Positions 1 through 64,000 of a stretch of DNA of 64,000 nt are shown here, in pieces. Made by a program: the position numbers and the translations under genes. The notes beneath the pieces are model-generated. The model was not told where the DNA came from, ran no database searches, and saw only the letters and a program-made list of their open reading frames with translations. Positions within the stretch are counted from its first letter, which is position 1. Every line of letters starts with the position of its first letter. The DNA lies in the NCBI RefSeq assembly GCF_038624605.1, contig NZ_CP152020.1:930001-994000 (forward strand). Reading direction: 5' to 3'. The stretch comes from Psychrobacillus sp. FSL K6-4046. Lineage in GTDB: Bacteria; Bacillota; Bacilli; Bacillales_A; Planococcaceae.

Positions 1-70
1 ACCAGATATGAGTAAAGTGTTACCTGATGATAGTGATAACTCGATGGATCATATGAGTGAAAAACATTAA
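1..70 (+). CDS. 3' end of an unidentified protein
   Basis: An open frame enters from the left edge and stops at TAA 68-70. The last residues read PDMSKVLPDDSDNSMDHMSEKH, a hydrophilic acidic tail. It lies just upstream of the TetR gene in the same direction and could be a transporter tail, but nothing visible identifies it. An internal ATG at 8 would also be open, so the fragment could in principle be a very short ORF. Confidence 0.45.
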   Translation, partial: PDMSKVLPDDSDNSMDHMSEKH

Positions 71-115
71 ATTTTACTTGCGTAAATAAACAATAGAGAG
101 TATTATAATGACTAG

Positions 116-139
116 TTGACCGAAATGGTTTTCTGGTCA
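116..139. promoter_or_regulatory. Putative TetR-family operator upstream of the regulator
   Basis: An imperfect palindrome with arms TGACC and GGTCA sits between a TATAAT-like box (104-109) and the start codon of the TetR gene. Reverse-complementing the site at 757-780, upstream of yhgE, gives 17 of 24 matching positions, including TGACCGA and GTCA. Two related sites flanking the same regulator suggest autoregulation and control of yhgE. Confidence 0.5.
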
Positions 140-164
140 TTTTTTTATGAGGAGGGATAACCAA

Positions 165-734
165 ATGGACCGCAAACAGGAAATTTTAATGGCTGCCAAT
201 AAATCCTTTTCTCTTTTCGGATATAAAGCAACAACTATGGAGCAAATAGCCAAGATTGCAAATGTAGGAAAAGGAACTATATATAATTTCTTTGAAAACA
301 AAGAAGTCTTGTTCCAAGAAATTGTCCTTCATATGATTGAAGAAATGAAACTGGAAGCTGTTAATGTCATTATAGAAGATGCTCCATTTCAGCAAAATGC
401 TCATGCAGCGCTTATGAAGATGCTAGAGTTCCGTGAAACACATCAATTGTATGCAAAAATAATTGATGAGGAAAAACAATGGAAAACTCCTGCAGTAAAG
501 CATGTCATTGGCCAAGTCGAGCAAGCTATTGTTTCGTTCATATGTGAGAAAATCAATAAATATGTTAAAAAGGGAGAAATCCGACAGGTAAATGCAGAGC
601 TTGTAGCATATTTATTATTAAAGGCTTATGTTGCATTCGTAAATGATTGGAACTTAACCCACGATGATTCATTATCTGAAGAAGATATTGCTAACTTCTT
701 TCAGGATACAATTTTTCGCAGTCTCGCAATTTGA
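165..734 (+). CDS. yhgD: TetR/AcrR family transcriptional regulator (YhgD-like)
   Basis: A 189-residue one-component repressor. The N-terminal helix-turn-helix is clear (residues about 8-50, containing TTMEQIAKIANVGKGTIYNFF), followed by a variable all-helical ligand-binding domain. ATG 165 is chosen because AGGAGGG at 150-156 sits at good spacing before it; the longer frame from ATG 147 would translate through its own ribosome binding site. It is followed after 67 bp by the YhgE/Pip gene, the same pairing as yhgD-yhgE in B. subtilis, so it probably represses that gene. Operator-like sites occur before both genes. The inducer is unknown. Confidence 0.85.
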   Translation: MDRKQEILMAANKSFSLFGYKATTMEQIAKIANVGKGTIYNFFENKEVLFQEIVLHMIEEMKLEAVNVIIEDAPFQQNAHAALMKMLEFRETHQLYAKIIDEEKQWKTPAVKHVIGQVEQAIVSFICEKINKYVKKGEIRQVNAELVAYLLLKAYVAFVNDWNLTHDDSLSEEDIANFFQDTIFRSLAI

Positions 735-744
735 GACTCATTTT

Positions 745-780
745 TTTAGTCAAAAGTGACTAAATGAACATATCGGTCAT
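745..780. promoter_or_regulatory. Putative TetR-family operator upstream of yhgE
   Basis: There is a perfect 8-bp inverted repeat, TTTAGTCA (745-752) and TGACTAAA (757-764), with a 4-bp loop. It overlaps a second site at 757-780 that resembles the one at 116-139 in reverse complement. The position directly upstream of the yhgE start fits repression by the adjacent TetR protein. Confidence 0.5.
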
Positions 781-801
781 ATAGTATTAGGAGGAATCGA
801 C

Positions 802-2991
802 ATGATAAAATCGGAATGGAAAGGTATTTTTAAAAACAAAAAATTATTGATTTCAATAATTGCAGTTTTATTTATTCCAGTGATGTATGCTGGGATGTTC
901 TTATGGGCTTTCTGGGATCCGTATGCTAATTTAAGTGATCTACCTGTAGCAGTTGTTAACTCCGACGAAGGAGCAGAGTACAACGGAACGGAGCTCTCCC
1001 TAGGTAAGGAGTTAACAGATAAGCTACGAGAAAGTGGCCAATTTAAATTTGTATCTGTATCTGAAAAAGAGGCAGATGCCGGTTTATTAAACCAAGATTA
1101 TTATTTATTAATTGAGATTCCAGAAAACTTCTCTGAACATGCAACGACTTTATTAGATGAGAAGCCAGAAAAAATGGTCATCACTTATAAAGCAAATGAA
1201 GGATTTAATTTCTTATCATCGCAAATAGGTGAAACAGCAATGGATCGTATTCGTGCAGAAGTGAATGAGCAAGTATCAGCAACTTATGCAGAACAGCTTT
1301 TTGATTCGATTACGAAGCTAGGTGACGGATTTGCGGAAGCCTCTGATGGGGCAGGGCAGCTAAAAGACGGCGTAGCTGAAGTTAATAATGGTGCCTCTAA
1401 CCTAAAAGGCTACTTAGAACAATTAGCTAGTAGCACGATTGAGCTGAGTGATGGTACTAATAAGGTAGTTGATGGTATTAATACAGCTGCTACGGGATCT
1501 AAGGATTTAAATGAAGGTCTGGGAACACTTGCGGATGGTTCTTCTCAGCTTACAAATGGCGTTAGTCAAACGGCTGAAGGGGCCGCAGCTTTAAATAGTG
1601 GTATTAAAGAGTACACAGCTGGTGTAGATAAACTAAATGAAAGCTATCAATTACTTAGCGAAAAGGAAAAAGGCCTGCTAGATTCCTTGGCTAAGCTTCA
1701 AGCGAGTAGCTCCAAATTGAATGACAGCACAAACCAACTGGCTCAAGGCTCTGCTAATGTAACAGCTGGTATCCAAGCCTTATCTCAACAATTAGGTCAG
1801 TTAACAGCTGCTTTACCTCCAGAACAGTCGGCTGCTATTACAGAGACATTAAAGCAACTAGAAGCTGGTAGTACCTCAGTTTCCACAGGCTTAGAACAAT
1901 TAGCTGGTGGAACTCAGGATTTAACTACGGGTACTTCTCAAATAGTAAGTGGAGCAGAACAGCTGAGTGGAGGTTACTCACAAGCAAAGCAGGGTGTTTC
2001 TCAATTAGCATCATCTTCAGCAGCATTAGTAGAAGGTTCATCTAATCTTGCTGGTGGTACGACTACCCTAAATGAAAAAATGAACGAATTCAACGCTGGA
2101 ATCAGTCAGGCGTATGCTGGATCCTCTAGCCTTGTGAATGGCTTGAACGAGCTAGCTAACGGCTCATCTCAATTGAAAGAGGGTACTGGTACACTAGCTA
2201 CGAAATCAGGTGAATTAGCAGATGGTTCTACTAAACTAGTAGAAGGTACACAATTATTGGCAGATGGAACGGAAACCTTGCAATCTAGCTTAAAAGAAGC
2301 AAGTGAGCAGGCAGGCGAAGTAACACCATCTGAATCTACTTACGAAATGGTCGCTTCCCCTGTAGATGTTAATGTCGTAGGGGTCAATGAGGTACCTAAC
2401 TATGGAACAGGCTTCACACCTTATTTCTTATCACTTGGGTTATTTGTCGGTGCATTGTTAATTTCAATTGTCTTCCCATTTGTTCAACCAGCGATTGCTC
2501 CAACAAGTGGGGCCAAATGGTTTGCTAGTAAAATAACGGTTTTAAGTGTGGTAGGAATTATTCAATCGCTGTTTGTAGTTGCGGTTGCACTATTTGTCTT
2601 AAAGCTTGAAACTCAAAGTGTAGGACTGTTCATCCTTTCTGCAGTCATTACAAGCTTCACATACTTAGCATTAGTACAGCTGCTTGTTTCGATTTTAGGT
2701 GATCCAGGAAGATTTGTTGCAATTATTGTCCTAATTCTGCAACTCACAACAAGTGCTGGTACATTCCCATTAGAACTAATACCAGCACCGTTGCAATTCT
2801 TTAATAAATTGTTACCGATGACTTACTCAGTCCAAAGCTTTAAAGCATCTATTTCTACAGGTGATTTAAGTCATTTCTGGTTTAATAATAGCTTCTTACT
2901 TGGCGTAATGGTAGTGTGCTTAGTAATAACATTCGGATACTTTATGTTATTGTTTACAAAACGCTATTCTAAACAAACAAAAGAAGCTTAA
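802..2991 (+). CDS. yhgE: YhgE/Pip family membrane protein
   Basis: A 729-residue membrane protein of the YhgE/Pip (phage infection protein) family. One N-terminal transmembrane helix (about 15-37) is followed by an extracytoplasmic head beginning around LPVAVVNSDEGAEYNG. A long region (about 180-500) consists of repeated L-x-x-G-x-x-x-L turns typical of this family and predicted to be coiled or helical. About five C-terminal transmembrane helices (about 545-720) resemble ABC-2 permeases. Family members include the Lactococcus phage receptor Pip and proteins of uncertain export function. A GGAGG site lies 7 bp before ATG 802, and a strong terminator follows. It is likely controlled by the TetR regulator just upstream. 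Confidence 0.88.
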   Translation: MIKSEWKGIFKNKKLLISIIAVLFIPVMYAGMFLWAFWDPYANLSDLPVAVVNSDEGAEYNGTELSLGKELTDKLRESGQFKFVSVSEKEADAGLLNQDYYLLIEIPENFSEHATTLLDEKPEKMVITYKANEGFNFLSSQIGETAMDRIRAEVNEQVSATYAEQLFDSITKLGDGFAEASDGAGQLKDGVAEVNNGASNLKGYLEQLASSTIELSDGTNKVVDGINTAATGSKDLNEGLGTLADGSSQLTNGVSQTAEGAAALNSGIKEYTAGVDKLNESYQLLSEKEKGLLDSLAKLQASSSKLNDSTNQLAQGSANVTAGIQALSQQLGQLTAALPPEQSAAITETLKQLEAGSTSVSTGLEQLAGGTQDLTTGTSQIVSGAEQLSGGYSQAKQGVSQLASSSAALVEGSSNLAGGTTTLNEKMNEFNAGISQAYAGSSSLVNGLNELANGSSQLKEGTGTLATKSGELADGSTKLVEGTQLLADGTETLQSSLKEASEQAGEVTPSESTYEMVASPVDVNVVGVNEVPNYGTGFTPYFLSLGLFVGALLISIVFPFVQPAIAPTSGAKWFASKITVLSVVGIIQSLFVVAVALFVLKLETQSVGLFILSAVITSFTYLALVQLLVSILGDPGRFVAIIVLILQLTTSAGTFPLELIPAPLQFFNKLLPMTYSVQSFKASISTGDLSHFWFNNSFLLGVMVVCLVITFGYFMLLFTKRYSKQTKEA

Positions 2992-3003
2992 TATAAAATT
3001 ATT

Positions 3004-3050
3004 AAAGCTCCTCACATTTTACGAAAAGTAAAATGTGAGGAGCTTTATTT
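3004..3050 (+). terminator. Rho-independent terminator, bidirectional
   Basis: A perfect 19-bp stem (3004-3022 pairs with 3028-3046) has a 5-nt GAAAA loop and is followed by T-rich sequence. It also has A/T runs on the other side, so it can end both yhgE and the convergent monooxygenase gene. Confidence 0.9.
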
Positions 3051-3066
3051 TGTACATATTGTTCCG

Positions 3067-4119
3067 TTAGACTTCCTGTTTTTCCTTTTTCAATTTTTCT
3101 ACTAGAGGCATCACTTGCTCTGCAAACCGCTTCATTTCCGTGTGCTGAGGGGAAAACTGAAGGATTAACAGATTTACTCCAGCTTCCTCAAACGAAATAA
3201 TTTTTTTAGCAAGTTGTTCCGGTGTGCCTATTAAGTCTGGCCGTAATCCTCGGTTGGAAACGGAATAATCCTTAAGCTGCACCTCCACGTTAAGATGAGA
3301 TTTGCTAACAAAATCCTTGTAGCCCTCATAACCAGGAGAACCTTCTTTCACTTCCGTAATGCGAGCAAGTTCTTGTTGAACTTCCTCCTCGGTATCTCGA
3401 CAAATGATATAGGCAGACATCCCAAACGTTTCTAATGGTTTTTCCCCAAGCGATTGGCGTCTATTTTTCATATCATTAATTTTTTCAGCAATTTCCTCGA
3501 CTGTGCCGCCATGCATAACATAGGAGTCACAAGTTTTAGCAATTGTTTGCTTCCCAGCTTCACTTTCTCCACCAGCATATAGGGGGATATGCTGGTTAAT
3601 TGGCTTCGGAGACAAGTAGGTGTTTTCATATTGATAGAACTGGCCAGTATAAGTAAAAGGTGTTTCTTTCCATAATCCTTTTAAGATGTGGATAAACTCC
3701 TCTGTCCGTGCATATCGTTCATCATGTGCTGTGAAGATACCTCCATATTGTCTTGCTTCCCCTTCCCACCATGCAGATACAACATTGAGAGAAAAACGTC
3801 CGTTGCTGATGTGATCTATATTTGCTGCTGCTTTTGCCGTTAACGCAGGATTATGGAAGCCAGGTCGAATCGCAGTTAAAATTTCTATGCGTTTCGTTAC
3901 AGCTGCGATAGCCGCAGCAGTTGACCATGCATCTAAAGAGGGACTCTCCAATCCTTTAATATCATTAAGATTTAATTCCGCTATTAAGGTTAAATCATAA
4001 CCCCAGTCTTCCGCATTTTGTGCTAGCTCTTTTACATATTCAAACGTTGCAGGCATATCCTCATCTGTTACATTTCGTAACCATCCACCGAATACAGGCA
4101 ACCAAAATCCAAACTTCAT
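3067..4119 (-). CDS. LLM-class flavin-dependent monooxygenase (SfnG/SsuD-like)
   Basis: A 350-residue bacterial-luciferase-like TIM-barrel oxidoreductase. Family features include the N-terminal strand KFGFWLPV, the segment NGRFSLNVVSAWW (about 105-118), HDERYARTEEFIHILKGLW (about 131-150) and the C-terminal GTPEQLAKKI. These resemble dimethylsulfone monooxygenase SfnG and alkanesulfonate monooxygenase SsuD, which use FMNH2 and O2 to cleave C-S bonds, so a role in organosulfur use is likely but the substrate is not determined. GGGAGGA precedes ATG 4119. It stands alone, without an adjacent flavin reductase or sulfonate transporter. An inverted repeat at 4163-4194 may be its operator. Confidence 0.78.
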   Translation of the reverse strand: MKFGFWLPVFGGWLRNVTDEDMPATFEYVKELAQNAEDWGYDLTLIAELNLNDIKGLESPSLDAWSTAAAIAAVTKRIEILTAIRPGFHNPALTAKAAANIDHISNGRFSLNVVSAWWEGEARQYGGIFTAHDERYARTEEFIHILKGLWKETPFTYTGQFYQYENTYLSPKPINQHIPLYAGGESEAGKQTIAKTCDSYVMHGGTVEEIAEKINDMKNRRQSLGEKPLETFGMSAYIICRDTEEEVQQELARITEVKEGSPGYEGYKDFVSKSHLNVEVQLKDYSVSNRGLRPDLIGTPEQLAKKIISFEEAGVNLLILQFSPQHTEMKRFAEQVMPLVEKLKKEKQEV

Positions 4120-4162
4120 TATGAATCCTCCCTTTTTATTTTATTAATTCTGAAAATTATTA

Positions 4163-4194
4163 TTACTAATCCTATCATAATACTTGGTTAGTAA
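4163..4194. promoter_or_regulatory. Inverted repeat upstream of the flavin monooxygenase
   Basis: TTACTAATCC (4163-4172) and GGTTAGTAA (4186-4194) form a near-perfect inverted repeat centred about 60 bp before the monooxygenase start. The spacing fits a dimeric repressor site. The cognate protein is not evident in the window. Confidence 0.35.
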
Positions 4195-4235
4195 CAATAA
4201 ATGATTTATGGTTAAACTCATTCATCCATATACGC

Positions 4236-4271
4236 AAAAAAACCAGCTAGGAAGGGGAGCTTCTAGCTGGT
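4236..4271 (-). terminator. Terminator of the YhfH gene
   Basis: ACCAGCTAG (4242-4250) pairs with CTAGCTGGT (4263-4271). Read on the minus strand the stem is followed by a run of T, just after the YhfH stop codon. Confidence 0.85.
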
Positions 4272-4283
4272 AATTTTAAATAA

Positions 4284-4409
4284 TTATAGGTTGTTGCATT
4301 TATCACAGTGGTTCCCATAGCATTCATGTTGCTCTTCAATTGGTTCGCCGCATGTTACGCATTTCTTTTTGGGCAGGTTACGGAAAAATTCTAATACGTT
4401 TTCTAACAT
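4284..4409 (-). CDS. yhfH: YhfH family small zinc-ribbon-like protein
   Basis: A 41-residue protein starting MLENVLEFFRNLPKKKC with two CxxC pairs (CVTC and CDKC) and the segment EQHECYGN, matching the YhfH family. The cysteines suggest metal binding; the function is unknown. ATG 4409 is chosen because GGAGGTGG lies just upstream, while the longer frame to 4487 has no such site and includes the ribosome binding site. In B. subtilis yhfH also lies close to lplJ (yhfJ), so this neighbourhood is partly conserved. Confidence 0.8.
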   Translation of the reverse strand: MLENVLEFFRNLPKKKCVTCGEPIEEQHECYGNHCDKCNNL

Positions 4410-4531
4410 ATATATTCCACCTCCATCTGTTATATAACTGTTTCGATTGAATTCATTGTAATATAACACAGAATGTTTTGTCAACACTTTCTATAGATTT
4501 TTGCTAAAATAGGAATAAAGGAGTGATACCC

Positions 4532-5524
4532 ATGTTTTTTATTGATAATAAAGGAATTACGGATCCACGCATTAACTTAGCTATTGAAGAATATGCTCTC
4601 AATACTATGGATGTAGAGAAGGATTCATTTCTTCTGTTTTACATAAATCAGCCATCAATCATTATAGGGAGAAATCAAAACACAATTGAAGAAATTAATA
4701 CAGATTTTGTAGAGCAAAACGGTATTATCCCAGTACGTCGCCTTTCTGGTGGAGGAGCAGTTTATCACGATCTTGGTAATTTAAATTTCAGCTTCTTGAC
4801 GAAGGACGATGGAGATAGCTTCCGTAACTTTAAAAAGTTTACCCAACCAGTTGTAGACGCACTACAGAAAATGGGGGTAGACGCAGAGCTATCTGGAAGA
4901 AATGATATATTAGCTGGAGGAAAAAAAATCTCTGGTAATGCTCAGTTCTCCACTCGTGGAAGAATGTTCAGTCACGGTACACTAATGTTCGATACTGAAA
5001 TCGATGCCGTTGTTTCTGCATTAAAAGTTAAAAAAGACAAAATTGAGTCAAAAGGAATCAAATCCATTCGTAGTCGTGTTACAAATATAGTAGATCTACT
5101 GGACAAGCCGATGACGATAGAGGAATTCCGCTTAGCGATACTTTCTTCTATTTTTGGAGGGGAAGACAAGGTTCAATATTGGGAACTAACGGAGGAAGAC
5201 TGGGCTAATATCCACAAGCTATCTGAAGAGCGTTATCAGAAATGGGAGTGGAACTATGGAAAATCGCCTAAATCTAATATCCAGCATTCCCACCGATTCC
5301 CTACGGGCAGTGTAGACGTTCGTCTGGAAGTGAACAAGGGAGTAATAGAAGAGGTTAAATTTTTCGGAGACTTCTTTGGAGTAGGAGAAGTGGAAGAGGT
5401 TGAAGTGCTGCTTGTAGGCAAAAATTATAGCAAGGAAGCCATTGAACAAGCTCTAGAATCAGTAGACGTACCAAAATACTTTGGTGGGATAACGAAAGAG
5501 GAATTGATCCAGCTAATGTACTGA
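4532..5524 (+). CDS. lplJ: Lipoate-protein ligase LplJ
   Basis: A 330-residue lipoate-protein ligase A. It activates free lipoate with ATP and attaches it to the lipoyl domains of 2-oxoacid dehydrogenases and the glycine cleavage H protein. Visible family features are the RRLSGGGAVYHD motif (about residues 70-81), the GGKKISGNAQ segment with the catalytic lysine (about 130-139) and a C-terminal accessory domain (about 240-330). The start at ATG 4532 is set by AAAGGAG at 4518-4523; the GTG at 4523 overlaps that site. It is divergent from yhfH, with a terminator directly after the stop. Confidence 0.92.
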   Translation: MFFIDNKGITDPRINLAIEEYALNTMDVEKDSFLLFYINQPSIIIGRNQNTIEEINTDFVEQNGIIPVRRLSGGGAVYHDLGNLNFSFLTKDDGDSFRNFKKFTQPVVDALQKMGVDAELSGRNDILAGGKKISGNAQFSTRGRMFSHGTLMFDTEIDAVVSALKVKKDKIESKGIKSIRSRVTNIVDLLDKPMTIEEFRLAILSSIFGGEDKVQYWELTEEDWANIHKLSEERYQKWEWNYGKSPKSNIQHSHRFPTGSVDVRLEVNKGVIEEVKFFGDFFGVGEVEEVEVLLVGKNYSKEAIEQALESVDVPKYFGGITKEELIQLMY

Positions 5525-5550
5525 TTAATTGTTCGAATAGTACCGAGTAA

Positions 5551-5583
5551 ACAGTCCATATCTAAATGGGCTGTTTTTTTTTG
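5551..5583 (+). terminator. Terminator after lplJ
   Basis: ACAGTCCAT (5551-5559) pairs with ATGGGCTGT (5566-5574), with one G-T pair, and is followed by a run of nine or more T. Confidence 0.85.
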
Positions 5584-5663
5584 TTTAAAAGGCACATCAA
5601 AGACCCGTTTAGGGAGGACTTCGATGATACCTTTTACTTTTTTTATATCTGAAATAAGTAAGA

Positions 5664-5696
5664 TAAAAAAACGCACCTGGAGGATCCAAATGCGTT
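5664..5696 (-). terminator. Terminator of the YehR-like lipoprotein gene
   Basis: AACGCA and TGCGTT form the outer stem, with an inner TGG/CCA pairing. On the minus strand it is followed by seven T, directly after the stop codon at 5706. Confidence 0.8.
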
Positions 5697-5705
5697 CATC
5701 ATTCA

Positions 5706-6206
5706 TTATTTTACTTCCTTAAAGCCTTGACTAACTAGCATATCAGCTGATTTTTCCATACTAATTCCATTTTTTTTAGGGTCTTCGCTAAAGGTCATAC
5801 CTGGCAGGTCCATAATTTCATCAAAGTCGACAGCCTCATAATCTATTACTAAGGATTCGATTGCCTTGGTATCATCATACTCAAGTTTATGTGTTATTCC
5901 ATCAATGTTTTGGAATTGTTCGGTCATAGGCTCAAAAAGTTCTTTCGCCTGTTCTTTCGATTCAATACCAGCTAGTTCATACTCGATAACATTTTCTGTT
6001 GTTTGCTTTGTAACTTTATCACCTTTAGCCGTGTACTCTAACGTTGTTGCAATGCCATTCTGCTCAGCCTCAAACGTTCTAGTTGTTTCATCTTCACCAC
6101 ATGCTGTCAGAAATACAGCCAAAACTACTAACGTAATAAATCCGATTAATTTTTTATTATTAAACTCCTTGTCATTTGTTATTTTAATATAGTCGTATAG
6201 GTGCAT
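5706..6206 (-). CDS. YehR family (DUF1307) lipoprotein
   Basis: A 166-residue predicted lipoprotein with a hydrophobic signal segment KKLIGFITLVVLAVFLTAC (lipobox LTAC) and a DUF1307/YehR-type domain that includes LEYTAKGDKV and the repeated motif on SKEQAKELF. It would be anchored to the outer face of the membrane; its function is unknown. The start is odd: the natural beginning of such a protein would be just before KKLIGF, where a good AAGGAG is present but the codon at the expected place is AAT, not ATG. The nearest in-frame ATG (6206, preceded by GAAGG) adds about 17 residues (MHLYDYIKITNDKEFNN) before the signal core. A terminator follows. Confidence 0.75.
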   Translation of the reverse strand: MHLYDYIKITNDKEFNNKKLIGFITLVVLAVFLTACGEDETTRTFEAEQNGIATTLEYTAKGDKVTKQTTENVIEYELAGIESKEQAKELFEPMTEQFQNIDGITHKLEYDDTKAIESLVIDYEAVDFDEIMDLPGMTFSEDPKKNGISMEKSADMLVSQGFKEVK

Positions 6207-6622
6207 TACATTAAACCTTCACATTTTGATGAGAGGTTTCCTCTATATACAACATACAACTCCAACCTCCTAAACTCAGCAATAGGTCATTAAATAAAAA
6301 TCAACCCTTTCTACTAATTTATTAGCAAAATGATTTCAAAACAAAAAGCCCCTGTATAAGTCACGTATTTTCATAACTTCGACAAATCGGTACTATTAAT
6401 ATGGAATAAATACATGAATGATCTTTTTTATGTAAATAAAGAGGATCTTAATTTTGCTGAATAACATATAAGTTTTCAAAGTGACGTTTGTATTGTACAA
6501 GGGGTAATAACTGTCATTTTGATGAAATCTTTTCGCTAATGAAACTTTTACCCGTTTTTACCATTTATTAAACATAAAGTGGTAAAATATATAAGAAAAG
6601 TAATTGTAGTAGGAGTGAGGAA
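6207..6622. other. Intergenic region between divergent lipoprotein and surface-protein genes
   Basis: AT-rich, no ORF of note. Direct copies of TTTTACC occur at about 6546-6552 and 6556-6562. An 8-bp inverted repeat, TTTTACCA (6556-6563) and TGGTAAAA (6580-6587), overlaps the likely -10 element (TAAAAT, 6583-6588) of the downstream gene. It should hold the divergent promoters; no riboswitch or RNA gene was recognised. Confidence 0.4.
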
Positions 6623-7174
6623 ATGAAAAAGAAGTCAGAGAAGCTGTTAATAGCAATGATATTGATGTTTAGTTTTGTTTTTGTGAATGGGACAAGCATG
6701 GAAGCTGCAAGTATAGTCATGTGGGGGAAAACAGAACTGAAGCTAGGTCAAATTGGTAAAGCGACTATAGTAAAAGATTCTACTTTAGTGAAGATAGGGG
6801 AGGACGGATCCCTTCAAACAATAAGAAAGCTGAATCAAGGCGATGAATATCGTGTATATAGCTATAAAAGTACACACAATGGATTATATGGGGTTGGTGG
6901 GGGATCTTATATTCAAAAAAACAATAATGTCCTATACGAAACTCCTTCCAAATCAAAATTAGCTCTTTTAGAGAATCCGCCGAAGACTTCTGTCCCGACA
7001 AAACCTGCAAAATCAGAAAACGGTAATGGTATAGAGGTTGTACCCGGTGCTCCTACAAAATTTCAAAACTGTAAGGAGTTAAACAAGGTATATCCACAAG
7101 GAGTAAAAAAAGGGCATCCTGCTTATGCGTCAAAGCATGACAGAGATAAGGATAACTGGGCATGTGAAAGATAA
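6623..7174 (+). CDS. Secreted protein with WGKTELK module and excalibur domain
   Basis: A 183-residue secreted protein. The signal peptide (residues 1-28, cleavage near MEAAS) is followed by an ~80-residue module (about 31-112) beginning MWGKTELKLGQIGK and ending YETPSKSKLALLE. After a Pro/Lys linker comes a C-terminal excalibur domain (about 147-183) with a paired-cysteine pattern (FQNCKEL...NWACER) and the calcium-loop-like DRDKDN. Excalibur domains are extracellular, EF-hand-like and usually ride on surface nucleases or wall proteins. The next gene and a gene at 58967 carry the same module. Aggagtgagg precedes ATG 6623. The role of the module is not known. Confidence 0.75.
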   Translation: MKKKSEKLLIAMILMFSFVFVNGTSMEAASIVMWGKTELKLGQIGKATIVKDSTLVKIGEDGSLQTIRKLNQGDEYRVYSYKSTHNGLYGVGGGSYIQKNNNVLYETPSKSKLALLENPPKTSVPTKPAKSENGNGIEVVPGAPTKFQNCKELNKVYPQGVKKGHPAYASKHDRDKDNWACER

Positions 7175-7190
7175 TATGAGTACTAAATTT

Positions 7191-7222
7191 AATGGTGTTT
7201 CCTAAGGGAATACCATTTTTTT
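7191..7222 (+). terminator. Terminator after the excalibur-domain gene
   Basis: AATGGTGTTTCC and GGGAATACCATT form a stem with a TAA loop, followed by seven T. Confidence 0.8.
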
Positions 7223-7263
7223 GTTGTTTAGAATTATAAAATTCTAAAACCTGTGGATAAATT

Positions 7264-7330
7264 AATGTCTAGCTCCACCGCCTTGCCCCTCGAGGTCAAA
7301 TGGTTAAAAGCTGCGGTGACTGAGGAACTG
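7264..7330. repeat. Possible intergenic repeat remnant
   Basis: A GC-richer patch (gtctagctccaccgcc, then cccctcgaggtc) inside AT-rich surroundings resembles a class of short interspersed repeats frequent between genes in Bacillaceae. It falls within the upstream extension of the next open frame and is the reason not to accept a start at 7253. Only one copy is in this window, so the assignment rests on recollection of the class. Confidence 0.3.
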
Positions 7331-7414
7331 CCTCCTCACTTTTCATGTTTCAATAAACTTCCATCGACATATTTTTATTATTTTTGTAGGATAATAATAT
7401 ATGGAAGGAAGTTG

Positions 7415-9220
7415 ATGATTTTGTTTAATAAGTTTATGAAAATATTTATAGTATTACTTTTATTTGTAGGTCTAGGTTTCTCTAATCAATTAACTGCTGA
7501 GGCCGCTCCAGTTATGTGGGGGAAAACAGAGCTTAAGCTAGGACAAATAGGTAAGGTTACTATATTAAAAGAGACGAAACTCGTAAAAATGGAAAACGGT
7601 ACTTTAAAAGAAGTACGTAAATTAACAAAAGGTGAAGAGTTCCGTGTCTATAGTTATAAAAGCGAACATAGCGGTCTCTACGGTGTAGGCGGCGGAAGCT
7701 TTATACAAAAAGATACTTCTAAAGTGAAATATGAAACACCATCAAAAAGTAAGTTAGCATTACTAGAACAGCAAACTACTTCCCAAAGCAATGCAACAAA
7801 AGTTATGTGGGGAAAAACAGAGCTGAAAAAAGGACAAATAGGTAAGGTTACGATATTAGGGGACACACGATTAGTTAAGTTAGAGAATGGTTCACTATCA
7901 ACCGTACGTAATTTGAAAAAGGGCGAAGAATTCCGTGTGTATACATATAAGAGCGAGCAAGGTGGCTTATATGGTGTAGGTGGCGGAAGCTATATACAAA
8001 AAAGCACAAAAGTTAAGTATGAAACACCATCTAAATCAAAGCTAGCTCAATTAGAGGCTTTATCTGCCAAAGAAATGAAGGTACATTTCATTGATGTCGG
8101 TCAAGGAGATTCAATATTAATTCAGTCACCAAACGGGAAAAGTATGCTGATTGACGGTGGCGGAAAGTCAAAAGATGATCCAGTTCTGAAATTCCTCAAG
8201 TCCCAAGGTATATCAAAGTTAGATTATGTGGTAGCTACACACCCCGATGAAGATCATATAGGTGGACTAATATCGGTTTTAAAATCTGATATTAAAATTG
8301 GCACGTTTTTAGATAGCGGTAAAGCACATACTTCTAATACGTATAAAGAAATGATACAGTTAATAACTAATGATAAGTCCATTATTTTTAAACCTGCGAC
8401 AAAAGGTGAAGTAATTTCTTTTGATGGTTTGATATTTAATGTACTTCATGCAAACGCAAAAGCAAGTGACAATAATGACGCATCTATCGTTTTAAAGCTA
8501 ATTTACAATCAAGTTTCGTTCCTTTTAACAGGTGATGCAGATACAGGAATAGAATCAGAAATGATGAGCAAGTATAATGTAAAATCTACAATTTTAAAAG
8601 CTGGTCATCACGGCTCAGATACGAGTAGCTCTGCTGCGTTTATTAATGCTGTGAAGCCAGCAGTTACCATTCTTTCTTATGGGGAAAGTAATTCATATGG
8701 TCATCCTAATAAAACAATAGTAAATCGTTTAACCTCATCTGGTTCAAAAATATACCATACTGCTATTTCAGGTACAATAACAGTAACAACAAACGGAACA
8801 ACATATTCAGTTGGAGGTAAAACATATACAGCAACAGGAACAACGACAGGGTCAGGGACATCAACTGGATCAGGAACAACAACAGGAACTGGAGCCGTTA
8901 AACCAACTACTCCCGTGTCTAACGGAAAAGTTGTAATTAAAAGTAAGAACTTACAAACTGAAGAAGTAGTATTGGAGAATACAGGTACCACAACGGTTAA
9001 TCTTAAAAATTGGGTTATAGTGTCAGTAGAAGGCAATCAGCGTTTTACTTTACCAACATACTCTCTGAAAGCCAACCAAAAAGTAACCTTAACAAGTGGA
9101 TCTAAAGGAAAAACTGGTACTGGATATATTAAAATATCAGGAGCTCAAGTTTGGAACAATTCAGGAGACCCTGCACAACTATTAAATCCTCAGGGAGTGA
9201 AGGTAAGTGAGCTTAAGTAA
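7415..9220 (+). CDS. Secreted ComEC-like metallo-beta-lactamase protein with two WGKTELK modules and lamin-tail domain
   Basis: A 601-residue exported protein. The order is: signal peptide (1-33, cleavage near AEAAP), two tandem ~80-residue WGKTELK...YETPSKSKLA modules (about 34-113 and 129-209), a metallo-beta-lactamase domain like the C-terminal part of ComEC/Rec2 (about 217-460; FIDVGQGDS, DGGG, THPDEDHIGG with the first His at 276, GDAD and GHHGSDTSSS), a Thr/Gly-rich linker (about 475-500) and a lamin-tail-like beta domain (about 505-601). The metal ligands look intact, so it is probably an extracellular phosphodiesterase or nuclease. ATG 7415 follows GGAAGGAAG; TTG 7412 is an alternative. 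The next gene, DUF3006, overlaps its end and is a frequent partner. Confidence 0.82.
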   Translation: MILFNKFMKIFIVLLLFVGLGFSNQLTAEAAPVMWGKTELKLGQIGKVTILKETKLVKMENGTLKEVRKLTKGEEFRVYSYKSEHSGLYGVGGGSFIQKDTSKVKYETPSKSKLALLEQQTTSQSNATKVMWGKTELKKGQIGKVTILGDTRLVKLENGSLSTVRNLKKGEEFRVYTYKSEQGGLYGVGGGSYIQKSTKVKYETPSKSKLAQLEALSAKEMKVHFIDVGQGDSILIQSPNGKSMLIDGGGKSKDDPVLKFLKSQGISKLDYVVATHPDEDHIGGLISVLKSDIKIGTFLDSGKAHTSNTYKEMIQLITNDKSIIFKPATKGEVISFDGLIFNVLHANAKASDNNDASIVLKLIYNQVSFLLTGDADTGIESEMMSKYNVKSTILKAGHHGSDTSSSAAFINAVKPAVTILSYGESNSYGHPNKTIVNRLTSSGSKIYHTAISGTITVTTNGTTYSVGGKTYTATGTTTGSGTSTGSGTTTGTGAVKPTTPVSNGKVVIKSKNLQTEEVVLENTGTTTVNLKNWVIVSVEGNQRFTLPTYSLKANQKVTLTSGSKGKTGTGYIKISGAQVWNNSGDPAQLLNPQGVKVSELK

Positions 9221-9458
9221 AAAATATACACTTGATCGTATTGAAGAAGGTATGTATGTTTTTTTAGAAGCACCAGAAGAATTGCAACAATTGATACTAC
9301 CAATTTCGACTTTTGATATTACTTTAAACGAAGGAGAAATTGTGAATATCACAACAACGGATGAAGGATATCAGCTGGAAGTTTTAAAGGAAGAGACACT
9401 AGCAAGACGCAAGGAAATTAGTGCATTATTAGAAGATCTAATAAATAGAAATAAATAA
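9207..9458 (+). CDS. DUF3006 domain-containing protein
   Basis: An 83-residue protein starting MSLSKKYTLDRIEEGMYVFLE, with the short beta-rich pattern of DUF3006. Its GTG start (9207) overlaps the last 14 bp of the metallo-beta-lactamase gene and is preceded by GGGAGTGAAGG, indicating translational coupling. DUF3006 genes often lie beside ComEC-like hydrolases in Firmicutes, which supports a functional link. The molecular role is unknown. Confidence 0.75.
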   Translation: MSLSKKYTLDRIEEGMYVFLEAPEELQQLILPISTFDITLNEGEIVNITTTDEGYQLEVLKEETLARRKEISALLEDLINRNK

Positions 9459-9462
9459 AATG

Positions 9463-9494
9463 AAATCCCATTCCAATTTGGAGTGGGATTTTTT
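9463..9494 (+). terminator. Terminator after the DUF3006 gene
   Basis: The stem 9463-9474 pairs with 9480-9491 (AAATCCCATTCC and GGAGTGGGATTT, one G-T), with a 5-nt loop and then a T run. Confidence 0.88.
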
Positions 9495-9540
9495 ATAATG
9501 CTAGACGTTAAGTGACTGGGCTAAAGAAATCGGTAGTTGT

Positions 9541-9572
9541 ATAGTATATAGTGAATATATATAATATATAAA
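9541..9572. promoter_or_regulatory. Promoter/operator region of the GntR-ABC module, copy 1
   Basis: AGTATATAGTG (9543-9553) is followed by alternating TATATA sequence. The same 11-mer with similar flanks recurs at 13165-13175 upstream of the second ATPase gene, making it a good candidate operator for the YtrA-type GntR repressor encoded at 9698. Confidence 0.45.
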
Positions 9573-9637
9573 GAGGTATGGACTGATGAATATATTAAGT
9601 TAATTGATAAAGATAAAAATTTATTTTAACTATATTT

Positions 9638-9651
9638 CGAAAATATTTTCG
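9638..9651. promoter_or_regulatory. Perfect 14-bp palindrome before the GntR gene
   Basis: CGAAAATATTTTCG is fully self-complementary and lies 47 bp before the GntR start codon. It could be a second regulatory site or a short mRNA hairpin in the leader. Confidence 0.3.
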
Positions 9652-9697
9652 AGGGGTTTACGATAGATACACACATGGATGTAAAGGAGGTATCTGC

Positions 9698-10069
9698 ATG
9701 CAAATCATTATATCTAACAGTTCAAAGGAACCGATTTATGAACAGATTTTCAAACAAATTCAGACTAAAATCTTGTCAGGTGAGTTAAAGGAAGGAACCG
9801 CTTTACCTTCCATTAGACAATTGGCCAAAGATTTAAGAGTCAGTGTGATTACTACAAAACGAGCATATGAAGAATTAGAAAAGGCAGGCTTCATATATTT
9901 AATTGTTGGAAAAGGTTCATTTATAGCGGAGCAAAATTTAGATGTTATTCGAGAGAAAAAATTACGTGTAATTGAAGAACAATTAAGTGCGGTTATCTCC
10001 AACAGTAAAGAATCAGGGTTATCTTATGAAGAATTACAAGATTTATTAAAGCTGCTGTACGAGGAGTGA
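9698..10069 (+). CDS. GntR family transcriptional regulator, YtrA subfamily
   Basis: A 123-residue regulator. It has an N-terminal winged helix of GntR type (residues about 10-75; EPIYEQIFKQIQTKILSGELKEG and LPSIRQLAKDLRVSVITTKRAYEELE) and only a short helical tail instead of a ligand-binding domain, which defines the YtrA group. Such proteins usually repress the ABC exporter they are encoded with (YtrA, YhcF, staphylococcal PmtR). AAAGGAGG precedes ATG 9698. Its stop lies just before the ATPase gene, so the two form an operon. Confidence 0.88.
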   Translation: MQIIISNSSKEPIYEQIFKQIQTKILSGELKEGTALPSIRQLAKDLRVSVITTKRAYEELEKAGFIYLIVGKGSFIAEQNLDVIREKKLRVIEEQLSAVISNSKESGLSYEELQDLLKLLYEE

Positions 10070-10074
10070 GAGGA

Positions 10075-10950
10075 ATGGGAAATGTAATAGAGTTCCAGGG
10101 GGTTTCTAAAAAATTTGAGACATTAACTATCGACAATGTAGATTTACAGATAAAAGAAGGATACACAACAGGATTTATTGGTCCGAATGGATCTGGTAAA
10201 TCGACGATGATCAAGTTAATGATGAATCTTTTACAGCCGGATAAGGGAAAGGTAAGTGTATTTGGACAAAATTATGCCAGCCATGAGAAAGAAATTAAAA
10301 ACCGTATAGGCTTCGTATACGACAGCAATATATTTTATCAATCCCTGAATTTAAAAGAAATTAGTAAAATAGTTGCTCCCGCTTATAAAGCATGGGATGA
10401 TCAACAATTTAATCAGTATGTTAATCAATTTGAGTTACCTCTAAATAAATCTCTTAAAAATTTTTCTAAAGGTATGAAAATGAAAGCTTCTATAGCTATT
10501 GCCTTATCTCATCATGCTGAATTAATTATTATGGATGAGCCGACATCAGGATTAGATCCTACGTTTCGCAGAGAGTTGCTAGACATTTTTCAAGGAATTA
10601 TGGTAAATGAGGGTAGGAGTATATTTTTTTCAACGCATACGACAAGCGATTTAGAACGTTTTGCTGATTATATTGTATTAGTTGATAAAGGGAAAATTCT
10701 TCTTAACCAACGCATAGATGAGTTACAGGAACGATATGTCGTTGTAAAAGGAAGCACGGATTTACTAGACCGAGATACAGAAGCACATTTCATTGACATA
10801 GAACGTTCTCAAGGGGTATTTCAAGCTTTGTCAAAAGATGCAGAAGAAGTACAAAAAGTCTTTGAGGATCATGTCGTGATAGAGAAAGCCTCTTTAGATG
10901 AAATTATGTATTATATGAAATCTGCCCAAAGAAGCAAGGTAAATAGTTAA
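10075..10950 (+). CDS. ABC transporter ATP-binding protein (first paralog)
   Basis: A 291-residue ATPase of the ABC-2 exporter type. It shows Walker A GPNGSGKST (about 37-45), a signature segment KNFSKGMKMK, Walker B LIIMDEPTSGLDP and a C-terminal extension of about 80 residues. ATG 10075 is 8 bp after GAGGAG; GTG 10066 would overlap the GntR stop. It is closely similar along its whole length to the ATPase at 13384, so the pair arose by duplication. No permease follows: the stop is 12 bp before a remnant of a palindromic repeat, then an IS231-like element. In staphylococcal Pmt systems ATPase and permease genes alternate, so a permease may have been lost here. Confidence 0.88.
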   Translation: MGNVIEFQGVSKKFETLTIDNVDLQIKEGYTTGFIGPNGSGKSTMIKLMMNLLQPDKGKVSVFGQNYASHEKEIKNRIGFVYDSNIFYQSLNLKEISKIVAPAYKAWDDQQFNQYVNQFELPLNKSLKNFSKGMKMKASIAIALSHHAELIIMDEPTSGLDPTFRRELLDIFQGIMVNEGRSIFFSTHTTSDLERFADYIVLVDKGKILLNQRIDELQERYVVVKGSTDLLDRDTEAHFIDIERSQGVFQALSKDAEEVQKVFEDHVVIEKASLDEIMYYMKSAQRSKVNS

Positions 10951-10962
10951 ATTTATAAATGA

Positions 10963-11071
10963 CCGCGAAAAAGCGTCCGAGATATGAACATAAACCAATT
11001 CTAAATGCATATAATTTTCTTTTTAACGTTCGTGTTCTTCTGTAAAAATAGGAAATATGAAAATGAGTTTA
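10963..11071. repeat. Palindromic intergenic repeat, right-half copy
   Basis: The stretch from gcgaaaaagcgtcc to aggaaatatgaaaatgag matches the right half of the full copy at 39766-40038, including CAATTCTA, TTCGTGTTCTTCT and the AAAAATAGG-ATATGAAA end. The left half is missing; the ATPase stop codon is directly adjacent. Confidence 0.7.
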
Positions 11072-11311
11072 AAAGATAATGTTTTAAAGACTTTAATAAT
11101 ATATTAAGGTCTTTTTTTAGCTTTGTTAAAGTTATTGGTTGATTTTTACTAACAACTCTTTTTATAGCGACTGTAAATATAAAAGGAACATTCAAATCGC
11201 TATTAAGAACATAAATAGATGATGAAATTGGGGGTGGTGACAGTTTTTCAACTTTGCTTATGCGAGTAAATTGATTAGCGCTTTATCGATCCTAAAGCTG
11301 TTCCCATTTAT

Positions 11312-11347
11312 TGATTGGAGCGCCAGACGGCGACTCCTACGGGATGA
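11312..11347. repeat. Palindromic repeat, left part split by IS231-like insertion
   Basis: TTGATTGGAGCG followed by GGCGACTCCTACGGGATGA is the left arm of the palindromic repeat. The last 11 bp (CTACGGGATGA, 11337-11347) are the target-site duplication of the insertion element; the repeat continues at 12944. Confidence 0.75.
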
Positions 11348-12943
11348 CATAGCTATCAAGTTAAGAAAAATTTACGTCATTCACTCTCATATGAACTGGT
11401 ATTTTTGAAAATTAGACCATATGAAATTAACACTTTTTAGTTTAACCAAAAAATGTAAGTTTAATTTCTTTCTATACAGGGCATAGAATACTAACTATAG
11501 TTTACACCGAGTATAATCAATGGATCCTTTTCAGGTGGCCCTTTTGTTTTCAATGCATGTTTACAAAGAGCATCATGAAACCTTTTCAGGACCCCATTGG
11601 TAAGCTTGGTGTATTTTTTTATGCTTTCAAACATCAAGCGAATAAAGCGTAGGGCAACTGAGATACCCTTTTGAATGCTTATCTCTATTCTAGATTGCTC
11701 TAGCAAGAATAAGCGTGCCTGATACGTTGTTGTAGCTGTGATTAGAAACAATAATAAATGGGCGAAAAAATGACATAGCACACGTTCTTCCTTTATCTGT
11801 TTATAAAAGGTGGTCGGGAAATTGGATTTCCATCCCTTAAACAATAACTCGATCTGCCAGCGCAATCGGTAAAGGTCCATCACTTTCTCAGCTGGGATGA
11901 TATCCGGAAGGTTTGTCATAATAATCGTAGCCCCATCTAGCGCCCTTACGTGTTCTTTTGTTTGGTAACGTGAATGTTTACGTTTATACTGACCACTTTT
12001 ATCTTGTTCCTCCGTATGCCGATACAAAATCAAACGGGTAGGGAATTTATAGTCATACCCGACAAAGACTTCCTCCCATTCCCTTATGGAGCCACGCTCC
12101 ATTTGTTCCAGATGCTCTGCCAAAGATTCCTTCTGATAAAAAGAGGATTTGACGACCCTGCCATCGGCATGGTATCGAGGGTTTGGATTCCCTGTATAGA
12201 TAGAACAATCTGGTCGAACTCTAGAGACGAAATAGCCCCCTGTCTCATCGATTTTTTTGAATGTAGGTAGATGAAAATAACCCAAGTCCTGTATAAACAA
12301 ATCGCCAGGTGAGACCGTCTCTAATCGATACTTTCCGTATAGGGAATCGTTTTCTTTTCCGTTCCTCCAGTCAGCCAACAAGAACTGTCCTGTCAGGAAT
12401 TCATACTCCAGCTGGCATTTTAATTCGGCTCGATAGACGCCAGGAAAAGTCTCCTTCAAATCCGAAGGAAGGGAATGGATGGTCGCATCTATTATACGGA
12501 TCCTCTCACAAAATTTTTGTAGCTCGTCACTGATCGGCAACTGATAATTTAACTTCATTTGTATAAAATGTTCCAAACACTTTTTTAGGAATACAATTAA
12601 TTCTTTATTTAAACGTTGGTTTATTGCCTCTGGAGTCATAGAAATATGGCAGGTTTCTTCTAATGATAGGCTTAGCTCGCGTAGTGAACTGCCAGCCAGG
12701 TTTCCACAATGATAAAGAAGAATGTGGAGAAATGAATACGCATCAAGCTTTCGTTTTCGTTTGATCCATCCTGATTCTTTGGCCCAACTATCCAACATAT
12801 CCGGGGAAAACAGTTTATACAATTGTTCCATTAAGAGTTTCCATTCGTCTAAATCAGTTCTTTTCATATGAAGCACCTCCTGTTGGTTAGTTTTCTATAC
12901 CAACCTCGAGGGTTTTTATAAACTTCTTAACTTGATAGCTATG
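11348..12943 (-). mobile_element. Intact IS231-like insertion sequence (IS4 family)
   Basis: A 1596-bp element bounded by near-perfect terminal inverted repeats: CATAGCTATCAAGTTAAGAA at the left, and TTCTTAACTTGATAGCTATG at the right. It is flanked by an 11-bp duplication CTACGGGATGA (11337-11347 and 12944-12954). The termini resemble the IS231 consensus and IS231 duplications of 10-12 bp are typical. It carries one transposase gene on the minus strand. Exact ends and duplication indicate a recent, unrearranged insertion. Confidence 0.92.
11491..12876 (-). CDS. IS231-like IS4 family transposase
   Basis: A 461-residue DDE transposase, near the normal IS231 length. Visible catalytic-region motifs are IIDATIHSLP (first Asp), DLGYFHLPTFKKID and the IS4 signature YRLRWQIELLFKGWK, which fits Y-2-R-3-E-6-K exactly. 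The gene occupies most of the element and appears complete. GGAGGTGCTTCAT-type sequence precedes ATG 12876. It cuts and pastes the element via its terminal repeats. Confidence 0.92.
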   Translation of the reverse strand: MLHMKRTDLDEWKLLMEQLYKLFSPDMLDSWAKESGWIKRKRKLDAYSFLHILLYHCGNLAGSSLRELSLSLEETCHISMTPEAINQRLNKELIVFLKKCLEHFIQMKLNYQLPISDELQKFCERIRIIDATIHSLPSDLKETFPGVYRAELKCQLEYEFLTGQFLLADWRNGKENDSLYGKYRLETVSPGDLFIQDLGYFHLPTFKKIDETGGYFVSRVRPDCSIYTGNPNPRYHADGRVVKSSFYQKESLAEHLEQMERGSIREWEEVFVGYDYKFPTRLILYRHTEEQDKSGQYKRKHSRYQTKEHVRALDGATIIMTNLPDIIPAEKVMDLYRLRWQIELLFKGWKSNFPTTFYKQIKEERVLCHFFAHLLLFLITATTTYQARLFLLEQSRIEISIQKGISVALRFIRLMFESIKKYTKLTNGVLKRFHDALCKHALKTKGPPEKDPLIILGVNYS

Positions 12944-13060
12944 CTACGGGATGAGTGAGACAGATAAGACATCACAACCACGCGCGTAAGCGATGGGTGA
13001 TGGCTTATCGCTCACCCCGAGGAAAGCGTCCGGCTGGTGCGAACAATCAATTCTACTCTC
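12944..13060. repeat. Palindromic repeat, right part after the IS231-like insertion
   Basis: Beginning with the second target duplication, this stretch runs through GGGATGAGTGAGACAGATA and the CACCCCGAGGAAAGCGTCC arm to AATCAATTCTAC. It is almost identical to the corresponding part of the full copy at 39766-40038. Confidence 0.8.
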
Positions 13061-13160
13061 TGATCTAAGATTTCTTTGCATCATAAATCATCCCAAACCC
13101 TACCCTTTCACATAGCTTTTTTTTTACAAAAATCAGATTTTAATATTGTGCATACCGTTA

Positions 13161-13194
13161 ATATAGTATATAGTGTGTATATATCACATATACT
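13161..13194. promoter_or_regulatory. Promoter/operator region of the GntR-ABC module, copy 2
   Basis: AGTATATAGTG (13165-13175) pairs imperfectly with CACATATACT (13185-13194) around a short TATATA centre. The 11-mer is identical to that at 9543-9553 before the GntR gene. It suggests that the second ATPase-permease pair is transcribed from its own GntR-controlled promoter. Confidence 0.45.
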
Positions 13195-13233
13195 CTTTTG
13201 CTTTATCTATGTCAGGAGGGGGTTCTAGCTCAG

Positions 13234-13321
13234 TTAATTTCATAAATAGCTTTTTAACATTTAAACATGTACATTTCTATCTGCTGATTGCGATAGGAGG
13301 TGACTCCAGAGGGATGAGTTA
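13234..13321. repeat. Palindromic intergenic repeat, left-half copy
   Basis: TTAATTTCATAAATAGC is identical to the left end of the full copy at 39766, and GGTGACTCCAGAGGGATGAG matches the central left arm. The right half is absent; the second ATPase gene begins shortly after. Confidence 0.65.
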
Positions 13322-13383
13322 AGGAGCAATAAAAATCGTGTCAAAGAAAAGTTTGATAGCACGCATTTTAATTTTAATAAGGG

Positions 13384-14262
13384 GTGAGGAAAATAGAAAA
13401 TTTAGTAGAGTTTAAAAATGTCAGCAAATATTTTAAAGATTTCTCCTTAGAGAATATGAATTTACATGTTAAACAAGGGAAAATAACAGGATTTGTAGGG
13501 GCGAACGGGGCAGGGAAATCATCCACCATGAAGCTAATAATGAATCTTTTACAACCAGATACAGGTAATATAAAAATATTTGGTAAGGATTATGCCGATC
13601 ATGAAAAGGAAATTAAAGAGCGCATAGGATTTGTTTATGATAGTAATGTATTTTACGAGAGTTTGAATCTAAAAGATATCCGTAAAATAATTGGCCCAGC
13701 TTATCAAAATTGGAGTGACAGTCAATTTAATGATTATGTTAGAAAGTTTGAACTCCCATTAAACAAAGCTATTAAAACCTTTTCCAAAGGAATGCTGATG
13801 AAAACTTCTTTAGCAATAGCCCTATCTCATGAAGCTGAATTTATAATGATGGATGAGCCGACAGCTGGTTTAGATCCCGTTTTTCGAAGAGAATTGCTGG
13901 ATATTTTAAAAGATATGATGGTAGATGGAAGGCGGACTATCTTCTTCTCCACCCATATAACCAGTGATTTAGAAAGAATCGCAGATAATATTACTTTCAT
14001 TCATAAAGGAAAGATTCTTTTCAACGAGTCGATAAGAAATATACAGGAGCGTTATGCATTAGTAAAAGGAAGTGCAAATCTAATCAACCAAGACATTGAA
14101 AAATGTTTTATCAGTATGGAACGTTCTTCGACAGAATTTCAAGCAATAACAAATAATGCAGAAGAAGTAAAAAGATTATTAGGAGCTCAAGTGGTTATTG
14201 AAGAAGCTACCTTGGAGGATATTATGTTTTATACGAAAGGAGCTATAGGGCAATATGTATAA
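13384..14262 (+). CDS. ABC transporter ATP-binding protein (second paralog)
   Basis: A 292-residue ATPase closely similar to the one at 10075. It has Walker A GANGAGKSS, signature-region FSKGMLMK, Walker B FIMMDEPTAGLDP and the same C-terminal extension. The start is doubtful: the codon that aligns with the ATG of the first paralog is ATA (13393), at good spacing from AGGGGTGAGG. The only in-frame standard start nearby is GTG 13384, which overlaps the ribosome binding site. Its stop overlaps the permease start by 8 bp. It probably energises the permease at 14255. Confidence 0.85.
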   Translation: MRKIENLVEFKNVSKYFKDFSLENMNLHVKQGKITGFVGANGAGKSSTMKLIMNLLQPDTGNIKIFGKDYADHEKEIKERIGFVYDSNVFYESLNLKDIRKIIGPAYQNWSDSQFNDYVRKFELPLNKAIKTFSKGMLMKTSLAIALSHEAEFIMMDEPTAGLDPVFRRELLDILKDMMVDGRRTIFFSTHITSDLERIADNITFIHKGKILFNESIRNIQERYALVKGSANLINQDIEKCFISMERSSTEFQAITNNAEEVKRLLGAQVVIEEATLEDIMFYTKGAIGQYV

Positions 14263-14866
14263 TTTGATAAAAAAAGATTTAGTTATTCAAAAAACACAGA
14301 TACTACTTTTTATTCCGTTTATTATGTTCTTTGCAATATTTGCTGATCATATGAGTCCAGCCTTTGTTTTTCTGATGGCTAGCATGTATATACCACTGAA
14401 TGGATATATTTACGATGAACAAGTAGAATCTAATATACTTCTTAATTCTTTGCCTTATACGAGAAAAGAGATTGTGGCAGCAAAGTACATCGGCGCTATT
14501 GCATATATGATTGTATCAATAGGAGTAGCTAGTATTATTTTTTATATATTTAGTTATGACTTTTTGATAAAGGATATATCTATCGCCATGGGATTATTCT
14601 TCATTTTCACAGCAATAGCCTTTCCGTTATTTTATATTTTAAAACCCGGATATATAGGTGCAGTGGTTATGGTTGGATTTCTATTCTTAGCTGTTGTTAT
14701 CCCGCCAGTCTTTCAATTCCTGACCAAACATCTCACTGCGATTACAGATTTTCTAACTAGCATGTCGACAACAACTCTTTACCTTAGTGGCGCAGCTACC
14801 TGCATTATAATTTATCTAATTTCCTGGATGGTTAGCCAATCTGTATATCAGCGGAAGGTATTTTAA
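14255..14866 (+). CDS. ABC-2 type transporter permease
   Basis: A 203-residue integral membrane protein with about six predicted transmembrane helices (roughly 15-30, 32-50, 78-100, 107-125, 133-155 and 178-198). It resembles the short ABC-2 permeases encoded with YtrA-type regulators, such as PmtB/PmtD-like proteins, which export amphipathic peptides or lipids. It starts inside the ATPase gene (ATG 14255), indicating translational coupling. The exported substrate is unknown. Confidence 0.8.
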   Translation: MYNLIKKDLVIQKTQILLFIPFIMFFAIFADHMSPAFVFLMASMYIPLNGYIYDEQVESNILLNSLPYTRKEIVAAKYIGAIAYMIVSIGVASIIFYIFSYDFLIKDISIAMGLFFIFTAIAFPLFYILKPGYIGAVVMVGFLFLAVVIPPVFQFLTKHLTAITDFLTSMSTTTLYLSGAATCIIIYLISWMVSQSVYQRKVF

Positions 14867-14900
14867 GTTTGGAAAATTGGAGTTTAGAAACGTTCTTCAC

Positions 14901-14934
14901 TAAAAAAGGAATGTCTCCAATCTGAGACATTCCT
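14901..14934 (-). terminator. Terminator of the pnuC-nadR operon
   Basis: AGGAATGTCTC and GAGACATTCCT form an 11-bp perfect stem with a 6-nt loop. On the minus strand it is followed by six T, so it mainly serves the nadR side; it may also stop readthrough from the permease. Confidence 0.8.
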
Positions 14935-14951
14935 ATATAGGCTTATTTTGT

Positions 14952-16037
14952 TTAAATAACATGTCTTAAAGAATCATATACAATTGTGATACACTTTTCT
15001 AACCGACGGGATCGGTTATTCTCATCTACTATGTGAAGGCTAATACCGTACTCATTAAATAAGCTTTTCAATTGTTCATTGTCCTGTAACCTCTGTTTTT
15101 GTGAGACAGGAAGTCTGGTTCCATCCATTTCATACTCATTATGAGGTTCTAAGTAAATGTAAGTATCTATTTGATTTACTCGACTCTTAATCATTTCGCT
15201 CAAAACTGCGCTTTTTTCGCCGATACTTTTTATTCGGAAAAACTGGGTGTATGTTTCCTCCGTATCAATAAAGAGCACTTTATTGGCTGTAGGCACTGCT
15301 TGCAAAATAGCATAGCTATGTCCAAAAGCGATTTGATGGAAGTCCTCCGGCATGTCGATATCAAAACAACCATTGATGTTATCGTAGAAGGCTCTACCGT
15401 ATTCTTCTACAAGGTTCGTTTGAAAGTGAGCAGCTAGTAGCTTAGCCATCGTTGACTTGCCTGTAGACTCTACTCCGCATAAGCAAATTCTTTTAACGTA
15501 TGATTCCCTTACAGCTGGAGGTAGCATTTCCCAATACGAATAGACACCTTTATCTCGTATTTCTGTTGCGGAGATAGGATATTGGGTACTCAGTCTATCA
15601 AAAAGGATATGCTCACTATCTGGAAAGTACATATTAAAATAATCTTCATAATCAGCTTCACTACTAAACACATATTCTAATTTTCCACCAAGCTTTTGAA
15701 GCAATTCCTCATTGGCCTGCTTAACTAATGGATCTGTCATATACCCGTCTGAACGACGCTCATAGTGAGACAGCACACGAACATTCGGCATATCTTTTGT
15801 GGCTTTAGTAACCCAACGCTCTCTTAGACGAGGAGACACCCATTTAAAATTACTGTTTAGACACAGGTCTTACTCATAGGCTTCATCGTAGCCTACAACT
15901 ACAAACAACACATCTACTAGCGAAGCAGCTTTTATAATACAGCTGAGATGACCCATTTGAAAAGGTAGAAACTTACCTCCATAATAGCCAAATGTTAAGT
16001 TTGGATCATACTCGTTAATTGGAAGGCCGTAGTTCAT
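14952..16037 (-). pseudogene. nadR: nadR, NMN adenylyltransferase/nicotinamide riboside kinase, interrupted by a stop codon
   Basis: The minus strand encodes a full-length NadR-like bifunctional protein in one frame, broken by a single TAA at 15872-15870. The first part (ATG 16037, AAGGAG upstream) holds the adenylyltransferase start with GYYGGKFLPFQMGHLS and VVVGYDEAYE. After the stop the frame continues DLCLNSNFKWVSPRLRERW without shift, then the kinase domain with Walker A GVESTGKST and FIDTEETYTQFF. NadR phosphorylates nicotinamide riboside and converts NMN to NAD. The rest of both domains looks unspoiled, so this is either a very recent nonsense mutation or a sequence error. GTG 15839 could start a kinase-containing fragment. 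It overlaps pnuC by 23 bp. Confidence 0.85.
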
Positions 16038-16737
16038 ACGCTTCTCCTTCAAGATTATGTTGCGCTCTGTGCATTTTCAGCCAGTTTACATATCCGTAAA
16101 TAGAGTTCACTAAAAATGCCGACCACATAACAAGCATTGACCAGTCATTTCCGCCCGTTTTTGTAAGTGTGATCACCCAAAGGACAATTGTTAATCCATT
16201 GACAGCGATCCAAAGCACCCATTGCTCTGCATAACGTTTAAGCATCAATATTTGAGCTAGAACAGATAACACAACTGCAGCTGAATCTAATCGAACCTGT
16301 TGGCCACCAATAGCATTTAAAAGGTAGGCATAAGATATAGACGCTACAATAGAGATAACAATTATATACATCCATCCTTTTTTGTCTAATCGTTTTACAG
16401 AGACGTCTTCGCCAATTGCCTGAACTTTCGTTAGGTTTTTTCTCCATAAATAGATTCCGATAAACTGTATTGGAAAATAGAACAGTCCATTCAGCATAGA
16501 CTCCCCGTATAATCCATACGTATAGGTGATGTAGGCATAAGTAGACGTGTTTACAATACCAAAATAATAATTACTAATTTTCCCCTTTGCTACCAATACC
16601 ACACAAAGCATACCTGTTAGTGAGCTTATTAGACCTAATAATGAATCCTTCCAAGCAAAAAACAAATAAATATTAACTAACGTAAATACACCCAACCAAA
16701 CTTTTTCAAATAAAGTCCAGTCCTTGAACATTCTCAT
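16015..16737 (-). CDS. pnuC: Nicotinamide riboside transporter PnuC
   Basis: A 240-residue membrane protein of the PnuC family with about seven transmembrane helices. The conserved segment NYYFGIVNTSTYAYITYTYGLYGE and the following FYFPIQFIGIYLWRKN are characteristic. PnuC facilitates diffusion of nicotinamide riboside; the kinase NadR traps it by phosphorylation. The gene immediately precedes and overlaps nadR. ATG 16737 is favoured by AAAGGAG six bases upstream; GTG 16740 is an alternative. If nadR is truly broken the imported riboside may not be used efficiently. Confidence 0.9.
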   Translation of the reverse strand: MRMFKDWTLFEKVWLGVFTLVNIYLFFAWKDSLLGLISSLTGMLCVVLVAKGKISNYYFGIVNTSTYAYITYTYGLYGESMLNGLFYFPIQFIGIYLWRKNLTKVQAIGEDVSVKRLDKKGWMYIIVISIVASISYAYLLNAIGGQQVRLDSAAVVLSVLAQILMLKRYAEQWVLWIAVNGLTIVLWVITLTKTGGNDWSMLVMWSAFLVNSIYGYVNWLKMHRAQHNLEGEAYELRPSN

Positions 16738-17195
16738 CACTCTCTCCTTTATTCATCATGTTATTCTCCCCTACAATAATTCCATACAATCCTCAGGAGG
16801 TTCTTGCAAATAAGTAAAAATTACCCTCCTTTATAAGAAAATGTATCGAACAATAAAACAATAGATTATTCTGAGAATAAATACAATATCCTTTGAAAAA
16901 TAAATTTTTAAAATGTCACCACCACAATAGGAGAGGCTTAAAAAATAGGATTGTGGTATGAATTCTTTGGGTGTATGAAGAATAATAAAGAAAGATTTGA
17001 TATGATAAGAGAAGAACTTTTTAAGCCCAGTGGTAATATGTCAAGCGAAAAAAAGAAATGAATTGGAAATTACTTAAGTGATACTTTCCAAATGAACACT
17101 TTTTGCGCATACCAAATAAACCTCTCATTTTTCTGCTTTTAAAAAAGAAAAAAATGGAAGTTATTTAACGGGTGAAAGGTTGTGAGTTGGTTAAC
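16738..17195. other. Intergenic region between pnuC promoter and IS110 element
   Basis: The region holds the pnuC promoter on the minus strand and the unresolved right edge of the IS110-type element. A 28-codon ORF (16975-17061, beginning MKNNKERFDMIREELFKPS) is followed by open sequence in other frames and could be a remnant of a broken gene, but has no clear ribosome binding site. Nothing else is recognised. Confidence 0.3.
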
Positions 17196-18431
17196 TCAGT
17201 CTCTCCTTTCTGGTGGTATGTACAGCTGATTCGTGCGTAGTAGCGAATGCACGAGGCGTACTAGTTTTCTAGCGGTTAAGACGAGAGCGCGTTTATGTTG
17301 GTGCTTGGTTACTTCTTGGTATTTCTTTTGATAAAAGGCTTTATATTCAGTGTCATATTTACGTACCGCATCTGCTGCTTGTACAAGATAATACCGTAGG
17401 TATTTATTGCCGGTTCGCATCCGGCTAGTATTTTCGGCTTCAAATTCGCCAGATTGATACTGTGTCCAAACGAGTCCAGCATATTTCGCTAATGCGTGGT
17501 GGTCATCAAAACGCTTGATATCTCCAATTTCGGCGAGCAAGCCGGCTGCGTACACGGGTCCAATGCCTTTTACGGAAGTTAATGTTTGGGTGAAACCTTT
17601 CATCATACGCTCGATTTCCTTATCCAAACGTTTGACTTGGGATTCCATATGGCGAATCGTACTTAAAATCACGGATAGTGAGATGTTAACGGGATCAGCC
17701 ATGGCCTTGTCTAATCGAAAGGAATTACGTGCAAGCTTTTGAAGATATTTAGCGATTTCTTCTGGCTCGGCAAAACGTTTTTTGCCTTTCTCCTGTAAGA
17801 ACTCAACCAGTTCTTCTAAAGGCATCTCGGCAATGGTTTCCGGATCTAGCTCTTCAATGACAGCGAGACTGGTCGTACCGAATGTATTCGAGAACGGGTT
17901 ATCTTGGCGTAGGCCACTAAACTTTAAAAACAGTTGGTTCATCATGTAGGTTTTATTACGTGCAACTTCATGCATTAGATGGAATCGGGTACGTGTTAAA
18001 CGACGAAGTGCTTCATATTGTAAGGTTTCTTGCATTTCATGTGGCAGACGTCCAAAGCGTAAATGATCCGCAATTACCCAGGCGTCAATTCGATCGTTTT
18101 TCGGTAACGTATCGTACCCCTTTTTAAAGCGAGATACTTTACGTGCATTTAACATATAAACCGCTGTTTGAAACGTTGGTTCATAATTGTGCAATTGATT
18201 CTTTAAATAATGAGCAACGTGCCAGCTATACTGGTCTGTCGCTTCTAATCCAATTTTAATATGTTCGCACTGATTTTTTTCCGCTGTTCCTAAAAGCTTT
18301 TGAATTAAGGTGTTCGCACCTTCTGTATCATTGGAAACAGAAAAATCAGCGAGCGTATGTCCCTCTCCATGCATGAAATGGACATGATGGGAGCGCAAAC
18401 TCACGTCGATACCGACTAGCATTTGTGACAT
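17196..18431 (-). CDS. IS110 family transposase
   Basis: A 411-residue DEDD transposase. The N-terminal RuvC-like domain begins LVGIDVSLRSHHVHF and includes GLEATDQYSWH and KNDRIDAWVIADHLRFG. The C-terminal Transposase_20 part has LTSVKGIGPVYAAGLLAEIGD and TGNKYLRYYLVQAADAVRK, including the serine-domain region. ATG 18431 is chosen because AGGAGGTGAT lies 8 bp upstream. The gene appears full length. IS110 elements insert without terminal repeats and are guided by an RNA made from their non-coding end, which here would be the region upstream of the start codon. Confidence 0.92.
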   Translation of the reverse strand: MSQMLVGIDVSLRSHHVHFMHGEGHTLADFSVSNDTEGANTLIQKLLGTAEKNQCEHIKIGLEATDQYSWHVAHYLKNQLHNYEPTFQTAVYMLNARKVSRFKKGYDTLPKNDRIDAWVIADHLRFGRLPHEMQETLQYEALRRLTRTRFHLMHEVARNKTYMMNQLFLKFSGLRQDNPFSNTFGTTSLAVIEELDPETIAEMPLEELVEFLQEKGKKRFAEPEEIAKYLQKLARNSFRLDKAMADPVNISLSVILSTIRHMESQVKRLDKEIERMMKGFTQTLTSVKGIGPVYAAGLLAEIGDIKRFDDHHALAKYAGLVWTQYQSGEFEAENTSRMRTGNKYLRYYLVQAADAVRKYDTEYKAFYQKKYQEVTKHQHKRALVLTARKLVRLVHSLLRTNQLYIPPERRD

Positions 18432-18463
18432 GCCAATCACCTCCTAAGGTGGGATTAATCAAG

Positions 18464-18713
18464 ATTGTCTCAGACCTGGGTGCCCATCAGAATCATCGAT
18501 GTCTGCCTCGTTATTAGCAATCAAAGTGAAAGAAGACCAAAATGAGCGCTACACTCTCTTCTTCCTCAGCGTCGCAGCCAGTGGTTAGACCTTCCATAAT
18601 GAACGATGGGTAGCAGGCTTATTAAGCAGTGCACTAAGTGCCCGCAAGGGGGAAAAGCTATTTCCTGTGTCAACCTTGTCCGTTCCATTGTCTCATGGGC
18701 ACGGTCTGAGAGA
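18464..18713 (-). ncRNA. Candidate bridge-RNA region of the IS110 element
   Basis: On the minus strand, upstream of the transposase, lies about 250 nt of GC-richer sequence closed by a long-range inverted repeat. The segment at 18465-18482 (CTCAGACC plus GTGCCCAT) is complementary to ATGGGCAC plus GGTCTGAG at 18697-18713, with a 3-nt bulge. The interior has further potential hairpins. IS110-group elements produce a structured guide (bridge) RNA from this end, so position and structure fit. The loops that pair with target and donor were not resolved. Confidence 0.55.
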
Positions 18714-18734
18714 AAAGTAGATTGAAATAAAAAA

Positions 18735-18774
18735 GGACGAAGTACTGAAATGGAGCATCCTCCAATCTTCGTCC
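18735..18774 (-). terminator. Terminator-like hairpin, minus strand
   Basis: GGACGAAG and CTTCGTCC form the outer stem, with inner GGAGGATGCTCC pairing. On the minus strand it is followed by TTTTTTATTT. It would block transcription entering the IS110 element from the right, though no gene end lies nearby. Confidence 0.6.
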
Positions 18775-18783
18775 AAACGATAT

Positions 18784-18985
18784 GAAGTTAGGCAACTCAA
18801 ATAAGCAGGTAAGCACCTGTCAGCTTTATTTAGTCATGTTAAAAATAGACTTTTCCTTTTTGGCTCCCTCGGTAAAGCAGGGGTCAAACAGGTAAAACAT
18901 AAAAAGGGTGAGGGAGCCAAGAGGCGACCACTTCCTATAGGAAATCCAACAGATCCTCCAGCTGTCCGGATCAACTGGAAATTCT
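18784..18985. other. Structured intergenic region upstream of the two-component operon
   Basis: Several inverted repeats lie in a row. There is a hairpin around AGGTAAGCACCT (18811-18822) flanked by AAATAAGC and GCTTTATTT. A perfect 11-bp pair, TTGGCTCCCTC (18860-18870) and GAGGGAGCCAA (18910-18920), follows, then a perfect 12-bp palindrome TTCCTATAGGAA (18932-18943). It matches no riboswitch that I recognise and may be a leader RNA or a remnant of a mobile element. Confidence 0.35.
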
Positions 18986-19027
18986 ATCGGAAAGAGCTCT
19001 TATTACTAATATACGAGGGGGATTACT

Positions 19028-19732
19028 GTGGACACACACCGAGTGCTAGTAGTGGAAGACGATAAGAAAATTGCAGCACTACTGGCAGATACATTAAGAA
19101 AATATCACTATGAAGTACATACTATAGAAGACTTTGACCATATAATTGAGGAATTTACAGCCTTTGATCCACACATTGTTTTGCTTGATGTGAATTTACC
19201 TTCGTATGACGGCTATTATTGGTGTAGACAATTAAGACAGCTTACGACTTGTCCGATTATTTTTGTTTCGGCAAGATCAGGTGAAATGGATCAGATTTTC
19301 GCTTTAGAAAATGGGGGAGACGATTTTATTACGAAGCCTTTCCATTATGAAATCGTCCTAGCTAAAATACGAAGCCATTTAAGAAGGACTTATGGGGAGT
19401 ACGCAGCAAAGCAGGAGGAGAGAATCGTCCGAGCTGGAAAGCTTCAGCTTTTCTTGGAGCGGATGGAGCTACATATCGGGAAGGAAGAAATACCTCTTCA
19501 AAAGAAAGAGTGTACCATACTAGAATTATTGTTAAGAAACTATCCTAAAGTAGTGACACGGGAGCAACTATTAGAAGAGCTCTGGGATGACCAGTCCTTT
19601 GTTGATGAGAACACATTGAATGTGAACATGACAAGAGTCCGTAAAAAGCTTGCGGATTACCATGTGAGCTCCACCATTGAAACGGTACGAGGAGCAGGTT
19701 ATCGCTTAAACCTTAGTTCGGAGGAATCCTGA
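19028..19732 (+). CDS. OmpR/PhoB family response regulator, BceR-like
   Basis: A 234-residue response regulator. The receiver domain (about 1-115) has the acidic pair ED-D at 10-12, phosphoacceptor Asp54 in IVLLDVNLP and the KPF switch lysine. A winged-helix DNA-binding domain follows (about 135-230; ending ETVRGAGYRLN). It starts at GTG 19028 after a GGGGG ribosome binding site and is followed after one base by the sensor kinase gene. Gene order and the downstream FtsX-type transporter identify it as the regulator of a Bce-type antimicrobial peptide resistance module. Confidence 0.88.
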   Translation: MDTHRVLVVEDDKKIAALLADTLRKYHYEVHTIEDFDHIIEEFTAFDPHIVLLDVNLPSYDGYYWCRQLRQLTTCPIIFVSARSGEMDQIFALENGGDDFITKPFHYEIVLAKIRSHLRRTYGEYAAKQEERIVRAGKLQLFLERMELHIGKEEIPLQKKECTILELLLRNYPKVVTREQLLEELWDDQSFVDENTLNVNMTRVRKKLADYHVSSTIETVRGAGYRLNLSSEES

Positions 19733-19733
19733 T

Positions 19734-20759
19734 ATGTTTCGTTTATTTATAAAAGAACATTCTATCTTTATCATATTTCAAATTTTCCTTGTGTTATTTA
19801 TCATGCTCCTTTATTGGCTGGATGGCTTTCGAAACGTTGATACTGCCGTATACTCAATCGTCATTAGCACCATCCTAACACTTACCTTTTTAGGGACGCT
19901 TTTTATAAAAAAAATGTCGTTTTATAAAAAAATACTATCTGTTCCAAACAAAATAGAGGTAGTCTTGCAAAAAGAAGGATACTCCCCCGAAGTAAGACAG
20001 GTGGAGACCTATTTGCAGCACATCTATCGTTTATATCAAAAAGAGGTACAGCTTTTATATGCAACTCAAAACAGGCATCTGCAATTTATGAACAGCTGGG
20101 TTCATCAAATGAAAACTCCAATTTCTGTTTTAGAAATGATGGGACAAAATGGGGAACAGATGGACTCTAAAAGTGTTCTCGAGGAAACGGATCGATTGAA
20201 GCGAGGATTAGAAGCCGTACTTATGAATGCCAGGCTTGATACCTTTGAAGAAGATATGCACATAGAACAAGTGAATTTAAGGCAAGTTGTGGCAGAAGAG
20301 GTTTCTAAGAATAAGCGATTGTTTATTAGTCATCGAGTTTATCCAGTCATTGAAATGGAAGATGATTGTTTAATCGCGACGGATTCTAAATGGATCCGTT
20401 TTGTTATTGCTCAATTTATAACAAATGCTGTTAAATACACGATGAAGGAAAATAAAAAGATATTTTTTGAAACTACTTTAGAGGACGAAAAAGTAGTATT
20501 GAGTGTGAGGGATGAAGGGATTGGTATCCCGGCCTCTGATATAAAACGTGTGACCAAAGCCTTTTTTACGGGCGAGAATGGACGTAAAAGTGGGGAATCT
20601 ACTGGAATGGGATTATATTTAGCTCAGGAAATCTGTAATCGTTTAGGTCACAAGATGAGCATCAAGTCGATACTTGGTGAAGGGACGACCATATCGATCC
20701 TATTTGAGAAGTTAGATTCTAAGGAAAGGGATGACAAGGATGTCGATATTAGTTCTTGA
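19734..20759 (+). CDS. Intramembrane-sensing histidine kinase, BceS-like
   Basis: A 341-residue kinase with two N-terminal transmembrane helices (about 10-29 and 38-58) separated by almost no extracellular loop, the hallmark of intramembrane-sensing kinases. The phosphoacceptor His124 is in NSWVHQMKTPIS. An HATPase domain follows with NAVKYT, DEGIGIP and GMGLYLAQE. Such kinases do not bind peptide themselves; they sense flux through the partner ABC transporter, encoded just downstream. The end overlaps the ATPase gene. Confidence 0.88.
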   Translation: MFRLFIKEHSIFIIFQIFLVLFIMLLYWLDGFRNVDTAVYSIVISTILTLTFLGTLFIKKMSFYKKILSVPNKIEVVLQKEGYSPEVRQVETYLQHIYRLYQKEVQLLYATQNRHLQFMNSWVHQMKTPISVLEMMGQNGEQMDSKSVLEETDRLKRGLEAVLMNARLDTFEEDMHIEQVNLRQVVAEEVSKNKRLFISHRVYPVIEMEDDCLIATDSKWIRFVIAQFITNAVKYTMKENKKIFFETTLEDEKVVLSVRDEGIGIPASDIKRVTKAFFTGENGRKSGESTGMGLYLAQEICNRLGHKMSIKSILGEGTTISILFEKLDSKERDDKDVDISS

Positions 20760-21513
20760 TGATATAACGAAGGTTTATGAAGGAAAAATAGCTCACCTTG
20801 CCATTAATCAGCTTAGCTTTGAAGTGGAAAAGGGAGAGTTCCTTGCAGTAATGGGTCCATCAGGAAGTGGAAAAACTACTTTACTGAATATAATTTCCAC
20901 TATTGACCGACCAACCTCTGGGGATTTCTTTATAGACGGCTTAAACCCGCTGGAGCTGAAAAAGGATGATTTGTCTTTATTTAGAAGAAGACAGCTTGGA
21001 TTCGTATTTCAGGATTTCAACCTTCTCCCAGCGCTTACTGTAGAGGAAAATATGATTCTCCCTTTAACCTTAGATGGGCAGCCTGTAGGGACAATGAGGG
21101 AAAAAGTCATTGAGATAGCGGAATCGTTGGATCTAATGAATATTCTAGAAAAGAGACCAGCAGAGATCTCTGGTGGTCAGGCGCAAAGAACTGCGATAGG
21201 AAGAGCTTTGATACATGGGCCGTCTATTATTCTTGCGGACGAGCCAACCGGGAATCTAGATTCTAAATCAGCACGTGATGTATTAGAAATATTAACTCAA
21301 GTTAATCAGATGAGTAATACGACCATTGTTATGGTAACTCACGATCCGATAGCAGCAAGTTATTGCGATCGAGTGCTATTTATCAAGGATGGAGAGTACT
21401 TTAACGAGATTTATAAGGATGATCGAAGACAAACCTTCTTCCAGAGAATATTAAACGTCCTTTCTCTCTTAGGTGGAAACGTTAACGATTTAAACTCTTT
21501 GCGAATGCCTTGA
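20731..21513 (+). CDS. Bce-type ABC transporter ATP-binding protein
   Basis: A 260-residue ATPase of the MacB/LolD type. It has Walker A GPSGSGKTT (about 42-50), Q-loop FVFQDFNLLP, signature ISGGQAQRTAIGRAL and Walker B IILADEPTGNLDSK. It pairs with the large FtsX-type permease downstream to remove cell-wall-active peptides such as bacitracin-like compounds from their lipid targets and to signal to the kinase. It begins within the kinase gene; both ATG 20731 and ATG 20740 are plausible after AAGGAAAGGG. Confidence 0.9.
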   Translation: MTRMSILVLDDITKVYEGKIAHLAINQLSFEVEKGEFLAVMGPSGSGKTTLLNIISTIDRPTSGDFFIDGLNPLELKKDDLSLFRRRQLGFVFQDFNLLPALTVEENMILPLTLDGQPVGTMREKVIEIAESLDLMNILEKRPAEISGGQAQRTAIGRALIHGPSIILADEPTGNLDSKSARDVLEILTQVNQMSNTTIVMVTHDPIAASYCDRVLFIKDGEYFNEIYKDDRRQTFFQRILNVLSLLGGNVNDLNSLRMP

Positions 21514-21550
21514 TAATTTTCGAAAGATGAAAGTTAGGTGGAAATGTAAA

Positions 21551-23485
21551 ATGACCTTTCAACAATTTGCTTATCATAATGTCATAAGGAACAGCAGGAT
21601 ATATGCAGCTTTTTTTCTAGCTAGTAGCTTTTCTGTTATGGTGTTCTTCGTCTATACGATGTTAATGTTTCATCCAAAGATTGAGGATCAGTTTTTACGT
21701 GATATAGCATTTGGTGGAATGCTGATTGCTGAGATTATATTAATCATTTTTACATTGTTTTTTTTATTTTATTCGATGAGTGCCTTCATACAGGCTAGGT
21801 CGCATGAGTTTGGCGTACTACTGAATCTTGGGATGCAAAAGCAACAGCTAGGTCGGATGATTTTTATAGAAACAATGCTATTAGGACTTATATCTGTTAC
21901 TGTCGGCATATTCTTTGGCTTTTCATTTTCCAAGTTCTTTTTTATGGTTATCCGAGAGCTTTTTTTACTCGATAGCCTTCCTTTGTATGTATCTTGGAAG
22001 CCATTTGCATTAACAATCATCGTTTTTGTTACGATGTTTGTCGTGATTTCTTTTAGCAGTGTCGTTTTTATACGTAAGAAAGATATCATCCAGCTTCTAA
22101 GAGGATATAGTAATGACGAGGAGCCGACTGCATATAAAAAATGGAGAGCATTACTGGGGTTTGTCCTCATTTTATCTGCCTACGGACTTGTTATATTCTC
22201 GGCATTTCAAATGCATATTGCCCTTAGCTTCGTCATTGTGACATTAGCATTTTGGGGAACGTATTACTTTTATACGGACAGCATCCTCTACCTGCTACAG
22301 GTCATTCGAAACAAAAGAAAACTTTATTGGCGGTCTTTTCGGTTAATCGCTTTCGCAGATGCATCGATTAAAATTCGAGAGAATGCCAAAATGTTTTTCG
22401 TTGTAACAATTGTATCCTGTATAGCCTTTCTTTCAGTGGGAATCGTTACTTCGTTTACTTCCTTTACCGCACAGTTTAGAGAGTTAAACCCTGTAAGTAT
22501 TTTCTACTCTAGTGATTGGAATAACCCCTATGAACAAGAGCATGTGACGAAGCTAACCAAGGAGTTGCAGAATGAAGGGCTTTCTTATGATTTAGTTAAA
22601 TTTAACCTGAAGAAGCAGACGTCCTCTAGTACAGGAGAGACGGTCAACGTCATTAGAGAATCAGAAGTCAATAGCCTTGCACTTGCACTCAAACTTCCTT
22701 TTGTTGATTTGCTACCGGGACAGGCATTGTTAGTGCCCAATACAGAAGAGGACTTTGGAAGTATCCGAGTGGAAAATGAACAGACAGTGTTAGAGGAAAG
22801 TAATATTCCTCTTCGTATTCAGGATATTTACAATAAGTTAATTTTTCCTTCCCTAGCAATCAAAGATCGCACAATCATTATTAGTGATGAAGACTTTTCA
22901 TTAATAACAGAACCATTGGCAGGGTATGAGGACCAGCAATCGAGAATGACCTTTTATGCCTTCCATATTTCTGAATGGCTCCGTACGAAAGAAATTGGTA
23001 CTAGTTTAGACGAATTAATGAGTGAAACTGTTAGTTCTACTGGTATAAATTCCAATCCTTTTTATTACGTAAACCCAGGGTTGAACTATTCCATTATTCG
23101 CGCGACCTTCTCATTACTTCTATTCACGGGGCTATTAGTTGCTGCAGTACTAATCCTAGCTGCAGGTAGCTTTGTTTACTTCAAGCTATACACAGATTTG
23201 GAGAGAGACAAGAAGCAATATGATGTGCTGAGAAGAATGGGAGTAACAGATAGAGAGCTAGTGAAAATCGTTAATAGGCAGCTAATTCCGCAATTCTTTT
23301 TACCTTGGGGACTAGCAATGATTCATAGCACCTTCTCCTTCTTATTTTTACAGGCGTTTTGGGTGGATCTAGCTGCAGTTTCCATAGCAAAAGAAATGCT
23401 AATAGTTTTAATCGTGTTTACCATTATCCAGCTGTCCTATTTCTATTTAATAAGATGGAGATATATTGCCCATATTCAAGAATAA
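21551..23485 (+). CDS. Bce-type ABC transporter permease (FtsX-like)
   Basis: A 644-residue permease with about ten transmembrane helices arranged as in BceB. One helix is followed by two FtsX-like groups, with a large extracellular domain of about 200 residues (about 305-515) between helices 7 and 8 that recognises the peptide-lipid complex. ATG 21551 is chosen because AGGTGG lies 9 bp upstream; ATG 21527 has no ribosome binding site. It is the last gene of the four-gene module and is followed by a terminator-like hairpin. Confidence 0.88.
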   Translation: MTFQQFAYHNVIRNSRIYAAFFLASSFSVMVFFVYTMLMFHPKIEDQFLRDIAFGGMLIAEIILIIFTLFFLFYSMSAFIQARSHEFGVLLNLGMQKQQLGRMIFIETMLLGLISVTVGIFFGFSFSKFFFMVIRELFLLDSLPLYVSWKPFALTIIVFVTMFVVISFSSVVFIRKKDIIQLLRGYSNDEEPTAYKKWRALLGFVLILSAYGLVIFSAFQMHIALSFVIVTLAFWGTYYFYTDSILYLLQVIRNKRKLYWRSFRLIAFADASIKIRENAKMFFVVTIVSCIAFLSVGIVTSFTSFTAQFRELNPVSIFYSSDWNNPYEQEHVTKLTKELQNEGLSYDLVKFNLKKQTSSSTGETVNVIRESEVNSLALALKLPFVDLLPGQALLVPNTEEDFGSIRVENEQTVLEESNIPLRIQDIYNKLIFPSLAIKDRTIIISDEDFSLITEPLAGYEDQQSRMTFYAFHISEWLRTKEIGTSLDELMSETVSSTGINSNPFYYVNPGLNYSIIRATFSLLLFTGLLVAAVLILAAGSFVYFKLYTDLERDKKQYDVLRRMGVTDRELVKIVNRQLIPQFFLPWGLAMIHSTFSFLFLQAFWVDLAAVSIAKEMLIVLIVFTIIQLSYFYLIRWRYIAHIQE

Positions 23486-23499
23486 AATATGCATGAAAG

Positions 23500-23533
23500 A
23501 ATGGGGCAGGGTTATTACTCTGCTCTCATTTTG
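23500..23533 (+). terminator. Terminator-like hairpin after the Bce module
   Basis: AATGGGGCAG pairs with CTGCTCTCATT through G-T pairs and one bulge, then TTTTG. It is moderately strong. Confidence 0.55.
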
Positions 23534-23568
23534 CTTTGGAAGCAAATGGTGCAAACCTTCATTTTATA

Positions 23569-23597
23569 TTGAATTGTCAAAACTTTTCTTATATAAT
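23569..23597 (+). promoter_or_regulatory. Promoter of lcfB
   Basis: The -35 element TTGAAT (23569-23574), a 17-bp spacer and the -10 element TATAAT (23592-23597) match the vegetative sigma consensus. The FadR-type box begins 15 bp downstream of the -10. Confidence 0.65.
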
Positions 23598-23611
23598 TAA
23601 GTTGGGGATTA

Positions 23612-23629
23612 TGAATGACTGTTCATTCA
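23612..23629. promoter_or_regulatory. FadR-type operator upstream of the acyl-CoA ligase
   Basis: TGAATGACTGTTCATTCA is a palindrome with 7-bp arms that fits the B. subtilis FadR consensus TGAATGANTANTCATTCA with one mismatch in the centre. It lies just after the promoter, where bound FadR would block transcription until long-chain acyl-CoA releases it. B. subtilis lcfB is a known FadR target. Confidence 0.85.
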
Positions 23630-23651
23630 AGAAAGATGGGAGCTGTAAAAA

Positions 23652-25205
23652 ATGAGTTTAGTGACACACGTTCAACAAAGGGCCTTAAAAAATCCAGACA
23701 AAATTGCTTATCATTTTATGGGAAAAGACACTACTTACGCAGAATTCAATCAGTCGGTAGAGCGCTTTGCGGCTGCTTTACATTCATTAGGGGTAGAAAA
23801 AGGGGATAATGTAGGGTTTCTACTTGGAAATTCTCCACACTTCTTAATTTCTCTTTATGCAACCATGCGTTTAGGTGCAACCGCAGTACCGATTAATCCA
23901 ATATACACACCAGATGAAATTAGCTACATCGTGAAAAACAGTGACGCTAAAGCTATTATTGCCTTAGATGCGTTTATACCACTAGTAGAAAAGGCAGCTG
24001 GTGTTTTTTCAACAGTAGAAAACTATATTATCTGTGAGACCGATCCATCAACAGCTGACAAGCTTGCAGCTCTTCCAGCTACCTTAAAGCCTAAGGTGAA
24101 ATCGTTTACATATTTGATTTCTACAGCAGTGGAAGCAGTACCTCATGTGGAAGTTCATTCAGATGACACAGCTGTCATTCTATACACATCTGGTACTACT
24201 GGACACCCTAAGGGAGCAATGCTGACATTTAATAATATTTACTCGAACGCTCGTGACGTTGCCGAGTATTTAAACTTCAGCACAGACGACCGAGTAATAG
24301 CGACACTTCCCGTATTCCATGTATTTGCATTGACGGTTGTAGTAAATGCACCATTATTAATGGGAGCTACTATTCTATTAGTTCCTAGATTCAGTCCACA
24401 GGAAGTGTTCCATGTTATTAAGGAGCAAGAGGCAACTGTCTTTGCTGGCGTACCAACGATGTTCAACTTCCTATACCAATTCCCAGAAGGAAAGGTAGAA
24501 GACTTCTCTACGATTCGTTTAGCGATTTCTGGAGGATCTTCCTTACCGGTTGCTTTATTGCACAACTTTGAAGACAAATTTAAAGTGCGTATATCGGAAG
24601 GATATGGTTTATCAGAGGCTTCTCCAGTAACTTGCTTTAACCCAATAGATCGTGACCGCAAGGCAGGATCCATTGGAACTTCTATAGTTAACGTAGAAAA
24701 CAAAGTAGTGAATGAGCTAGGGGAAGAGGTACCGGTAGGAGAGGTTGGCGAACTGATTGTTCGTGGACCGAACGTCATGAAGGGCTATTACAAGATGCCT
24801 GAAGAAACGGAAAATGCTATTCGGGGTGGCTGGCTTTATACAGGTGACCTAGCTCGTCAAGACGAGGAAGGGTATTTCTATATCGTTGACCGTAAAAAGG
24901 ATATGATCATTGTCGGGGGCTATAATGTTTATCCTCGCGAGGTAGAGGAAGTATTATTTGCGCACCCTGGTATCGTGGAAGCAGCCGTTATCGGCGTTCC
25001 AGACCCTAACTTTGGAGAAGAAGTACTTGCCTTCGTTGTAAAAAAGGATGAATCCTTAACGGAAGAGCAGCTTCATGATTATTGCGCTGAAAAACTAGCA
25101 AAATATAAGATTCCAAAAAGCATAGAATTTTTAGAGGAGCTTCCAAAAAATACGACTGGTAAAATACTACGTCGTACATTGAAGCCAACATCCAAAGCAA
25201 AATAA
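23652..25205 (+). CDS. lcfB: Long-chain fatty acid-CoA ligase LcfB
   Basis: A 517-residue ANL-superfamily acyl-CoA synthetase, the size of B. subtilis LcfB (YhfL). Motifs are the P-loop YTSGTTGHPKG (about 177-187), GYGLSEASPV (about 318-327), YTGDLAR (about 395-401) and the C-terminal lysine in PKNTTGKILRR. It activates fatty acids with ATP and CoA for beta-oxidation or lipid synthesis at the membrane. GGGAG precedes ATG 23652. A FadR-type box sits in the promoter. It stands as a single transcription unit ending in a strong terminator. Confidence 0.92.
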   Translation: MSLVTHVQQRALKNPDKIAYHFMGKDTTYAEFNQSVERFAAALHSLGVEKGDNVGFLLGNSPHFLISLYATMRLGATAVPINPIYTPDEISYIVKNSDAKAIIALDAFIPLVEKAAGVFSTVENYIICETDPSTADKLAALPATLKPKVKSFTYLISTAVEAVPHVEVHSDDTAVILYTSGTTGHPKGAMLTFNNIYSNARDVAEYLNFSTDDRVIATLPVFHVFALTVVVNAPLLMGATILLVPRFSPQEVFHVIKEQEATVFAGVPTMFNFLYQFPEGKVEDFSTIRLAISGGSSLPVALLHNFEDKFKVRISEGYGLSEASPVTCFNPIDRDRKAGSIGTSIVNVENKVVNELGEEVPVGEVGELIVRGPNVMKGYYKMPEETENAIRGGWLYTGDLARQDEEGYFYIVDRKKDMIIVGGYNVYPREVEEVLFAHPGIVEAAVIGVPDPNFGEEVLAFVVKKDESLTEEQLHDYCAEKLAKYKIPKSIEFLEELPKNTTGKILRRTLKPTSKAK

Positions 25206-25209
25206 CAGA

Positions 25210-25241
25210 AACTGCCTCCTGAAATGGGAGGCAGTTTTTTT
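25210..25241 (+). terminator. Terminator after lcfB
   Basis: AACTGCCTCC pairs with GGAGGCAGTT around a short loop and is followed by seven T. Confidence 0.9.
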
Positions 25242-25277
25242 AGTGGGAATTAAAATATAGTGCACATGTGTAAATCT

Positions 25278-25602
25278 AGTTGAATCGAGAGAGATACTGA
25301 TTGATTGTAGTAATCTATGGATTGATTGTCGTAAAGTAGCGTGGGATTGTAGTAAAACACGGACCCATTGTCGTAAATTTAGTTGGACCGAGAGAGTTGC
25401 TAATCGATTGTAGTAATCTATGGATTGATTGTCGTAAAGTAACACGGGATTGTAGTAAAACACGGACCCATTGTCGTAAATGTAGTTGGATTGAGTAAGT
25501 TGCTGATCGATTGTAGTAATCTATGGATTGATTGTCTTAAAGTAGCGTGTGATTGTAGTAAAACACGGACCCATTGTCGTAAATTTAGTTGGATTGAGTA
25601 AA
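25278..25602. repeat. Three tandem 103-bp repeats containing a 21-bp-phased motif array
   Basis: Units begin at 25278, 25381 and 25484, each 103 bp, with a 16-bp start of a fourth at 25587. Inside each, four copies of an 11-bp motif (GATTGTAGTAA alternating with GATTGTCGTAA or CATTGTCGTAA) begin exactly 21 bp apart: 25303, 25324, 25345, 25366; 25406, 25427, 25448, 25469; 25509, 25530, 25551, 25572. The gap between groups is 40 or 41 bp. Frames across the array are not conserved as protein. It lies between lcfB and the S9 peptidase gene, both on the plus strand. Confidence 0.9.
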
Positions 25603-25797
25603 CCGCAGAGTATTGGGTGTTTGGGTAGGAAGACGGTTTATTGCTCATCTCCTGAAATGCGTTTGCCTTATGAAGAGATCAACTTTGCTTAATGTTAAAT
25701 ATGAAAATATTCATGTAGCATTCTTTTTTTCGGGAATTAAAGGAAAATGATTTATAATGTCGAAATAAGAAAGACAACAAGAAAGCGAGGAAAAATA

Positions 25798-27774
25798 ATG
25801 ACTAAAAGACGGTTAGAAGCAAAGGACTTATTTAAACTGCAATCTATTACAAATCCTGTAATTTCTCCATCAAATAAGGACGCCTTATTTATTAGAACTG
25901 AAATGAATGAGAAGGATAATAAATACTATTCTTATTTGTATCATGTAGATTTAGAGACAGATGAGGTGGCCCAGTGGACACATCTGAAGGAACGTATATC
26001 ATCACCATGTTGGTCCAAGGATGGAAAATACATAGCGTTCTTGTCTAGTCGAGATGACAAAAACCAACTCTTCCTTTTATCGTCTAAGGGTGGCGAAGCA
26101 AAGAAGCTAACCACTTTTGAAAAAGGAATCTCAAGCTTCCACTGGTCTCCTTGCAGTAAAAAAATCTGGTTTGTCGCGCCTTTAAAAGAGGGGAAAAGCT
26201 GGACAGACGACCCTGAAAAAGAAGAAAACAAGCATCCCGAGGCATATGTTGTAGATAAGATGAAATATCATTCAGACGGAGTAGGGCTATTGCCAAAGGA
26301 TACGTATAGACAGATTGGAATAATCGATATACAAACAGAGGAAGCTGTACAGTTTACGGAGGGAAATCATCAGCACAGCCTGCAGGCAGTCTCACATGAT
26401 GGCAAGAAAATAGTAATGGGAGTAAATAGAGAAGAAAACCAAGACTTTTCATTTAAACAACCTTTGTATTTAGTAGATGTGGAATCGAAGGAAGAGAGCT
26501 TATTAATAGATGAAGAGGGATATTTCGGAGGCGCTGCTTTTTCACATGAAAATGACTATGTTGCTTTTGTAGGATCAAATAGAACTTATGAAAATGCAAC
26601 ACACGATGAAGTATATATTTATAACGTTCAAACAGGTGTAAGAGAGGCCTTAACAGAAGGAATTGATGCTCCAGTCGGAGATTATTCCGGAGGTGATTTA
26701 CAGCAAGGAGCAAGTGCACCAAGTATAGCCTGGACAAAAGACAACTATGTATATTTTCAGCTCTCTACTATGGGTGACGTCCGCCTCTATGTAGCTTCCT
26801 TAGAGGGAGAGATCTATCCAGCCACACCTGAAAACGAGCATGTTTATGGATATGACGTTGCGAAAGATGGCACATTTGCACTTGCCACGATAAGTAATTC
26901 AGTATTTCCCGGGGAATTATTTAAGCTTAATTTGACGACTGGGGAGAGAAAAGCACTAACTTCATTCAATGAACAGCTTTTGGAAGAAATAGAACTTGTC
27001 GAACCAGAGGCGATTGTTTATAAGGGAGCTAAGGACTGGGATGTTCACGGGTGGCTGATGAAGCCGGCTGGTTTTGAGGACGGAAAGAAATACCCGCTAA
27101 TTGTAGAGATTCATGGTGGTCCCCATACGATGTATGCAAACACGTTCTTCCATGAGCTACAGTTATTGGCGGCTAAGGGATACGGAGTGCTATATGTAAA
27201 CCCAAGAGGTAGTCATTCGTATAGTCAAGAATTTGTAGATGCCGTAAGAGGTGACTATGGTGGTGGAGACTATGAGGACATTATGGCAGGCGTTGACTAT
27301 GTGTTGTCAGAAAACGATTGGATTGATAATGATCGTCTAGGAGTAACAGGAGGAAGCTACGGTGGTTTTATGACGAACTGGATTGTCGGTCATACAAATC
27401 GCTTTAAGGCAGCTGTAACCCAGCGCTCTATCTCTAACTGGGTTAGCTTTTACGGCGTTTCCGATATAGGATATTATTTCACACCTTGGCAAATTGGTGG
27501 AGATATGACGGATATTAATAAACTTTGGGATGCATCTCCATTAAAATATGCGTCTCAGGTGGAAACTCCGTTACTTATTTTGCATAGTGAAAACGACTAT
27601 CGTTGTCCAATAGAGCAAGCTCAACAGTTGTATATTACTTTAAAGGGAATGGGGAAAGAAACAAGCTTTGTACGTTTCCCGCAAGCAGATCACAATTTAT
27701 CGCGTGTCGGGTTACCAAATCTACGGCAAACGAGACTCGAACAAATTACGGGATGGTTTGAAAAGTATATTTAA
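25798..27774 (+). CDS. yuxL: S9 family prolyl oligopeptidase-like peptidase (YuxL-like)
   Basis: A 658-residue cytoplasmic serine peptidase of the prolyl oligopeptidase/acylaminoacyl peptidase family. An N-terminal beta-propeller (about 1-390; repeated WSPDGK-like blades) is followed by an alpha/beta hydrolase domain. The catalytic triad is Ser520 in GGSYGG, Asp600 in SENDYRCP and His632 in ADHNLSR. It probably degrades short peptides or removes acylated N-terminal residues. ATG 25798 is preferred, 5 bp after GCGAGGAAA, over the longer frame from 25747. The length matches B. subtilis YuxL. Confidence 0.88.
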   Translation: MTKRRLEAKDLFKLQSITNPVISPSNKDALFIRTEMNEKDNKYYSYLYHVDLETDEVAQWTHLKERISSPCWSKDGKYIAFLSSRDDKNQLFLLSSKGGEAKKLTTFEKGISSFHWSPCSKKIWFVAPLKEGKSWTDDPEKEENKHPEAYVVDKMKYHSDGVGLLPKDTYRQIGIIDIQTEEAVQFTEGNHQHSLQAVSHDGKKIVMGVNREENQDFSFKQPLYLVDVESKEESLLIDEEGYFGGAAFSHENDYVAFVGSNRTYENATHDEVYIYNVQTGVREALTEGIDAPVGDYSGGDLQQGASAPSIAWTKDNYVYFQLSTMGDVRLYVASLEGEIYPATPENEHVYGYDVAKDGTFALATISNSVFPGELFKLNLTTGERKALTSFNEQLLEEIELVEPEAIVYKGAKDWDVHGWLMKPAGFEDGKKYPLIVEIHGGPHTMYANTFFHELQLLAAKGYGVLYVNPRGSHSYSQEFVDAVRGDYGGGDYEDIMAGVDYVLSENDWIDNDRLGVTGGSYGGFMTNWIVGHTNRFKAAVTQRSISNWVSFYGVSDIGYYFTPWQIGGDMTDINKLWDASPLKYASQVETPLLILHSENDYRCPIEQAQQLYITLKGMGKETSFVRFPQADHNLSRVGLPNLRQTRLEQITGWFEKYI

Positions 27775-27783
27775 GCATTAAGA

Positions 27784-27825
27784 AAAGCCCTTCATCTCCT
27801 TTTTAAGAGAATGAAGGGCTTTATT
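27784..27825. terminator. Bidirectional terminator between convergent genes
   Basis: AAAGCCCTTCAT (27784-27795) pairs perfectly with ATGAAGGGCTTT (27811-27822), with inner CTC/GAG pairing. It has A/T runs on both sides, between the S9 peptidase and the amino acid permease. Confidence 0.88.
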
Positions 27826-29192
27826 TAGATCTGGTTTTTCTTTTTATGAAAGCCATTTTTGTAATAGCTAAATACTAAGCCGATGATCCATATAGGACCG
27901 ACTATTACTGCGACCCTTGTATCAGGGAAATAAGCCATGAGACCAAGCACTAATACTAAAAAGGCAAGCACGAGATACGAGCCGTAGGGATAGAATAATG
28001 CCTTATAGGAAAGTCTTGAAACTTCTCCCTTAGTTAAAGATTTTCGGAATTTTAATTGAGACATTAGAATAATTCCCCATGTCCAAACTGCTCCGAAGGT
28101 CGAGATGCTCGTTACCCAAATAAATACCTTTTCCGGTACTAAGTAGTTTAGTAAAACGCCAAACAATAATAGTGCAGCAGAGAAAATAATAGCTTTTGAG
28201 GGAACGCCAGTACCGCTGATTCGCTTAAAGGAAGCAGGTGCTTGTTTTTGCTCTGCTAAATTAAAGAGCATTCTCCCTGTACTGAAAATTCCGCTGTTAC
28301 AGCTTGATAACGCAGCGGTAAGAACAACAAAGTTAATAATACCCGCAGCCGGTCCAATACCAATTTGCTCGAACATTAAAACAAATGGACTACCGTTGTC
28401 TCCAACCTCATTCCAAGGATAAATCGACATAATAACGAACAAAGCTCCCACATAGAACAATAAAATTCGCCAAAATACTGTGTTGATGGCATTAGGAATA
28501 ACCTTCTTAGGATTCTTTGCTTCTCCAGCTGTTACTCCAATCATTTCAACACCTAAGTAAGCAAACATGACCATTTGTAGAGACATGAATATACCCGTTA
28601 TTCCATTCGGGGCAAAGCCACCGTTTGTCCATAGATTGCTTATACCAACGGCTACACCGCCGTTACCTATTCCAAAAATAATAACGCCAAGTCCCACGAA
28701 TATCATTGCAAGGATTGCCACAATTTTAATAAGAGCAAACCAGAATTCAAATTCTCCGTAAGCCTTTACGGCAATCAAATTAACTAGAGTCATAATCACC
28801 AAAGCAGCTAAAGCCCAAATCCACGATGGCGTATCAGGGAACCACATTTTCATGTATACTCCAACTGCTGTAATTTCGGCCATACAGGTGACAACCCATA
28901 AAAACCAATAATTCCATCCAGTTATATATCCTGCCAGCGATCCTAAATAATCCTTTGCATACCTGCTAAAAGATCCGGATACCGGGTTATGGACGGCCAT
29001 TTCCCCTAGTGCTCGCATAATAATGAAAATAGCTAGGCCTCCAATAATATAGGAGATCAGAATAGCTGGTCCGGCTAATTGAATGGCTGTTGCGGAGCCT
29101 AAAAATAGTCCGACTCCAATGGCAGCGCCTAACGACATTAAGGTGATGTGCCGTTGTTCCAAGCCTCGTTGTAATTGTTGATTTCCACCCAC
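27825..29192 (-). CDS. Amino acid permease, APC superfamily AAT family
   Basis: A 455-residue secondary transporter with 12 predicted transmembrane helices. The N-terminal consensus GLEQRHITLMSLGAAIGVGLFLGSA and the following LGEMAVHNPVSGSFSRYA are typical of the AAT group of proton-coupled amino acid importers (ProY, AapA, YtnA and relatives). The exact substrate cannot be read from sequence. GTG 29192 is chosen after AAAGGAAG; the longer frame to 29237 adds a polar segment without ribosome binding site. It is a single-gene unit. Confidence 0.85.
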   Translation of the reverse strand: MGGNQQLQRGLEQRHITLMSLGAAIGVGLFLGSATAIQLAGPAILISYIIGGLAIFIIMRALGEMAVHNPVSGSFSRYAKDYLGSLAGYITGWNYWFLWVVTCMAEITAVGVYMKMWFPDTPSWIWALAALVIMTLVNLIAVKAYGEFEFWFALIKIVAILAMIFVGLGVIIFGIGNGGVAVGISNLWTNGGFAPNGITGIFMSLQMVMFAYLGVEMIGVTAGEAKNPKKVIPNAINTVFWRILLFYVGALFVIMSIYPWNEVGDNGSPFVLMFEQIGIGPAAGIINFVVLTAALSSCNSGIFSTGRMLFNLAEQKQAPASFKRISGTGVPSKAIIFSAALLLFGVLLNYLVPEKVFIWVTSISTFGAVWTWGIILMSQLKFRKSLTKGEVSRLSYKALFYPYGSYLVLAFLVLVLGLMAYFPDTRVAVIVGPIWIIGLVFSYYKNGFHKKKNQI

Positions 29193-29324
29193 GAGAGTAG
29201 CACTTCCTTTTATATATGTAATTTTCACAAATAACACTTTACCACAATAGAAACTATATAGGAAATATTCTTTCGAAAGAATAGTATGATAAAATTATAT
29301 GCATGGAAGTTAGGGGGCATGAAA

Positions 29325-29864
29325 GTGAATGACATTAATATAAGACCGGTAAAAGAAGAGGAACTATATCGATTATGGGAACTGAGCCTAAAAGAAGAAG
29401 CCCCAGAATGGAAAAAGTGGGATGCCCCGTTTGAGCCTTACACTTCCATGACTTATGAGCAATTTATTTTAAAAAAAGATTATTTTATAAACCAAGATGA
29501 TTTTTGGGGAATCTATTATAAAGATGAATTAGTTGGAGCACTTTGTTATTACTGGGAGCATGAGGCCTCACTTTGGCTAGAGATGGGAATTCTTATCTAT
29601 GACCCAAAATCATGGAATTCAGGAATTGGAACAAAGGCACTTAAAATGTGGATCAATCATCTATTTACGGAGCTGCCTCTTGTACGGGTTGGCTTTACAA
29701 CCTGGTCCGGCAACGAACGAATGGTCAAGGTTGGAGAAAAGTTAGGTATGAAAATGGAAGCGCGCATGAGAAAATGCCGTTTATATAATGGAGTCTACTA
29801 TGATTCGATACGTATGGGCTTATTAAGAGAAGAATGGGAAGAACAAAATGAAGCCTCTACCTGA
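29325..29864 (+). CDS. GNAT family N-acetyltransferase
   Basis: A 179-residue acetyltransferase of the GNAT fold. It begins NDINIRPVKEEELYRLWELS, and the acetyl-CoA-binding segment is near residues 105-125 (YDPKSWNSGIGTKALKMW) and the conserved C-terminal VGEKLGMKMEARMRK. The acceptor substrate is unknown. GTG 29325 is the best start, 7 bp after AGGGGG; ATG 29319 lies only one base from that site. Confidence 0.75.
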   Translation: MNDINIRPVKEEELYRLWELSLKEEAPEWKKWDAPFEPYTSMTYEQFILKKDYFINQDDFWGIYYKDELVGALCYYWEHEASLWLEMGILIYDPKSWNSGIGTKALKMWINHLFTELPLVRVGFTTWSGNERMVKVGEKLGMKMEARMRKCRLYNGVYYDSIRMGLLREEWEEQNEAST

Positions 29865-29885
29865 GCTGAACAATAATATATAAAG

Positions 29886-29916
29886 AAGCACTGAAGAGAG
29901 AATTTAGTGCTTTTTT
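29886..29916 (+). terminator. Terminator after the GNAT gene
   Basis: AAGCACT pairs with AGTGCTT around a 13-nt loop, and a run of six T follows. Confidence 0.75.
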
Positions 29917-29918
29917 AA

Positions 29919-29947
29919 TTGACTGAAAATTGTGTGTAATATATATT
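29919..29947 (+). promoter_or_regulatory. Promoter of the CopG-like gene
   Basis: TTGACT (29919-29924), a 17-bp spacer and TATATT (29942-29947) fit a vegetative promoter. Confidence 0.5.
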
Positions 29948-29983
29948 TAAATATAAAATAGATGGTAAGGGGATGGTATGTAG

Positions 29984-30370
29984 ATGGCGGAAACAGAAAA
30001 AATAACAATTAATATGAACGTAGTGGATTTAGGAAAGGTAGACTTACTCGTAGAACAAGGCTTTTATTCGAACAGAACGGACTTCATCAAGTCCTCTATT
30101 CGAAGCCAACTAAACACACATGCGCAAGTAATCGATCAAGCAGTGACAATGAGAGCATTTACGATGGGGGTAAGCTACTACGACAAAGATACATTAGAGC
30201 AATTATCAAAGCAAAATAAAACGCTATCTATTAAAACGATTGGTATGCTCATCCTAGCAAATGACATAGACCAAGAGCTAGCGCTAAAAACAATTAGCTC
30301 CATAAAAGTGCATGGAGTATTCAAAGCCTCTTCAAAACTTAAAGAAGCACTACAACCATTGATGAATTAA
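29984..30370 (+). CDS. CopG/ribbon-helix-helix family protein
   Basis: A 128-residue protein. Its first 45 residues (EKITINMNVVDLGKVDLLVEQGFYSNRTDFIKSSIR) have the strand-helix-helix pattern of CopG/Arc-type DNA-binding proteins, where the strand of a dimer reads the major groove. The remaining 80 residues are predicted helical and of unknown role. No toxin gene is adjacent, so it is not evidently an antitoxin. It may regulate its own promoter. It ends at a bidirectional terminator. Confidence 0.72.
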   Translation: MAETEKITINMNVVDLGKVDLLVEQGFYSNRTDFIKSSIRSQLNTHAQVIDQAVTMRAFTMGVSYYDKDTLEQLSKQNKTLSIKTIGMLILANDIDQELALKTISSIKVHGVFKASSKLKEALQPLMN

Positions 30371-30395
30371 AGGGAAAGGTCGATGTAAAACAAAA

Positions 30396-30432
30396 AAATG
30401 AGCTGGTATATTTTCTCCCAGTTCATTTTTTT
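30396..30432. terminator. Bidirectional terminator
   Basis: AAATGAGCTGG and CCCAGTTCATTT pair with one G-T. It has A7 before and T7 after, between convergent genes. Confidence 0.82.
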
Positions 30433-30451
30433 GTTGATTTATTTTTACTTT

Positions 30452-30763
30452 TTATTCTAAAGTTAAATCATCAACAAATACCTCAAGTCCATAGCTCTCC
30501 ATATAGTGAGAATTTAAAATGTCTCTAAAGTATTCCTTTGCTTGTTCTTTATACTGTGCTTCTGCAATTCTCACTGTAAAAACTTTTTCTCCGGATAAAC
30601 CCATTGCATGGACAGTAAACTCCTCTTTTGCATGATCATAGATTTGACCAGAAAACAGCTTATCAATACCATCTTCAGTCTTGTTCCCACCAAATTCTTC
30701 TTGTACGAAAAAGATGATAAATCCCGATACAACTATACATAAAGCTATAATCACTTTTTTCAA
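30452..30763 (-). CDS. Hypothetical membrane-anchored or exported protein
   Basis: A 103-residue protein with an N-terminal hydrophobic segment (KVIIALCIVVSGFIIFFV, about 3-20), then a small alpha/beta domain with EEFTVHAMGLSGEKVFTVRI. It starts at TTG 30763, well placed after GGAGGTGATATA. No lipobox is present, so the segment is a signal anchor or cleavable signal. The function is not recognised. Confidence 0.65.
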   Translation of the reverse strand: MKKVIIALCIVVSGFIIFFVQEEFGGNKTEDGIDKLFSGQIYDHAKEEFTVHAMGLSGEKVFTVRIAEAQYKEQAKEYFRDILNSHYMESYGLEVFVDDLTLE

Positions 30764-30810
30764 TATATCACCTCCAAACTTTCTATTCCTCCTTAACGTA
30801 AACCGGAACT

Positions 30811-30880
30811 GTTAGATTAACATTTCAAAAGGGGCCACTTAACCCCAAAAAACAAATCGTAGCCTTGAACAGAGCTAAAG
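30811..30880. repeat. Small interspersed repeat, family 2
   Basis: GTTAGATTAACATTTCA and TAGCCTTGAACAGAGC correspond to GTTAGTTTAAGTGTAACATTTCA and TAGCCTTTAACAGAGC in the copy at 53831-53930, with similar spacing. It lies in a non-coding stretch. Confidence 0.45.
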
Positions 30881-30931
30881 AAAATTAGTTGTGTCGGTAA
30901 CACACAATTTGCATCGCTATTTGGCATATGC

Positions 30932-31234
30932 GCAAGGTTCCGCCCCATCTGCAAGGTTTGGGGTGAATTGTGCAAGGTTCTTCCTCGTCTCTGCAAGGTT
31001 GCGAAGGATTAGCGCAAGGTTTTCCTTCATTTCCGCAAGATTTCGTATCGTCTTCGGTTAGCGCAACACTTTATAGGATATCCGCAACACTTCCAGAATT
31101 AGCGCAACACTTCACTCAATATTCGCAACACTTATCATTCGTGCAACACTTGCTGCGATATGCGCAACACTTTATAGGATATCCGCAACACTTCCAGAAT
31201 TAGCGCAACACTTCGTACTATTAGCGCAACACTT
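30932..31234. repeat. Intergenic array of 15 short motifs phased at 21 bp
   Basis: Six copies of GCAAGGTT (the last is GCAAGATT) begin at 30932, 30951, 30972, 30993, 31014 and 31035. Nine copies of GCAACACTT begin at 31063, 31084, 31104, 31125, 31143, 31164, 31185, 31205 and 31226. Almost every step is 20-21 bp (exceptions 19, 28 and 18). A 53-bp block (31061-31113) recurs identically about 101 bp later (31162-31214). Spacers differ otherwise. No coding potential fits the period. It lies between two minus-strand genes. Confidence 0.9.
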
Positions 31235-31289
31235 ACCCCATAAGAGCACCTTCCACAAAAAAGAGCCCCCTTCACGAGGAGGATTACTC

Positions 31290-32291
31290 CTAGTTAATCC
31301 ATTGTTCCATTATCGTAACTTCTTTACTCGTAGCATCTAGCTTAATTTGTCGGCCGATTGGCATCGTTAGCATTGGATGTGTGTGGCAGCAGTCGAAATC
31401 TGCAAGGATAGGGATATTCAAATCGCCGATCGTTTCTAGTAGAATTTCGTATGGTTGCCTACCGGTTGCCTCGTCATCGAACAATTCGTGTTTGCCTAGG
31501 ATTATACCTCCAATTCGATTGAATACACCGTTGACCTTCAATAGATTGAAGTTTTTTTCCACGATAGAGGCAGATTTCATCGTGTCCTCGATTAGGAGGA
31601 TATCGCCTGCTTTAATGCTTGGCATATAGGGGCTTCCCCAAAAACCATACATGGCGTTAAGGTTGCCGCCGATGAGTCTGCCTTTAGCGATGCCCTTATT
31701 CAGACAAACCCACTCATTTTCTCGCTGATCCTTTTCTTTCGTTTTAACCTCCCAGTTTACCATCTCATCTGTCCAATACGGAGGGGTGGGGATGACATAC
31801 GGTGCTTGCTGCTCCTCGATTAGCATTTGATTGAAATAGTCATATGTATAATCGACGAATGGCTCAAACTCTCCAAAGGAAGGGACGAGTGCTGGACCAT
31901 AAAAGGTTGGTATTCCTGTTTGGGCGTAGAGTGCTAATAGAACTGCTGTTGCATCCGAATAGCCGATTACAATTTTGGGATCCTTTTTAAACGCCTCATA
32001 GTCTATATATGGGAGGATAGCATTGGAATTGGTACCACCTATTGTAGACATGATACATCGAACATCAGGATTTCGGATCAGCTCATTTAGTTCCTCTGCT
32101 CGTGCCATTATACTTCCTGATCTATAGTGATCGTGTTTTCCTGTCAAGCTTCCTTCTACTATCTCAAACCCCTTTGATTGAATAAAAGCCTTCGAGCGTG
32201 CAAAACGCGTAGGGGAAGAATAGGTAATTGGTGACGAAGGTGAATAAATTCCAATTTTATCTCCCTTTTTTAGTCTCTTTAGTAAAGTCAT
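31290..32291 (-). CDS. S66 family peptidase (LD-carboxypeptidase/MccF-like)
   Basis: A 333-residue serine peptidase of family S66. The nucleophile Ser112 is in IGYSDAT, the probable triad glutamate Glu235 in LLIEDTMK and the histidine in CCHTHPMLTMPIG (His303 or His305). LdcA enzymes trim the terminal D-Ala from recycled murein tetrapeptides. MccF relatives inactivate microcin C7 by cleaving an acyl-sulfamate amide. Overall the length and the DIGIYSPSSP-like start favour the MccF-like subgroup. AAGGAG precedes ATG 32291. It is a single-gene unit. Confidence 0.85.
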   Translation of the reverse strand: MTLLKRLKKGDKIGIYSPSSPITYSSPTRFARSKAFIQSKGFEIVEGSLTGKHDHYRSGSIMARAEELNELIRNPDVRCIMSTIGGTNSNAILPYIDYEAFKKDPKIVIGYSDATAVLLALYAQTGIPTFYGPALVPSFGEFEPFVDYTYDYFNQMLIEEQQAPYVIPTPPYWTDEMVNWEVKTKEKDQRENEWVCLNKGIAKGRLIGGNLNAMYGFWGSPYMPSIKAGDILLIEDTMKSASIVEKNFNLLKVNGVFNRIGGIILGKHELFDDEATGRQPYEILLETIGDLNIPILADFDCCHTHPMLTMPIGRQIKLDATSKEVTIMEQWIN

Positions 32292-32419
32292 TAAGCTTCC
32301 ACTCCTTTATACATACTATAAAAGAAAAATAGCAGCCTAACTATAACTTTTTGAGAATTTAGATTAGTATTTCAATTCTTATATAAAAAGGATATATTAA
32401 ATAAAAAAGGGGTTAGGTT

Positions 32420-32914
32420 ATGAATGATCATATTTTATTAGAAAACAATGGGTTTTATATAAGTACGGATAAGGGGTTACTAGATATCGATGTGATTTAT
32501 AATTATTTAACGAACGAATCCTATTGGTTAAAAGGGGTAACAAGAGTATTAGTGGAGGCTTCCATAGATAACTCTGTATTGTGCTATGGCATATATGAGG
32601 GAGATCCAACATCTGGTGCAGCCAGACAGGTAGGGTTTGCTCGAGTAGTATCAGATTTAGTGAGGCATTCATGGCTAGGAGATGTATTTGTTTTACCTGA
32701 TTACAGGGGGAGGGGCTTAAGCAAATGGCTGATGAGTGTTATTGTTGAGCATCCGAACTTAAAGGGAACAAATTTTCACTTGGCTACCAAGGATGCGCAC
32801 TCCTTATATGAACAGTTTGGATTTAAGCCGTTAGACAGCATAGAAAAGAGGATGGCTAGACCGCATGACTGGGATGCTATTCATGCAGGCTACAACAGTG
32901 TAAATAAGGGATAG
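32420..32914 (+). CDS. GNAT family N-acetyltransferase
   Basis: A 164-residue GNAT protein. The central region has VGFARVVSDLVRHSWLGDVFVLPDYRGRGLSKWLM (about 74-108), which includes the acetyl-CoA-binding R/Q-x-x-G-x-G/A type loop (YRGRGLS). The C-terminal part has DAHSLYEQFGFKPL, the usual beta-bulge region. The substrate is unknown. ATG 32420 follows AAGGGGTTAGG. Confidence 0.85.
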   Translation: MNDHILLENNGFYISTDKGLLDIDVIYNYLTNESYWLKGVTRVLVEASIDNSVLCYGIYEGDPTSGAARQVGFARVVSDLVRHSWLGDVFVLPDYRGRGLSKWLMSVIVEHPNLKGTNFHLATKDAHSLYEQFGFKPLDSIEKRMARPHDWDAIHAGYNSVNKG

Positions 32915-33040
32915 GGTTGTGATTCATACATACTTGATGAACCTTAAAGACTTTGTAACAACCTTTAACCATATGACGAGTACTTCTTCCAAACATTTTA
33001 TATAATAAAGGAGACAAAAAAAGAAGGAGCTCACTTAGAT

Positions 33041-34885
33041 ATGCAGTTAGCAATAACCTTTAGTATATTGGCAATTAGTATTGTCTTATTTATAAGTAAT
33101 CGAATACGAGCCGACTTAGTGGCATTGCTTGCACTTTTAGCCTTTGTTATTACTGGCATTTTAGAGCCGAACGAGGCGCTTGTTGGGTTTTCTAACTCTG
33201 TAGTCATTATGATAGCTGGTTTATTTGTCGTAGGAGCAGGCATTGTAAGAACTGGACTTGCCCAAATTGCGGGTAATCTCCTTCTTAAATGGTCTGGTAA
33301 AAGTGAACAAAAGCTATTTATTTTATTATTAATAATAACGGGTAGTGTTGGTGCATTTATGAGTAATACAGGAACGGTTGCATTAATGCTGCCAATCGTC
33401 ATTAGTATTGCAATTAGCATCAATAGCAGCCCGTCCAAATATTTAATTCCACTGTCTTATATTAGCAGTTTATCTGGCTTATTGACCTTGATAGCAACGC
33501 CTGCCAACCTTATTGTCAGCCAGGTGCTAGTAGACAATGGCTATGAAAAGCTTGGATTTTTTGAAATTACGCCGGTTGGTATAATTGCTATTATTGTAGG
33601 TATTTTATATTTTGTTGTCGCGAGAAATGTAGTTCTTCCAAATGGCAAAAAGAAAGATGCTTTTGGTGCCGGTCATAAGCTATCGCCTAAACAGCTAGCG
33701 ATTGATTATGAGCTTGGGGGAAATCTTCATCGCTTGAAGGTTCCTGAGCATTCTTTAATGATTGGAAAGAAGTTGACCGATCTAAAGCTACCGGCAAAGT
33801 ATCATCTAGCGATTTTGAAGATAGACCGCAAATCCACAGAGGGGATCAATCTGTTACCAATGACGTACCAGGAGATGGCCGGTCCTCTCAGTACAGTCCA
33901 GGCAAAGGATGTCCTTTATATTCAAGGTTCCTTAAAGAGAACAGAGGAGCTAGCAAAGGATTATTTGTTAGAAGTGGATGACGATGATTCGATGCCGGAC
34001 TTATTAGTTTCCAAACAGCTTGGAATCGCGGAGGTGTTATTGACTCCCCATTCCACATTAATTAATGAAACGATAGCGAGTATTAAGTTCCGCGAAAAAT
34101 ATAATTTAAACATTCTTGGCGTAAATCGCAAAGGGGAATATGTATTAAGTGAAATGGCAGATGTCCGTCTACGCTTTGGGGATGCCCTACTAGTACAAGG
34201 GGCATGGGAGGAGATTGAGCTCCTCGCAAAGGCTACCAATGATGTAGTGGTTATTGGCCAACCAAAGGAGCATGCAAGTATGGCGGCAGCTAGTGGTAAG
34301 GCGCCGATTGCTGGAGCTATTATGTTATTAATGATTATTTTAATGATTTCCGAAATATTTCCTGCCGTAATTTCTGTTTTAATAGGTGCGGTGTTAATGG
34401 TTGTGACCGGATGCTTACGTAACATGGATGATGCCTATGGAAAGATGAACTGGGAAAGTATCATACTTATAGCCGCCATGCTTCCGATGGCCACCGCATT
34501 AGAAAAGACAGGTGGTATGGTTATTTTATCGGAAGGCATTATCAATCTTCTAGGGGACTTTGGGGCATTAGGTGTCTTGGCAGGAATCTATTTTATCACC
34601 ATGGTATTTGGGCAATTTATCTCTAACACGGCTACGGCAGTTTTGTTTGCACCAATTGCCATGACTGCAGCCCTTAGCATGGGAGCTAATCCATATACTT
34701 TCTTAATCGCTATTGCGGTATCGTCATCAATGGCTTTTGCAACTCCGGTTGCATCGCCGACCAATGCATTAGTTATGACGGCTGGGGGCTATAAATTTTT
34801 CGACTTCGTAAAGGCTGGGATCCCATTACAGCTTATTATGTTTGCAGTCATGATGATTGTAATTCCGATATTTTTCCCTTTATAA
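33041..34885 (+). CDS. SLC13 (DASS) family permease with two RCK_C domains
   Basis: A 614-residue sodium/anion transporter of the SLC13/DASS superfamily. An N-terminal half-bundle (about 1-195; SNTGTVALMLP motif near 110-120) and a C-terminal half-bundle (about 415-614; SNTATAVLFAP and ATPVASPTNALV) frame a cytoplasmic insert of two TrkA-C/RCK_C domains (about 215-300 and 320-400). The substrate could be sulfate, a dicarboxylate or another anion; this architecture is usually annotated only as SLC13 family permease. AAGGAGC precedes ATG 33041. Confidence 0.87.
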   Translation: MQLAITFSILAISIVLFISNRIRADLVALLALLAFVITGILEPNEALVGFSNSVVIMIAGLFVVGAGIVRTGLAQIAGNLLLKWSGKSEQKLFILLLIITGSVGAFMSNTGTVALMLPIVISIAISINSSPSKYLIPLSYISSLSGLLTLIATPANLIVSQVLVDNGYEKLGFFEITPVGIIAIIVGILYFVVARNVVLPNGKKKDAFGAGHKLSPKQLAIDYELGGNLHRLKVPEHSLMIGKKLTDLKLPAKYHLAILKIDRKSTEGINLLPMTYQEMAGPLSTVQAKDVLYIQGSLKRTEELAKDYLLEVDDDDSMPDLLVSKQLGIAEVLLTPHSTLINETIASIKFREKYNLNILGVNRKGEYVLSEMADVRLRFGDALLVQGAWEEIELLAKATNDVVVIGQPKEHASMAAASGKAPIAGAIMLLMIILMISEIFPAVISVLIGAVLMVVTGCLRNMDDAYGKMNWESIILIAAMLPMATALEKTGGMVILSEGIINLLGDFGALGVLAGIYFITMVFGQFISNTATAVLFAPIAMTAALSMGANPYTFLIAIAVSSSMAFATPVASPTNALVMTAGGYKFFDFVKAGIPLQLIMFAVMMIVIPIFFPL

Positions 34886-34927
34886 AAATGGTAAAATATT
34901 CATAAAGTTAATAAAGGGGGAAGATAT

Positions 34928-35410
34928 ATGAAAATGCCAACTCATATCGCTGCAGCAGGCGGTATCGTAGAAAATGAAGAGGGAAAAATTCTTTTAGTGA
35001 AAACAGAGCATGGCGGGTGGGTTTACCCAGGCGGCCAAATAGAGGTGGGAGAAAACCTGATAGATGGTTTAACGCGAGAAATAAAAGAAGAAAGCGGGAT
35101 TGACGTAGAGGTATCCTATTTAATAGGGGTTTATTCAAATACCGGTATGTATAAATGGTACGATGGCATTACGGACGTCCCTACTAAAGTTATGTTTGAT
35201 TTTGTTTGTAAACCAATTGGTGGGGAGCTATGCACTTCTGAGGAGACCTCTGAAGTACTATGGGTATCAAAGGATGAAGTACTTAGCATGATCACGGCTG
35301 ATGCAATCAGGAAGAGATATCAAGTCTATTTGGAATTTGAGGGTAAAGTAGTGTATCAGGAATACGTAACTAATCCTTCATTTGAATTAAAATTAAACAG
35401 AACCATATAA
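34928..35410 (+). CDS. NUDIX hydrolase
   Basis: A 160-residue NUDIX protein with a complete signature (GGQIEVGENLIDGLTREIKE, then ESGI; about residues 35-58) containing the metal-binding REIKEE. It would hydrolyse a nucleoside diphosphate linked to another group; the substrate is not predictable. AAAGGGGGAAG precedes ATG 34928. Confidence 0.9.
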   Translation: MKMPTHIAAAGGIVENEEGKILLVKTEHGGWVYPGGQIEVGENLIDGLTREIKEESGIDVEVSYLIGVYSNTGMYKWYDGITDVPTKVMFDFVCKPIGGELCTSEETSEVLWVSKDEVLSMITADAIRKRYQVYLEFEGKVVYQEYVTNPSFELKLNRTI

Positions 35411-35429
35411 CCAAATGAGATATAAACAG

Positions 35430-35463
35430 GAGCTAGCCTTAAAGGGTTTGCTCTTTTTTTGTT
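35430..35463 (+). terminator. Terminator after the NUDIX gene
   Basis: GAGC and GCTC form the outer stem and CCTT/AAGG the inner stem, followed by seven T. Confidence 0.65.
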
Positions 35464-35598
35464 TTTTACCTTCCAGAAAGGGTAATAAAAAAATAGTAAC
35501 ATCTTCCTTTTATTAGTCTGCTGAATATGATATAACTAAAAGTGTTAATTCAAAGTAAACAACTTGGTTTAATACACTTCATAAAAGGGGTTAGACGA

Positions 35599-36240
35599 AT
35601 GGGTAGAGAATTTGTAAATATTTTTGATGGTTGGGCAGAGTCCTACGACGCATCGGTGTCAGGAAAAGACCCAGAATATCGTGATGTTTTTGAAGGCTAT
35701 GATTCTATTTTAAATGAAGTAGTTAATCGAGTTTCCGGTACTTCTATAATAGAGTTTGGTACAGGGACGGGTAATTTAACAGCACTGTTAGTGGAAAAAG
35801 ATTTAAGTGTAATTGGCTTCGAGCCAAATGAAAAAATGAGAGAAATGACGGCAAAACGATTTCCGGATAAGGAAATTCTAGACGGTGATTTACTTCAATT
35901 TGAAATTGGAGAGGGAAAAATAGATACAATTGTTAGTTCCTTTGTATTTCATCATCTAACGGATGAGGAAAAAGGAAAGGCTCTAAAGCTGTATTCCGAA
36001 CTTCTCGAACATAACGGCAAGATAGTATTTGCGGATACTGCGTTTATCACAGAGGAAGCAAAGCAAGATCAGATAAAAAAAGAAAGAGCTAGAAACTTTC
36101 ACAACGTAGCAGACGATTTAGAAAGAGAATACTATACAACGATTCCAATTCTAACGGAATTATTCGAGGAAGCAGGATTTCAAGCACATTTCTCGAAGAT
36201 GAATGATTATGTCTGGATTATGGACGCAACGAAAAAATAA
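35599..36240 (+). CDS. yrrT: Class I SAM-dependent methyltransferase YrrT
   Basis: A 213-residue methyltransferase beginning [17 protein letters not shown], typical of YrrT. Motif I is [12 protein letters not shown] (about 48-59), followed by [10 protein letters not shown] and the [17 protein letters not shown] segment. YrrT genes head the methionine-to-cysteine operon of bacilli; the methyl acceptor is unknown. ATG 35599 follows AAAGGGG; the longer frame from 35542 lacks a site. luxS, mccA and mccB follow with tiny gaps, so it is the first gene of a four-gene operon. Confidence 0.88.
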
Positions 36241-36253
36241 GGAGCGATTTATA

Positions 36254-36724
36254 ATGAAAAAAATGAACGTAGAAAGCTTTAACCTTGATCACACAAAAGT
36301 AGCAGCACCATTTATACGCTTAGCAGGAACAAAAGAAGGAAAACATGGCGATGAAATATACAAATATGATATTAGATTTAAACAACCAAACAAAGAACAT
36401 ATGGAAATGCCAGGGTTACACTCTCTGGAGCACTTAATGGCTGAAAATATTCGTAACCATACGGATCAAGTCGTAGATTTAAGTCCAATGGGCTGCCAAA
36501 CTGGTTTTTACTTATCCGTCATAAATCATGAGGATTATGATGAGATTCTTGTCATTCTTGAAAAGACGTTAGAGGATGTACTGCAAGCAACGGAGGTACC
36601 GGCTTGTAATGAGGTACAGTGCGGGTGGGCAGCTAGCCATAGTTTAGAGGGAGCAAAAGAAATTGCTTCTGAAATGCTTTCTAAAAAAGATGAATGGCGA
36701 CAAATTTATAAAGAGGAAGCATAA
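36254..36724 (+). CDS. luxS: S-ribosylhomocysteine lyase LuxS
   Basis: A 156-residue LuxS. The zinc ligands are His56 and His60 in HSLEH and Cys123 in EVQCG, and the catalytic Cys81 is in MGCQTGF. It cleaves S-ribosylhomocysteine to homocysteine and DPD, the precursor of autoinducer 2. ATG 36254 follows AAGGAG at good spacing; the longer frame overlaps yrrT. The stop is immediately adjacent to the ATG of mccA. In B. subtilis the equivalent operon position holds mtnN and luxS lies elsewhere, so this arrangement is notable: SAH nucleosidase must come from another locus. Confidence 0.95.
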
Positions 36725-37654
36725 ATGAATATTTTTAATAGCGTGCAAGAACTGATAGGAAATACACCCGTAATAGAAATAAATAATATATCTATTCCTA
36801 ACAATTGCCGCATATTTGCAAAGCTTGAATACCTAAACCCAGGTGGTAGCGTGAAGGATCGTCTTGGTCTAGCGTTAATCGAGGATGCAGAGAAATCCGG
36901 TAAGCTTACTCCTGGTGGGACAATCATAGAGCCGACAGCAGGGAATACCGGAATTGGTGTTGCACTGGCTGCAATTGGGAAGGGGTATAAGGTTAAGTTT
37001 GTAGTTCCTCAAAAGTTTAGTCTCGAGAAGCAGACCCTTATGCGAGCGCTGGGTGCAGAAGTTATTAATACGGACACAGCATTAGGTATGCAAGGGGCTA
37101 TTAAGAAAGCGCAGGAGCTAGTGAAAGTCACACCAGGTGCTTTTTCGCCCTCTCAATTTTCTAACCCTGCTAACCCAAAAACTTATGAGCATACACTTGG
37201 TCCAGAGCTATGGAGAGATTTAGAGGGACAAATTGATGTGTTTGTAGCTGGAGCTGGCTCGGGTGGAACCTTTATGGGCACGTCCACCTTTTTAAAGGAA
37301 CGGAATAAAAAAATAAAAACAGTAATCGTAGAGCCTGTAGGTTCCATTTTAAATGGTGGAGAAGCTGGCTCTCATGCAACCGAAGGAATAGGCATGGAGT
37401 TTTTACCGGAGTTTATGGACTCATCTTACTTCAATGCCATTCATACCGTTAGTGATGAGAACGCCTTTGCAGAGTTGCGTAGACTCTCCAAAAAAGAAGG
37501 CTTACTGGTGGGAAGCTCCTCAGGTGCTGCCTTTTACGCAGCAATGAAGGAAGCAGAGGTGGCATTAGAGGGAAGTCATATCGTTACCATCTTTCCGGAC
37601 TCTAGTGAACGCTATTTGAGCCAGAAGGTATATGAATTATTCAAGGAGGAATAA
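36725..37654 (+). CDS. mccA: O-acetylserine-dependent cystathionine beta-synthase MccA
   Basis: A 309-residue fold-type II PLP enzyme of the cysteine synthase/CBS family. The PLP lysine is Lys44 in GGSVKDRLG. EPTAGNTGIG (about 82-91) binds substrate and phosphate-binding GAGSGGTF follows. Position next to a cystathionine gamma-lyase identifies it as MccA, which joins homocysteine to O-acetylserine in the reverse transsulfuration route, rather than a general CysK. GAGGAAG precedes the ATG within the luxS end. Confidence 0.9.
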   Translation: MNIFNSVQELIGNTPVIEINNISIPNNCRIFAKLEYLNPGGSVKDRLGLALIEDAEKSGKLTPGGTIIEPTAGNTGIGVALAAIGKGYKVKFVVPQKFSLEKQTLMRALGAEVINTDTALGMQGAIKKAQELVKVTPGAFSPSQFSNPANPKTYEHTLGPELWRDLEGQIDVFVAGAGSGGTFMGTSTFLKERNKKIKTVIVEPVGSILNGGEAGSHATEGIGMEFLPEFMDSSYFNAIHTVSDENAFAELRRLSKKEGLLVGSSSGAAFYAAMKEAEVALEGSHIVTIFPDSSERYLSQKVYELFKEE

Positions 37655-37658
37655 ATAA

Positions 37659-38792
<1,134 letters not shown>

Positions 38793-38835
38793 AAAAAGCA
38801 GGAGGTAAGTGATCCAATCCTAAAAAACAACCTAC

Positions 38836-38873
38836 CGGTGATAAAATCTCACAAACGGTGATAAAACTCATTC
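38836..38873. repeat. Two copies of CGGTGATAAAA spaced 20 bp
   Basis: The motif starts at 38836 and 38856 with similar flanks (tctca and ctca) between mccB and its terminator. The period recalls the larger 21-bp arrays at 25.3 and 31 kb but only two copies are present. Confidence 0.5.
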
Positions 38874-38893
38874 GACATACAGAATAGTTTTCT

Positions 38894-38925
38894 AGAGACC
38901 CCTTTACTACTAGGGGTCTCTTTTT
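38894..38925 (+). terminator. Terminator of the yrrT-luxS-mccAB operon
   Basis: AGAGACCCC and GGGGTCTCT form a perfect 9-bp stem, with a loop of ten and then TTTTT. Confidence 0.9.
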
Positions 38926-39433
38926 ATTGGCAACAAAAAATAAAGTGATCCTCATTATTCCAAACGTGTAAATCATCTGCGATGTATCCGCGTAACCACA
39001 ATAATCCATCGATGTTTCTAAGGTAAAAGCCTTTTGGAAAATTATCGTCTTCACTGACTATTTCTGACGCTATTGTAAGTGAACCAGAAGGAGCTTGTTG
39101 CGGGACTTGAATTTTTGTATTTCCTTCAGGTTGGTCAAGATACTCTAACCTTAGGTAAGGACCTACCTCAAGCGGACATAGAGCTAAACCTACATCATGC
39201 GCGCGTTTAAAAATTTGTGGCATAGTGGCACCTTCTGGAAAACCAAGTTCCCTGACGGTTAGTGAAACCGTAGTAACACTGTACGTAGTTTTAGAAGGGG
39301 TAAATTTGTCATCAGATAGTAGCCTCTCTGCGTATTCATTCATCCTAATGGAATGGTTTTCGAGTTTCTGAATAAGCTGAAATTTTGTTAGTCCACCAAT
39401 CTCTAGCGTTCTAGTAATAGCTGAGTCACCCAA
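38924..39433 (-). CDS. Conserved hypothetical protein
   Basis: A 169-residue soluble protein with no signal or membrane segment. Recognisable stretches are SVTTVSLTVRELGFPEGATMPQIF and LALCPLEVGPYLRLEYLDQPEG. Similar proteins occur in bacilli as uncharacterised, sometimes loosely labelled helicase, which the sequence does not support because no Walker motif is seen. It starts at TTG 39433, well placed after GGAGGG. Its stop abuts the operon terminator on the other strand. Confidence 0.65.
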   Translation of the reverse strand: MGDSAITRTLEIGGLTKFQLIQKLENHSIRMNEYAERLLSDDKFTPSKTTYSVTTVSLTVRELGFPEGATMPQIFKRAHDVGLALCPLEVGPYLRLEYLDQPEGNTKIQVPQQAPSGSLTIASEIVSEDDNFPKGFYLRNIDGLLWLRGYIADDLHVWNNEDHFIFCCQ

Positions 39434-39492
39434 ATCTAGTGTCCCTCCTTAAAATCAGTAAAACCTCTTTTATTCTAGGTAGAATCGTAGCT

Positions 39493-39684
39493 TTATTTTC
39501 TTTCTTCGTTTTCTAATTCCTTTTCAATTTCTAAATCACTTAATGGTACTAGCTCATCTTTTGTTCCAAACCTTTTAATGATAATTTTACCGACCTCGGA
39601 CTTTTCTATGGCATCCCTCACTGCTGTATAAATGACTACGTACAAAATGATTAAACCAAGAATCCATAGTAATATAAATTCCAC
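39493..39684 (-). CDS. Small membrane protein
   Basis: A 63-residue protein with one N-terminal transmembrane helix (EFILLWILGLIILYVVIYTAV, about 2-22), then a charged amphipathic tail ending LSDLEIEKELENEERK. It starts at GTG 39684 after GGGGGGCGGAG. It resembles short single-span proteins of the DUF6019 type; the function is unknown. Confidence 0.55.
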   Translation of the reverse strand: MEFILLWILGLIILYVVIYTAVRDAIEKSEVGKIIIKRFGTKDELVPLSDLEIEKELENEERK

Positions 39685-39765
39685 TTAACTCCGCCCCCCA
39701 AAAAATTGTCCAAAGAATTTCTTTTAAAGATTTTAATTCAATCCTCTAAAATTTAAATAAATGAG

Positions 39766-40038
39766 TTAATTTCATAAATAGCGTTTCAAGAATTAAACAC
39801 GAACGATATCTCTGTATTGATTGTAGCGGCAGGCGGCGACTCCAGTGGGATGAGTGAGACAGATAAGACATCACAACCACGCGCGTTAGCGATGGGTGAT
39901 GGCTTATCGCTCACCCCACGGAAAGCGTCCGACTAGAGCGAAAATCAATTCTACTTTACTCTTTGAATAGCATATGATTTTAATTGGTTTCTCTTTAGTC
40001 TTCGTGTTCTTCTATAAAAATAGGGATTATGAAATTAA
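39766..40038. repeat. Full-length copy of a palindromic intergenic repeat (273 bp)
   Basis: The ends TTAATTTCAT (39766-39775) and ATGAAATTAA (40029-40038) are inverted repeats. Inside, AACACGAA pairs with TTCGTGTT, ATTGATT with AATCAAT, and the arm CGGCGACTCC with the GGAAAGCGTCCG region, so the whole element can fold into one long imperfect hairpin. Related copies are at 10963, 11312/12944, 13234 and 52350. The core (ggcgactcc...ggaaagcgtccg) is of a type found in many copies in Bacillaceae genomes. Confidence 0.8.
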
Positions 40039-40215
40039 TTTAAATTACTAAATATTCCATCTATTAACTATATATGAATGTTGAGTTGAATGTAACAAAT
40101 ATGTGGAATTTAAAAGTAATTTTTCTGTTTTTTTCTATCGCAAAATAATGTTTTATTCCAATGACATAGGGAATTATTAAGGATAGACAAGTATAGAAAG
40201 AAAGGAGCAATTTAA

Positions 40216-40968
40216 ATGAATACAACTAAAACAGCAATTATTACAGGTGGAGGTGGCGGCCTAGGAAGAGCGGCTGCATTAAAATTAGCTGAGTCAGGCA
40301 TCAATATTAGTATTATTGATGTTTCGGAAGAGCAAGGAAATGAAACGGTTCGTTTGGTAGAAGAAAAAGGAGCTAAGGCCATCTTTATCAAAGCCGATGT
40401 AACGAAGGCTGAAGAGGTTAAAAAGTATGTAGAAAAAACAGTGGAAACCTTCGGATCAGTGGATATGTTCTTTAACAATGCAGGTATCTCTGGCCCAGGT
40501 AAGAAATTCCTGGACAATTCGATTGAACAGATTGACCTTGTAGTAGATATAAATCTTCGAGGCGCTTTATACGGTTTATACTATGTGCTACCTGAAATGA
40601 TTAAGAATGGCGGAGGTAGCATCGTGAATACTTCCTCTACTGCTGGATTAGTAGGGCAGGATGGTGTCGTGAGCTACTCGGCAACGAAGCATGGTATCGT
40701 AGGAATTACGAAATCCATAGCAGCAGAATATGCAAGCCAAGGTATTCAGATTAACGCAGTGGCACCAGGGTCAACGGAAACTCCTATGGTGAAACAATAT
40801 AGAGAAGCGAATCCTGAGCTATTTAAAACGGTCTCTGCGGGTATTCCACAGCGTCGCTTAGGACAACCAGAGGAAGTTGCAGAATTAGTGGCGTTCCTGT
40901 TGATGAGTGAGGCAAAATATATAAATGGTGCTGTTGTACCAATTGATGGAGGATTTACTGCTGTCTAG
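40216..40968 (+). CDS. Short-chain dehydrogenase/reductase
   Basis: A 250-residue classical SDR with an N-terminal Rossmann nucleotide motif TGGGGGLG (10-17), NNAG at 87-90 and the catalytic residues Ser140 or Ser141, Tyr154 and Lys158 (YSATK). The C-terminal end NGAVVPIDGGFTAV is typical. Asp35 after the second strand suggests NAD(H) preference. It is most like general 3-oxoacyl-ACP reductase or glucose 1-dehydrogenase-like SDRs; the substrate is unknown. GAAAGGAGC precedes ATG 40216. It is a single-gene unit. Confidence 0.88.
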   Translation: MNTTKTAIITGGGGGLGRAAALKLAESGINISIIDVSEEQGNETVRLVEEKGAKAIFIKADVTKAEEVKKYVEKTVETFGSVDMFFNNAGISGPGKKFLDNSIEQIDLVVDINLRGALYGLYYVLPEMIKNGGGSIVNTSSTAGLVGQDGVVSYSATKHGIVGITKSIAAEYASQGIQINAVAPGSTETPMVKQYREANPELFKTVSAGIPQRRLGQPEEVAELVAFLLMSEAKYINGAVVPIDGGFTAV

Positions 40969-41004
40969 GTAACTTATTTAGACAATTGCATACTATAACA
41001 TTAA

Positions 41005-41032
41005 GGCATACCACTTTTGTGGTGTGCTTTTT
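41005..41032 (+). terminator. Terminator after the SDR gene
   Basis: GCATACCAC and GTGGTGTGC pair (one G-T) around TTTT and are followed by TTTTT. Confidence 0.85.
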
Positions 41033-41091
41033 ATATAAGTAGTTGAGAGCTTGTTAGGTAAGCATAGAACTATCCTAGTCGGACAAAAATG

Positions 41092-41119
41092 AAAAAAGGA
41101 ATAGGTCCGAGCCTATTCC
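41092..41119 (-). terminator. Terminator of the small glycine-rich protein gene
   Basis: GGAATAGG and CCTATTCC form the stem; on the minus strand six T follow. Confidence 0.8.
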
Positions 41120-41148
41120 CATTTAGAAAGAAATGCAAACGAGAAGTA

Positions 41149-41397
41149 TTACCAGAAAAAGGCACCAGCTAACGCGATACCAGTTATCGCACCTAATGCA
41201 ATACCAACACCAAAGCCTGGTCCGAAGCCCCAGAAACCAAATCCATATCCTCCAAGGTTGTTCTCAGGACGAATCCATACCATGTTTTGATCTACTTTAG
41301 TAATTCTTCCTACATGTACTTTTCCTTGTTTATCTGTGATTCGTACTCTTTGTCCATGATATTTACAGCATAAATTATACACTTGTGACTGACTCAT
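41149..41397 (-). CDS. Small glycine-rich hypothetical protein
   Basis: An 82-residue protein. The first 45 residues form a small beta-domain with the pattern GQRVRITDKQGKVHVGRITKVD, like an SH3/LSm-type barrel. The rest is a Gly/Phe-rich hydrophobic tail (GYGFGFWGFGPGFGVGIALGAITGIALAGAFFW) that could insert in a membrane or coat. Proteins of this make-up are often spore-associated in bacilli, which is a guess. GAGGGGG precedes ATG 41397. Confidence 0.6.
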   Translation of the reverse strand: MSQSQVYNLCCKYHGQRVRITDKQGKVHVGRITKVDQNMVWIRPENNLGGYGFGFWGFGPGFGVGIALGAITGIALAGAFFW

Positions 41398-41548
41398 TTT
41401 TTGTCCCCCTCTCTCAAAAAATTACATACAAGTATGTTTTATAACATATGCCGTATGAAAGTTTTCACGGTAGACAATTGTCTATGTACTATAGACATAA
41501 GTTTTCAAGCAAATCGAACATATAAAAGAATAAAGAGAAAAGGATGAG

Positions 41549-42400
41549 ATGTTGGCTGTCATTAGAACCTCTAAATGGTTATATCAATTTATAGAAGCAT
41601 GCGAGAAGAAAGATGGGAAGGAAATCTATCTTCGGCAAGGGGAAATCCTATGTGAACCCCTAATGGAGGTTTTCCCGAATGAAACTAGAGAGGCTGTGCA
41701 CTATGAGCTTTTACAATACGGTTTATTTGAGCCAAATGAATGGGAAGGCTTATCCGATACGGTAGGCGAGCTAGAAAAAAGGAAGGTTTGGGAATTAGTA
41801 AACAACGAATACAAACGGTTACGAAAACGGTGGGGTGGTCCAAAAGTTCCGATTTATATATTCCCAATAAAATTAAAAGGAACAAGTCAGGCAAGAGAGC
41901 CTTTACCGGTAAAAAATGGTGTTGCTTATAAAAAAGCATTATTTTTATTTTTATCGAAGGACCTTTCAGAAGAAGAGATAAAGGCGACCTTAGTACATGA
42001 ATATAATCACGTATGCAGATTAAATTTCTTAGATCTTACCCCTTCCCAAACAACATTGGCAGACTCTTTGATTATTGAAGGCTTGGGAGAGTATGCTGTA
42101 AAAGAGGAGTGTGGGGAAAAGCTGCTAGCCCCATGGATAGCGCTTTATCCTTACGCGGATGCTACCGAGATATGGAAGCACCGATTCATACCATCCCTAG
42201 GGTTAGAAGGTGTAAAAAATCATCAGCTATTTTTATTTGGTCGTCCAAGAAGTTATTTTCCAAGGTGGATAGGCTACAATATTGGCTATCAAATAGTCGA
42301 TACTTACGTAAAAAATCACGGACCATTTCCGAAGGGAGAATTATATCAGAAACCAACTAAGGAAATTATAGACGGTTCTGATTTTGCTCCGAAGACTTAA
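41549..42400 (+). CDS. DUF2268 putative zinc protease (YjaZ-like)
   Basis: A 283-residue protein of the DUF2268 family. The zinc-protease-like motif HEYNH (His150, Glu151, His154), followed by a glutamate in LIIEGLGEY, suggests a gluzincin-type active site. No signal peptide, so it acts in the cytoplasm. B. subtilis YjaZ has a similar organisation. The physiological substrate is unknown. AAAGG precedes ATG 41549. It faces the convergent methyltransferase gene with only 7 bp between stops. Confidence 0.78.
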   Translation: MLAVIRTSKWLYQFIEACEKKDGKEIYLRQGEILCEPLMEVFPNETREAVHYELLQYGLFEPNEWEGLSDTVGELEKRKVWELVNNEYKRLRKRWGGPKVPIYIFPIKLKGTSQAREPLPVKNGVAYKKALFLFLSKDLSEEEIKATLVHEYNHVCRLNFLDLTPSQTTLADSLIIEGLGEYAVKEECGEKLLAPWIALYPYADATEIWKHRFIPSLGLEGVKNHQLFLFGRPRSYFPRWIGYNIGYQIVDTYVKNHGPFPKGELYQKPTKEIIDGSDFAPKT

Positions 42401-42407
42401 TCTTTGT

Positions 42408-43112
42408 TTATAACCGACATTTAAAAATTCTAAAGCCTATCATGTTTCCAAAATCAGTTAAAAATTGATTATGCTCATCCCAGACGTCATATAGTGTCAT
42501 GTCAATATAACTGGATGGATTCATGTCTTCTATTTCTACTGCGTTCATATCGGCTGGGTTTTCTAAAACTTCTATATGTGAAAAACCAGCCTTTTTTAAA
42601 ATTTCTTTCCACTCTTCCTCATCCATCAGTTGTTGGATCCCATAAAGCTCCATCACTTTATGCTTTACTTCCTCCGAAGCATCGGAAGATCCCGTCATTT
42701 CAATCAACAGTAGCTTTCCATCCTTTTTTAATAGACGAGCAGCCTCCCTCAACGCTAGTGCAATATCCGTAAAAACAAGCACCGATTCAGAAATAATAAC
42801 GTCAAATGAGTCGCTTTCTAATGGTAGACACGTAATATCTCCTTCGATTAGGCGAACGTCAGCCTCCAATGGTTTAAACCTTTCTCTCGCCTTCTCAATC
42901 ATAATCGGATGATTATCGACCGCAGTTACCTTGCACCCATATTTTGTAGCTAAGAAAGCGGAGGTCTTTCCTGTACCGCACCCTATATCTAATACTGACT
43001 GAGCTGCCTGAATTTTTTCTTTCCCTAATATAAATTGTGTTAATCCAAATCCTCCGGGATGCGCACTTCCAATTCCAAAATAAGATAGTAAATCTAGGTA
43101 TTTATTTGACAT
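42408..43112 (-). CDS. Class I SAM-dependent methyltransferase
   Basis: A 234-residue methyltransferase. Motif I is VLDIGCGTGKTSAFLA (about 40-55), the acidic residue follows in VTAVDNHPIMIEKARERF, and the post-I motifs are EGDITCLPLESDSFDVIISESVLVF and LLKKDGKLLLIEMTG. It belongs to the Methyltransf_11/25-type group acting on small molecules or lipids; the acceptor cannot be named. GGAGGTTGC precedes ATG 43112. Confidence 0.85.
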   Translation of the reverse strand: MSNKYLDLLSYFGIGSAHPGGFGLTQFILGKEKIQAAQSVLDIGCGTGKTSAFLATKYGCKVTAVDNHPIMIEKARERFKPLEADVRLIEGDITCLPLESDSFDVIISESVLVFTDIALALREAARLLKKDGKLLLIEMTGSSDASEEVKHKVMELYGIQQLMDEEEWKEILKKAGFSHIEVLENPADMNAVEIEDMNPSSYIDMTLYDVWDEHNQFLTDFGNMIGFRIFKCRL

Positions 43113-43243
43113 GAAGCAACCTCCTAAATTAGTTACAATAGCATATGCACAAAAAGACTAATCTGCTAGGTTGATTAAAGGAAAAACAGTAGGTTAAAGA
43201 GAATTAAATAAAGAAAGAGTAATAGAAATAGGAGATTTCAAAA

Positions 43244-43792
43244 ATGGAGAATGGACCAGGAAATAGCACCATATACTTAACTGAAATGACAGATGACTAT
43301 CTGATAGATATTCATTCGTATGCATCAAAAGAAGAAGTTTGTAAATACCAACCATGGGGACCAAATAGTTTCGAGGACACTAAAGCTTATTTAGAGGAAG
43401 TTTTAGCAGAGACCAAGAAGGAAACAAGAAATAGGTACGTGTTTGCGGTTATTGATAAAGAAAATTGCAAAATGATAGGAGCAGGTGAATTATTTCATAT
43501 TGACCTGTCCAACAAAAGTGGAGAAATGGGCTATATAATACATCCAGATTTTTGGGGAAGGGGTATAGCTACCCAGGTTGCCAATATTTTAATGGATTAT
43601 GGATTTAACGATTTAAAACTTAACCGTATTTATGCTACCTGCGATGCCAGAAATAGTGCGTCTGAAAGAGTATTAAAAAAAGCTGGTATGAAACAAGAAG
43701 GATTATTAAGGGAGAATATCCTATTAAAAGATGGGTGGAGAAATTCACTTCTTTACAGCATGTTGAATCGTGAATGGAATACAAAATCATAG
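43244..43792 (+). CDS. GNAT family N-acetyltransferase, RimJ/RimL type
   Basis: A 182-residue GNAT protein of the ribosomal-protein-serine acetyltransferase type. It has GEMGYIIHPDFWGRGIATQVANILMDYGF (about 94-122), with the acetyl-CoA loop, and NRIYATCDARNSASERVLKKAGMKQEGLLREN (about 127-159). These enzymes acetylate proteins, small molecules or antibiotics; the target is unknown. Its start has only a weak AGGAG 8 bp upstream. The next gene follows after 10 bp, so they may be co-transcribed. Confidence 0.87.
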   Translation: MENGPGNSTIYLTEMTDDYLIDIHSYASKEEVCKYQPWGPNSFEDTKAYLEEVLAETKKETRNRYVFAVIDKENCKMIGAGELFHIDLSNKSGEMGYIIHPDFWGRGIATQVANILMDYGFNDLKLNRIYATCDARNSASERVLKKAGMKQEGLLRENILLKDGWRNSLLYSMLNREWNTKS

Positions 43793-43802
43793 GGGGAATA
43801 TG

Positions 43803-44207
43803 ATGGCAGATCTATTTCAAACGTCTATTGAACAATTTTCTAAAGCACACGATGACTTCATTGAGGCATGGAACGTAGCGATGTATTCAGGGGATACTGC
43901 AGGTCTTGAAATCATGACTAATAATTACTATGTTACTTTTTTTAATAGTCATGTGGAAAGACCAGAATTCTTTGACCGTCCCGAAGCTATACAGGGAATG
44001 AGAGAGTCAGTGGAAGCGTTGCAGGGTGCAAAGAAAAGATTTGAGCATCGTATTATTAGACAACGTGATCCTAACAGATTCGTTGTGTTTTATGAAATGA
44101 TTATTGAAAAGAACGGACAAGAGCTGACTCGATTCTTTACAATAGAGGATTGGGAAGAGAGGAATGGGCAATGGTTATTGAACCGAGAAGTTACTGAGCA
44201 TATTTAA
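43803..44207 (+). CDS. NTF2-like (SnoaL/DUF4440-type) protein
   Basis: A 134-residue protein with the alternating helix-strand pattern of the NTF2-like fold: DDFIEAWNVAMYSGDTAGLEIMTNNYYVTFF, then a predicted curved sheet with RFVVFYEMIIEKNGQELTRFFTIEDWEERNGQWLLNREV. Such proteins bind or isomerise small ligands. ATG 43803 lies 6 bp after AGGGGG; ATG 43800 is an alternative. Probably co-transcribed with the acetyltransferase. Confidence 0.65.
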   Translation: MADLFQTSIEQFSKAHDDFIEAWNVAMYSGDTAGLEIMTNNYYVTFFNSHVERPEFFDRPEAIQGMRESVEALQGAKKRFEHRIIRQRDPNRFVVFYEMIIEKNGQELTRFFTIEDWEERNGQWLLNREVTEHI

Positions 44208-44221
44208 GGTATGAGGAGTAG

Positions 44222-44247
44222 AGCCCCGAAAAATTTTCGGGGCTTTC
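44222..44247 (+). terminator. Terminator after the NTF2-like gene
   Basis: AGCCCCGAAAA and TTTTCGGGGCT are perfectly complementary and followed by TTTC. The stem is GC-rich at the base. Confidence 0.85.
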
Positions 44248-44297
44248 TTGTCTACCTCATAGCCGCAGTTTATCCGCTACGTCTGACACTTTCCTGT

Positions 44298-44334
44298 GGT
44301 ACGTGGTCTGAGCCAGTAGTCTCTCCCACGTGCC
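44298..44334. other. Isolated GC-rich stem-loop in a gene-free stretch
   Basis: GGTACGTGG (44298-44306) pairs with CCACGTGCC (44326-44334), eight Watson-Crick and one wobble pair, around an 19-nt loop. It lies in a 435-bp gap (44208-44642) that otherwise holds a terminator and the promoter region of the aminotransferase operon. It could be a remnant of a repeat. Confidence 0.35.
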
Positions 44335-44521
44335 TGTCCCCTAGACTAGCTATGGACCAATAGTGTTTCCCTCTATATAAAGAAAATCTCTGTACTATTT
44401 CAAGTGCCTGAAACTAGGTTGATTATGTATCCGCCTCATGTTTTCTTCTTATAGTAATGCCCAAATTCATTAAATTGAAAATTCGAGAAATTTAAACTTT
44501 TAATTTCCCTAAATTACCTAT

Positions 44522-44535
44522 TGTATAATTATACA
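44522..44535. promoter_or_regulatory. Perfect 14-bp palindrome resembling an ARG box
   Basis: TGTATAATTATACA is fully self-complementary and fits the ArgR/AhrC half-site pattern TGNATWWWWATNCA. It lies about 110 bp upstream of the aminotransferase operon, whose transporter resembles arginine/ornithine-type importers. AT-rich sequence makes chance matches possible. Confidence 0.4.
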
Positions 44536-44642
44536 TAAAGGCATATATTATATAAATATTAGAAAAATCCATTAGCTAGAAATAAAACAGATTACTAAAT
44601 TAATAGCTATCTGATAGTGGATGAAAAGTAAGGGTGAATAAG

Positions 44643-45968
44643 ATGGATAACTGGCTAAATTTATATAATAATATGGGAGATTTTTTAGCACCGAGTATGG
44701 CAAAGGATCATCCTAATATTCCAATAGTTAAAGAGGAAGGCTGCTACTATTTTGGAGCGGATGGAAAGAAATATTTAGACTTTACATCAGGTATTGCCGT
44801 TACAAATACCGGACACCGTCATCCGAAAGTAGTTCAAAGTATTAAAGATGCTGCGGATCAATTAGTTCATGGGCCTTCAGGAGTTATTATGTACGAATCG
44901 ATTCTACAGCTTTCCAAAAATCTTGGAGAAGTGTTACCAGGAGATTTAGACTGTTTCTTTTTCGCCAATAGTGGGACAGAGGCTATCGAGGGAGCATTAA
45001 AGCTAGCGAAATTTGTAACAGAGAGACCGTATGTTGTTTCATTTACGGGCTGCTTTCACGGTCGTTCACTTGGTGCACTAAGTGTCACAACGTCTAAAAG
45101 TAAGTATCGAAAATTTTTACAGCCATCTCATTTATCGTACCAGATTCCTTATGCAGACGCGAAGAGCTGTCCAGAGGGAATGGATCCAGAAGTATATTGT
45201 GTAGAGCAGCTAGATAAAGACTTTAAGAGACTCTTTAAGCACCAAGTAACTCCAGAAGAAGTTGCTTGCGTTATTTTAGAGCCAGTACTAGGTGAGGGTG
45301 GATACATTATCCCTCCTAAATCATGGGTGAAGCGAATTCGAGAAATTTGCGATGAGCATGGAATCTTATTAATATTTGATGAGGTTCAAACTGGTTTCGG
45401 AAGAACAGGAGAATGGTTTGCTGCACAATATTTCGAGGTTACTCCCGATATTATGGCCATTGCAAAGGGAATTGCGTCTGGTTTACCTTTAAGTGCAACC
45501 GTTGCTTCTAAGGAATTAATGAAGAAGTGGCCATTAGGAATGCATGGGACAACATTCGGTGGAAATCCCATTGCTTGTTCAGTTGCCTTAACTACACTAG
45601 AAATTCTCCATGAAGAGAACCTAGTAGAAAACTCTAAAGTTGTAGGAGCATATGCAACTGAAAAGTTAAACGTGCTAAAAGAAAAATATCCAATCATTAG
45701 CGATGTCCGTTCTGTCGGTTTAATGATTGGTATCGAAATCTCTAATATAGAAACTGGAGAGCCAGATGGACAAGCCGTGATGAAAATTCTTGACTATGCA
45801 CTAGAAGAAGGCGTGCTCTTCTATCTTTGTGGAAACGTCGGTGAAGTAATCCGTATGATACCTCCATTAACGGTAACAAAGGAACAAATTGATGATGGCT
45901 TAACAATGCTTGAAAAAGCAATTATTCGATATACAAATGAAATAAAAATAAATGAGATAAAGGGGTAA
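44643..45968 (+). CDS. Class III PLP-dependent aminotransferase (GabT/ArgD-like)
   Basis: A 441-residue omega-aminotransferase-type enzyme. Recognisable elements are [46 protein letters not shown], the active-site aspartate in [13 protein letters not shown] and the PLP lysine in [15 protein letters not shown]. The group includes 4-aminobutyrate, acetylornithine and ornithine aminotransferases. ATG 44643 follows AAGGG. The three genes of a polar amino acid importer follow directly, so the enzyme probably starts breakdown of the imported compound, perhaps arginine-, ornithine- or diamino-acid-related. Confidence 0.85.
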
Positions 45969-45974
45969 AACATT

Positions 45975-46775
45975 ATGAAAAACAAGTTATTTCTAATCAT
46001 GCTAACAATGATTATTGCTTTACTAGCTGCTTGTGGAACTAAAGACGATGCGAAAGAGGATGCTGGATCGGGTTCTACACCTTCTGAGGAATTACCAGTA
46101 TTAAAAATGGGGACTTCAGCTGACTATCCACCATTTGAATTTATCGATCCAACAAAGAGCGAAGAGATTATTGGTTTTGATATTGACCTATCCAATTTAA
46201 TCGCTGAAAAGCTAGGATATAAGATTGAAGTAGAAAACATTGATTTCAACGGATTAATCCCAGCGATACAAGCAGGTAAATTAGACTTCGTATTAGCAGG
46301 AATGTCACCAACAGAAGAACGCGATGAAGTTGTAGATTTTTCTATCCCTTACAACGAAACAGTACAAATGGTAGTGACTAAAAAAGACAGTGGTATTAAA
46401 ACAGTGGAAGACTTAGCTGGTAAAACAGTTGGGGTTCAAATCTCATCTGTTCAAGAAGAGCTAGCAAATGAATTAGCAGAAACAGTAGACATGAAAGTGG
46501 AGAGCCGTAACTTAATCCCAGAGGTTATTCAAGAGCTAATGACTAAGCGTTTTGATGCAGCCGTTATAGAGGATGTAGTAGCTGAAAATTATACACAGCG
46601 TAACAAAGATTTAACTTACTTCCCAATAGTAGTAGAAGAAATAGATACTAAAGCAGCAGTTTTCCCTGAAGGCAGTGAGCTGAAAGAGAAGTTTGATAAA
46701 GCTATTAATGAGTTAATTGAAGAAGGAAAAATTGACGAGCTTAGAGAAAAATGGTTTGTAGTAGAAGCAGAATAA
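45975..46775 (+). CDS. Amino acid ABC transporter substrate-binding lipoprotein
   Basis: A 266-residue family 3 solute-binding protein with a signal peptide and lipobox (LLAACG, Cys20). The SBP_bac_3 core has LKMGTSADYPPFEFID, GFDIDLSNLIAEKLGY and LAGMSPTEERDEVVDFSIPY. The second-domain segment SGIKTVEDLAGKTVGVQISSVQEELA is typical of basic amino acid binders such as ArtP-like proteins, but specificity is not certain. It is 6 bp after the aminotransferase stop and followed by permease and ATPase. Confidence 0.88.
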   Translation: MKNKLFLIMLTMIIALLAACGTKDDAKEDAGSGSTPSEELPVLKMGTSADYPPFEFIDPTKSEEIIGFDIDLSNLIAEKLGYKIEVENIDFNGLIPAIQAGKLDFVLAGMSPTEERDEVVDFSIPYNETVQMVVTKKDSGIKTVEDLAGKTVGVQISSVQEELANELAETVDMKVESRNLIPEVIQELMTKRFDAAVIEDVVAENYTQRNKDLTYFPIVVEEIDTKAAVFPEGSELKEKFDKAINELIEEGKIDELREKWFVVEAE

Positions 46776-46821
46776 TATAGATAAAAAATATAATAGTTTG
46801 AATAGAAAGGAGGGTAACGAT

Positions 46822-47478
46822 ATGTTAGATTTTTCTGCAGTCGTTCCCTCTATTCCTTATATTGCAAAAGGAATAGGTGTTACACTTCAAATAGTTGTGG
46901 GAGCCACAATTTTAGGTTTAATTTTAGGGATTTTGTTAGCTCTATGTAAAATAGGGAAAATAACTGTATTACGTCTATTAGCAGATTTTTATACATCTAT
47001 TTTCAGAGGAACTCCCCTTGTATTACAATTAATGATTATTTACTATGCGATTCCTCAGCTTTTTGATATTACGGTAGATCCGATGCCAGCAGCAATTATA
47101 GCATTTGGATTAAATTCAGGTGCCTATATCTCTGAAATTATTCGTGGTGGGATTAATGCTGTTGATAAGGGGCAGTTAGAGGCTTCTTTAGCTTTGGGTA
47201 TACCTTATTCGAAGATGATGAAGGATATTATTCTTCCTCAAGCGATGAAAAATATCATGCCTTCCCTTATGAATGAATTTATCACATTAACGAAGGAATC
47301 AGCGATTGTAACAGTAATTGGTGCACTAGACATTATGCGCCGTGCATACGTCGTGGGCGGATCTTCTTATCGTTACTTAGAGGCATTAATGATTGCTGGA
47401 GTGATGTACTATATCCTTACACTTATTTTATCATTCCTTGGCAAAAAGCTAGAAAAGAGGATGAGTAGAAGTGATTAA
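46822..47478 (+). CDS. Amino acid ABC transporter permease
   Basis: A 218-residue HisM/ArtQ-type permease with five predicted transmembrane helices. The EAA loop reads [24 protein letters not shown] and the conserved [15 protein letters not shown] segment is present. ATG 46822 follows AAAGGAGGG; the longer frame to 46798 is unlikely. The ATPase gene overlaps its end by 8 bp. It works with the neighbouring lipoprotein and ATPase as an importer. Confidence 0.9.
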
Positions 47479-48193
47479 AGTAGAAAAATTATATAAATCA
47501 TTTGGAAAAAATGAAGTCTTAAAAAACATATCCACTGAAATTAAGGAACAGGAAGTAATTGCAATCATAGGGCCCTCTGGTTCTGGTAAGTCTACTTTTT
47601 TACGTTGCTTGAATTTACTGGAGGAGCCTACTAGTGGTGTGATTAGTATAGGCAATGATGTTGTAACAGATAAAAAAACTAATATTATGAAGGTACGTGA
47701 AAATGTAGGAATGGTATTTCAACATTTTTATTTATTTCCTCACAAAACGGTACTAGAAAACTTAACGTATGCACCAATGAATGTTCAAGGAAAATCAAAG
47801 GAAGAGGCAATAGCTGTTGCAGATGACCTCTTACATAAAGTCGGACTCTTTGAGAAACGCTCGGAATATCCAAATCGTTTATCAGGCGGTCAAAAGCAGC
47901 GTGTAGCAATTGCCCGTGCGTTAGCAATGAACCCTTCTGTTATGTTGTTCGATGAGCCAACTTCTGCCTTAGACCCAGAGATGGTAAAAGAGGTTTTAGC
48001 TGTTATGAAGGACTTAGCAGAATCAGGTATGACAATGGTCATCGTGACACATGAGATGAACTTCGCAAAAGAAGTAGCAGACCGTATTTTATTTTTGGAT
48101 GGTGGAGTTTTAGTCGAAGACACCCCTCCTGTCGAATTCTTTAGCTCTCCAAAGTCAGAGCGTGCAAAAGAGTTTTTAGAGAAGGTTTTATAA
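47471..48193 (+). CDS. Amino acid ABC transporter ATP-binding protein
   Basis: A 240-residue GlnQ/ArtR-type ATPase. It has Walker [10 protein letters not shown], the Q-loop [16 protein letters not shown] typical of polar amino acid importers, the signature [17 protein letters not shown] and Walker [15 protein letters not shown]. The GTG start at 47471 overlaps the permease gene. It is the last gene of the four-gene operon and is followed by a terminator. Confidence 0.92.
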
Positions 48194-48227
48194 GGATTTA
48201 AGAAATAATAAAAGCAAAGCAGACTAC

Positions 48228-48258
48228 AGCAAGCTCAAAACATTGGGCTTGCTTTTTT
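48228..48258 (+). terminator. Terminator of the aminotransferase-importer operon
   Basis: AGCAAGCTC and GGGCTTGCT pair (one G-T) around an 8-nt loop, followed by six T. Confidence 0.88.
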
Positions 48259-48588
48259 GTTGTTAATTGTAAGGGTATGAAGGGAAGGACTATTTCAGTA
48301 TTCATTTTTAAATAACCTCTAAAAACCATAAAAGCCGGCAGTCCCCAAATAATTATAATTTGAATAAGTGAATCAGTATCTATATTAATGATTCATCCAT
48401 CCCATCTACTACTGAGCAATTTATTCACAAACTGAACTATTAGTTTAAGTGTAACACTTCAAATACATTGGCACCTTACAAAAATTTACAAAACCTATAG
48501 TTTGGATAAAGCAAATTAGATTAAATAAGGATAGCTATAAAGAAAGGGATTTTACTAGCTTTGTAGAATTATAGAGGGTGATGAAATA
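48259..48588. other. Gene-free stretch upstream of the DUF2262 gene
   Basis: Contains TTAGTTTAAGTGTAACA (48440-48456), identical to a piece of the small interspersed repeat at 53831-53930. No ORF or structured RNA is recognised. The promoter of the DUF2262 gene should lie near its right end. Confidence 0.35.
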
Positions 48589-48651
48589 ATGAAAGTAAAC
48601 AATCCTCAATTTGTAAAGGGGTGTAAATATGAACAGTGGATTGAATTTTGA
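48589..48651 (+). CDS. Possible 20-residue leader ORF overlapping the DUF2262 gene
   Basis: ATG 48589 lies 8-10 bp after GAGGGTGATG and encodes MKVNNPQFVKGCKYEQWIEF before TGA at 48649. The last 23 bases overlap the start of the DUF2262 gene in another frame, and its sequence contains that gene's ribosome binding site (AAAGGGGTG). It may couple translation, or be the relic of an upstream domain. Confidence 0.35.
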   Translation: MKVNNPQFVKGCKYEQWIEF

Positions 48652-49048
48652 TGGGCTGGTCTATGACAAGGAGAGAGGAAACTATCATGGAATAGTGGAA
48701 ATAGCGACTGATTATTTTATAGATGTAACTATTTCTCCTGAGTCATATGATAAAGAACTAGTATTTAAATTAGCCGAAAATACTTTTGGGAAAATAAGAA
48801 TAAAGAATGAATCGTATAAAGAAAAAATAGCAGGGGATTTATTAAAACTACATAATGAAGTATGGAATGAAGGCAAAATAATCAGTAAGGATGAATTTAA
48901 AAAACGAATTAATATACAAGGGATTTTAATTTTTGGTGAGGGAAATGCCGAATTGTACTATGACGACGGGGACTTATTCTGGGGTCACACGATAGTAGTA
49001 GATGTTGATGAAAACGGTTTGTATCAAGAAGCTCAAATATACGGATGA
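48629..49048 (+). CDS. DUF2262 domain-containing protein
   Basis: A 139-residue protein matching the DUF2262 pattern: VTISPESYDKELVFKLAENTFGKI, a helical middle with LLKLHNEVWNEG and a C-terminal strand region ELYYDDGDLFWGHTIVVDVDENG. The family has no established function and occurs mainly as stand-alone genes or in contact-dependent toxin loci as possible immunity-like proteins. AAAGGGGTG precedes ATG 48629. Confidence 0.7.
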   Translation: MNSGLNFDGLVYDKERGNYHGIVEIATDYFIDVTISPESYDKELVFKLAENTFGKIRIKNESYKEKIAGDLLKLHNEVWNEGKIISKDEFKKRINIQGILIFGEGNAELYYDDGDLFWGHTIVVDVDENGLYQEAQIYG

Positions 49049-49078
49049 ACGAAATAATATTATGATCAGGAGGAACAT

Positions 49079-49852
49079 ATGACATTTTCCAACACTATTA
49101 GTTTAGAAAAGTCACCTAGTAATATAAAAATCAGTGTCTTAGAAAAGGAAATAAACTTACCAGACGAAATTAAGTCAAAAGTAAATCAATACTGGGAAAC
49201 GATCAACAGACAAAATACTTTTAGCAGAGGGGAGGTCTTTACTGTTCATCAAATTCAAGAAGATGAAAATGATTTATTCATTACCCTTATCCACACTGAC
49301 TATGCTCATTTTCTTTATAGTAGGAAAATGGAGTTATCAGCGGAGTACGACTGCACCGTTGTCTATCCTGCTACACTTGTCCTTACTTCGGACCAACATC
49401 TAGTTTATGGTCATATGAATGAAGGAACAGCCAATCCGGATCGAATTCAATTAGTTGCTGGTGGCTTAGACAAAAATGATTTAGAAGAAGGGCATATTAA
49501 TATACACAAAAATATAATAAGAGAGATACAAGAAGAGCTAGGTATTAACCTTACTAAAATAATGTGTTTGTCACCTTTGAGTCCATGGCTAATAAAACGT
49601 GGAGGCCAATCATTAGTTTTAATAAATCGAGTAACCATTGATTTAACTTCTCAAGAAGTAAAAGAAATACATAAACATTATAAAAATGAATTATATAGTA
49701 AAGGAGAACTTCCAGAATTCAAAAGAGTAGAAACAATTCCATTTAACAGTAGAGGGCTTAATAGATTGTTATTAAGTGATTATTGTAAGGCTGACTATAT
49801 AAATCCGCTATGTATTTATTTACTAAAGCAACTAAAAGAAAATAAAACGTGA
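49079..49852 (+). CDS. NUDIX domain protein
   Basis: A 257-residue protein with a divergent NUDIX motif (about 127-154): GGLDKNDLEEG and NIIREIQEELGI, where the metal-binding REIQEE is intact but the spacing to the first glycine is longer than the consensus. The N-terminal 100 residues (SRGEVFTVHQIQEDENDLFITL) are unlike simple NUDIX enzymes and may recognise the substrate. The substrate is unknown. AGGAGG precedes ATG 49079. Confidence 0.7.
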   Translation: MTFSNTISLEKSPSNIKISVLEKEINLPDEIKSKVNQYWETINRQNTFSRGEVFTVHQIQEDENDLFITLIHTDYAHFLYSRKMELSAEYDCTVVYPATLVLTSDQHLVYGHMNEGTANPDRIQLVAGGLDKNDLEEGHINIHKNIIREIQEELGINLTKIMCLSPLSPWLIKRGGQSLVLINRVTIDLTSQEVKEIHKHYKNELYSKGELPEFKRVETIPFNSRGLNRLLLSDYCKADYINPLCIYLLKQLKENKT

Positions 49853-49963
49853 CTCTAAACGTACTCATTGCCTATCAGGTTTATAAATAAAAAGCTAATT
49901 TATTATTAGACTTATTTTTACATAGTATAGAGAGTTATTGAATTATTTTGCGAGGAGGAAAGT

Positions 49964-50458
49964 ATGAAACGGTATAGCTTATTGTTCTTAGTTTTCTTGC
50001 TTCTATTACTAACGACTGCTTGTAATAATGAACCACAAGTAAAGGTGGAAACGATAATTTCCCCTATTAGTGATGAGGGATATGGTAGGGTTGGTGGCAC
50101 TAAGGATTTAAATGATCCAAAGCAAGAAGACTTTAAAGTATTAAAATTTAAATTTTTTATGGAAAATACGAACGCTGTTAAAGATCGTCAAATGGAAATT
50201 GATGTAGACTGGAGAAATACGTTGAATAGTATAGATGGAGTGGATCGATATTGGCATGGAAGTGGGGGTGAACAAGATAATCCAAGTGAAAATTTTGCAG
50301 AATATCAGCAAGAAGTTGTTTTTTATGCAAAAGGATTATCGGAAGAGGACATTAAAAAAGCGTTCGAGGATTCAAAAGTTACAGTTTCATGGACTGACAA
50401 TAAAGAGCTTGTAGAAAAACAGTATATAATTGCAGATTTAATAGAGTTTAAGGAGTAA
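49964..50458 (+). CDS. Hypothetical lipoprotein
   Basis: A 164-residue predicted lipoprotein: signal peptide MKRYSLLFLVFLLLLLTTAC with lipobox TTAC (Cys20), then a soluble beta-rich domain beginning KVETIISPISDEGYGRVGG. No known family was recognised. GAGGAGGAAAG precedes ATG 49964. A hairpin terminator follows. Confidence 0.68.
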   Translation: MKRYSLLFLVFLLLLLTTACNNEPQVKVETIISPISDEGYGRVGGTKDLNDPKQEDFKVLKFKFFMENTNAVKDRQMEIDVDWRNTLNSIDGVDRYWHGSGGEQDNPSENFAEYQQEVVFYAKGLSEEDIKKAFEDSKVTVSWTDNKELVEKQYIIADLIEFKE

Positions 50459-50507
50459 GAAGCACTTTTACTGGCTTAGCTAAACATTCGTTAAATTTAA
50501 GCCCTAT

Positions 50508-50560
50508 AAAAAATAGCCCCTTTTTGACATTTATATATGCAAAAGATGGGCTATTTTTTA
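50508..50560. terminator. Terminator-like hairpin after the lipoprotein gene
   Basis: AAAATAGCCC and GGGCTATTTT are complementary around a long (about 28 nt) loop and followed by T; the other side has A, so it may serve both directions. Confidence 0.6.
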
Positions 50561-50601
50561 TATAAGAATATCTCCTGAAAGCAGTAAGTGCTTTTCCCTG
50601 C

Positions 50602-51000
50602 TTACTTATCTACATCTACTTCAACCTGCATCTGACGTTTCTTAGTGAACAGCATCCCAAAAAGGAACGTCATAAAGATAATTCCCATTACAGTGATGAT
50701 GATGCATCGAACAATGTAATCAGAATCCATCGCAAAGATTACGTCTTTACGGAACCAGTTTTGGAATGGTAGACCAAAACCTAAGAGAACGGTAAAAAAG
50801 AGAAGTTTCGTCCAGATGCTTTTTCCCTTCATTTTTTTGATAGCTCCATTTACTACTAAACGAAGTAAAGCAAGACCTAAACCTACGCAAAAGAATATCA
50901 TTAGATAAGTAACTATATCGTCACCGGTAACTAGCGCTGCAATCACCAATCCTAAAGCTATAATTAATGAACCGAACATAAAAATATATTTTTTATTCAC
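50602..51000 (-). CDS. Hypothetical integral membrane protein
   Basis: A 132-residue protein with four predicted transmembrane helices (about 7-25, 29-49, 63-80 and 97-117) and a short charged C-terminal tail (KKRQMQVEVDVDK). Not recognised as a named family. The start ATG 51000 follows AAAGGAG. Confidence 0.6.
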   Translation of the reverse strand: MNKKYIFMFGSLIIALGLVIAALVTGDDIVTYLMIFFCVGLGLALLRLVVNGAIKKMKGKSIWTKLLFFTVLLGFGLPFQNWFRKDVIFAMDSDYIVRCIIITVMGIIFMTFLFGMLFTKKRQMQVEVDVDK

Positions 51001-51133
51001 TTAACATTCTCCTTTATAATAAAGTACTGAACAACGTGTTGATTGTTTGCTTTATTATCATATGAAATTAGAGAGTAGAAAGCAATCGACAGATTTTTAG
51101 AAACTGTTTAGTGATTACTTTTTAAGTATTAAC

Positions 51134-51171
51134 AAAAAAAAGAGAGTTATGACAATGTCATGACTCTCTTT
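51134..51171 (-). terminator. Terminator of the C39-like lipoprotein gene
   Basis: The stem AAGAGAGTTATGAC pairs with GTCATGACTCTCTT around AAT, with one mismatch. On the minus strand seven T follow. Confidence 0.85.
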
Positions 51172-51176
51172 TAAAT

Positions 51177-52160
51177 CTATTTAGTATAATCCACAACGAT
51201 GTAAGGCTGTAATTGGAATGGTTTTGGTGCAATGTTACGATCGTTCCACATACCGAACCATCTTTCTAATGGATAGAAGTAATATCCGTCCTGCCAATGG
51301 TCAGATGTATCATACGGGTCTGCAAAGATAAGCATGTCATCACCAATACCTGGTGTTCCATTATTATCATATCCAATAATGGCTTGCCAATGTCCATCCC
51401 AATCTGCCCACTCAACCATAATTGGTCGGTCATTAGAAAGATGGCCAGTTAACCATTTAACAAAGTAGCTATCCTTAGCATCTGTTACCCATGCTTCAGT
51501 AGTCTCACTATTTTCAGAAGCATATAAGCTGTTCCATGTGAAAGTAGCAGGAAGGTTTCCTACATTATTTCCGGTTGCACCATCTGCTTCTTGAATTAGA
51601 TCGTTTGCTGCATAATTCACTTTATAGCTTGTCTCTACCACTTTAAAGCCCTCTAGACTAGTAAAGAAATTATGGAGCTGGCTAACGTCTGTCCCGTATT
51701 CTGGGAAGTTGTTTGCAGAACCAGGCTTTGCTCCTGGAGTGTCCAAGTCGGTCATTGCTTTCATTTGCTCAGCAATATCCATTTCTGTCATGTCTGTGAA
51801 GCCAAAATGGTTAGCGACCATTAATGCGGTAGCAGGTCCACAAGACCATTCCGTTGTTTGCTGCATCGTTTGGAAATTTTCGATTAGTAGTAATTGATCA
51901 TCTGATTTCATGTTGTAAAAATCAGGGGCTTTAAAATAACGAGACTCTTTGTTATCGCCAGCTTCTGCATAGGCATCAGCACCGCCGTTTTCATCATAGT
52001 CTTCGCCTTTAATCATAGTTGGTTTAACTGCCACAGTAGTTTCGGCTGACGCTTTTGTGTCTACTTCCTTGTTAACCTCCGCTTGTGAATCTGTGTTCTC
52101 TGAGCACGCAGATAATAATAGCATTGCGGATGCTAAAACTGCTGTAAGGGTTCTTTTCAT
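51177..52160 (-). CDS. C39-like papain-fold cysteine peptidase lipoprotein
   Basis: A 327-residue lipoprotein (signal peptide 1-18, lipobox LLSAC with Cys19), followed by an acidic linker and a C39-like peptidase domain (about 95-327). The catalytic Cys107 is in QQTTEWSCGPATALM, the likely His257 in DGHWQAIIGYD and the Asp281 in FADPYD, in the order expected for C39/papain-like folds. It would act on the outer side of the membrane. The substrate is not known; there is no bacteriocin exporter nearby. The start ATG 52160 is followed by the standard KR signal start. Confidence 0.78.
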   Translation of the reverse strand: MKRTLTAVLASAMLLLSACSENTDSQAEVNKEVDTKASAETTVAVKPTMIKGEDYDENGGADAYAEAGDNKESRYFKAPDFYNMKSDDQLLLIENFQTMQQTTEWSCGPATALMVANHFGFTDMTEMDIAEQMKAMTDLDTPGAKPGSANNFPEYGTDVSQLHNFFTSLEGFKVVETSYKVNYAANDLIQEADGATGNNVGNLPATFTWNSLYASENSETTEAWVTDAKDSYFVKWLTGHLSNDRPIMVEWADWDGHWQAIIGYDNNGTPGIGDDMLIFADPYDTSDHWQDGYYFYPLERWFGMWNDRNIAPKPFQLQPYIVVDYTK

Positions 52161-52349
52161 TTATCCCCATCCTTTTCTTCTTTTTTTGAAACACAAGAAT
52201 TTATTATATAGAAAGTAGGGAACAAATCAATAGATCGATTTATATTATTTTTTTACTTTATTTTGAAATTAGCTTTAAGTCAAATACGAACAATGAAAAA
52301 AGAATAATGAAATTTATATGCTTTTTAATAATAGTTTAAATTACATCTA

Positions 52350-52430
52350 GCTGGACACCCTACGCCGGGTGAGCGATTAGCATTCACCTGTCACTCCAAT
52401 CAATAAATAGTTAATGTTCGTGTTTAATCT
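52350..52430. repeat. Palindromic intergenic repeat, degenerate copy in opposite orientation
   Basis: Reading the minus strand gives TTGATTGGAGTG, then ATCGCTCACCC and GTGTCC, matching the arms of the copy at 39766-40038; GTTCGTGTTTAATCTG also matches its flank. It lies in the 445-bp gap 52161-52605. Confidence 0.55.
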
Positions 52431-52509
52431 GTAAAATGCTTTTAAGGAAATTTGCTCAGCTTATTAACATAAAGCTATGTTAAAGGTAAAGGCTGATTTT
52501 AAATATACA

Positions 52510-52544
52510 TAAAAAATGAGCTAGGATATTTCCTCCCAGCTCAT
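52510..52544 (-). terminator. Terminator of the S51 peptidase gene
   Basis: ATGAGCTAGG and CCCAGCTCAT pair with one mismatch; on the minus strand six T follow. Confidence 0.75.
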
Positions 52545-52566
52545 CTTGCTTTGACATTGATTTTTT

Positions 52567-52592
52567 ACTAAAGCACCCGTTAGTTTAATAAG
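52567..52592. repeat. Small interspersed repeat, family 2 variant
   Basis: ACTAAAGCACCCGTTAGTTT is nearly identical to ACTAAAGCACCTCGTTAGTT at 53392-53411, both followed by AATA-AGAA-like sequence. Imperfectly self-complementary (ACTAA and TTAGT). Confidence 0.45.
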
Positions 52593-52605
52593 AACAGCGA
52601 TAGGT

Positions 52606-53232
52606 CTATTCAATTATGATTACTTCTCCATCCCTCAATGCTTTAAATAGAATTTTATTCTCGATCATAAAATCAATTGCTCGGTCCATATCGTTAGATT
52701 CTTTGTGGTCTGATTTATAATGTGGGGCAATTACATAATCCAAAATGCATAAACCCTCCCATATAGTTTGATGTTCATTACCGTAAGGTTTCTGCTCAGG
52801 TTCGTCTGCTAAGTGAATGCCTTTTAAAGTTGGTCCAAGAATACAACAACCTGCACTATATCCCCCATATAGAATATCTCTTTTATCTTTAAAATACTTT
52901 TTAATGATTTCATCAAAACCGCTTAATCTCATTGCTTGAGCAAGAATAAAAGTATTGCCGCCTCTTACCCAAATAACATCGTATTGATCAAGCTTTTCTT
53001 TCAATCCTTCGGGTTTATGGAAGTACATTTTTAAATCTAAAATATCCACTGTGAAACCTATTCTTTGCAGTTCACTTACGTCTGCAACATCACTTTTATT
53101 TTTTCTTTCTAAATCAGTCGCAAAGTCTAATGCATTATTGATATATGCTACTTTTTTATTCCCATTTTTCGTTAATTCGATTAGCTTCCGTTCTTCGTTT
53201 CCAATTTTAAAAGATGAAAGATAAAATTTCAT
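52606..53232 (-). CDS. S51 family peptidase (YgaJ/PepE-like)
   Basis: A 208-residue cytoplasmic serine peptidase of family S51. The nucleophile Ser126 is in GGYSAGCCI, the nearby Glu/His segment is IAPHYKSDHKES, and WVRGGNTF is family-typical. PepE-type enzymes cleave Asp-X dipeptides; Gram-positive YgaJ-like members are less studied. ATG 53232 follows GGGGGAC. A terminator lies 60 bp beyond the stop. Confidence 0.83.
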   Translation of the reverse strand: MKFYLSSFKIGNEERKLIELTKNGNKKVAYINNALDFATDLERKNKSDVADVSELQRIGFTVDILDLKMYFHKPEGLKEKLDQYDVIWVRGGNTFILAQAMRLSGFDEIIKKYFKDKRDILYGGYSAGCCILGPTLKGIHLADEPEQKPYGNEHQTIWEGLCILDYVIAPHYKSDHKESNDMDRAIDFMIENKILFKALRDGEVIIIE

Positions 53233-53391
53233 ATTGTCCCCCTTATTGTGGATTTCAATTGCTCACTTTCTAAGCTTTCCTTTTCTGTTAAATGGCAAGA
53301 TTGTTGAACACAAGTTAAAAACACTCTTCAACTAAACTGTCTCATTAATTCAATAAGTAAAAAGAGTTGCCTAAGCAACCCTATGATCTTT

Positions 53392-53417
53392 ACTAAAGCA
53401 CCTCGTTAGTTGAATAG
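53392..53417. repeat. Small interspersed repeat, family 2 variant
   Basis: ACTAAAGCACCTCGTTAGTT plus GAATAG repeats the element at 52567-52592. It lies in the 246-bp gap between the S51 peptidase and the small membrane protein gene. Confidence 0.45.
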
Positions 53418-53478
53418 AAAAAGGGGCTCTCTCTGTTTAAAAGCACTTTTACAATACTCTATTATTAGAGACAAATTA

Positions 53479-53769
53479 TTAACTTAAAAGTAATTCAAAA
53501 AAGAATATTCCGAAAGAAAAACCTAATAGTAATATAAAAGCATATAACAACTTCATTTTCATTGTTTGGTCATCGAAAACCATTCCTGAATAACGATACA
53601 TCCAATAAATTATTGGTAAAACTACTACAATACAAAAAATACTTTCAAAGGAAAAACTGAGATTAACGGTAGTGCTAATCTTTGACAGAAGAGATGTTAA
53701 GCATCCTACCACAAAACCAATTGTATACCCACCTAGTAAAAAGTGTTTTAATTCAACTTTTCTTTCCAA
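53479..53769 (-). CDS. Hypothetical small membrane protein
   Basis: A 96-residue protein with three predicted transmembrane helices (about 9-29, 41-59 and 72-94) and short loops. It starts at TTG 53769 after AAGGTG. No family was recognised. Confidence 0.5.
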   Translation of the reverse strand: MERKVELKHFLLGGYTIGFVVGCLTSLLSKISTTVNLSFSFESIFCIVVVLPIIYWMYRYSGMVFDDQTMKMKLLYAFILLLGFSFGIFFFELLLS

Positions 53770-53830
53770 GACCTTTCACCTTCTTAAAACTGTTTTTTTA
53801 AACAAAAGATTTTCTTACAAGTTAAACAAC

Positions 53831-53930
53831 ATTCTTCAACTAACCTGCTGCGTTAGTTTAAGTGTAACATTTCACAAACTAAATCGCTTCATGAAAAAAA
53901 CCAACCCTAGCCTTTAACAGAGCCTAAAAT
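53831..53930. repeat. Small interspersed repeat, family 2, longest copy
   Basis: TTCAACTAAC (53835-53844) is largely complementary to GTTAGTTTAAG (53852-53862). The downstream part TAGCCTTTAACAGAGC matches the copy at 30811-30880, and TTAGTTTAAGTGTAACA matches 48440-48456. Confidence 0.5.
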
Positions 53931-54017
53931 AAACAGTAAGAAAAATTAGTTTTATATATATTTACTTCCATAAATTAGCTATGATTAAAAGAAAATGGAC
54001 TAAATGAGGTGGAACAA

Positions 54018-54713
54018 ATGTCTAAACGAATTTTATTGGTCGAGGATGATGAATCCATTAGTGAAATGGTTGAGAAATATTTAAGAAGTGAGGGCTTTAT
54101 CATCACGAGTGTGAACAATGGAGAAGCAGCGGTTAAGCAAAATCAATCCTCTGCCTTTGACTTGATCATTTTAGATATTATGATGCCAAAGCTAGATGGC
54201 TTAGAAGTTTTGAGGATCATTCGAGAAACTAGTGCTGTGCCTATATTAATTATGTCGGCAAAGGATAGCGATGTGGATAAGGCATTAGGACTGGGCTTAG
54301 GGGCTGATGATTATCTTGTCAAGCCTTTTTCATTACTCGAGCTATCTGCAAGAGTAAAGGCTGCGATAAGAAGAGCAACACAATATTCACGGGAGCAGCA
54401 AGTAAACGAGGATGTAATTGAAATAGGGGATTTGAAGATAGATGTTACTAACTTTATGGTTACGAAGGGAAAGGAACACATAAAGCTTACTGCGAAAGAG
54501 TTTGCTATCTTAAAACTATTTGCTTCCAATCAAAACCGTGTATTTACTAAACAGCAGATTTATCAGTTGGTTTGGGATGATGAATACTACGGGGATGAGA
54601 ATATCATTAATGTTCATATGAGAAGGCTTAGAGAGAAGATAGAAGAAGAACCATCAAACCCGAGGTATATCAAAACCTTGTGGGGAATTGGCTATAAGCT
54701 GGAAGGTTTTTAA
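54018..54713 (+). CDS. OmpR/PhoB family response regulator
   Basis: A 231-residue response regulator. The receiver domain has ED-D at 9-11, phosphoacceptor Asp53 in IILDIMMPKLDG and the KPF switch lysine. The winged-helix output domain ends NPRYIKTLWGIGYKLEGF. ATG 54018 is chosen after GAGGTGG; GTG 54009 overlaps that site. The kinase gene follows after one base, then a BcrAB-like exporter. It probably activates the exporter promoter, where a direct repeat typical of OmpR-type sites is present at 55659-55675. Confidence 0.88.
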   Translation: MSKRILLVEDDESISEMVEKYLRSEGFIITSVNNGEAAVKQNQSSAFDLIILDIMMPKLDGLEVLRIIRETSAVPILIMSAKDSDVDKALGLGLGADDYLVKPFSLLELSARVKAAIRRATQYSREQQVNEDVIEIGDLKIDVTNFMVTKGKEHIKLTAKEFAILKLFASNQNRVFTKQQIYQLVWDDEYYGDENIINVHMRRLREKIEEEPSNPRYIKTLWGIGYKLEGF

Positions 54714-54714
54714 T

Positions 54715-55650
54715 ATGGTACTCTTTTTATCTTCCACTATTATTTTATTGTTTGCCTTCATTGGTTTCCAGTACAAAGAAAAAAGAAATCTCACCTCTAG
54801 CATTGCCTATACGCACCAAAAGCTTCATGGCATCATCCAGGAGAATTCAGGAGAGAAAGTTTTAGCACATACCGAGCATGATGAGCTCCGGCAACTATTG
54901 AATACAATTAACGAGTTATTAGACGAAAAACAAAAAATACTTGCAACTCATACAAGGCTAGAAGAATCCATGCGAAAAATGCTTTCCAATGTTTCACACG
55001 ATTTGAAAACGCCGTTAACTGTCATTTTAGGATATATTGAAATGCTAGAAATTGCTCCCTCCCTACAGGAAGAAGAACGGCAACAGCTCCTTGTTAAACT
55101 ACATACTAAAACAAATGAAGTACTTAAAATTATCCATACCTTTTTTGACTTGGCGAAAATTGAGGCAGGGGACCAACAATACCCATTATCTAAGGTAAAC
55201 ATAAATGAAATATGTCGTAAGAACATTTTATCCTTCTATGATCTGATAACAGCAAAGCACATGCATGTTGAAATTGAGATACCAGAAAACAATTTATATG
55301 CATTTGGTAATGAGGAGGCAATAGATAGAGTTCTAAACAATCTATTATCCAATGCATTAACCTATGGTGCAGACGGTAAAAACATCGGGTTAACGTTGAG
55401 ATACGATGAGTCCAATATTTATATTGATATTTGGGATAAGGGAAAAGGAATCGAAGAGTATCATATCGATTGGGTTTTTGAAAGAACATATACGATGAAC
55501 GATTCTAGGAATAAACATTTCCAAGGCAGTGGATTAGGCCTAACAATTACAAAGCGGCTTCTTGAAATAATGGGAGGCTCTATTCATCTATCAAGTATCC
55601 CTCATGAAAAGACAATTTTTACTGCAACCCTGAAGCGAATTACTTTTTAA
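54715..55650 (+). CDS. Sensor histidine kinase
   Basis: A 311-residue kinase with a single N-terminal transmembrane helix (about 2-20), a short helical linker, a HisKA domain with phosphoacceptor His95 in SNVSHDLKTPL and an HATPase domain with NNLLSNALTYG, IWDKGKGI and GSGLGLTITKRL. No extracellular sensor domain is present, so the signal may come from the membrane or the partner transporter. ATG 54715 follows GGAAGG; the longer frame overlaps the regulator gene. Confidence 0.85.
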   Translation: MVLFLSSTIILLFAFIGFQYKEKRNLTSSIAYTHQKLHGIIQENSGEKVLAHTEHDELRQLLNTINELLDEKQKILATHTRLEESMRKMLSNVSHDLKTPLTVILGYIEMLEIAPSLQEEERQQLLVKLHTKTNEVLKIIHTFFDLAKIEAGDQQYPLSKVNINEICRKNILSFYDLITAKHMHVEIEIPENNLYAFGNEEAIDRVLNNLLSNALTYGADGKNIGLTLRYDESNIYIDIWDKGKGIEEYHIDWVFERTYTMNDSRNKHFQGSGLGLTITKRLLEIMGGSIHLSSIPHEKTIFTATLKRITF

Positions 55651-55658
55651 AGCATAAC

Positions 55659-55675
55659 TTAAGAAATTCGTAAGA
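55659..55675. promoter_or_regulatory. Putative response-regulator binding site (direct repeat)
   Basis: TTAAGA (55659-55664) and GTAAGA (55670-55675) are direct half-sites 11 bp apart, one helical turn. They lie just upstream of the expected -35 position of a -10 element TATACT at 55697-55702. This is the usual layout for activation by an OmpR-type regulator. Confidence 0.5.
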
Positions 55676-55741
55676 TGGAAGTAATAAAAAAGAGAGGTTC
55701 GTTTTCTATACTAAGAATAGAACGAAGAGGGAGAGGATTCA

Positions 55742-56665
55742 ATGTCATATATATTGAAAACAAATCATCTGACAAAAGTATTCGAAGGTAAGGAAGTCGT
55801 TTCTTCTGTTAATATGAATGTTCAAAAGGGAGAAATTTACGGGTTTTTAGGTCCTAATGGAGCAGGTAAAACAACGGTCATGAAAATGATAACCAATCTT
55901 ATAAAACCGACAAATGGTGAAATAGAAATATTTGGCGAAAGGCTAACCGATCAATCATTCGAGGTCTTAAAAAGAATTGGATCCATAATTGAATATCCAA
56001 TTTTTTATGATAAGCTGACTGCACGCGAAACACTTCAGCTTCATTGCGATTACATGGGTTATTATAATCAAAATGAAATAGAGCAAGTATTAGATATGGT
56101 TAGTCTAGTAAACACAGGAAACAAGCGAGTAAAAGAATTCTCTCTGGGGATGAAGCAAAGGCTGGGTATTGCACGTGCAATTATCACAAAGCCGGAATTG
56201 CTTATTTTAGATGAACCAATAAACGGGCTAGACCCTCAAGGTATAAAGGAAATGAGAGATTTATTTCGAATGCTTTCTAAGGAATATGGCATTACCATTA
56301 TTGTTTCAAGCCATATTTTAGGAGAGATAGAGCAATTAGCGGATACAATTGGAGTCATCAACAATGGGAAACTCATTCAAGAAATTTCACTTGCACAATT
56401 AACTCGTAGTCAAACCGACTACATCGAGCTGGTTGTTCAAGACATACAGAAAACTTCCTTCCTGCTAAGTGAGAAGTTACTTTTAGTTAACTTTAAATTA
56501 GTAGACGATCATTGTATTCGTATATACGATTCAACGCTCACACCACAAATGATTTCCAAGGTTTTGTATGAACACGATATTGAAATAGAGGCCATTAGTA
56601 AAAAGACAAGTACATTAGAGGAATACTTCTTAAAGCTAGTCAATGGGGGTGTAGTAAATGTTTAA
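55742..56665 (+). CDS. ABC transporter ATP-binding protein, BcrA/lantibiotic-immunity type
   Basis: A 307-residue ATPase. It has Walker A GPNGAGKTT (about 39-47), the signature region FSLGMKQRLGIARAI, Walker B LLILDEPINGLDPQG and a C-terminal extension of about 90 residues. The combination with a short ABC-2 permease and an upstream two-component system resembles BcrA or lantibiotic self-protection exporters. GGGAGAGG precedes ATG 55742. The permease gene overlaps its end. Confidence 0.87.
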   Translation: MSYILKTNHLTKVFEGKEVVSSVNMNVQKGEIYGFLGPNGAGKTTVMKMITNLIKPTNGEIEIFGERLTDQSFEVLKRIGSIIEYPIFYDKLTARETLQLHCDYMGYYNQNEIEQVLDMVSLVNTGNKRVKEFSLGMKQRLGIARAIITKPELLILDEPINGLDPQGIKEMRDLFRMLSKEYGITIIVSSHILGEIEQLADTIGVINNGKLIQEISLAQLTRSQTDYIELVVQDIQKTSFLLSEKLLLVNFKLVDDHCIRIYDSTLTPQMISKVLYEHDIEIEAISKKTSTLEEYFLKLVNGGVVNV

Positions 56666-57353
56666 GCTAATGAAGCTAGAGATGAAAAAGTTTAAACTGG
56701 GCTCCTATTCGGTTAACGCTGTAATTGCTAATTTTGTTATTCTCGGGTTTATATTTCTAATAGCGTATATATCTAAAGTAGAAGGTGACCAGGACTTTGT
56801 AAATTACCAGGAGGTCTTAACGGTTATCGATTCATTTGTGAGGGGAACCTTTATCATCTTCGCTGCCACATTAATAGCGAAGTTAATCATAGGAGAATTC
56901 AAAAATAAAACAATTACAACATTATTTATGTATCCAATTAGTAGGAAAAAAATAATAACGGCAAAGCTTGCTATTGTATTTATATTTACTTTTACATGGA
57001 TCATTATTTCGAATCTATTTATTACGTCAGTCTATTGCCTCGTTAGTGTAAACTATCAGCTAATTCCTGATACGCTAACGGCTTCGCTTCTTCAAGAACA
57101 TGGTGTTAGTGTATTGATGTATGCAGTTGCAGCTTCTGGTATGTCGCTAATTCCTCTTTACTTTGGTATGAAGAAATATTCCATACCTACTACAATTATT
57201 ACATCTATTCTAATTGTAGTGCTAGTTACCAGTAATAATGGTGGATTTTCATTGAATGATATATTTGTTATACCTTTGTCACTGGCATTAATCGGTTTAG
57301 TTATTGCATATCTTGCTATTCGAAATATAGATAGAATCGATATAGGAGTATAG
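56658..57353 (+). CDS. ABC-2 type permease, BcrB-like
   Basis: A 231-residue membrane protein with six predicted transmembrane helices (about 20-38, 60-80, 105-128, 148-168, 177-194 and 203-220). The segment GEFKNKTITTLFMYPISRKKIITAKL (about 86-111) is typical of ABC-2 permeases of the BcrB/lantibiotic-immunity type. ATG 56658 follows GGGGGTG inside the ATPase gene. It probably exports or detoxifies a peptide antibiotic. Confidence 0.82.
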   Translation: MFKLMKLEMKKFKLGSYSVNAVIANFVILGFIFLIAYISKVEGDQDFVNYQEVLTVIDSFVRGTFIIFAATLIAKLIIGEFKNKTITTLFMYPISRKKIITAKLAIVFIFTFTWIIISNLFITSVYCLVSVNYQLIPDTLTASLLQEHGVSVLMYAVAASGMSLIPLYFGMKKYSIPTTIITSILIVVLVTSNNGGFSLNDIFVIPLSLALIGLVIAYLAIRNIDRIDIGV

Positions 57354-57397
57354 GTTAGCGTATAGGTTAGCTAGAACTGCAGTCAGGGGATTGAGAA

Positions 57398-57886
57398 ATG
57401 AAAGTAAATCGAAGTGAGTTACAAACGAATGATGATATTTGGAATGCTGTTTTATCTGCTGCTTATGTAAACTATGCTTTTCCGACCGAAAATGAAAAAA
57501 AGGATGACATATTTATTTTATTTAGTTACTTTTGTGAAATGGAAAGTGGAGGCCATGAAGCCTTGCTCAATTGGTTATCAGAAACAATGCAAGGATTGGG
57601 TATCCAAAAATACGTAAGTCGACTGACTAAAATGCTGGAGCTGATTGGTGCGGGGGATTATGCAAAAATCGAAAAGGTCTATTTAGAAGAAATGTTGAAG
57701 AGATACTTAACCATAGAAAATAGTGGATTTGAGGATCCTGATTTTGAAAAAGTAGAAGCGGAGTACCTAATTGTAGTGGAGAGAGCAGATGAAGAATATA
57801 GAAATTTAGAAGAACAGATCAATGAGCGTTTATACAACTATGCAGTGAATATACATGAAGAGGTATTAGAAATTGTTAATCATTAA
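57398..57886 (+). CDS. Hypothetical protein, possibly DMP19/DUF4375-like
   Basis: A 162-residue soluble, acidic, mainly helical protein. The segment ESGGHEALLNWLSETMQGLG and the spacing of helices recall DMP19/DUF4375 domains, some of which occur with two-component or toxin systems, but this is tentative. AGGGGATTGAG precedes ATG 57398. It is only 44 bp after the permease gene and may be in the same operon. Confidence 0.55.
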   Translation: MKVNRSELQTNDDIWNAVLSAAYVNYAFPTENEKKDDIFILFSYFCEMESGGHEALLNWLSETMQGLGIQKYVSRLTKMLELIGAGDYAKIEKVYLEEMLKRYLTIENSGFEDPDFEKVEAEYLIVVERADEEYRNLEEQINERLYNYAVNIHEEVLEIVNH

Positions 57887-57894
57887 GCAATATA

Positions 57895-57931
57895 AAAAAG
57901 ATGGAGTGATAGTTTCACTGCCTTCTTTTTT
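57895..57931 (+). terminator. Terminator after the hypothetical protein gene
   Basis: The stem of GGAGTGA and TCACTGCC with flanking AAAAAG/CTTCTTTTTT is followed by seven T. Confidence 0.72.
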
Positions 57932-57986
57932 ATTTTGGGGATGAAAAAAAACGGAAGTTACATCACGGCATACAGCGATACTATTA

Positions 57987-58241
57987 TTACAAATCAAAGA
58001 GATAAAATGAACCTAGTATACAAACCAAAGTTACTATCCATAAAGTTCCATAGGTAAATTTATTTAGTTCTCTGTCTAGTAAAGATATAGATTGAATAAC
58101 TGTAATAGCTACAGCGACAAAGAGGGCTCCCAATAAGGCTCCCATTAAAGTAGGCAAGTCGTATATATATTCATCAATAAATAAAAATAGAATAATAGAA
58201 AACGGTATTGAAACGCTAGAAAGAAAATGCTTTAAATTCAT
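57987..58241 (-). CDS. Hypothetical small membrane protein
   Basis: An 84-residue protein with three predicted transmembrane helices (about 8-25, 29-50 and 62-82). It starts at ATG 58241, preceded by AAAGGTG. It ends 17 bp after the ClbS-like gene ends on the same strand, so they may be co-transcribed. No family was recognised. Confidence 0.55.
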   Translation of the reverse strand: MNLKHFLSSVSIPFSIILFLFIDEYIYDLPTLMGALLGALFVAVAITVIQSISLLDRELNKFTYGTLWIVTLVCILGSFYLFDL

Positions 58242-58257
58242 TTGAATTCACCTTTCT

Positions 58258-58767
58258 TTATGAGCAGGCTATAGACATTCCAATAGTTTCACATTTTTTA
58301 ATTGCCCAGCTGTAATGATTGGAAGTATTTGCTGCAAAATAGCTGTGTAAGTTACTTGTTTTCGTCCATTTATAATATCTTTTCGTCATAATTTCTTCAT
58401 TGGTATGTGATTCAATTAAATCCATTATTCTTTTGTGACTTAACCTCACCTTTTTTATAGCCTGAGCTAACGTTACTTCTTGATAGTTTTCCCAAATTTG
58501 CAGATTTAGTAGCTTGATAGTATTCCATTTATAACCAGGTGCTGGCATGAAAGGAATGTCTCCATCCATACCTTCTCTATACCATCTCTCCAGCATTACA
58601 TGCCATTCGTACAGATGCATTAACACATCACGAAAGTTCTTATCTCTTTCATTTGTCTCAATGGAGGTACCCCTTTTTCTACTCGGTATAGATTCAATTA
58701 TTTTAAGCAAAGATTCAAAGGCTTTGTTGCTATTTAGCAATAGAATTTCTTTTTCACTTTTCTCCAT
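58258..58767 (-). CDS. ClbS/DfsB family four-helix bundle protein
   Basis: A 169-residue protein of the ClbS/DfsB (DUF1706) group. The hallmarks are the segment RDVLMHLYEWHVMLERWYREG (about 52-72), PGYKWN and the C-terminal YKWTKTSNLHSYFAANTSNHYSWAIKKC. ClbS hydrolyses the warhead of colibactin in E. coli; most relatives have unknown function. ATG 58767 follows AGGAGGAAG; the longer frame to 58827 includes that site. Confidence 0.82.
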   Translation of the reverse strand: MEKSEKEILLLNSNKAFESLLKIIESIPSRKRGTSIETNERDKNFRDVLMHLYEWHVMLERWYREGMDGDIPFMPAPGYKWNTIKLLNLQIWENYQEVTLAQAIKKVRLSHKRIMDLIESHTNEEIMTKRYYKWTKTSNLHSYFAANTSNHYSWAIKKCETIGMSIACS

Positions 58768-58966
58768 CAAGTATAACTTCCTCCTATATAAATAAATATT
58801 AACATTGGAATGAGAATATTGTAACAAAATTCAGAAATAGGAGATAGAGCGATTGATGAAATTTTAAAATTTAATTCAGTGCTTTAGAACTAATTTAAAC
58901 TATATCTATTTTTATATTATTCTAAGATAATAAGGAGAATATATAAAATTTTGGAGGAACTCTAAC

Positions 58967-61582
58967 ATGAAGCATACTATCTTAACCACTTTTTTTGCAT
59001 TATTTTTACTGGGTTTACATTCACCAGTATATGCTTCTGATTTAAATGGAAACAAAGTTATACAACTAGAGGATCCTCTACTACAAGAAAAGTTAGCTAC
59101 TTATGTTAACTTATGCGACAGTCAATTTCACGAGAATACAACCATCGATCGTATTTCCACGTGTTTAGAGAACAACAATGGAGTCTTAACACTTGGGAAC
59201 GGATATGCTGGGGAGGTCAGGACTCTTAAAGGTCTGGAGGGACTGGAAGGTTTACATATTAAACAGTTAAATATTGAAAACACTCATGCAAGTGGGCAAA
59301 GCATTGCTGACCTTACACCACTAGCCAATATCAAAAGTCTAGAGAGTTTAAAATTATATAGTACATACTCAAATGATTTCTCTCCATTAGCAACTCTGCC
59401 GAACTTAAAGGAATTAGTGATTAACTCTACTAATAATGAACCGTTACAGTCCATTTCTTTATTAAAAAACCTACAAACGCTCCAACTAAGTGGAAGTCAA
59501 GTTACTTCACTGGCTGGAATTGAGAGGATGAAACAGCTTACGTCATTGGCTTTAGATGACGTCTCAATTCCTGATTATGGGGCATTAACAAATGTACCGC
59601 AGTTGAAAAAATTATTTGTGGACTTTAATGGGGACTCTCGTTTTTTACAGTCTCTGTCTAATTTAGAGGCATTAACTCTCGTTGCTTTTCGTGATGAACC
59701 TAAAATGATTAATGGAGATGATTTGAAAAAGCTAACAAGGCTTAAGACACTTCGATTATTTAATATTGAAGCCAATTATGATTATCTTAATAATATGTCA
59801 CGATTAGAGGAGTTAAAGATATCAAACAGGGATGCTAGTTCCTTGTTTAGTGCGATCAAGGAACCCATGGTATACCTAAAAAGTTTAGACATCAGTCAAA
59901 ATGAACTTTCTTCGATTGAAGGGGCCGAGAAGCTTTCGGTTCTATTTCCCTCGATTGAAAAACTAAATCTTAGAGGAAACGAGATTGCTGATTTATCACC
60001 TCTAGTACAAACAGAACGACCTTATCAATACTTAAAAGATTTAGATATAGATGGTAATATAATTTTTGACATTAATATACTAGGAGAGCATGCTAATCTT
60101 TTTCCTTCATTGGAGACAATTTATGCGGAATCCAACTATATTCATTCAATTAGTGAAATGACCAAGCTACCAGTTTTGCAATCCTTGTTTTCGGGATATA
60201 ATTTAATTGATGTTTTTGATGAACAAAATCCTAAAAAATTTATAGGATATTTTCAATTTGAGTTAAGTAAACTAAAACCAATAGAAATGTCTATTGGCGA
60301 TGTATATGATGGGCCGATTTTATCAAAGGTTTCGATTAGTGATGAATATTGGCGAGATGAGATTAAGACAAGTAATTTGACCGTAAATTTTTCAGACCCT
60401 GAGGTAGCAGAATTAACGAAAAAGGGAAATATTTTAGCAAAAAAAGCAGGGAGTACAACTGTTACATACTCTATTAAAGGTGCAACGGATCCTTATTTTA
60501 CCCATTCAACTTTGTTAACTGTTTTAAACAAACATTATAAACCATACGACCCTAGTATTGATGGGGATATTACACTGCAAACAAACAAGATGAAAGTATA
60601 TACATACGGTGAAGATAAAGTGGTAATAGCGAGTAATGGAAAGGTAATTGCAGAGGTTGTACCTTCGGGGTGGTTAACGATTACTCTTCCAAATCTTAAG
60701 GGCCTGAAGGAATTACAGGTTTGGTCAGAGTCCAAACTGGGAGTAAAGAGCAATGTAATTACTATGCCAATTTATAAAACAGAAAAGCCAACCTTACCGG
60801 ATATAGAAAGTGTTACTGATCAAACAGAATACATTACAGGTACTGCAGATCCCCATACCACTGTCTATATTACTTCAAGAGAAGCTGAGTCATTTAAGGA
60901 ACTCACCCAAAAAGTCAGCGACAAAGGGACTTTTAAAGTTTACACCGGGAAGCTTCAGGAGGGTATTTCTATTATTATATACTCCAAAAATGAAGAAGGA
61001 CGAGAGAGCACTAATCTGAGTACGACTGTACAAGATGTAACGCCACCAGCTATGCCGATATTGGACAATGTGACAAGTGAGTCATTGCAAATTAGTGGTA
61101 AAACAGAAGCCCATGCAAAAGTAACAATCAAACGAATGTCTAGGAATATTGGAGACACTCTCGCTGATCAAAATGGTATTTTCAAGCTCTCAATCTCAGC
61201 CCCGAGTGTAGGAGATACATTTACGGCCATTGCTGAGGATAAATCTAAAAACAAAAGCAAGGAAGCAAGTATTGTAACTATTTTACCTATAAAGGAAGAA
61301 GAGATAATACCTAAAAAACCTGTTTTTTGGAAAGGCTTGCAGTTAAAGAAAGGGCAAATTGGACTTGTTACAATTACAAAAAAGATCAACCTTTGGAAGC
61401 GTGAAGGGGACAAGCTCGTCTTTCAACGGATATTAAATCCAGGGGAAGTATATCGAGTCTACAGATATGATAGGAAGTATGGAGGGCAGTATGGTGTGGG
61501 TGGAGACCTCTTTATAACTAACATTAGCGGCTATGTGAAATATCAAACGCCATCAAAAGCAATATTGTCACAAGTTAATTAG
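58967..61582 (+). CDS. Secreted leucine-rich repeat protein with C-terminal WGKTELK-type module
   Basis: An 871-residue exported protein. The signal peptide (1-23, cleavage near VYASD) is followed by an internalin-like leucine-rich repeat region (about 80-430; units such as LKNLQTLQLSGSQVTSLAGI), a Big-like domain with VSISDEYWRDEIKTSNLTVNFSDPEVAELTKKGNILAKKAGSTTV (about 450-525), two or three Ig/bacterial-beta domains (about 610-775) and a C-terminal module (about 787-869; WKGLQLKKGQIGLVTI and VKYQTPSKAILSQ). The last module is the same type as in the proteins at 6623 and 7415. No LPXTG motif is seen, so anchoring may depend on this module. GGAGGAAC precedes ATG 58967. Confidence 0.82.
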   Translation: MKHTILTTFFALFLLGLHSPVYASDLNGNKVIQLEDPLLQEKLATYVNLCDSQFHENTTIDRISTCLENNNGVLTLGNGYAGEVRTLKGLEGLEGLHIKQLNIENTHASGQSIADLTPLANIKSLESLKLYSTYSNDFSPLATLPNLKELVINSTNNEPLQSISLLKNLQTLQLSGSQVTSLAGIERMKQLTSLALDDVSIPDYGALTNVPQLKKLFVDFNGDSRFLQSLSNLEALTLVAFRDEPKMINGDDLKKLTRLKTLRLFNIEANYDYLNNMSRLEELKISNRDASSLFSAIKEPMVYLKSLDISQNELSSIEGAEKLSVLFPSIEKLNLRGNEIADLSPLVQTERPYQYLKDLDIDGNIIFDINILGEHANLFPSLETIYAESNYIHSISEMTKLPVLQSLFSGYNLIDVFDEQNPKKFIGYFQFELSKLKPIEMSIGDVYDGPILSKVSISDEYWRDEIKTSNLTVNFSDPEVAELTKKGNILAKKAGSTTVTYSIKGATDPYFTHSTLLTVLNKHYKPYDPSIDGDITLQTNKMKVYTYGEDKVVIASNGKVIAEVVPSGWLTITLPNLKGLKELQVWSESKLGVKSNVITMPIYKTEKPTLPDIESVTDQTEYITGTADPHTTVYITSREAESFKELTQKVSDKGTFKVYTGKLQEGISIIIYSKNEEGRESTNLSTTVQDVTPPAMPILDNVTSESLQISGKTEAHAKVTIKRMSRNIGDTLADQNGIFKLSISAPSVGDTFTAIAEDKSKNKSKEASIVTILPIKEEEIIPKKPVFWKGLQLKKGQIGLVTITKKINLWKREGDKLVFQRILNPGEVYRVYRYDRKYGGQYGVGGDLFITNISGYVKYQTPSKAILSQVN

Positions 61583-61615
61583 AAGCAGCAGCACAAAAGA
61601 ATGTTGCTAAAGTAT

Positions 61616-61644
61616 AAGGGTCTGTATCATAGATACAGACCCTT
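61616..61644. terminator. Stem-loop after the LRR gene
   Basis: AAGGGTCTGTATC pairs perfectly with GATACAGACCCTT around a 3-nt loop. The T tract after it is short, so efficiency as a terminator is uncertain. Confidence 0.6.
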
Positions 61645-61667
61645 TAATGATTGCCCATCTCGTGTAA

Positions 61668-61862
61668 TTAAATATTCTGTGTTACCTTTAATTTCCTCAC
61701 TAAGAAAAAGGTAAGAGTAAGAATCACACCAGTAATCATCCCGATGATACTTAAATTGATACCTGCTCCGGACGTAATACCATCGGCACGAATAATAGCA
61801 TTAGCATAGATGGAAACCCCGACGATAATAAATCCAATCCATTCAAATATTTTGGTTATCAT
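61668..61862 (-). CDS. Small two-helix membrane protein
   Basis: A 64-residue protein with two predicted transmembrane helices (about 7-25 and 36-58) and a short basic tail. ATG 61862 follows GGAGG at good spacing; ATG 61877 overlaps that site. Function unknown. Confidence 0.6.
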   Translation of the reverse strand: MITKIFEWIGFIIVGVSIYANAIIRADGITSGAGINLSIIGMITGVILTLTFFLVRKLKVTQNI

Positions 61863-62084
61863 ATTTAAAACCTCCATTTGTACCTAAATTATAACATTAT
61901 TGGAATTTTTAAAAAAGTTTCTTTATCCACATATTACAAGTTCAGTTTCTTTCAAAATATCAAAGTTTAACTTTCGTAGTAAAAGGCAAACCTTTATACA
62001 ATGTACAACCACGACAGCAAATCATTAAAGGATAGTAAAATTCTATGGTATGATATGTGTTGATTTTGCTAGGAGGTATTTTTT

Positions 62085-63173
62085 ATGGATTTGTCTATCT
62101 TTATGTCGTATGTCTTTTGGAAGAACCTTGGTATTTCCATTGCCATACTGTTAGTTTTCCTTATTTTGAGAAAAATTTTCTCGAAATATGTATTTAACCT
62201 ATTGATCAAGCTAAGTGATAAAACACCGACTGATGCATTGACTCACCTTTTTCGGTCCTTCGAAAAGCCTATTCAATGGATGTTTATCATAGTCGGAATT
62301 TATGTGGCGGCTAGCTTCTTTCCACATTTTGATGAAACAAATAAATTATTTCTGGTGCTTATAAGAGTCTCCTATATTATTCTGATCAGCTGGGGATTAT
62401 ACAATATGTCCTCTGATTCCTCTACTTTCTTCACTAAAATGAGAAACAGATATAATTTGGATATTGATGATATACTCATTCCTTTTCTTTCAAAGGCATT
62501 GCGAGTTATTATTGTTGTCATAAGTATTAGCGTAGTTGCTGAGGAATTTGGTTATAACGTGAGTGGATTTGTTGCGGGACTAGGCTTAGGTGGAGTAGCA
62601 ATCGCCTTTGCTGCAAAGGATGCGCTTTCTCATCTATTGGGTGGCTTTGTTATTATTACAGAAAAGCCTTTTAGAATTGGTGACTGGATATTGACTCCTG
62701 ATGTGGAGGGGACGATTGAAGAAATTACTTTTCGTAGTACAAAAATCCGTACCTTTTCACAAGCTATTGTTACTGTTCCGAATGCCATGATTGCCAATGG
62801 ACCAATTACCAACTGGAGTAAAATGGGGAAAAGGCAAATTAACTTTAATCTAAGGGTATCTCAAGAGACGCCGAAGGAAAAATTAGAGCTTGTAGTAAAA
62901 GAAATTGAACAGCTAGTGAGCAAGCATACAGGTGTCCATCCTGAAACAATTTTTGTGAAATTTGATGCATTTAAAGAAAATGGCTATGACATTTTCTTAT
63001 ATTTCTTTACGAACACAACGGTTTGGGCAGAGTTTTTAAAAGTGAAAGAGGATATTAACTTTGGTATTATGGAAATTTTAGAACGAGAAGGAGTTTCTAT
63101 AGCCCTTCAAAGTCGAAAAGTTTATGTGGATAATGAATTAATTCAGAATGAACCAAAGAGCATAGAGGAATAA
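62085..63173 (+). CDS. Mechanosensitive ion channel, MscS family
   Basis: A 362-residue MscS-type channel with about four transmembrane helices in the first 170 residues. The pore helix glycine/alanine pattern (FVAGLGLGGVAIAFAAKDALSHLLGGFVII) follows, then a C-terminal MscS beta domain (about 190-250; FRIGDWILTPDVEGTIEEI) and an alpha-beta tail. It opens under membrane tension to release solutes during hypo-osmotic shock. It resembles B. subtilis YhdY in size. AGGAGG precedes ATG 62085; a hairpin follows. Confidence 0.9.
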   Translation: MDLSIFMSYVFWKNLGISIAILLVFLILRKIFSKYVFNLLIKLSDKTPTDALTHLFRSFEKPIQWMFIIVGIYVAASFFPHFDETNKLFLVLIRVSYIILISWGLYNMSSDSSTFFTKMRNRYNLDIDDILIPFLSKALRVIIVVISISVVAEEFGYNVSGFVAGLGLGGVAIAFAAKDALSHLLGGFVIITEKPFRIGDWILTPDVEGTIEEITFRSTKIRTFSQAIVTVPNAMIANGPITNWSKMGKRQINFNLRVSQETPKEKLELVVKEIEQLVSKHTGVHPETIFVKFDAFKENGYDIFLYFFTNTTVWAEFLKVKEDINFGIMEILEREGVSIALQSRKVYVDNELIQNEPKSIEE

Positions 63174-63177
63174 TAAG

Positions 63178-63203
63178 TACCGCTGGGATGATTCTCAGCG
63201 GTA
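63178..63203. terminator. Terminator between MscS and the 2H phosphoesterase gene
   Basis: TACCGCTG and CAGCGGTA pair around a short loop; both sides are T/A-rich, so it can act in both directions. Confidence 0.7.
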
Positions 63204-63204
63204 T

Positions 63205-63744
63205 TTATATGGACTTAAGTTTTTTTGAAAAAATTACTGGGGCTTGTGTCGGGATAGACGTGTCTATTACAGCAATTTCTTTAATATATCCCTTTATGTT
63301 CTGAGCTTGAGTAGTGCAATAGAGGAAAGCTTCTAATAATTTTTGGTTGGATAAACGATTTGCTATAGTACAGTGTGGAATCCATTGTCCTGGATTATAC
63401 AAGGATTGTGCGTCATTAAAGTCCTTAAAATAAGTATGAAAGTCGTTGTGAAAATGAAAAAGATCCTCTGTAATAACAGGTGTATAAAAAAGTGTACCAG
63501 ATCCCGTAAACGATCCAATAGAAGGAAACGTGATTTCAATACTTTTTTTATCTGCTAAGTAGCTATCTAAGCGATCTACAAAAGATTTAATATCTAATTT
63601 GCTGTAACTTGCAATAGTAATATGTGGATTCCGATCACTTACCTCAAATGCATAGGAAGAAATAGATTCATCCTTTAACTCTTGCCAAAGTTTCAAAATC
63701 CGCTTATTTAACTGATCATCAAATAACGCAATTATTCCATACAT
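63205..63744 (-). CDS. 2'-5' RNA ligase/2H phosphoesterase family protein
   Basis: A 179-residue 2H phosphoesterase with the two HxT motifs: HITIA (His41) and HCTIA (His124). Such enzymes act on 2',5'- or cyclic phosphodiesters; they are commonly annotated as RNA ligase or YjcG-like. The start ATG 63744 has a moderate AAGG upstream at a slightly long spacing. It is a single-gene unit. Confidence 0.85.
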   Translation of the reverse strand: MYGIIALFDDQLNKRILKLWQELKDESISSYAFEVSDRNPHITIASYSKLDIKSFVDRLDSYLADKKSIEITFPSIGSFTGSGTLFYTPVITEDLFHFHNDFHTYFKDFNDAQSLYNPGQWIPHCTIANRLSNQKLLEAFLYCTTQAQNIKGYIKEIAVIDTSIPTQAPVIFSKKLKSI

Positions 63745-63909
63745 ATTATTCGCCTTCTTTTTTAAAAAATTCTTTTTTATTATCCAACGATTTATATATC
63801 TGATAAAAGATTGGAAAGTATGCCACTGAAGATAAGATTCAATCAGTTAATACTAATTTTGAGTAGACTAAAAAATATTTCGTTTGATTATATCATATAA
63901 ATATTTCAT

Positions 63910-63999
63910 TTATTGATAAAAGTTGTTAAAAGAAAGGATATTTTCATGCTCTTGTACTATTTGCTCGGCAGTATAAACAGATGAATATTGCAAAAGATA
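63910..63999 (-). CDS. Possible 3' end of a gene running off the window
   Basis: On the minus strand the frame entering from the right edge reads YLLQYSSVYTAEQIVQEHEN and onward to TAA at 63912-63910, 29 residues without interruption. Amino-acid composition looks plausible for a real C-terminus, but it is short and unidentified. Confidence 0.35.
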   Translation of the reverse strand, partial: YLLQYSSVYTAEQIVQEHENILSFNNFYQ

Positions 64000-64000
64000 G

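Follow-up and report, generated by a model that had tools for sequence, protein, structure and literature searches.

The chromosome of Psychrobacillus sp. FSL K6-4046 carries dozens of intergenic arrays in which a motif of 8-10 letters returns at a step of about 21 letters, or two helical turns, while the spacers between the motif copies drift. Five motif sets share this layout: F1, GCAACACTT (F2a), GCAAGGTT, TTTAYGGG (F3) and ACCGACCG (F4); GCAACACTT and GCAAGGTT could be variants of a single motif. That several motifs use a single layout points to a DNA element of a kind so far undescribed, one that binds protein or spreads by itself. Our preferred reading is a tentative one, to which we would give a little less than an even chance: the arrays are phase-constrained sites for one or more putative DNA-binding proteins beyond gene ends, with a boundary role and with selection on motif and phase.

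The array in the window and its neighbourhood

The window, that is, the whole stretch of 64,000 nucleotides analysed here, covers positions 930001-994000 of a 3.89 Mb Psychrobacillus genome in one contig (G000). Its F1 array consists of 12 copies of the 11-bp motif (S)ATTGTMGTAA, located from 25303 to 25582 in three groups of four, with steps of 21-21-21 bp within each group, then 40 bp, and a period of 103 bp. The initial annotation had described 12 motifs at 21-bp spacing in 103-bp repeats, and all the start positions it gave were exact; the gap between groups, given there as 40 or 41 bp, was 40 bp each time and never 41. TRF returned a period of 103 with 3.2 copies (25270-25598). The autocorrelation of the array was 0.92 at 103 bp, with the spacers coming back once per unit. 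Nine motif pairs at 21 bp (at most one mismatch) were detected in the window versus none in 100 dinucleotide-preserving shuffles. One of the 12 motifs, at 25530, carries a substitution, and every fourth motif has C instead of G as its first base. All motifs of the array point one way, and no inverted pairs of at least 10 bp with arms at most 60 bp apart were found in 25260-25610. The features of the window referred to in the text are:

23652..25205, + strand: upstream gene, AMP-binding enzyme (ORF list, domain annotation); context, outside the array
25207..25241, + strand: terminator-like hairpin of the upstream AMP-binding enzyme gene, about 30 bp before the array, with its T run on the + strand
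25270..25602, + strand: F1 phased array, 3.2 units of 103 bp, 12 motifs, 21/21/21/40-bp steps (motif search, TRF, shuffle control)
25270..25302, + strand: partial leading unit, tail of a fourth-motif stretch (compared with 25373-25405; TRF start)
25303..25405, + strand: unit 1, motifs at 25303, 25324, 25345 and 25366, then a 29-bp tail
25406..25508, + strand: unit 2, motifs at 25406, 25427, 25448 and 25469, then a 29-bp tail
25509..25602, + strand: unit 3, truncated at its end, motifs at 25509, 25530 (one substitution), 25551 and 25572
25798..27774, + strand: downstream gene, S9 prolyl-oligopeptidase family, with an earlier in-frame start at 25747 in the ORF list; context, outside the array
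29984-30370: gene for an RHH_8 (PF17723) ribbon-helix-helix protein, near the second window array
30932..31045, + strand: F2b phased array, GCAAGRTT six times at 19/21/21/21/21 bp
31063..31235, + strand: F2a phased array, GCAACACTT nine times at 21/20/21/18/21/21/20/21 bp, best superperiod 101 bp

Helical phase was inferred from spacing at 10.5 bp per turn. On this basis the earlier claim that all motifs lie on the same side of the helix holds within the groups of four but not across them: the 103-bp unit corresponds to 9.8 turns, so that each group is shifted by about 0.2 turn and the motifs share one face strictly within groups only.

The terminator-like hairpin upstream of the array is also called on the minus strand (25237-25209), and about 150-200 bp separate the end of the F1 array from the S9 peptidase gene. 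Both flanking genes are metabolic, with no par or rep gene adjoining. Transposases were absent among the genes beside this array and beside the second window array, the two whose neighbours were annotated (together with one group II intron near another array). In the sister species (G002) both flanking genes are present at the same locus and the array is absent, the aligned flanking blocks lying 85 bp apart versus 481 bp in G000. Judged from these alignments, the difference may be either a gain in G000 or a loss in G002, since G002 carries F1 arrays elsewhere. The RHH_8 gene is located about 4 kb from the F1 array and is present in five of the 19 Psychrobacillus genomes. Its product was rejected as the F1 binder, the gene being missing from G002, which has F1 and F2 arrays; that is, the sole candidate binder checked does not follow the array distribution in the 19 genomes.

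F1 and the other motif sets across genomes

Across G000 we found 103 F1 motif pairs (65 forward, 38 reverse; none in the reversed control), which among the matches listed were spaced at 21 bp throughout. In the fetched stretches of this genome, 15 F1 arrays with 196 motifs were identified (at most two mismatches), and a further F1 array is located at 3.351 Mb. The steps comprised 144 of 21 bp, 29 of 40 bp and eight others (17, 19, 22, 39, 41, 42, 45 and 47 bp). Best autocorrelation was at 103 bp in 10 of the 11 F1 arrays of at least 165 bp and at 124 bp in the remaining one. The occurrence of F1 pairs on both strands, in the numbers given above and counted without reference to the origin, makes a polar replication motif less likely.

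Among 19 genomes of Psychrobacillus, which is not known to be a pathogen, F1 pairs were present in three that represent two species, namely G000, a second genome of the same species (G011) and G002; none were found in the other 16. The relatives for which the initial annotation had proposed to search therefore exist at other loci of G000, in G011 and in G002. It had also named neutral tandem duplication, recognizable by missing relatives or by drift out of phase, as the alternative. With relatives present, with the spacer sequence lost and with the step kept (144/147 single steps between 17 and 26 bp in G000 are of 21 bp), a lone neutral duplication is a poor account. In a genome collection comprising 84,980 species by its own description, from which records very near the window's genome were possibly omitted, 34 of the 64 F1 stretches came from G011 and G002, and 30 from outside Psychrobacillus. 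Only 2-3 motifs each were counted in 28 of these 30; the other two, L082 (11 motifs) and L051 (six), show multiples of 21 bp within an open frame. In the draft genome G011, at least 13 contigs have array motifs at most 200 bp from a contig end (e.g. L142, L145-L148). Thus, short-read assemblies probably break at the arrays, which conceals how many copies there are.

For other motif sets we employed a detector that reports any 8-mer recurring at least four times at 17-23 or 36-44 bp. Applied to 400 kb of G000, sampled at round coordinates outside the known F1 and F2a arrays, it returned five merged clusters (six before merging), and none in a block-shuffled copy. These clusters comprise three motif sets besides F1 and F2a. 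The GCAAGGTT set is also present in the window, and GCAAGRTT and GCAACACTT arrays adjoin each other at L108 and L111 as well. Pairs of GCAACACTT number 49 in G000 and were found in three of 250 family genomes; F1 and F2a occur in two species. For GCAAGGTT, 90 pairs were detected in G000, and four of the 19 genus genomes carry the set, one of them with a single pair. TTTAYGGG pairs, 97 in G000, were present in eight of the 19 genomes (reversed control: three in all); five genomes have at least four (90, 97, 23, 16 and 4) and three have 1-2, the four pairs of G006 being located at three places. ACCGACCG gave 40 pairs in G000 and occurs in two of the 19 genomes, both of one species. The steps of F2a, F2b and F3 include 18, 19, 20 and 22 bp. 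At L338 (G000:574324-574987), a TTTAYGGG array is followed by a ACCGACCG array within 700 bp.

The detector found no array of at least four copies in G012 and G009 (200 kb each) or G015 (100 kb), while 200 kb of G003 gave one 36-bp repeat and, at three copies, a TTGGTTGC triplet. In G014, another Psychrobacillus species (100 kb; arrays at L314:2348-3113), we detected TTGCGCAT ten times (42/42/18 bp) and a TTGCGATT array. Twenty genomes of 18 other genera (365 kb) yielded five clusters, two of which look like members of the phased-array class: CGCGGGTA five times at 21 bp in G049 (L334:16179-16275) and TATTTGCG 25 times at 20/21 bp in G052 (L335:15049-15568). The remaining three were 36- or 18-bp repeats or weak, and the class outside Psychrobacillus is made up of the one G049 array and the arrays of one 20-kb G052 piece. 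The arrays of G014 and G052 contain TTGCG. Open frames cross the G049 and G052 arrays (126 aa and 176 aa, TTG starts, with more frames open in G052), so that coding is still conceivable for these two; the G049 array is flanked by two longer ORFs that converge on it.

Best superperiods were 103 bp for F1, 104-106 bp for F3 (4/4) and 101-103 bp for F2a in four of five arrays, with 80 bp in one. F2b arrays gave 103, 124, 124 and 82 bp, those of G014 102 and 113 bp, and those of G052 and G049 41 and 42 bp respectively; this set is without F4, of which no array was long enough. A superperiod near 103 bp is common, not universal.

Conservation, size changes and place of the arrays

Between loci, 12 representative units of G000 differed by 0.9% in the motif, 59% in the spacer and 66% in the long tail, with about 73% expected at random. 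Adjacent units within arrays of G000 and G002 showed 20/1116 differences in the motif versus 144/1054 in the spacer. The A/C position of the motif, different in 20/124 cases, was excluded from the motif figures of both comparisons.

We then compared orthologous arrays of two strains. Seven arrays, whose orthology rests on flanking DNA and whose motif sites were chosen by similarity in G000, which lowers the apparent motif change, differed in 8/590 motif positions (1.4%), 40/484 spacer positions (8.3%) and 75/2379 flank positions (3.2%; motif versus flank P=0.017, spacer versus motif P=4.5e-8, spacer versus flank P=2.6e-6). A first comparison with 11 pairs had given 67/1099 (6.1%) for the motif, 100/880 (11.4%) for the spacer and 337/8949 (3.8%) for the flank. 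Three of these pairs, cut by contig ends, were dropped because the alignment of their units seemed to be out of register; of the eight left, one was without anchors, probably from an adjoining insertion, hence the seven arrays. Steps of 61 or 63 bp, the mark of one lost interior motif, were absent from G000 at up to two mismatches, and single lost interior motifs were therefore not overlooked there. Half of the spacer differences behind the faster change of spacers than of flanks between strains came from one locus (L102/L141). Exchange between units is a possible source of the fast spacer change.

Large size differences between the strains in the seven orthologous arrays measured 103, 103, 103, 206 and 21 bp, and the small indels in the same arrays comprised one of 5 bp in a tail and two of 1 bp each in flanking DNA. 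Two further loci differed by 42 bp, with one motif in one strain and three in the other, and by 21 bp plus a 1-bp spacer indel. That is, array size changes mostly by whole units. At L104:4375-6262 we observed a group II intron (RVT_1 and maturase domains; Rfam group II matches), located between an F1 array and hairpin-like sequence in G000 and absent there in G011.

To locate the arrays relative to genes, we assigned 53 G000 arrays of all five sets to gap classes with a simple, mechanical ORF caller; 27 lie in convergent, 21 in tandem and five in divergent gaps (one gap, L108, was given two classes). These 53 arrays are no full census: TTTAYGGG and GCAAGGTT places are those among the matches listed, and the detector sample avoided known F1 and F2a arrays. 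Background gaps of at least 60 bp from the 400-kb sample and the window (n=264) comprised 52 convergent, 156 tandem and 56 divergent ones, which corresponds to a convergent excess (27/53 vs 52/264, P=3.7e-7) and a divergent deficit (5/53 vs 56/264, P=0.02). When arrays were merged to about 50 gaps, 25 of these were convergent. In tandem gaps, seven arrays run with and 14 against transcription (P=0.19). Thus, the arrays are over-represented between converging genes, without significant orientation preference.

Explanations of the arrays

With the motif kept, the spacer free, the phase kept, no RNA-fold signal and no orientation rule, an array of binding sites at the DNA level is the simplest account. 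RNA folding of 31 four-motif units (some homologous) on both strands against spacer-shuffled controls gave mean z values of +0.20 and +0.05, and the lack of a fold signal together with the lack of a significant orientation bias favours DNA over RNA as the functional form. For every motif set there would be a dedicated sequence-specific reader, a DNA-binding protein or paralogue, copies of which could sit side by side on one helix face and form a cooperative nucleoprotein patch. Past the gene ends such a patch might act as a boundary, for example as a transcriptional roadblock or insulator, or as a supercoil or nucleoid anchor, rather than as the operator of one gene; this position is easier to reconcile with a boundary role than with regulation of a single gene. 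Recombination between units would let the arrays grow and shrink, and selection for binding would hold motif and phase. Several points weigh against this model. Neutral insertion with loss from promoter regions would give the same convergent excess, spacers outpacing flanks (8.3% vs 3.2%) are unexplained by motif constraint alone, other step lengths occur in F2a, F2b and F3 besides the small 1-bp and 5-bp indels, and the first strain comparison had placed the motif (6.1%) above the flank (3.8%).

The arrays could instead be self-spreading or host-neutral interspersed repeats, a close rival that we regard as quite possible, if somewhat less likely than the first reading. Here, a trans-acting enzyme or recombination would recognize the motif and seed new sites, arrays would persist where they are harmless, between gene ends, and the motif would be kept for the propagating factor, not for the cell. 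The absence of the window array from the orthologous place in G002, the patchy families (two species have F1 and F2a, one has F4, and F3 is more widespread) and the whole-unit size changes between strains are consistent with this, and REP elements are likewise frequent between converging genes, as an excerpt of PMC1525189 states. However, no transposase lies beside either window array, one layout is common to different motif sets, and the spacers have retained their length but not their sequence, something that propagation by itself would not call for. Dispersal and place are accounted for about equally well by self-spreading repeats and by the binding-site reading, and under either of the two some factor should read the motif. 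A structural DNA element, wrapped or bent by a general protein (gyrase, HU or SMC-type) that relieves positive supercoils between converging genes and needs no motif-specific partner, is improbable, even though the helical period and the place between converging genes would suit it and REP elements are discussed in the same setting in the excerpted part of PMC1525189. At nine of the ten motif positions the individual base is conserved, which exceeds what bendability should require, five sets of very different composition share one layout, and the F1 motif is without an A-tract of four, some spacers extending its AA to at least four.

Partition- or replication-type repeats, that is, chromosomal iteron- or parC-like decoys titrating plasmid Rep or ParR, are very unlikely. 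According to a section of PMC9426499, the direct repeats to which ParR binds vary from system to system and are 10, 11, 17 or 20 bp long, but the window array had no match in 72,556 plasmid or 50,697 phage records, which speaks against a plasmid or phage origin of F1. The F1 pair pattern occurs in seven viral-contig stretches, of which five hold 2-3 motifs and two hold four at 21 bp in open frames; for F2a and F4, the pattern search by itself gave 66 viral-contig matches and one, respectively. An antisense promoter array, conceivable for F1 only, would use opposite-strand motif neighbours as -35-like and TACAAT -10-like elements at 17-bp spacing. The tested F1 arrays do contain 52 sigma-70-like opposite-strand pairs versus 6.1 in shuffles, six of them in the window array (25304-25580, minus strand). 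Yet no such excess was seen in the other four motif sets, the -35 elements match weakly (ACGACA), and promoters would be oddly placed at converging gene ends, which makes this reading highly improbable. We consider an RNA-type array (CRISPR- or guide-like, read as processed RNA) extremely unlikely: constant and variable stretches of about 10 bp do alternate, but the spacers recur unit by unit within arrays, and there is no fold signal, no significant orientation bias and a scatter over many loci. Rfam gave no match in the window array and one sub-threshold match outside it. Coding repeats were set aside: 21 is a multiple of three and the window array is crossed by chance ORFs as long as 98 aa, but the TAA of the motif stops one frame, the other sets step by 18-22 bp, and the arrays are located in the gaps between longer ORFs.

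We also compared the arrays with known systems. Iterons are helically phased, and about five sites per 100 bp are reminiscent of iterons and parC. Like plasmid iterons, F1 consists of direct repeats at helical phase; unlike them, it occupies many chromosomal loci, lacks a match in the plasmid and phage records and, in the window, has metabolic genes on both sides without a replication-origin context. The interpretation given in the initial annotation is partly supported: protein binding is a plausible reading, but iterons proper find no support. MIRU/VNTR-type minisatellites are tandem intergenic units whose copy number varies between strains. Our arrays resemble them in being tandem and intergenic with copy-number change between strains, but each unit contains a constant motif, with the remaining sequence diverging from locus to locus. 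In contrast to CRISPR or guide-RNA arrays, the window spacers are not unique and return every 103 bp. In parC, direct repeats are bound by one protein, and ParR binding seeds a solenoid (section of PMC9426499), whereas no parM or parR lies beside the window array, its neighbours being the AMP-binding enzyme and S9 peptidase genes.

Of the known kinds, STAR elements (Staphylococcus aureus repeat) come nearest, but their core and spacing are different. As described in passages of PMC3532100, they are direct repeats in intergenic DNA, with a short core that is conserved and spacers that vary from locus to locus; their copy number is variable, their abundance differs between related species, and these passages describe no function. 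The core given in the same passages is a 14-bp GC-rich T(G/A/T)TGTTG(G/T)GGCCC(C/A) with spacers of at least 40 bp. F1 shares the interspersed intergenic direct repeats and the spacers distinct between loci. However, it has 21-bp steps between 10-bp motifs and a superperiod of about 103 bp, here one layout serves several motif sets, and the STAR core had no match in the 64-kb window at up to two mismatches. REP elements are palindromic repeats of 20-40 bp (excerpt of PMC3733652), extragenic and frequent between converging genes (excerpt of PMC1525189). Our arrays share with REP/BIME the preference for gaps between converging genes (27/53 vs 52/264), but the window array is non-palindromic and its motifs are one-directional. 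Besides STAR, no other papers on such arrays were found among the matches listed from open-licence PMC literature (subscription journals being outside it).

A wider form of the binding-site reading, which we think unlikely, is a Planococcaceae-wide undescribed system. In it, paralogous DNA-binding proteins with fast-changing motif specificity would each coat a set of arrays of their own between gene ends, with about five sites per 103 bp (ten turns), and divide the chromosome into transcriptional or topological domains, and motif turnover would resemble an arms race. Within one genome, different motif sets follow a common helical layout and favour the same kind of place; from species to species, the motifs change. 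A reader protein, if there is one, would represent a new type of factor for chromosomal boundaries or the nucleoid; without one, the arrays would exemplify a repeat with a spread linked to helical phase.
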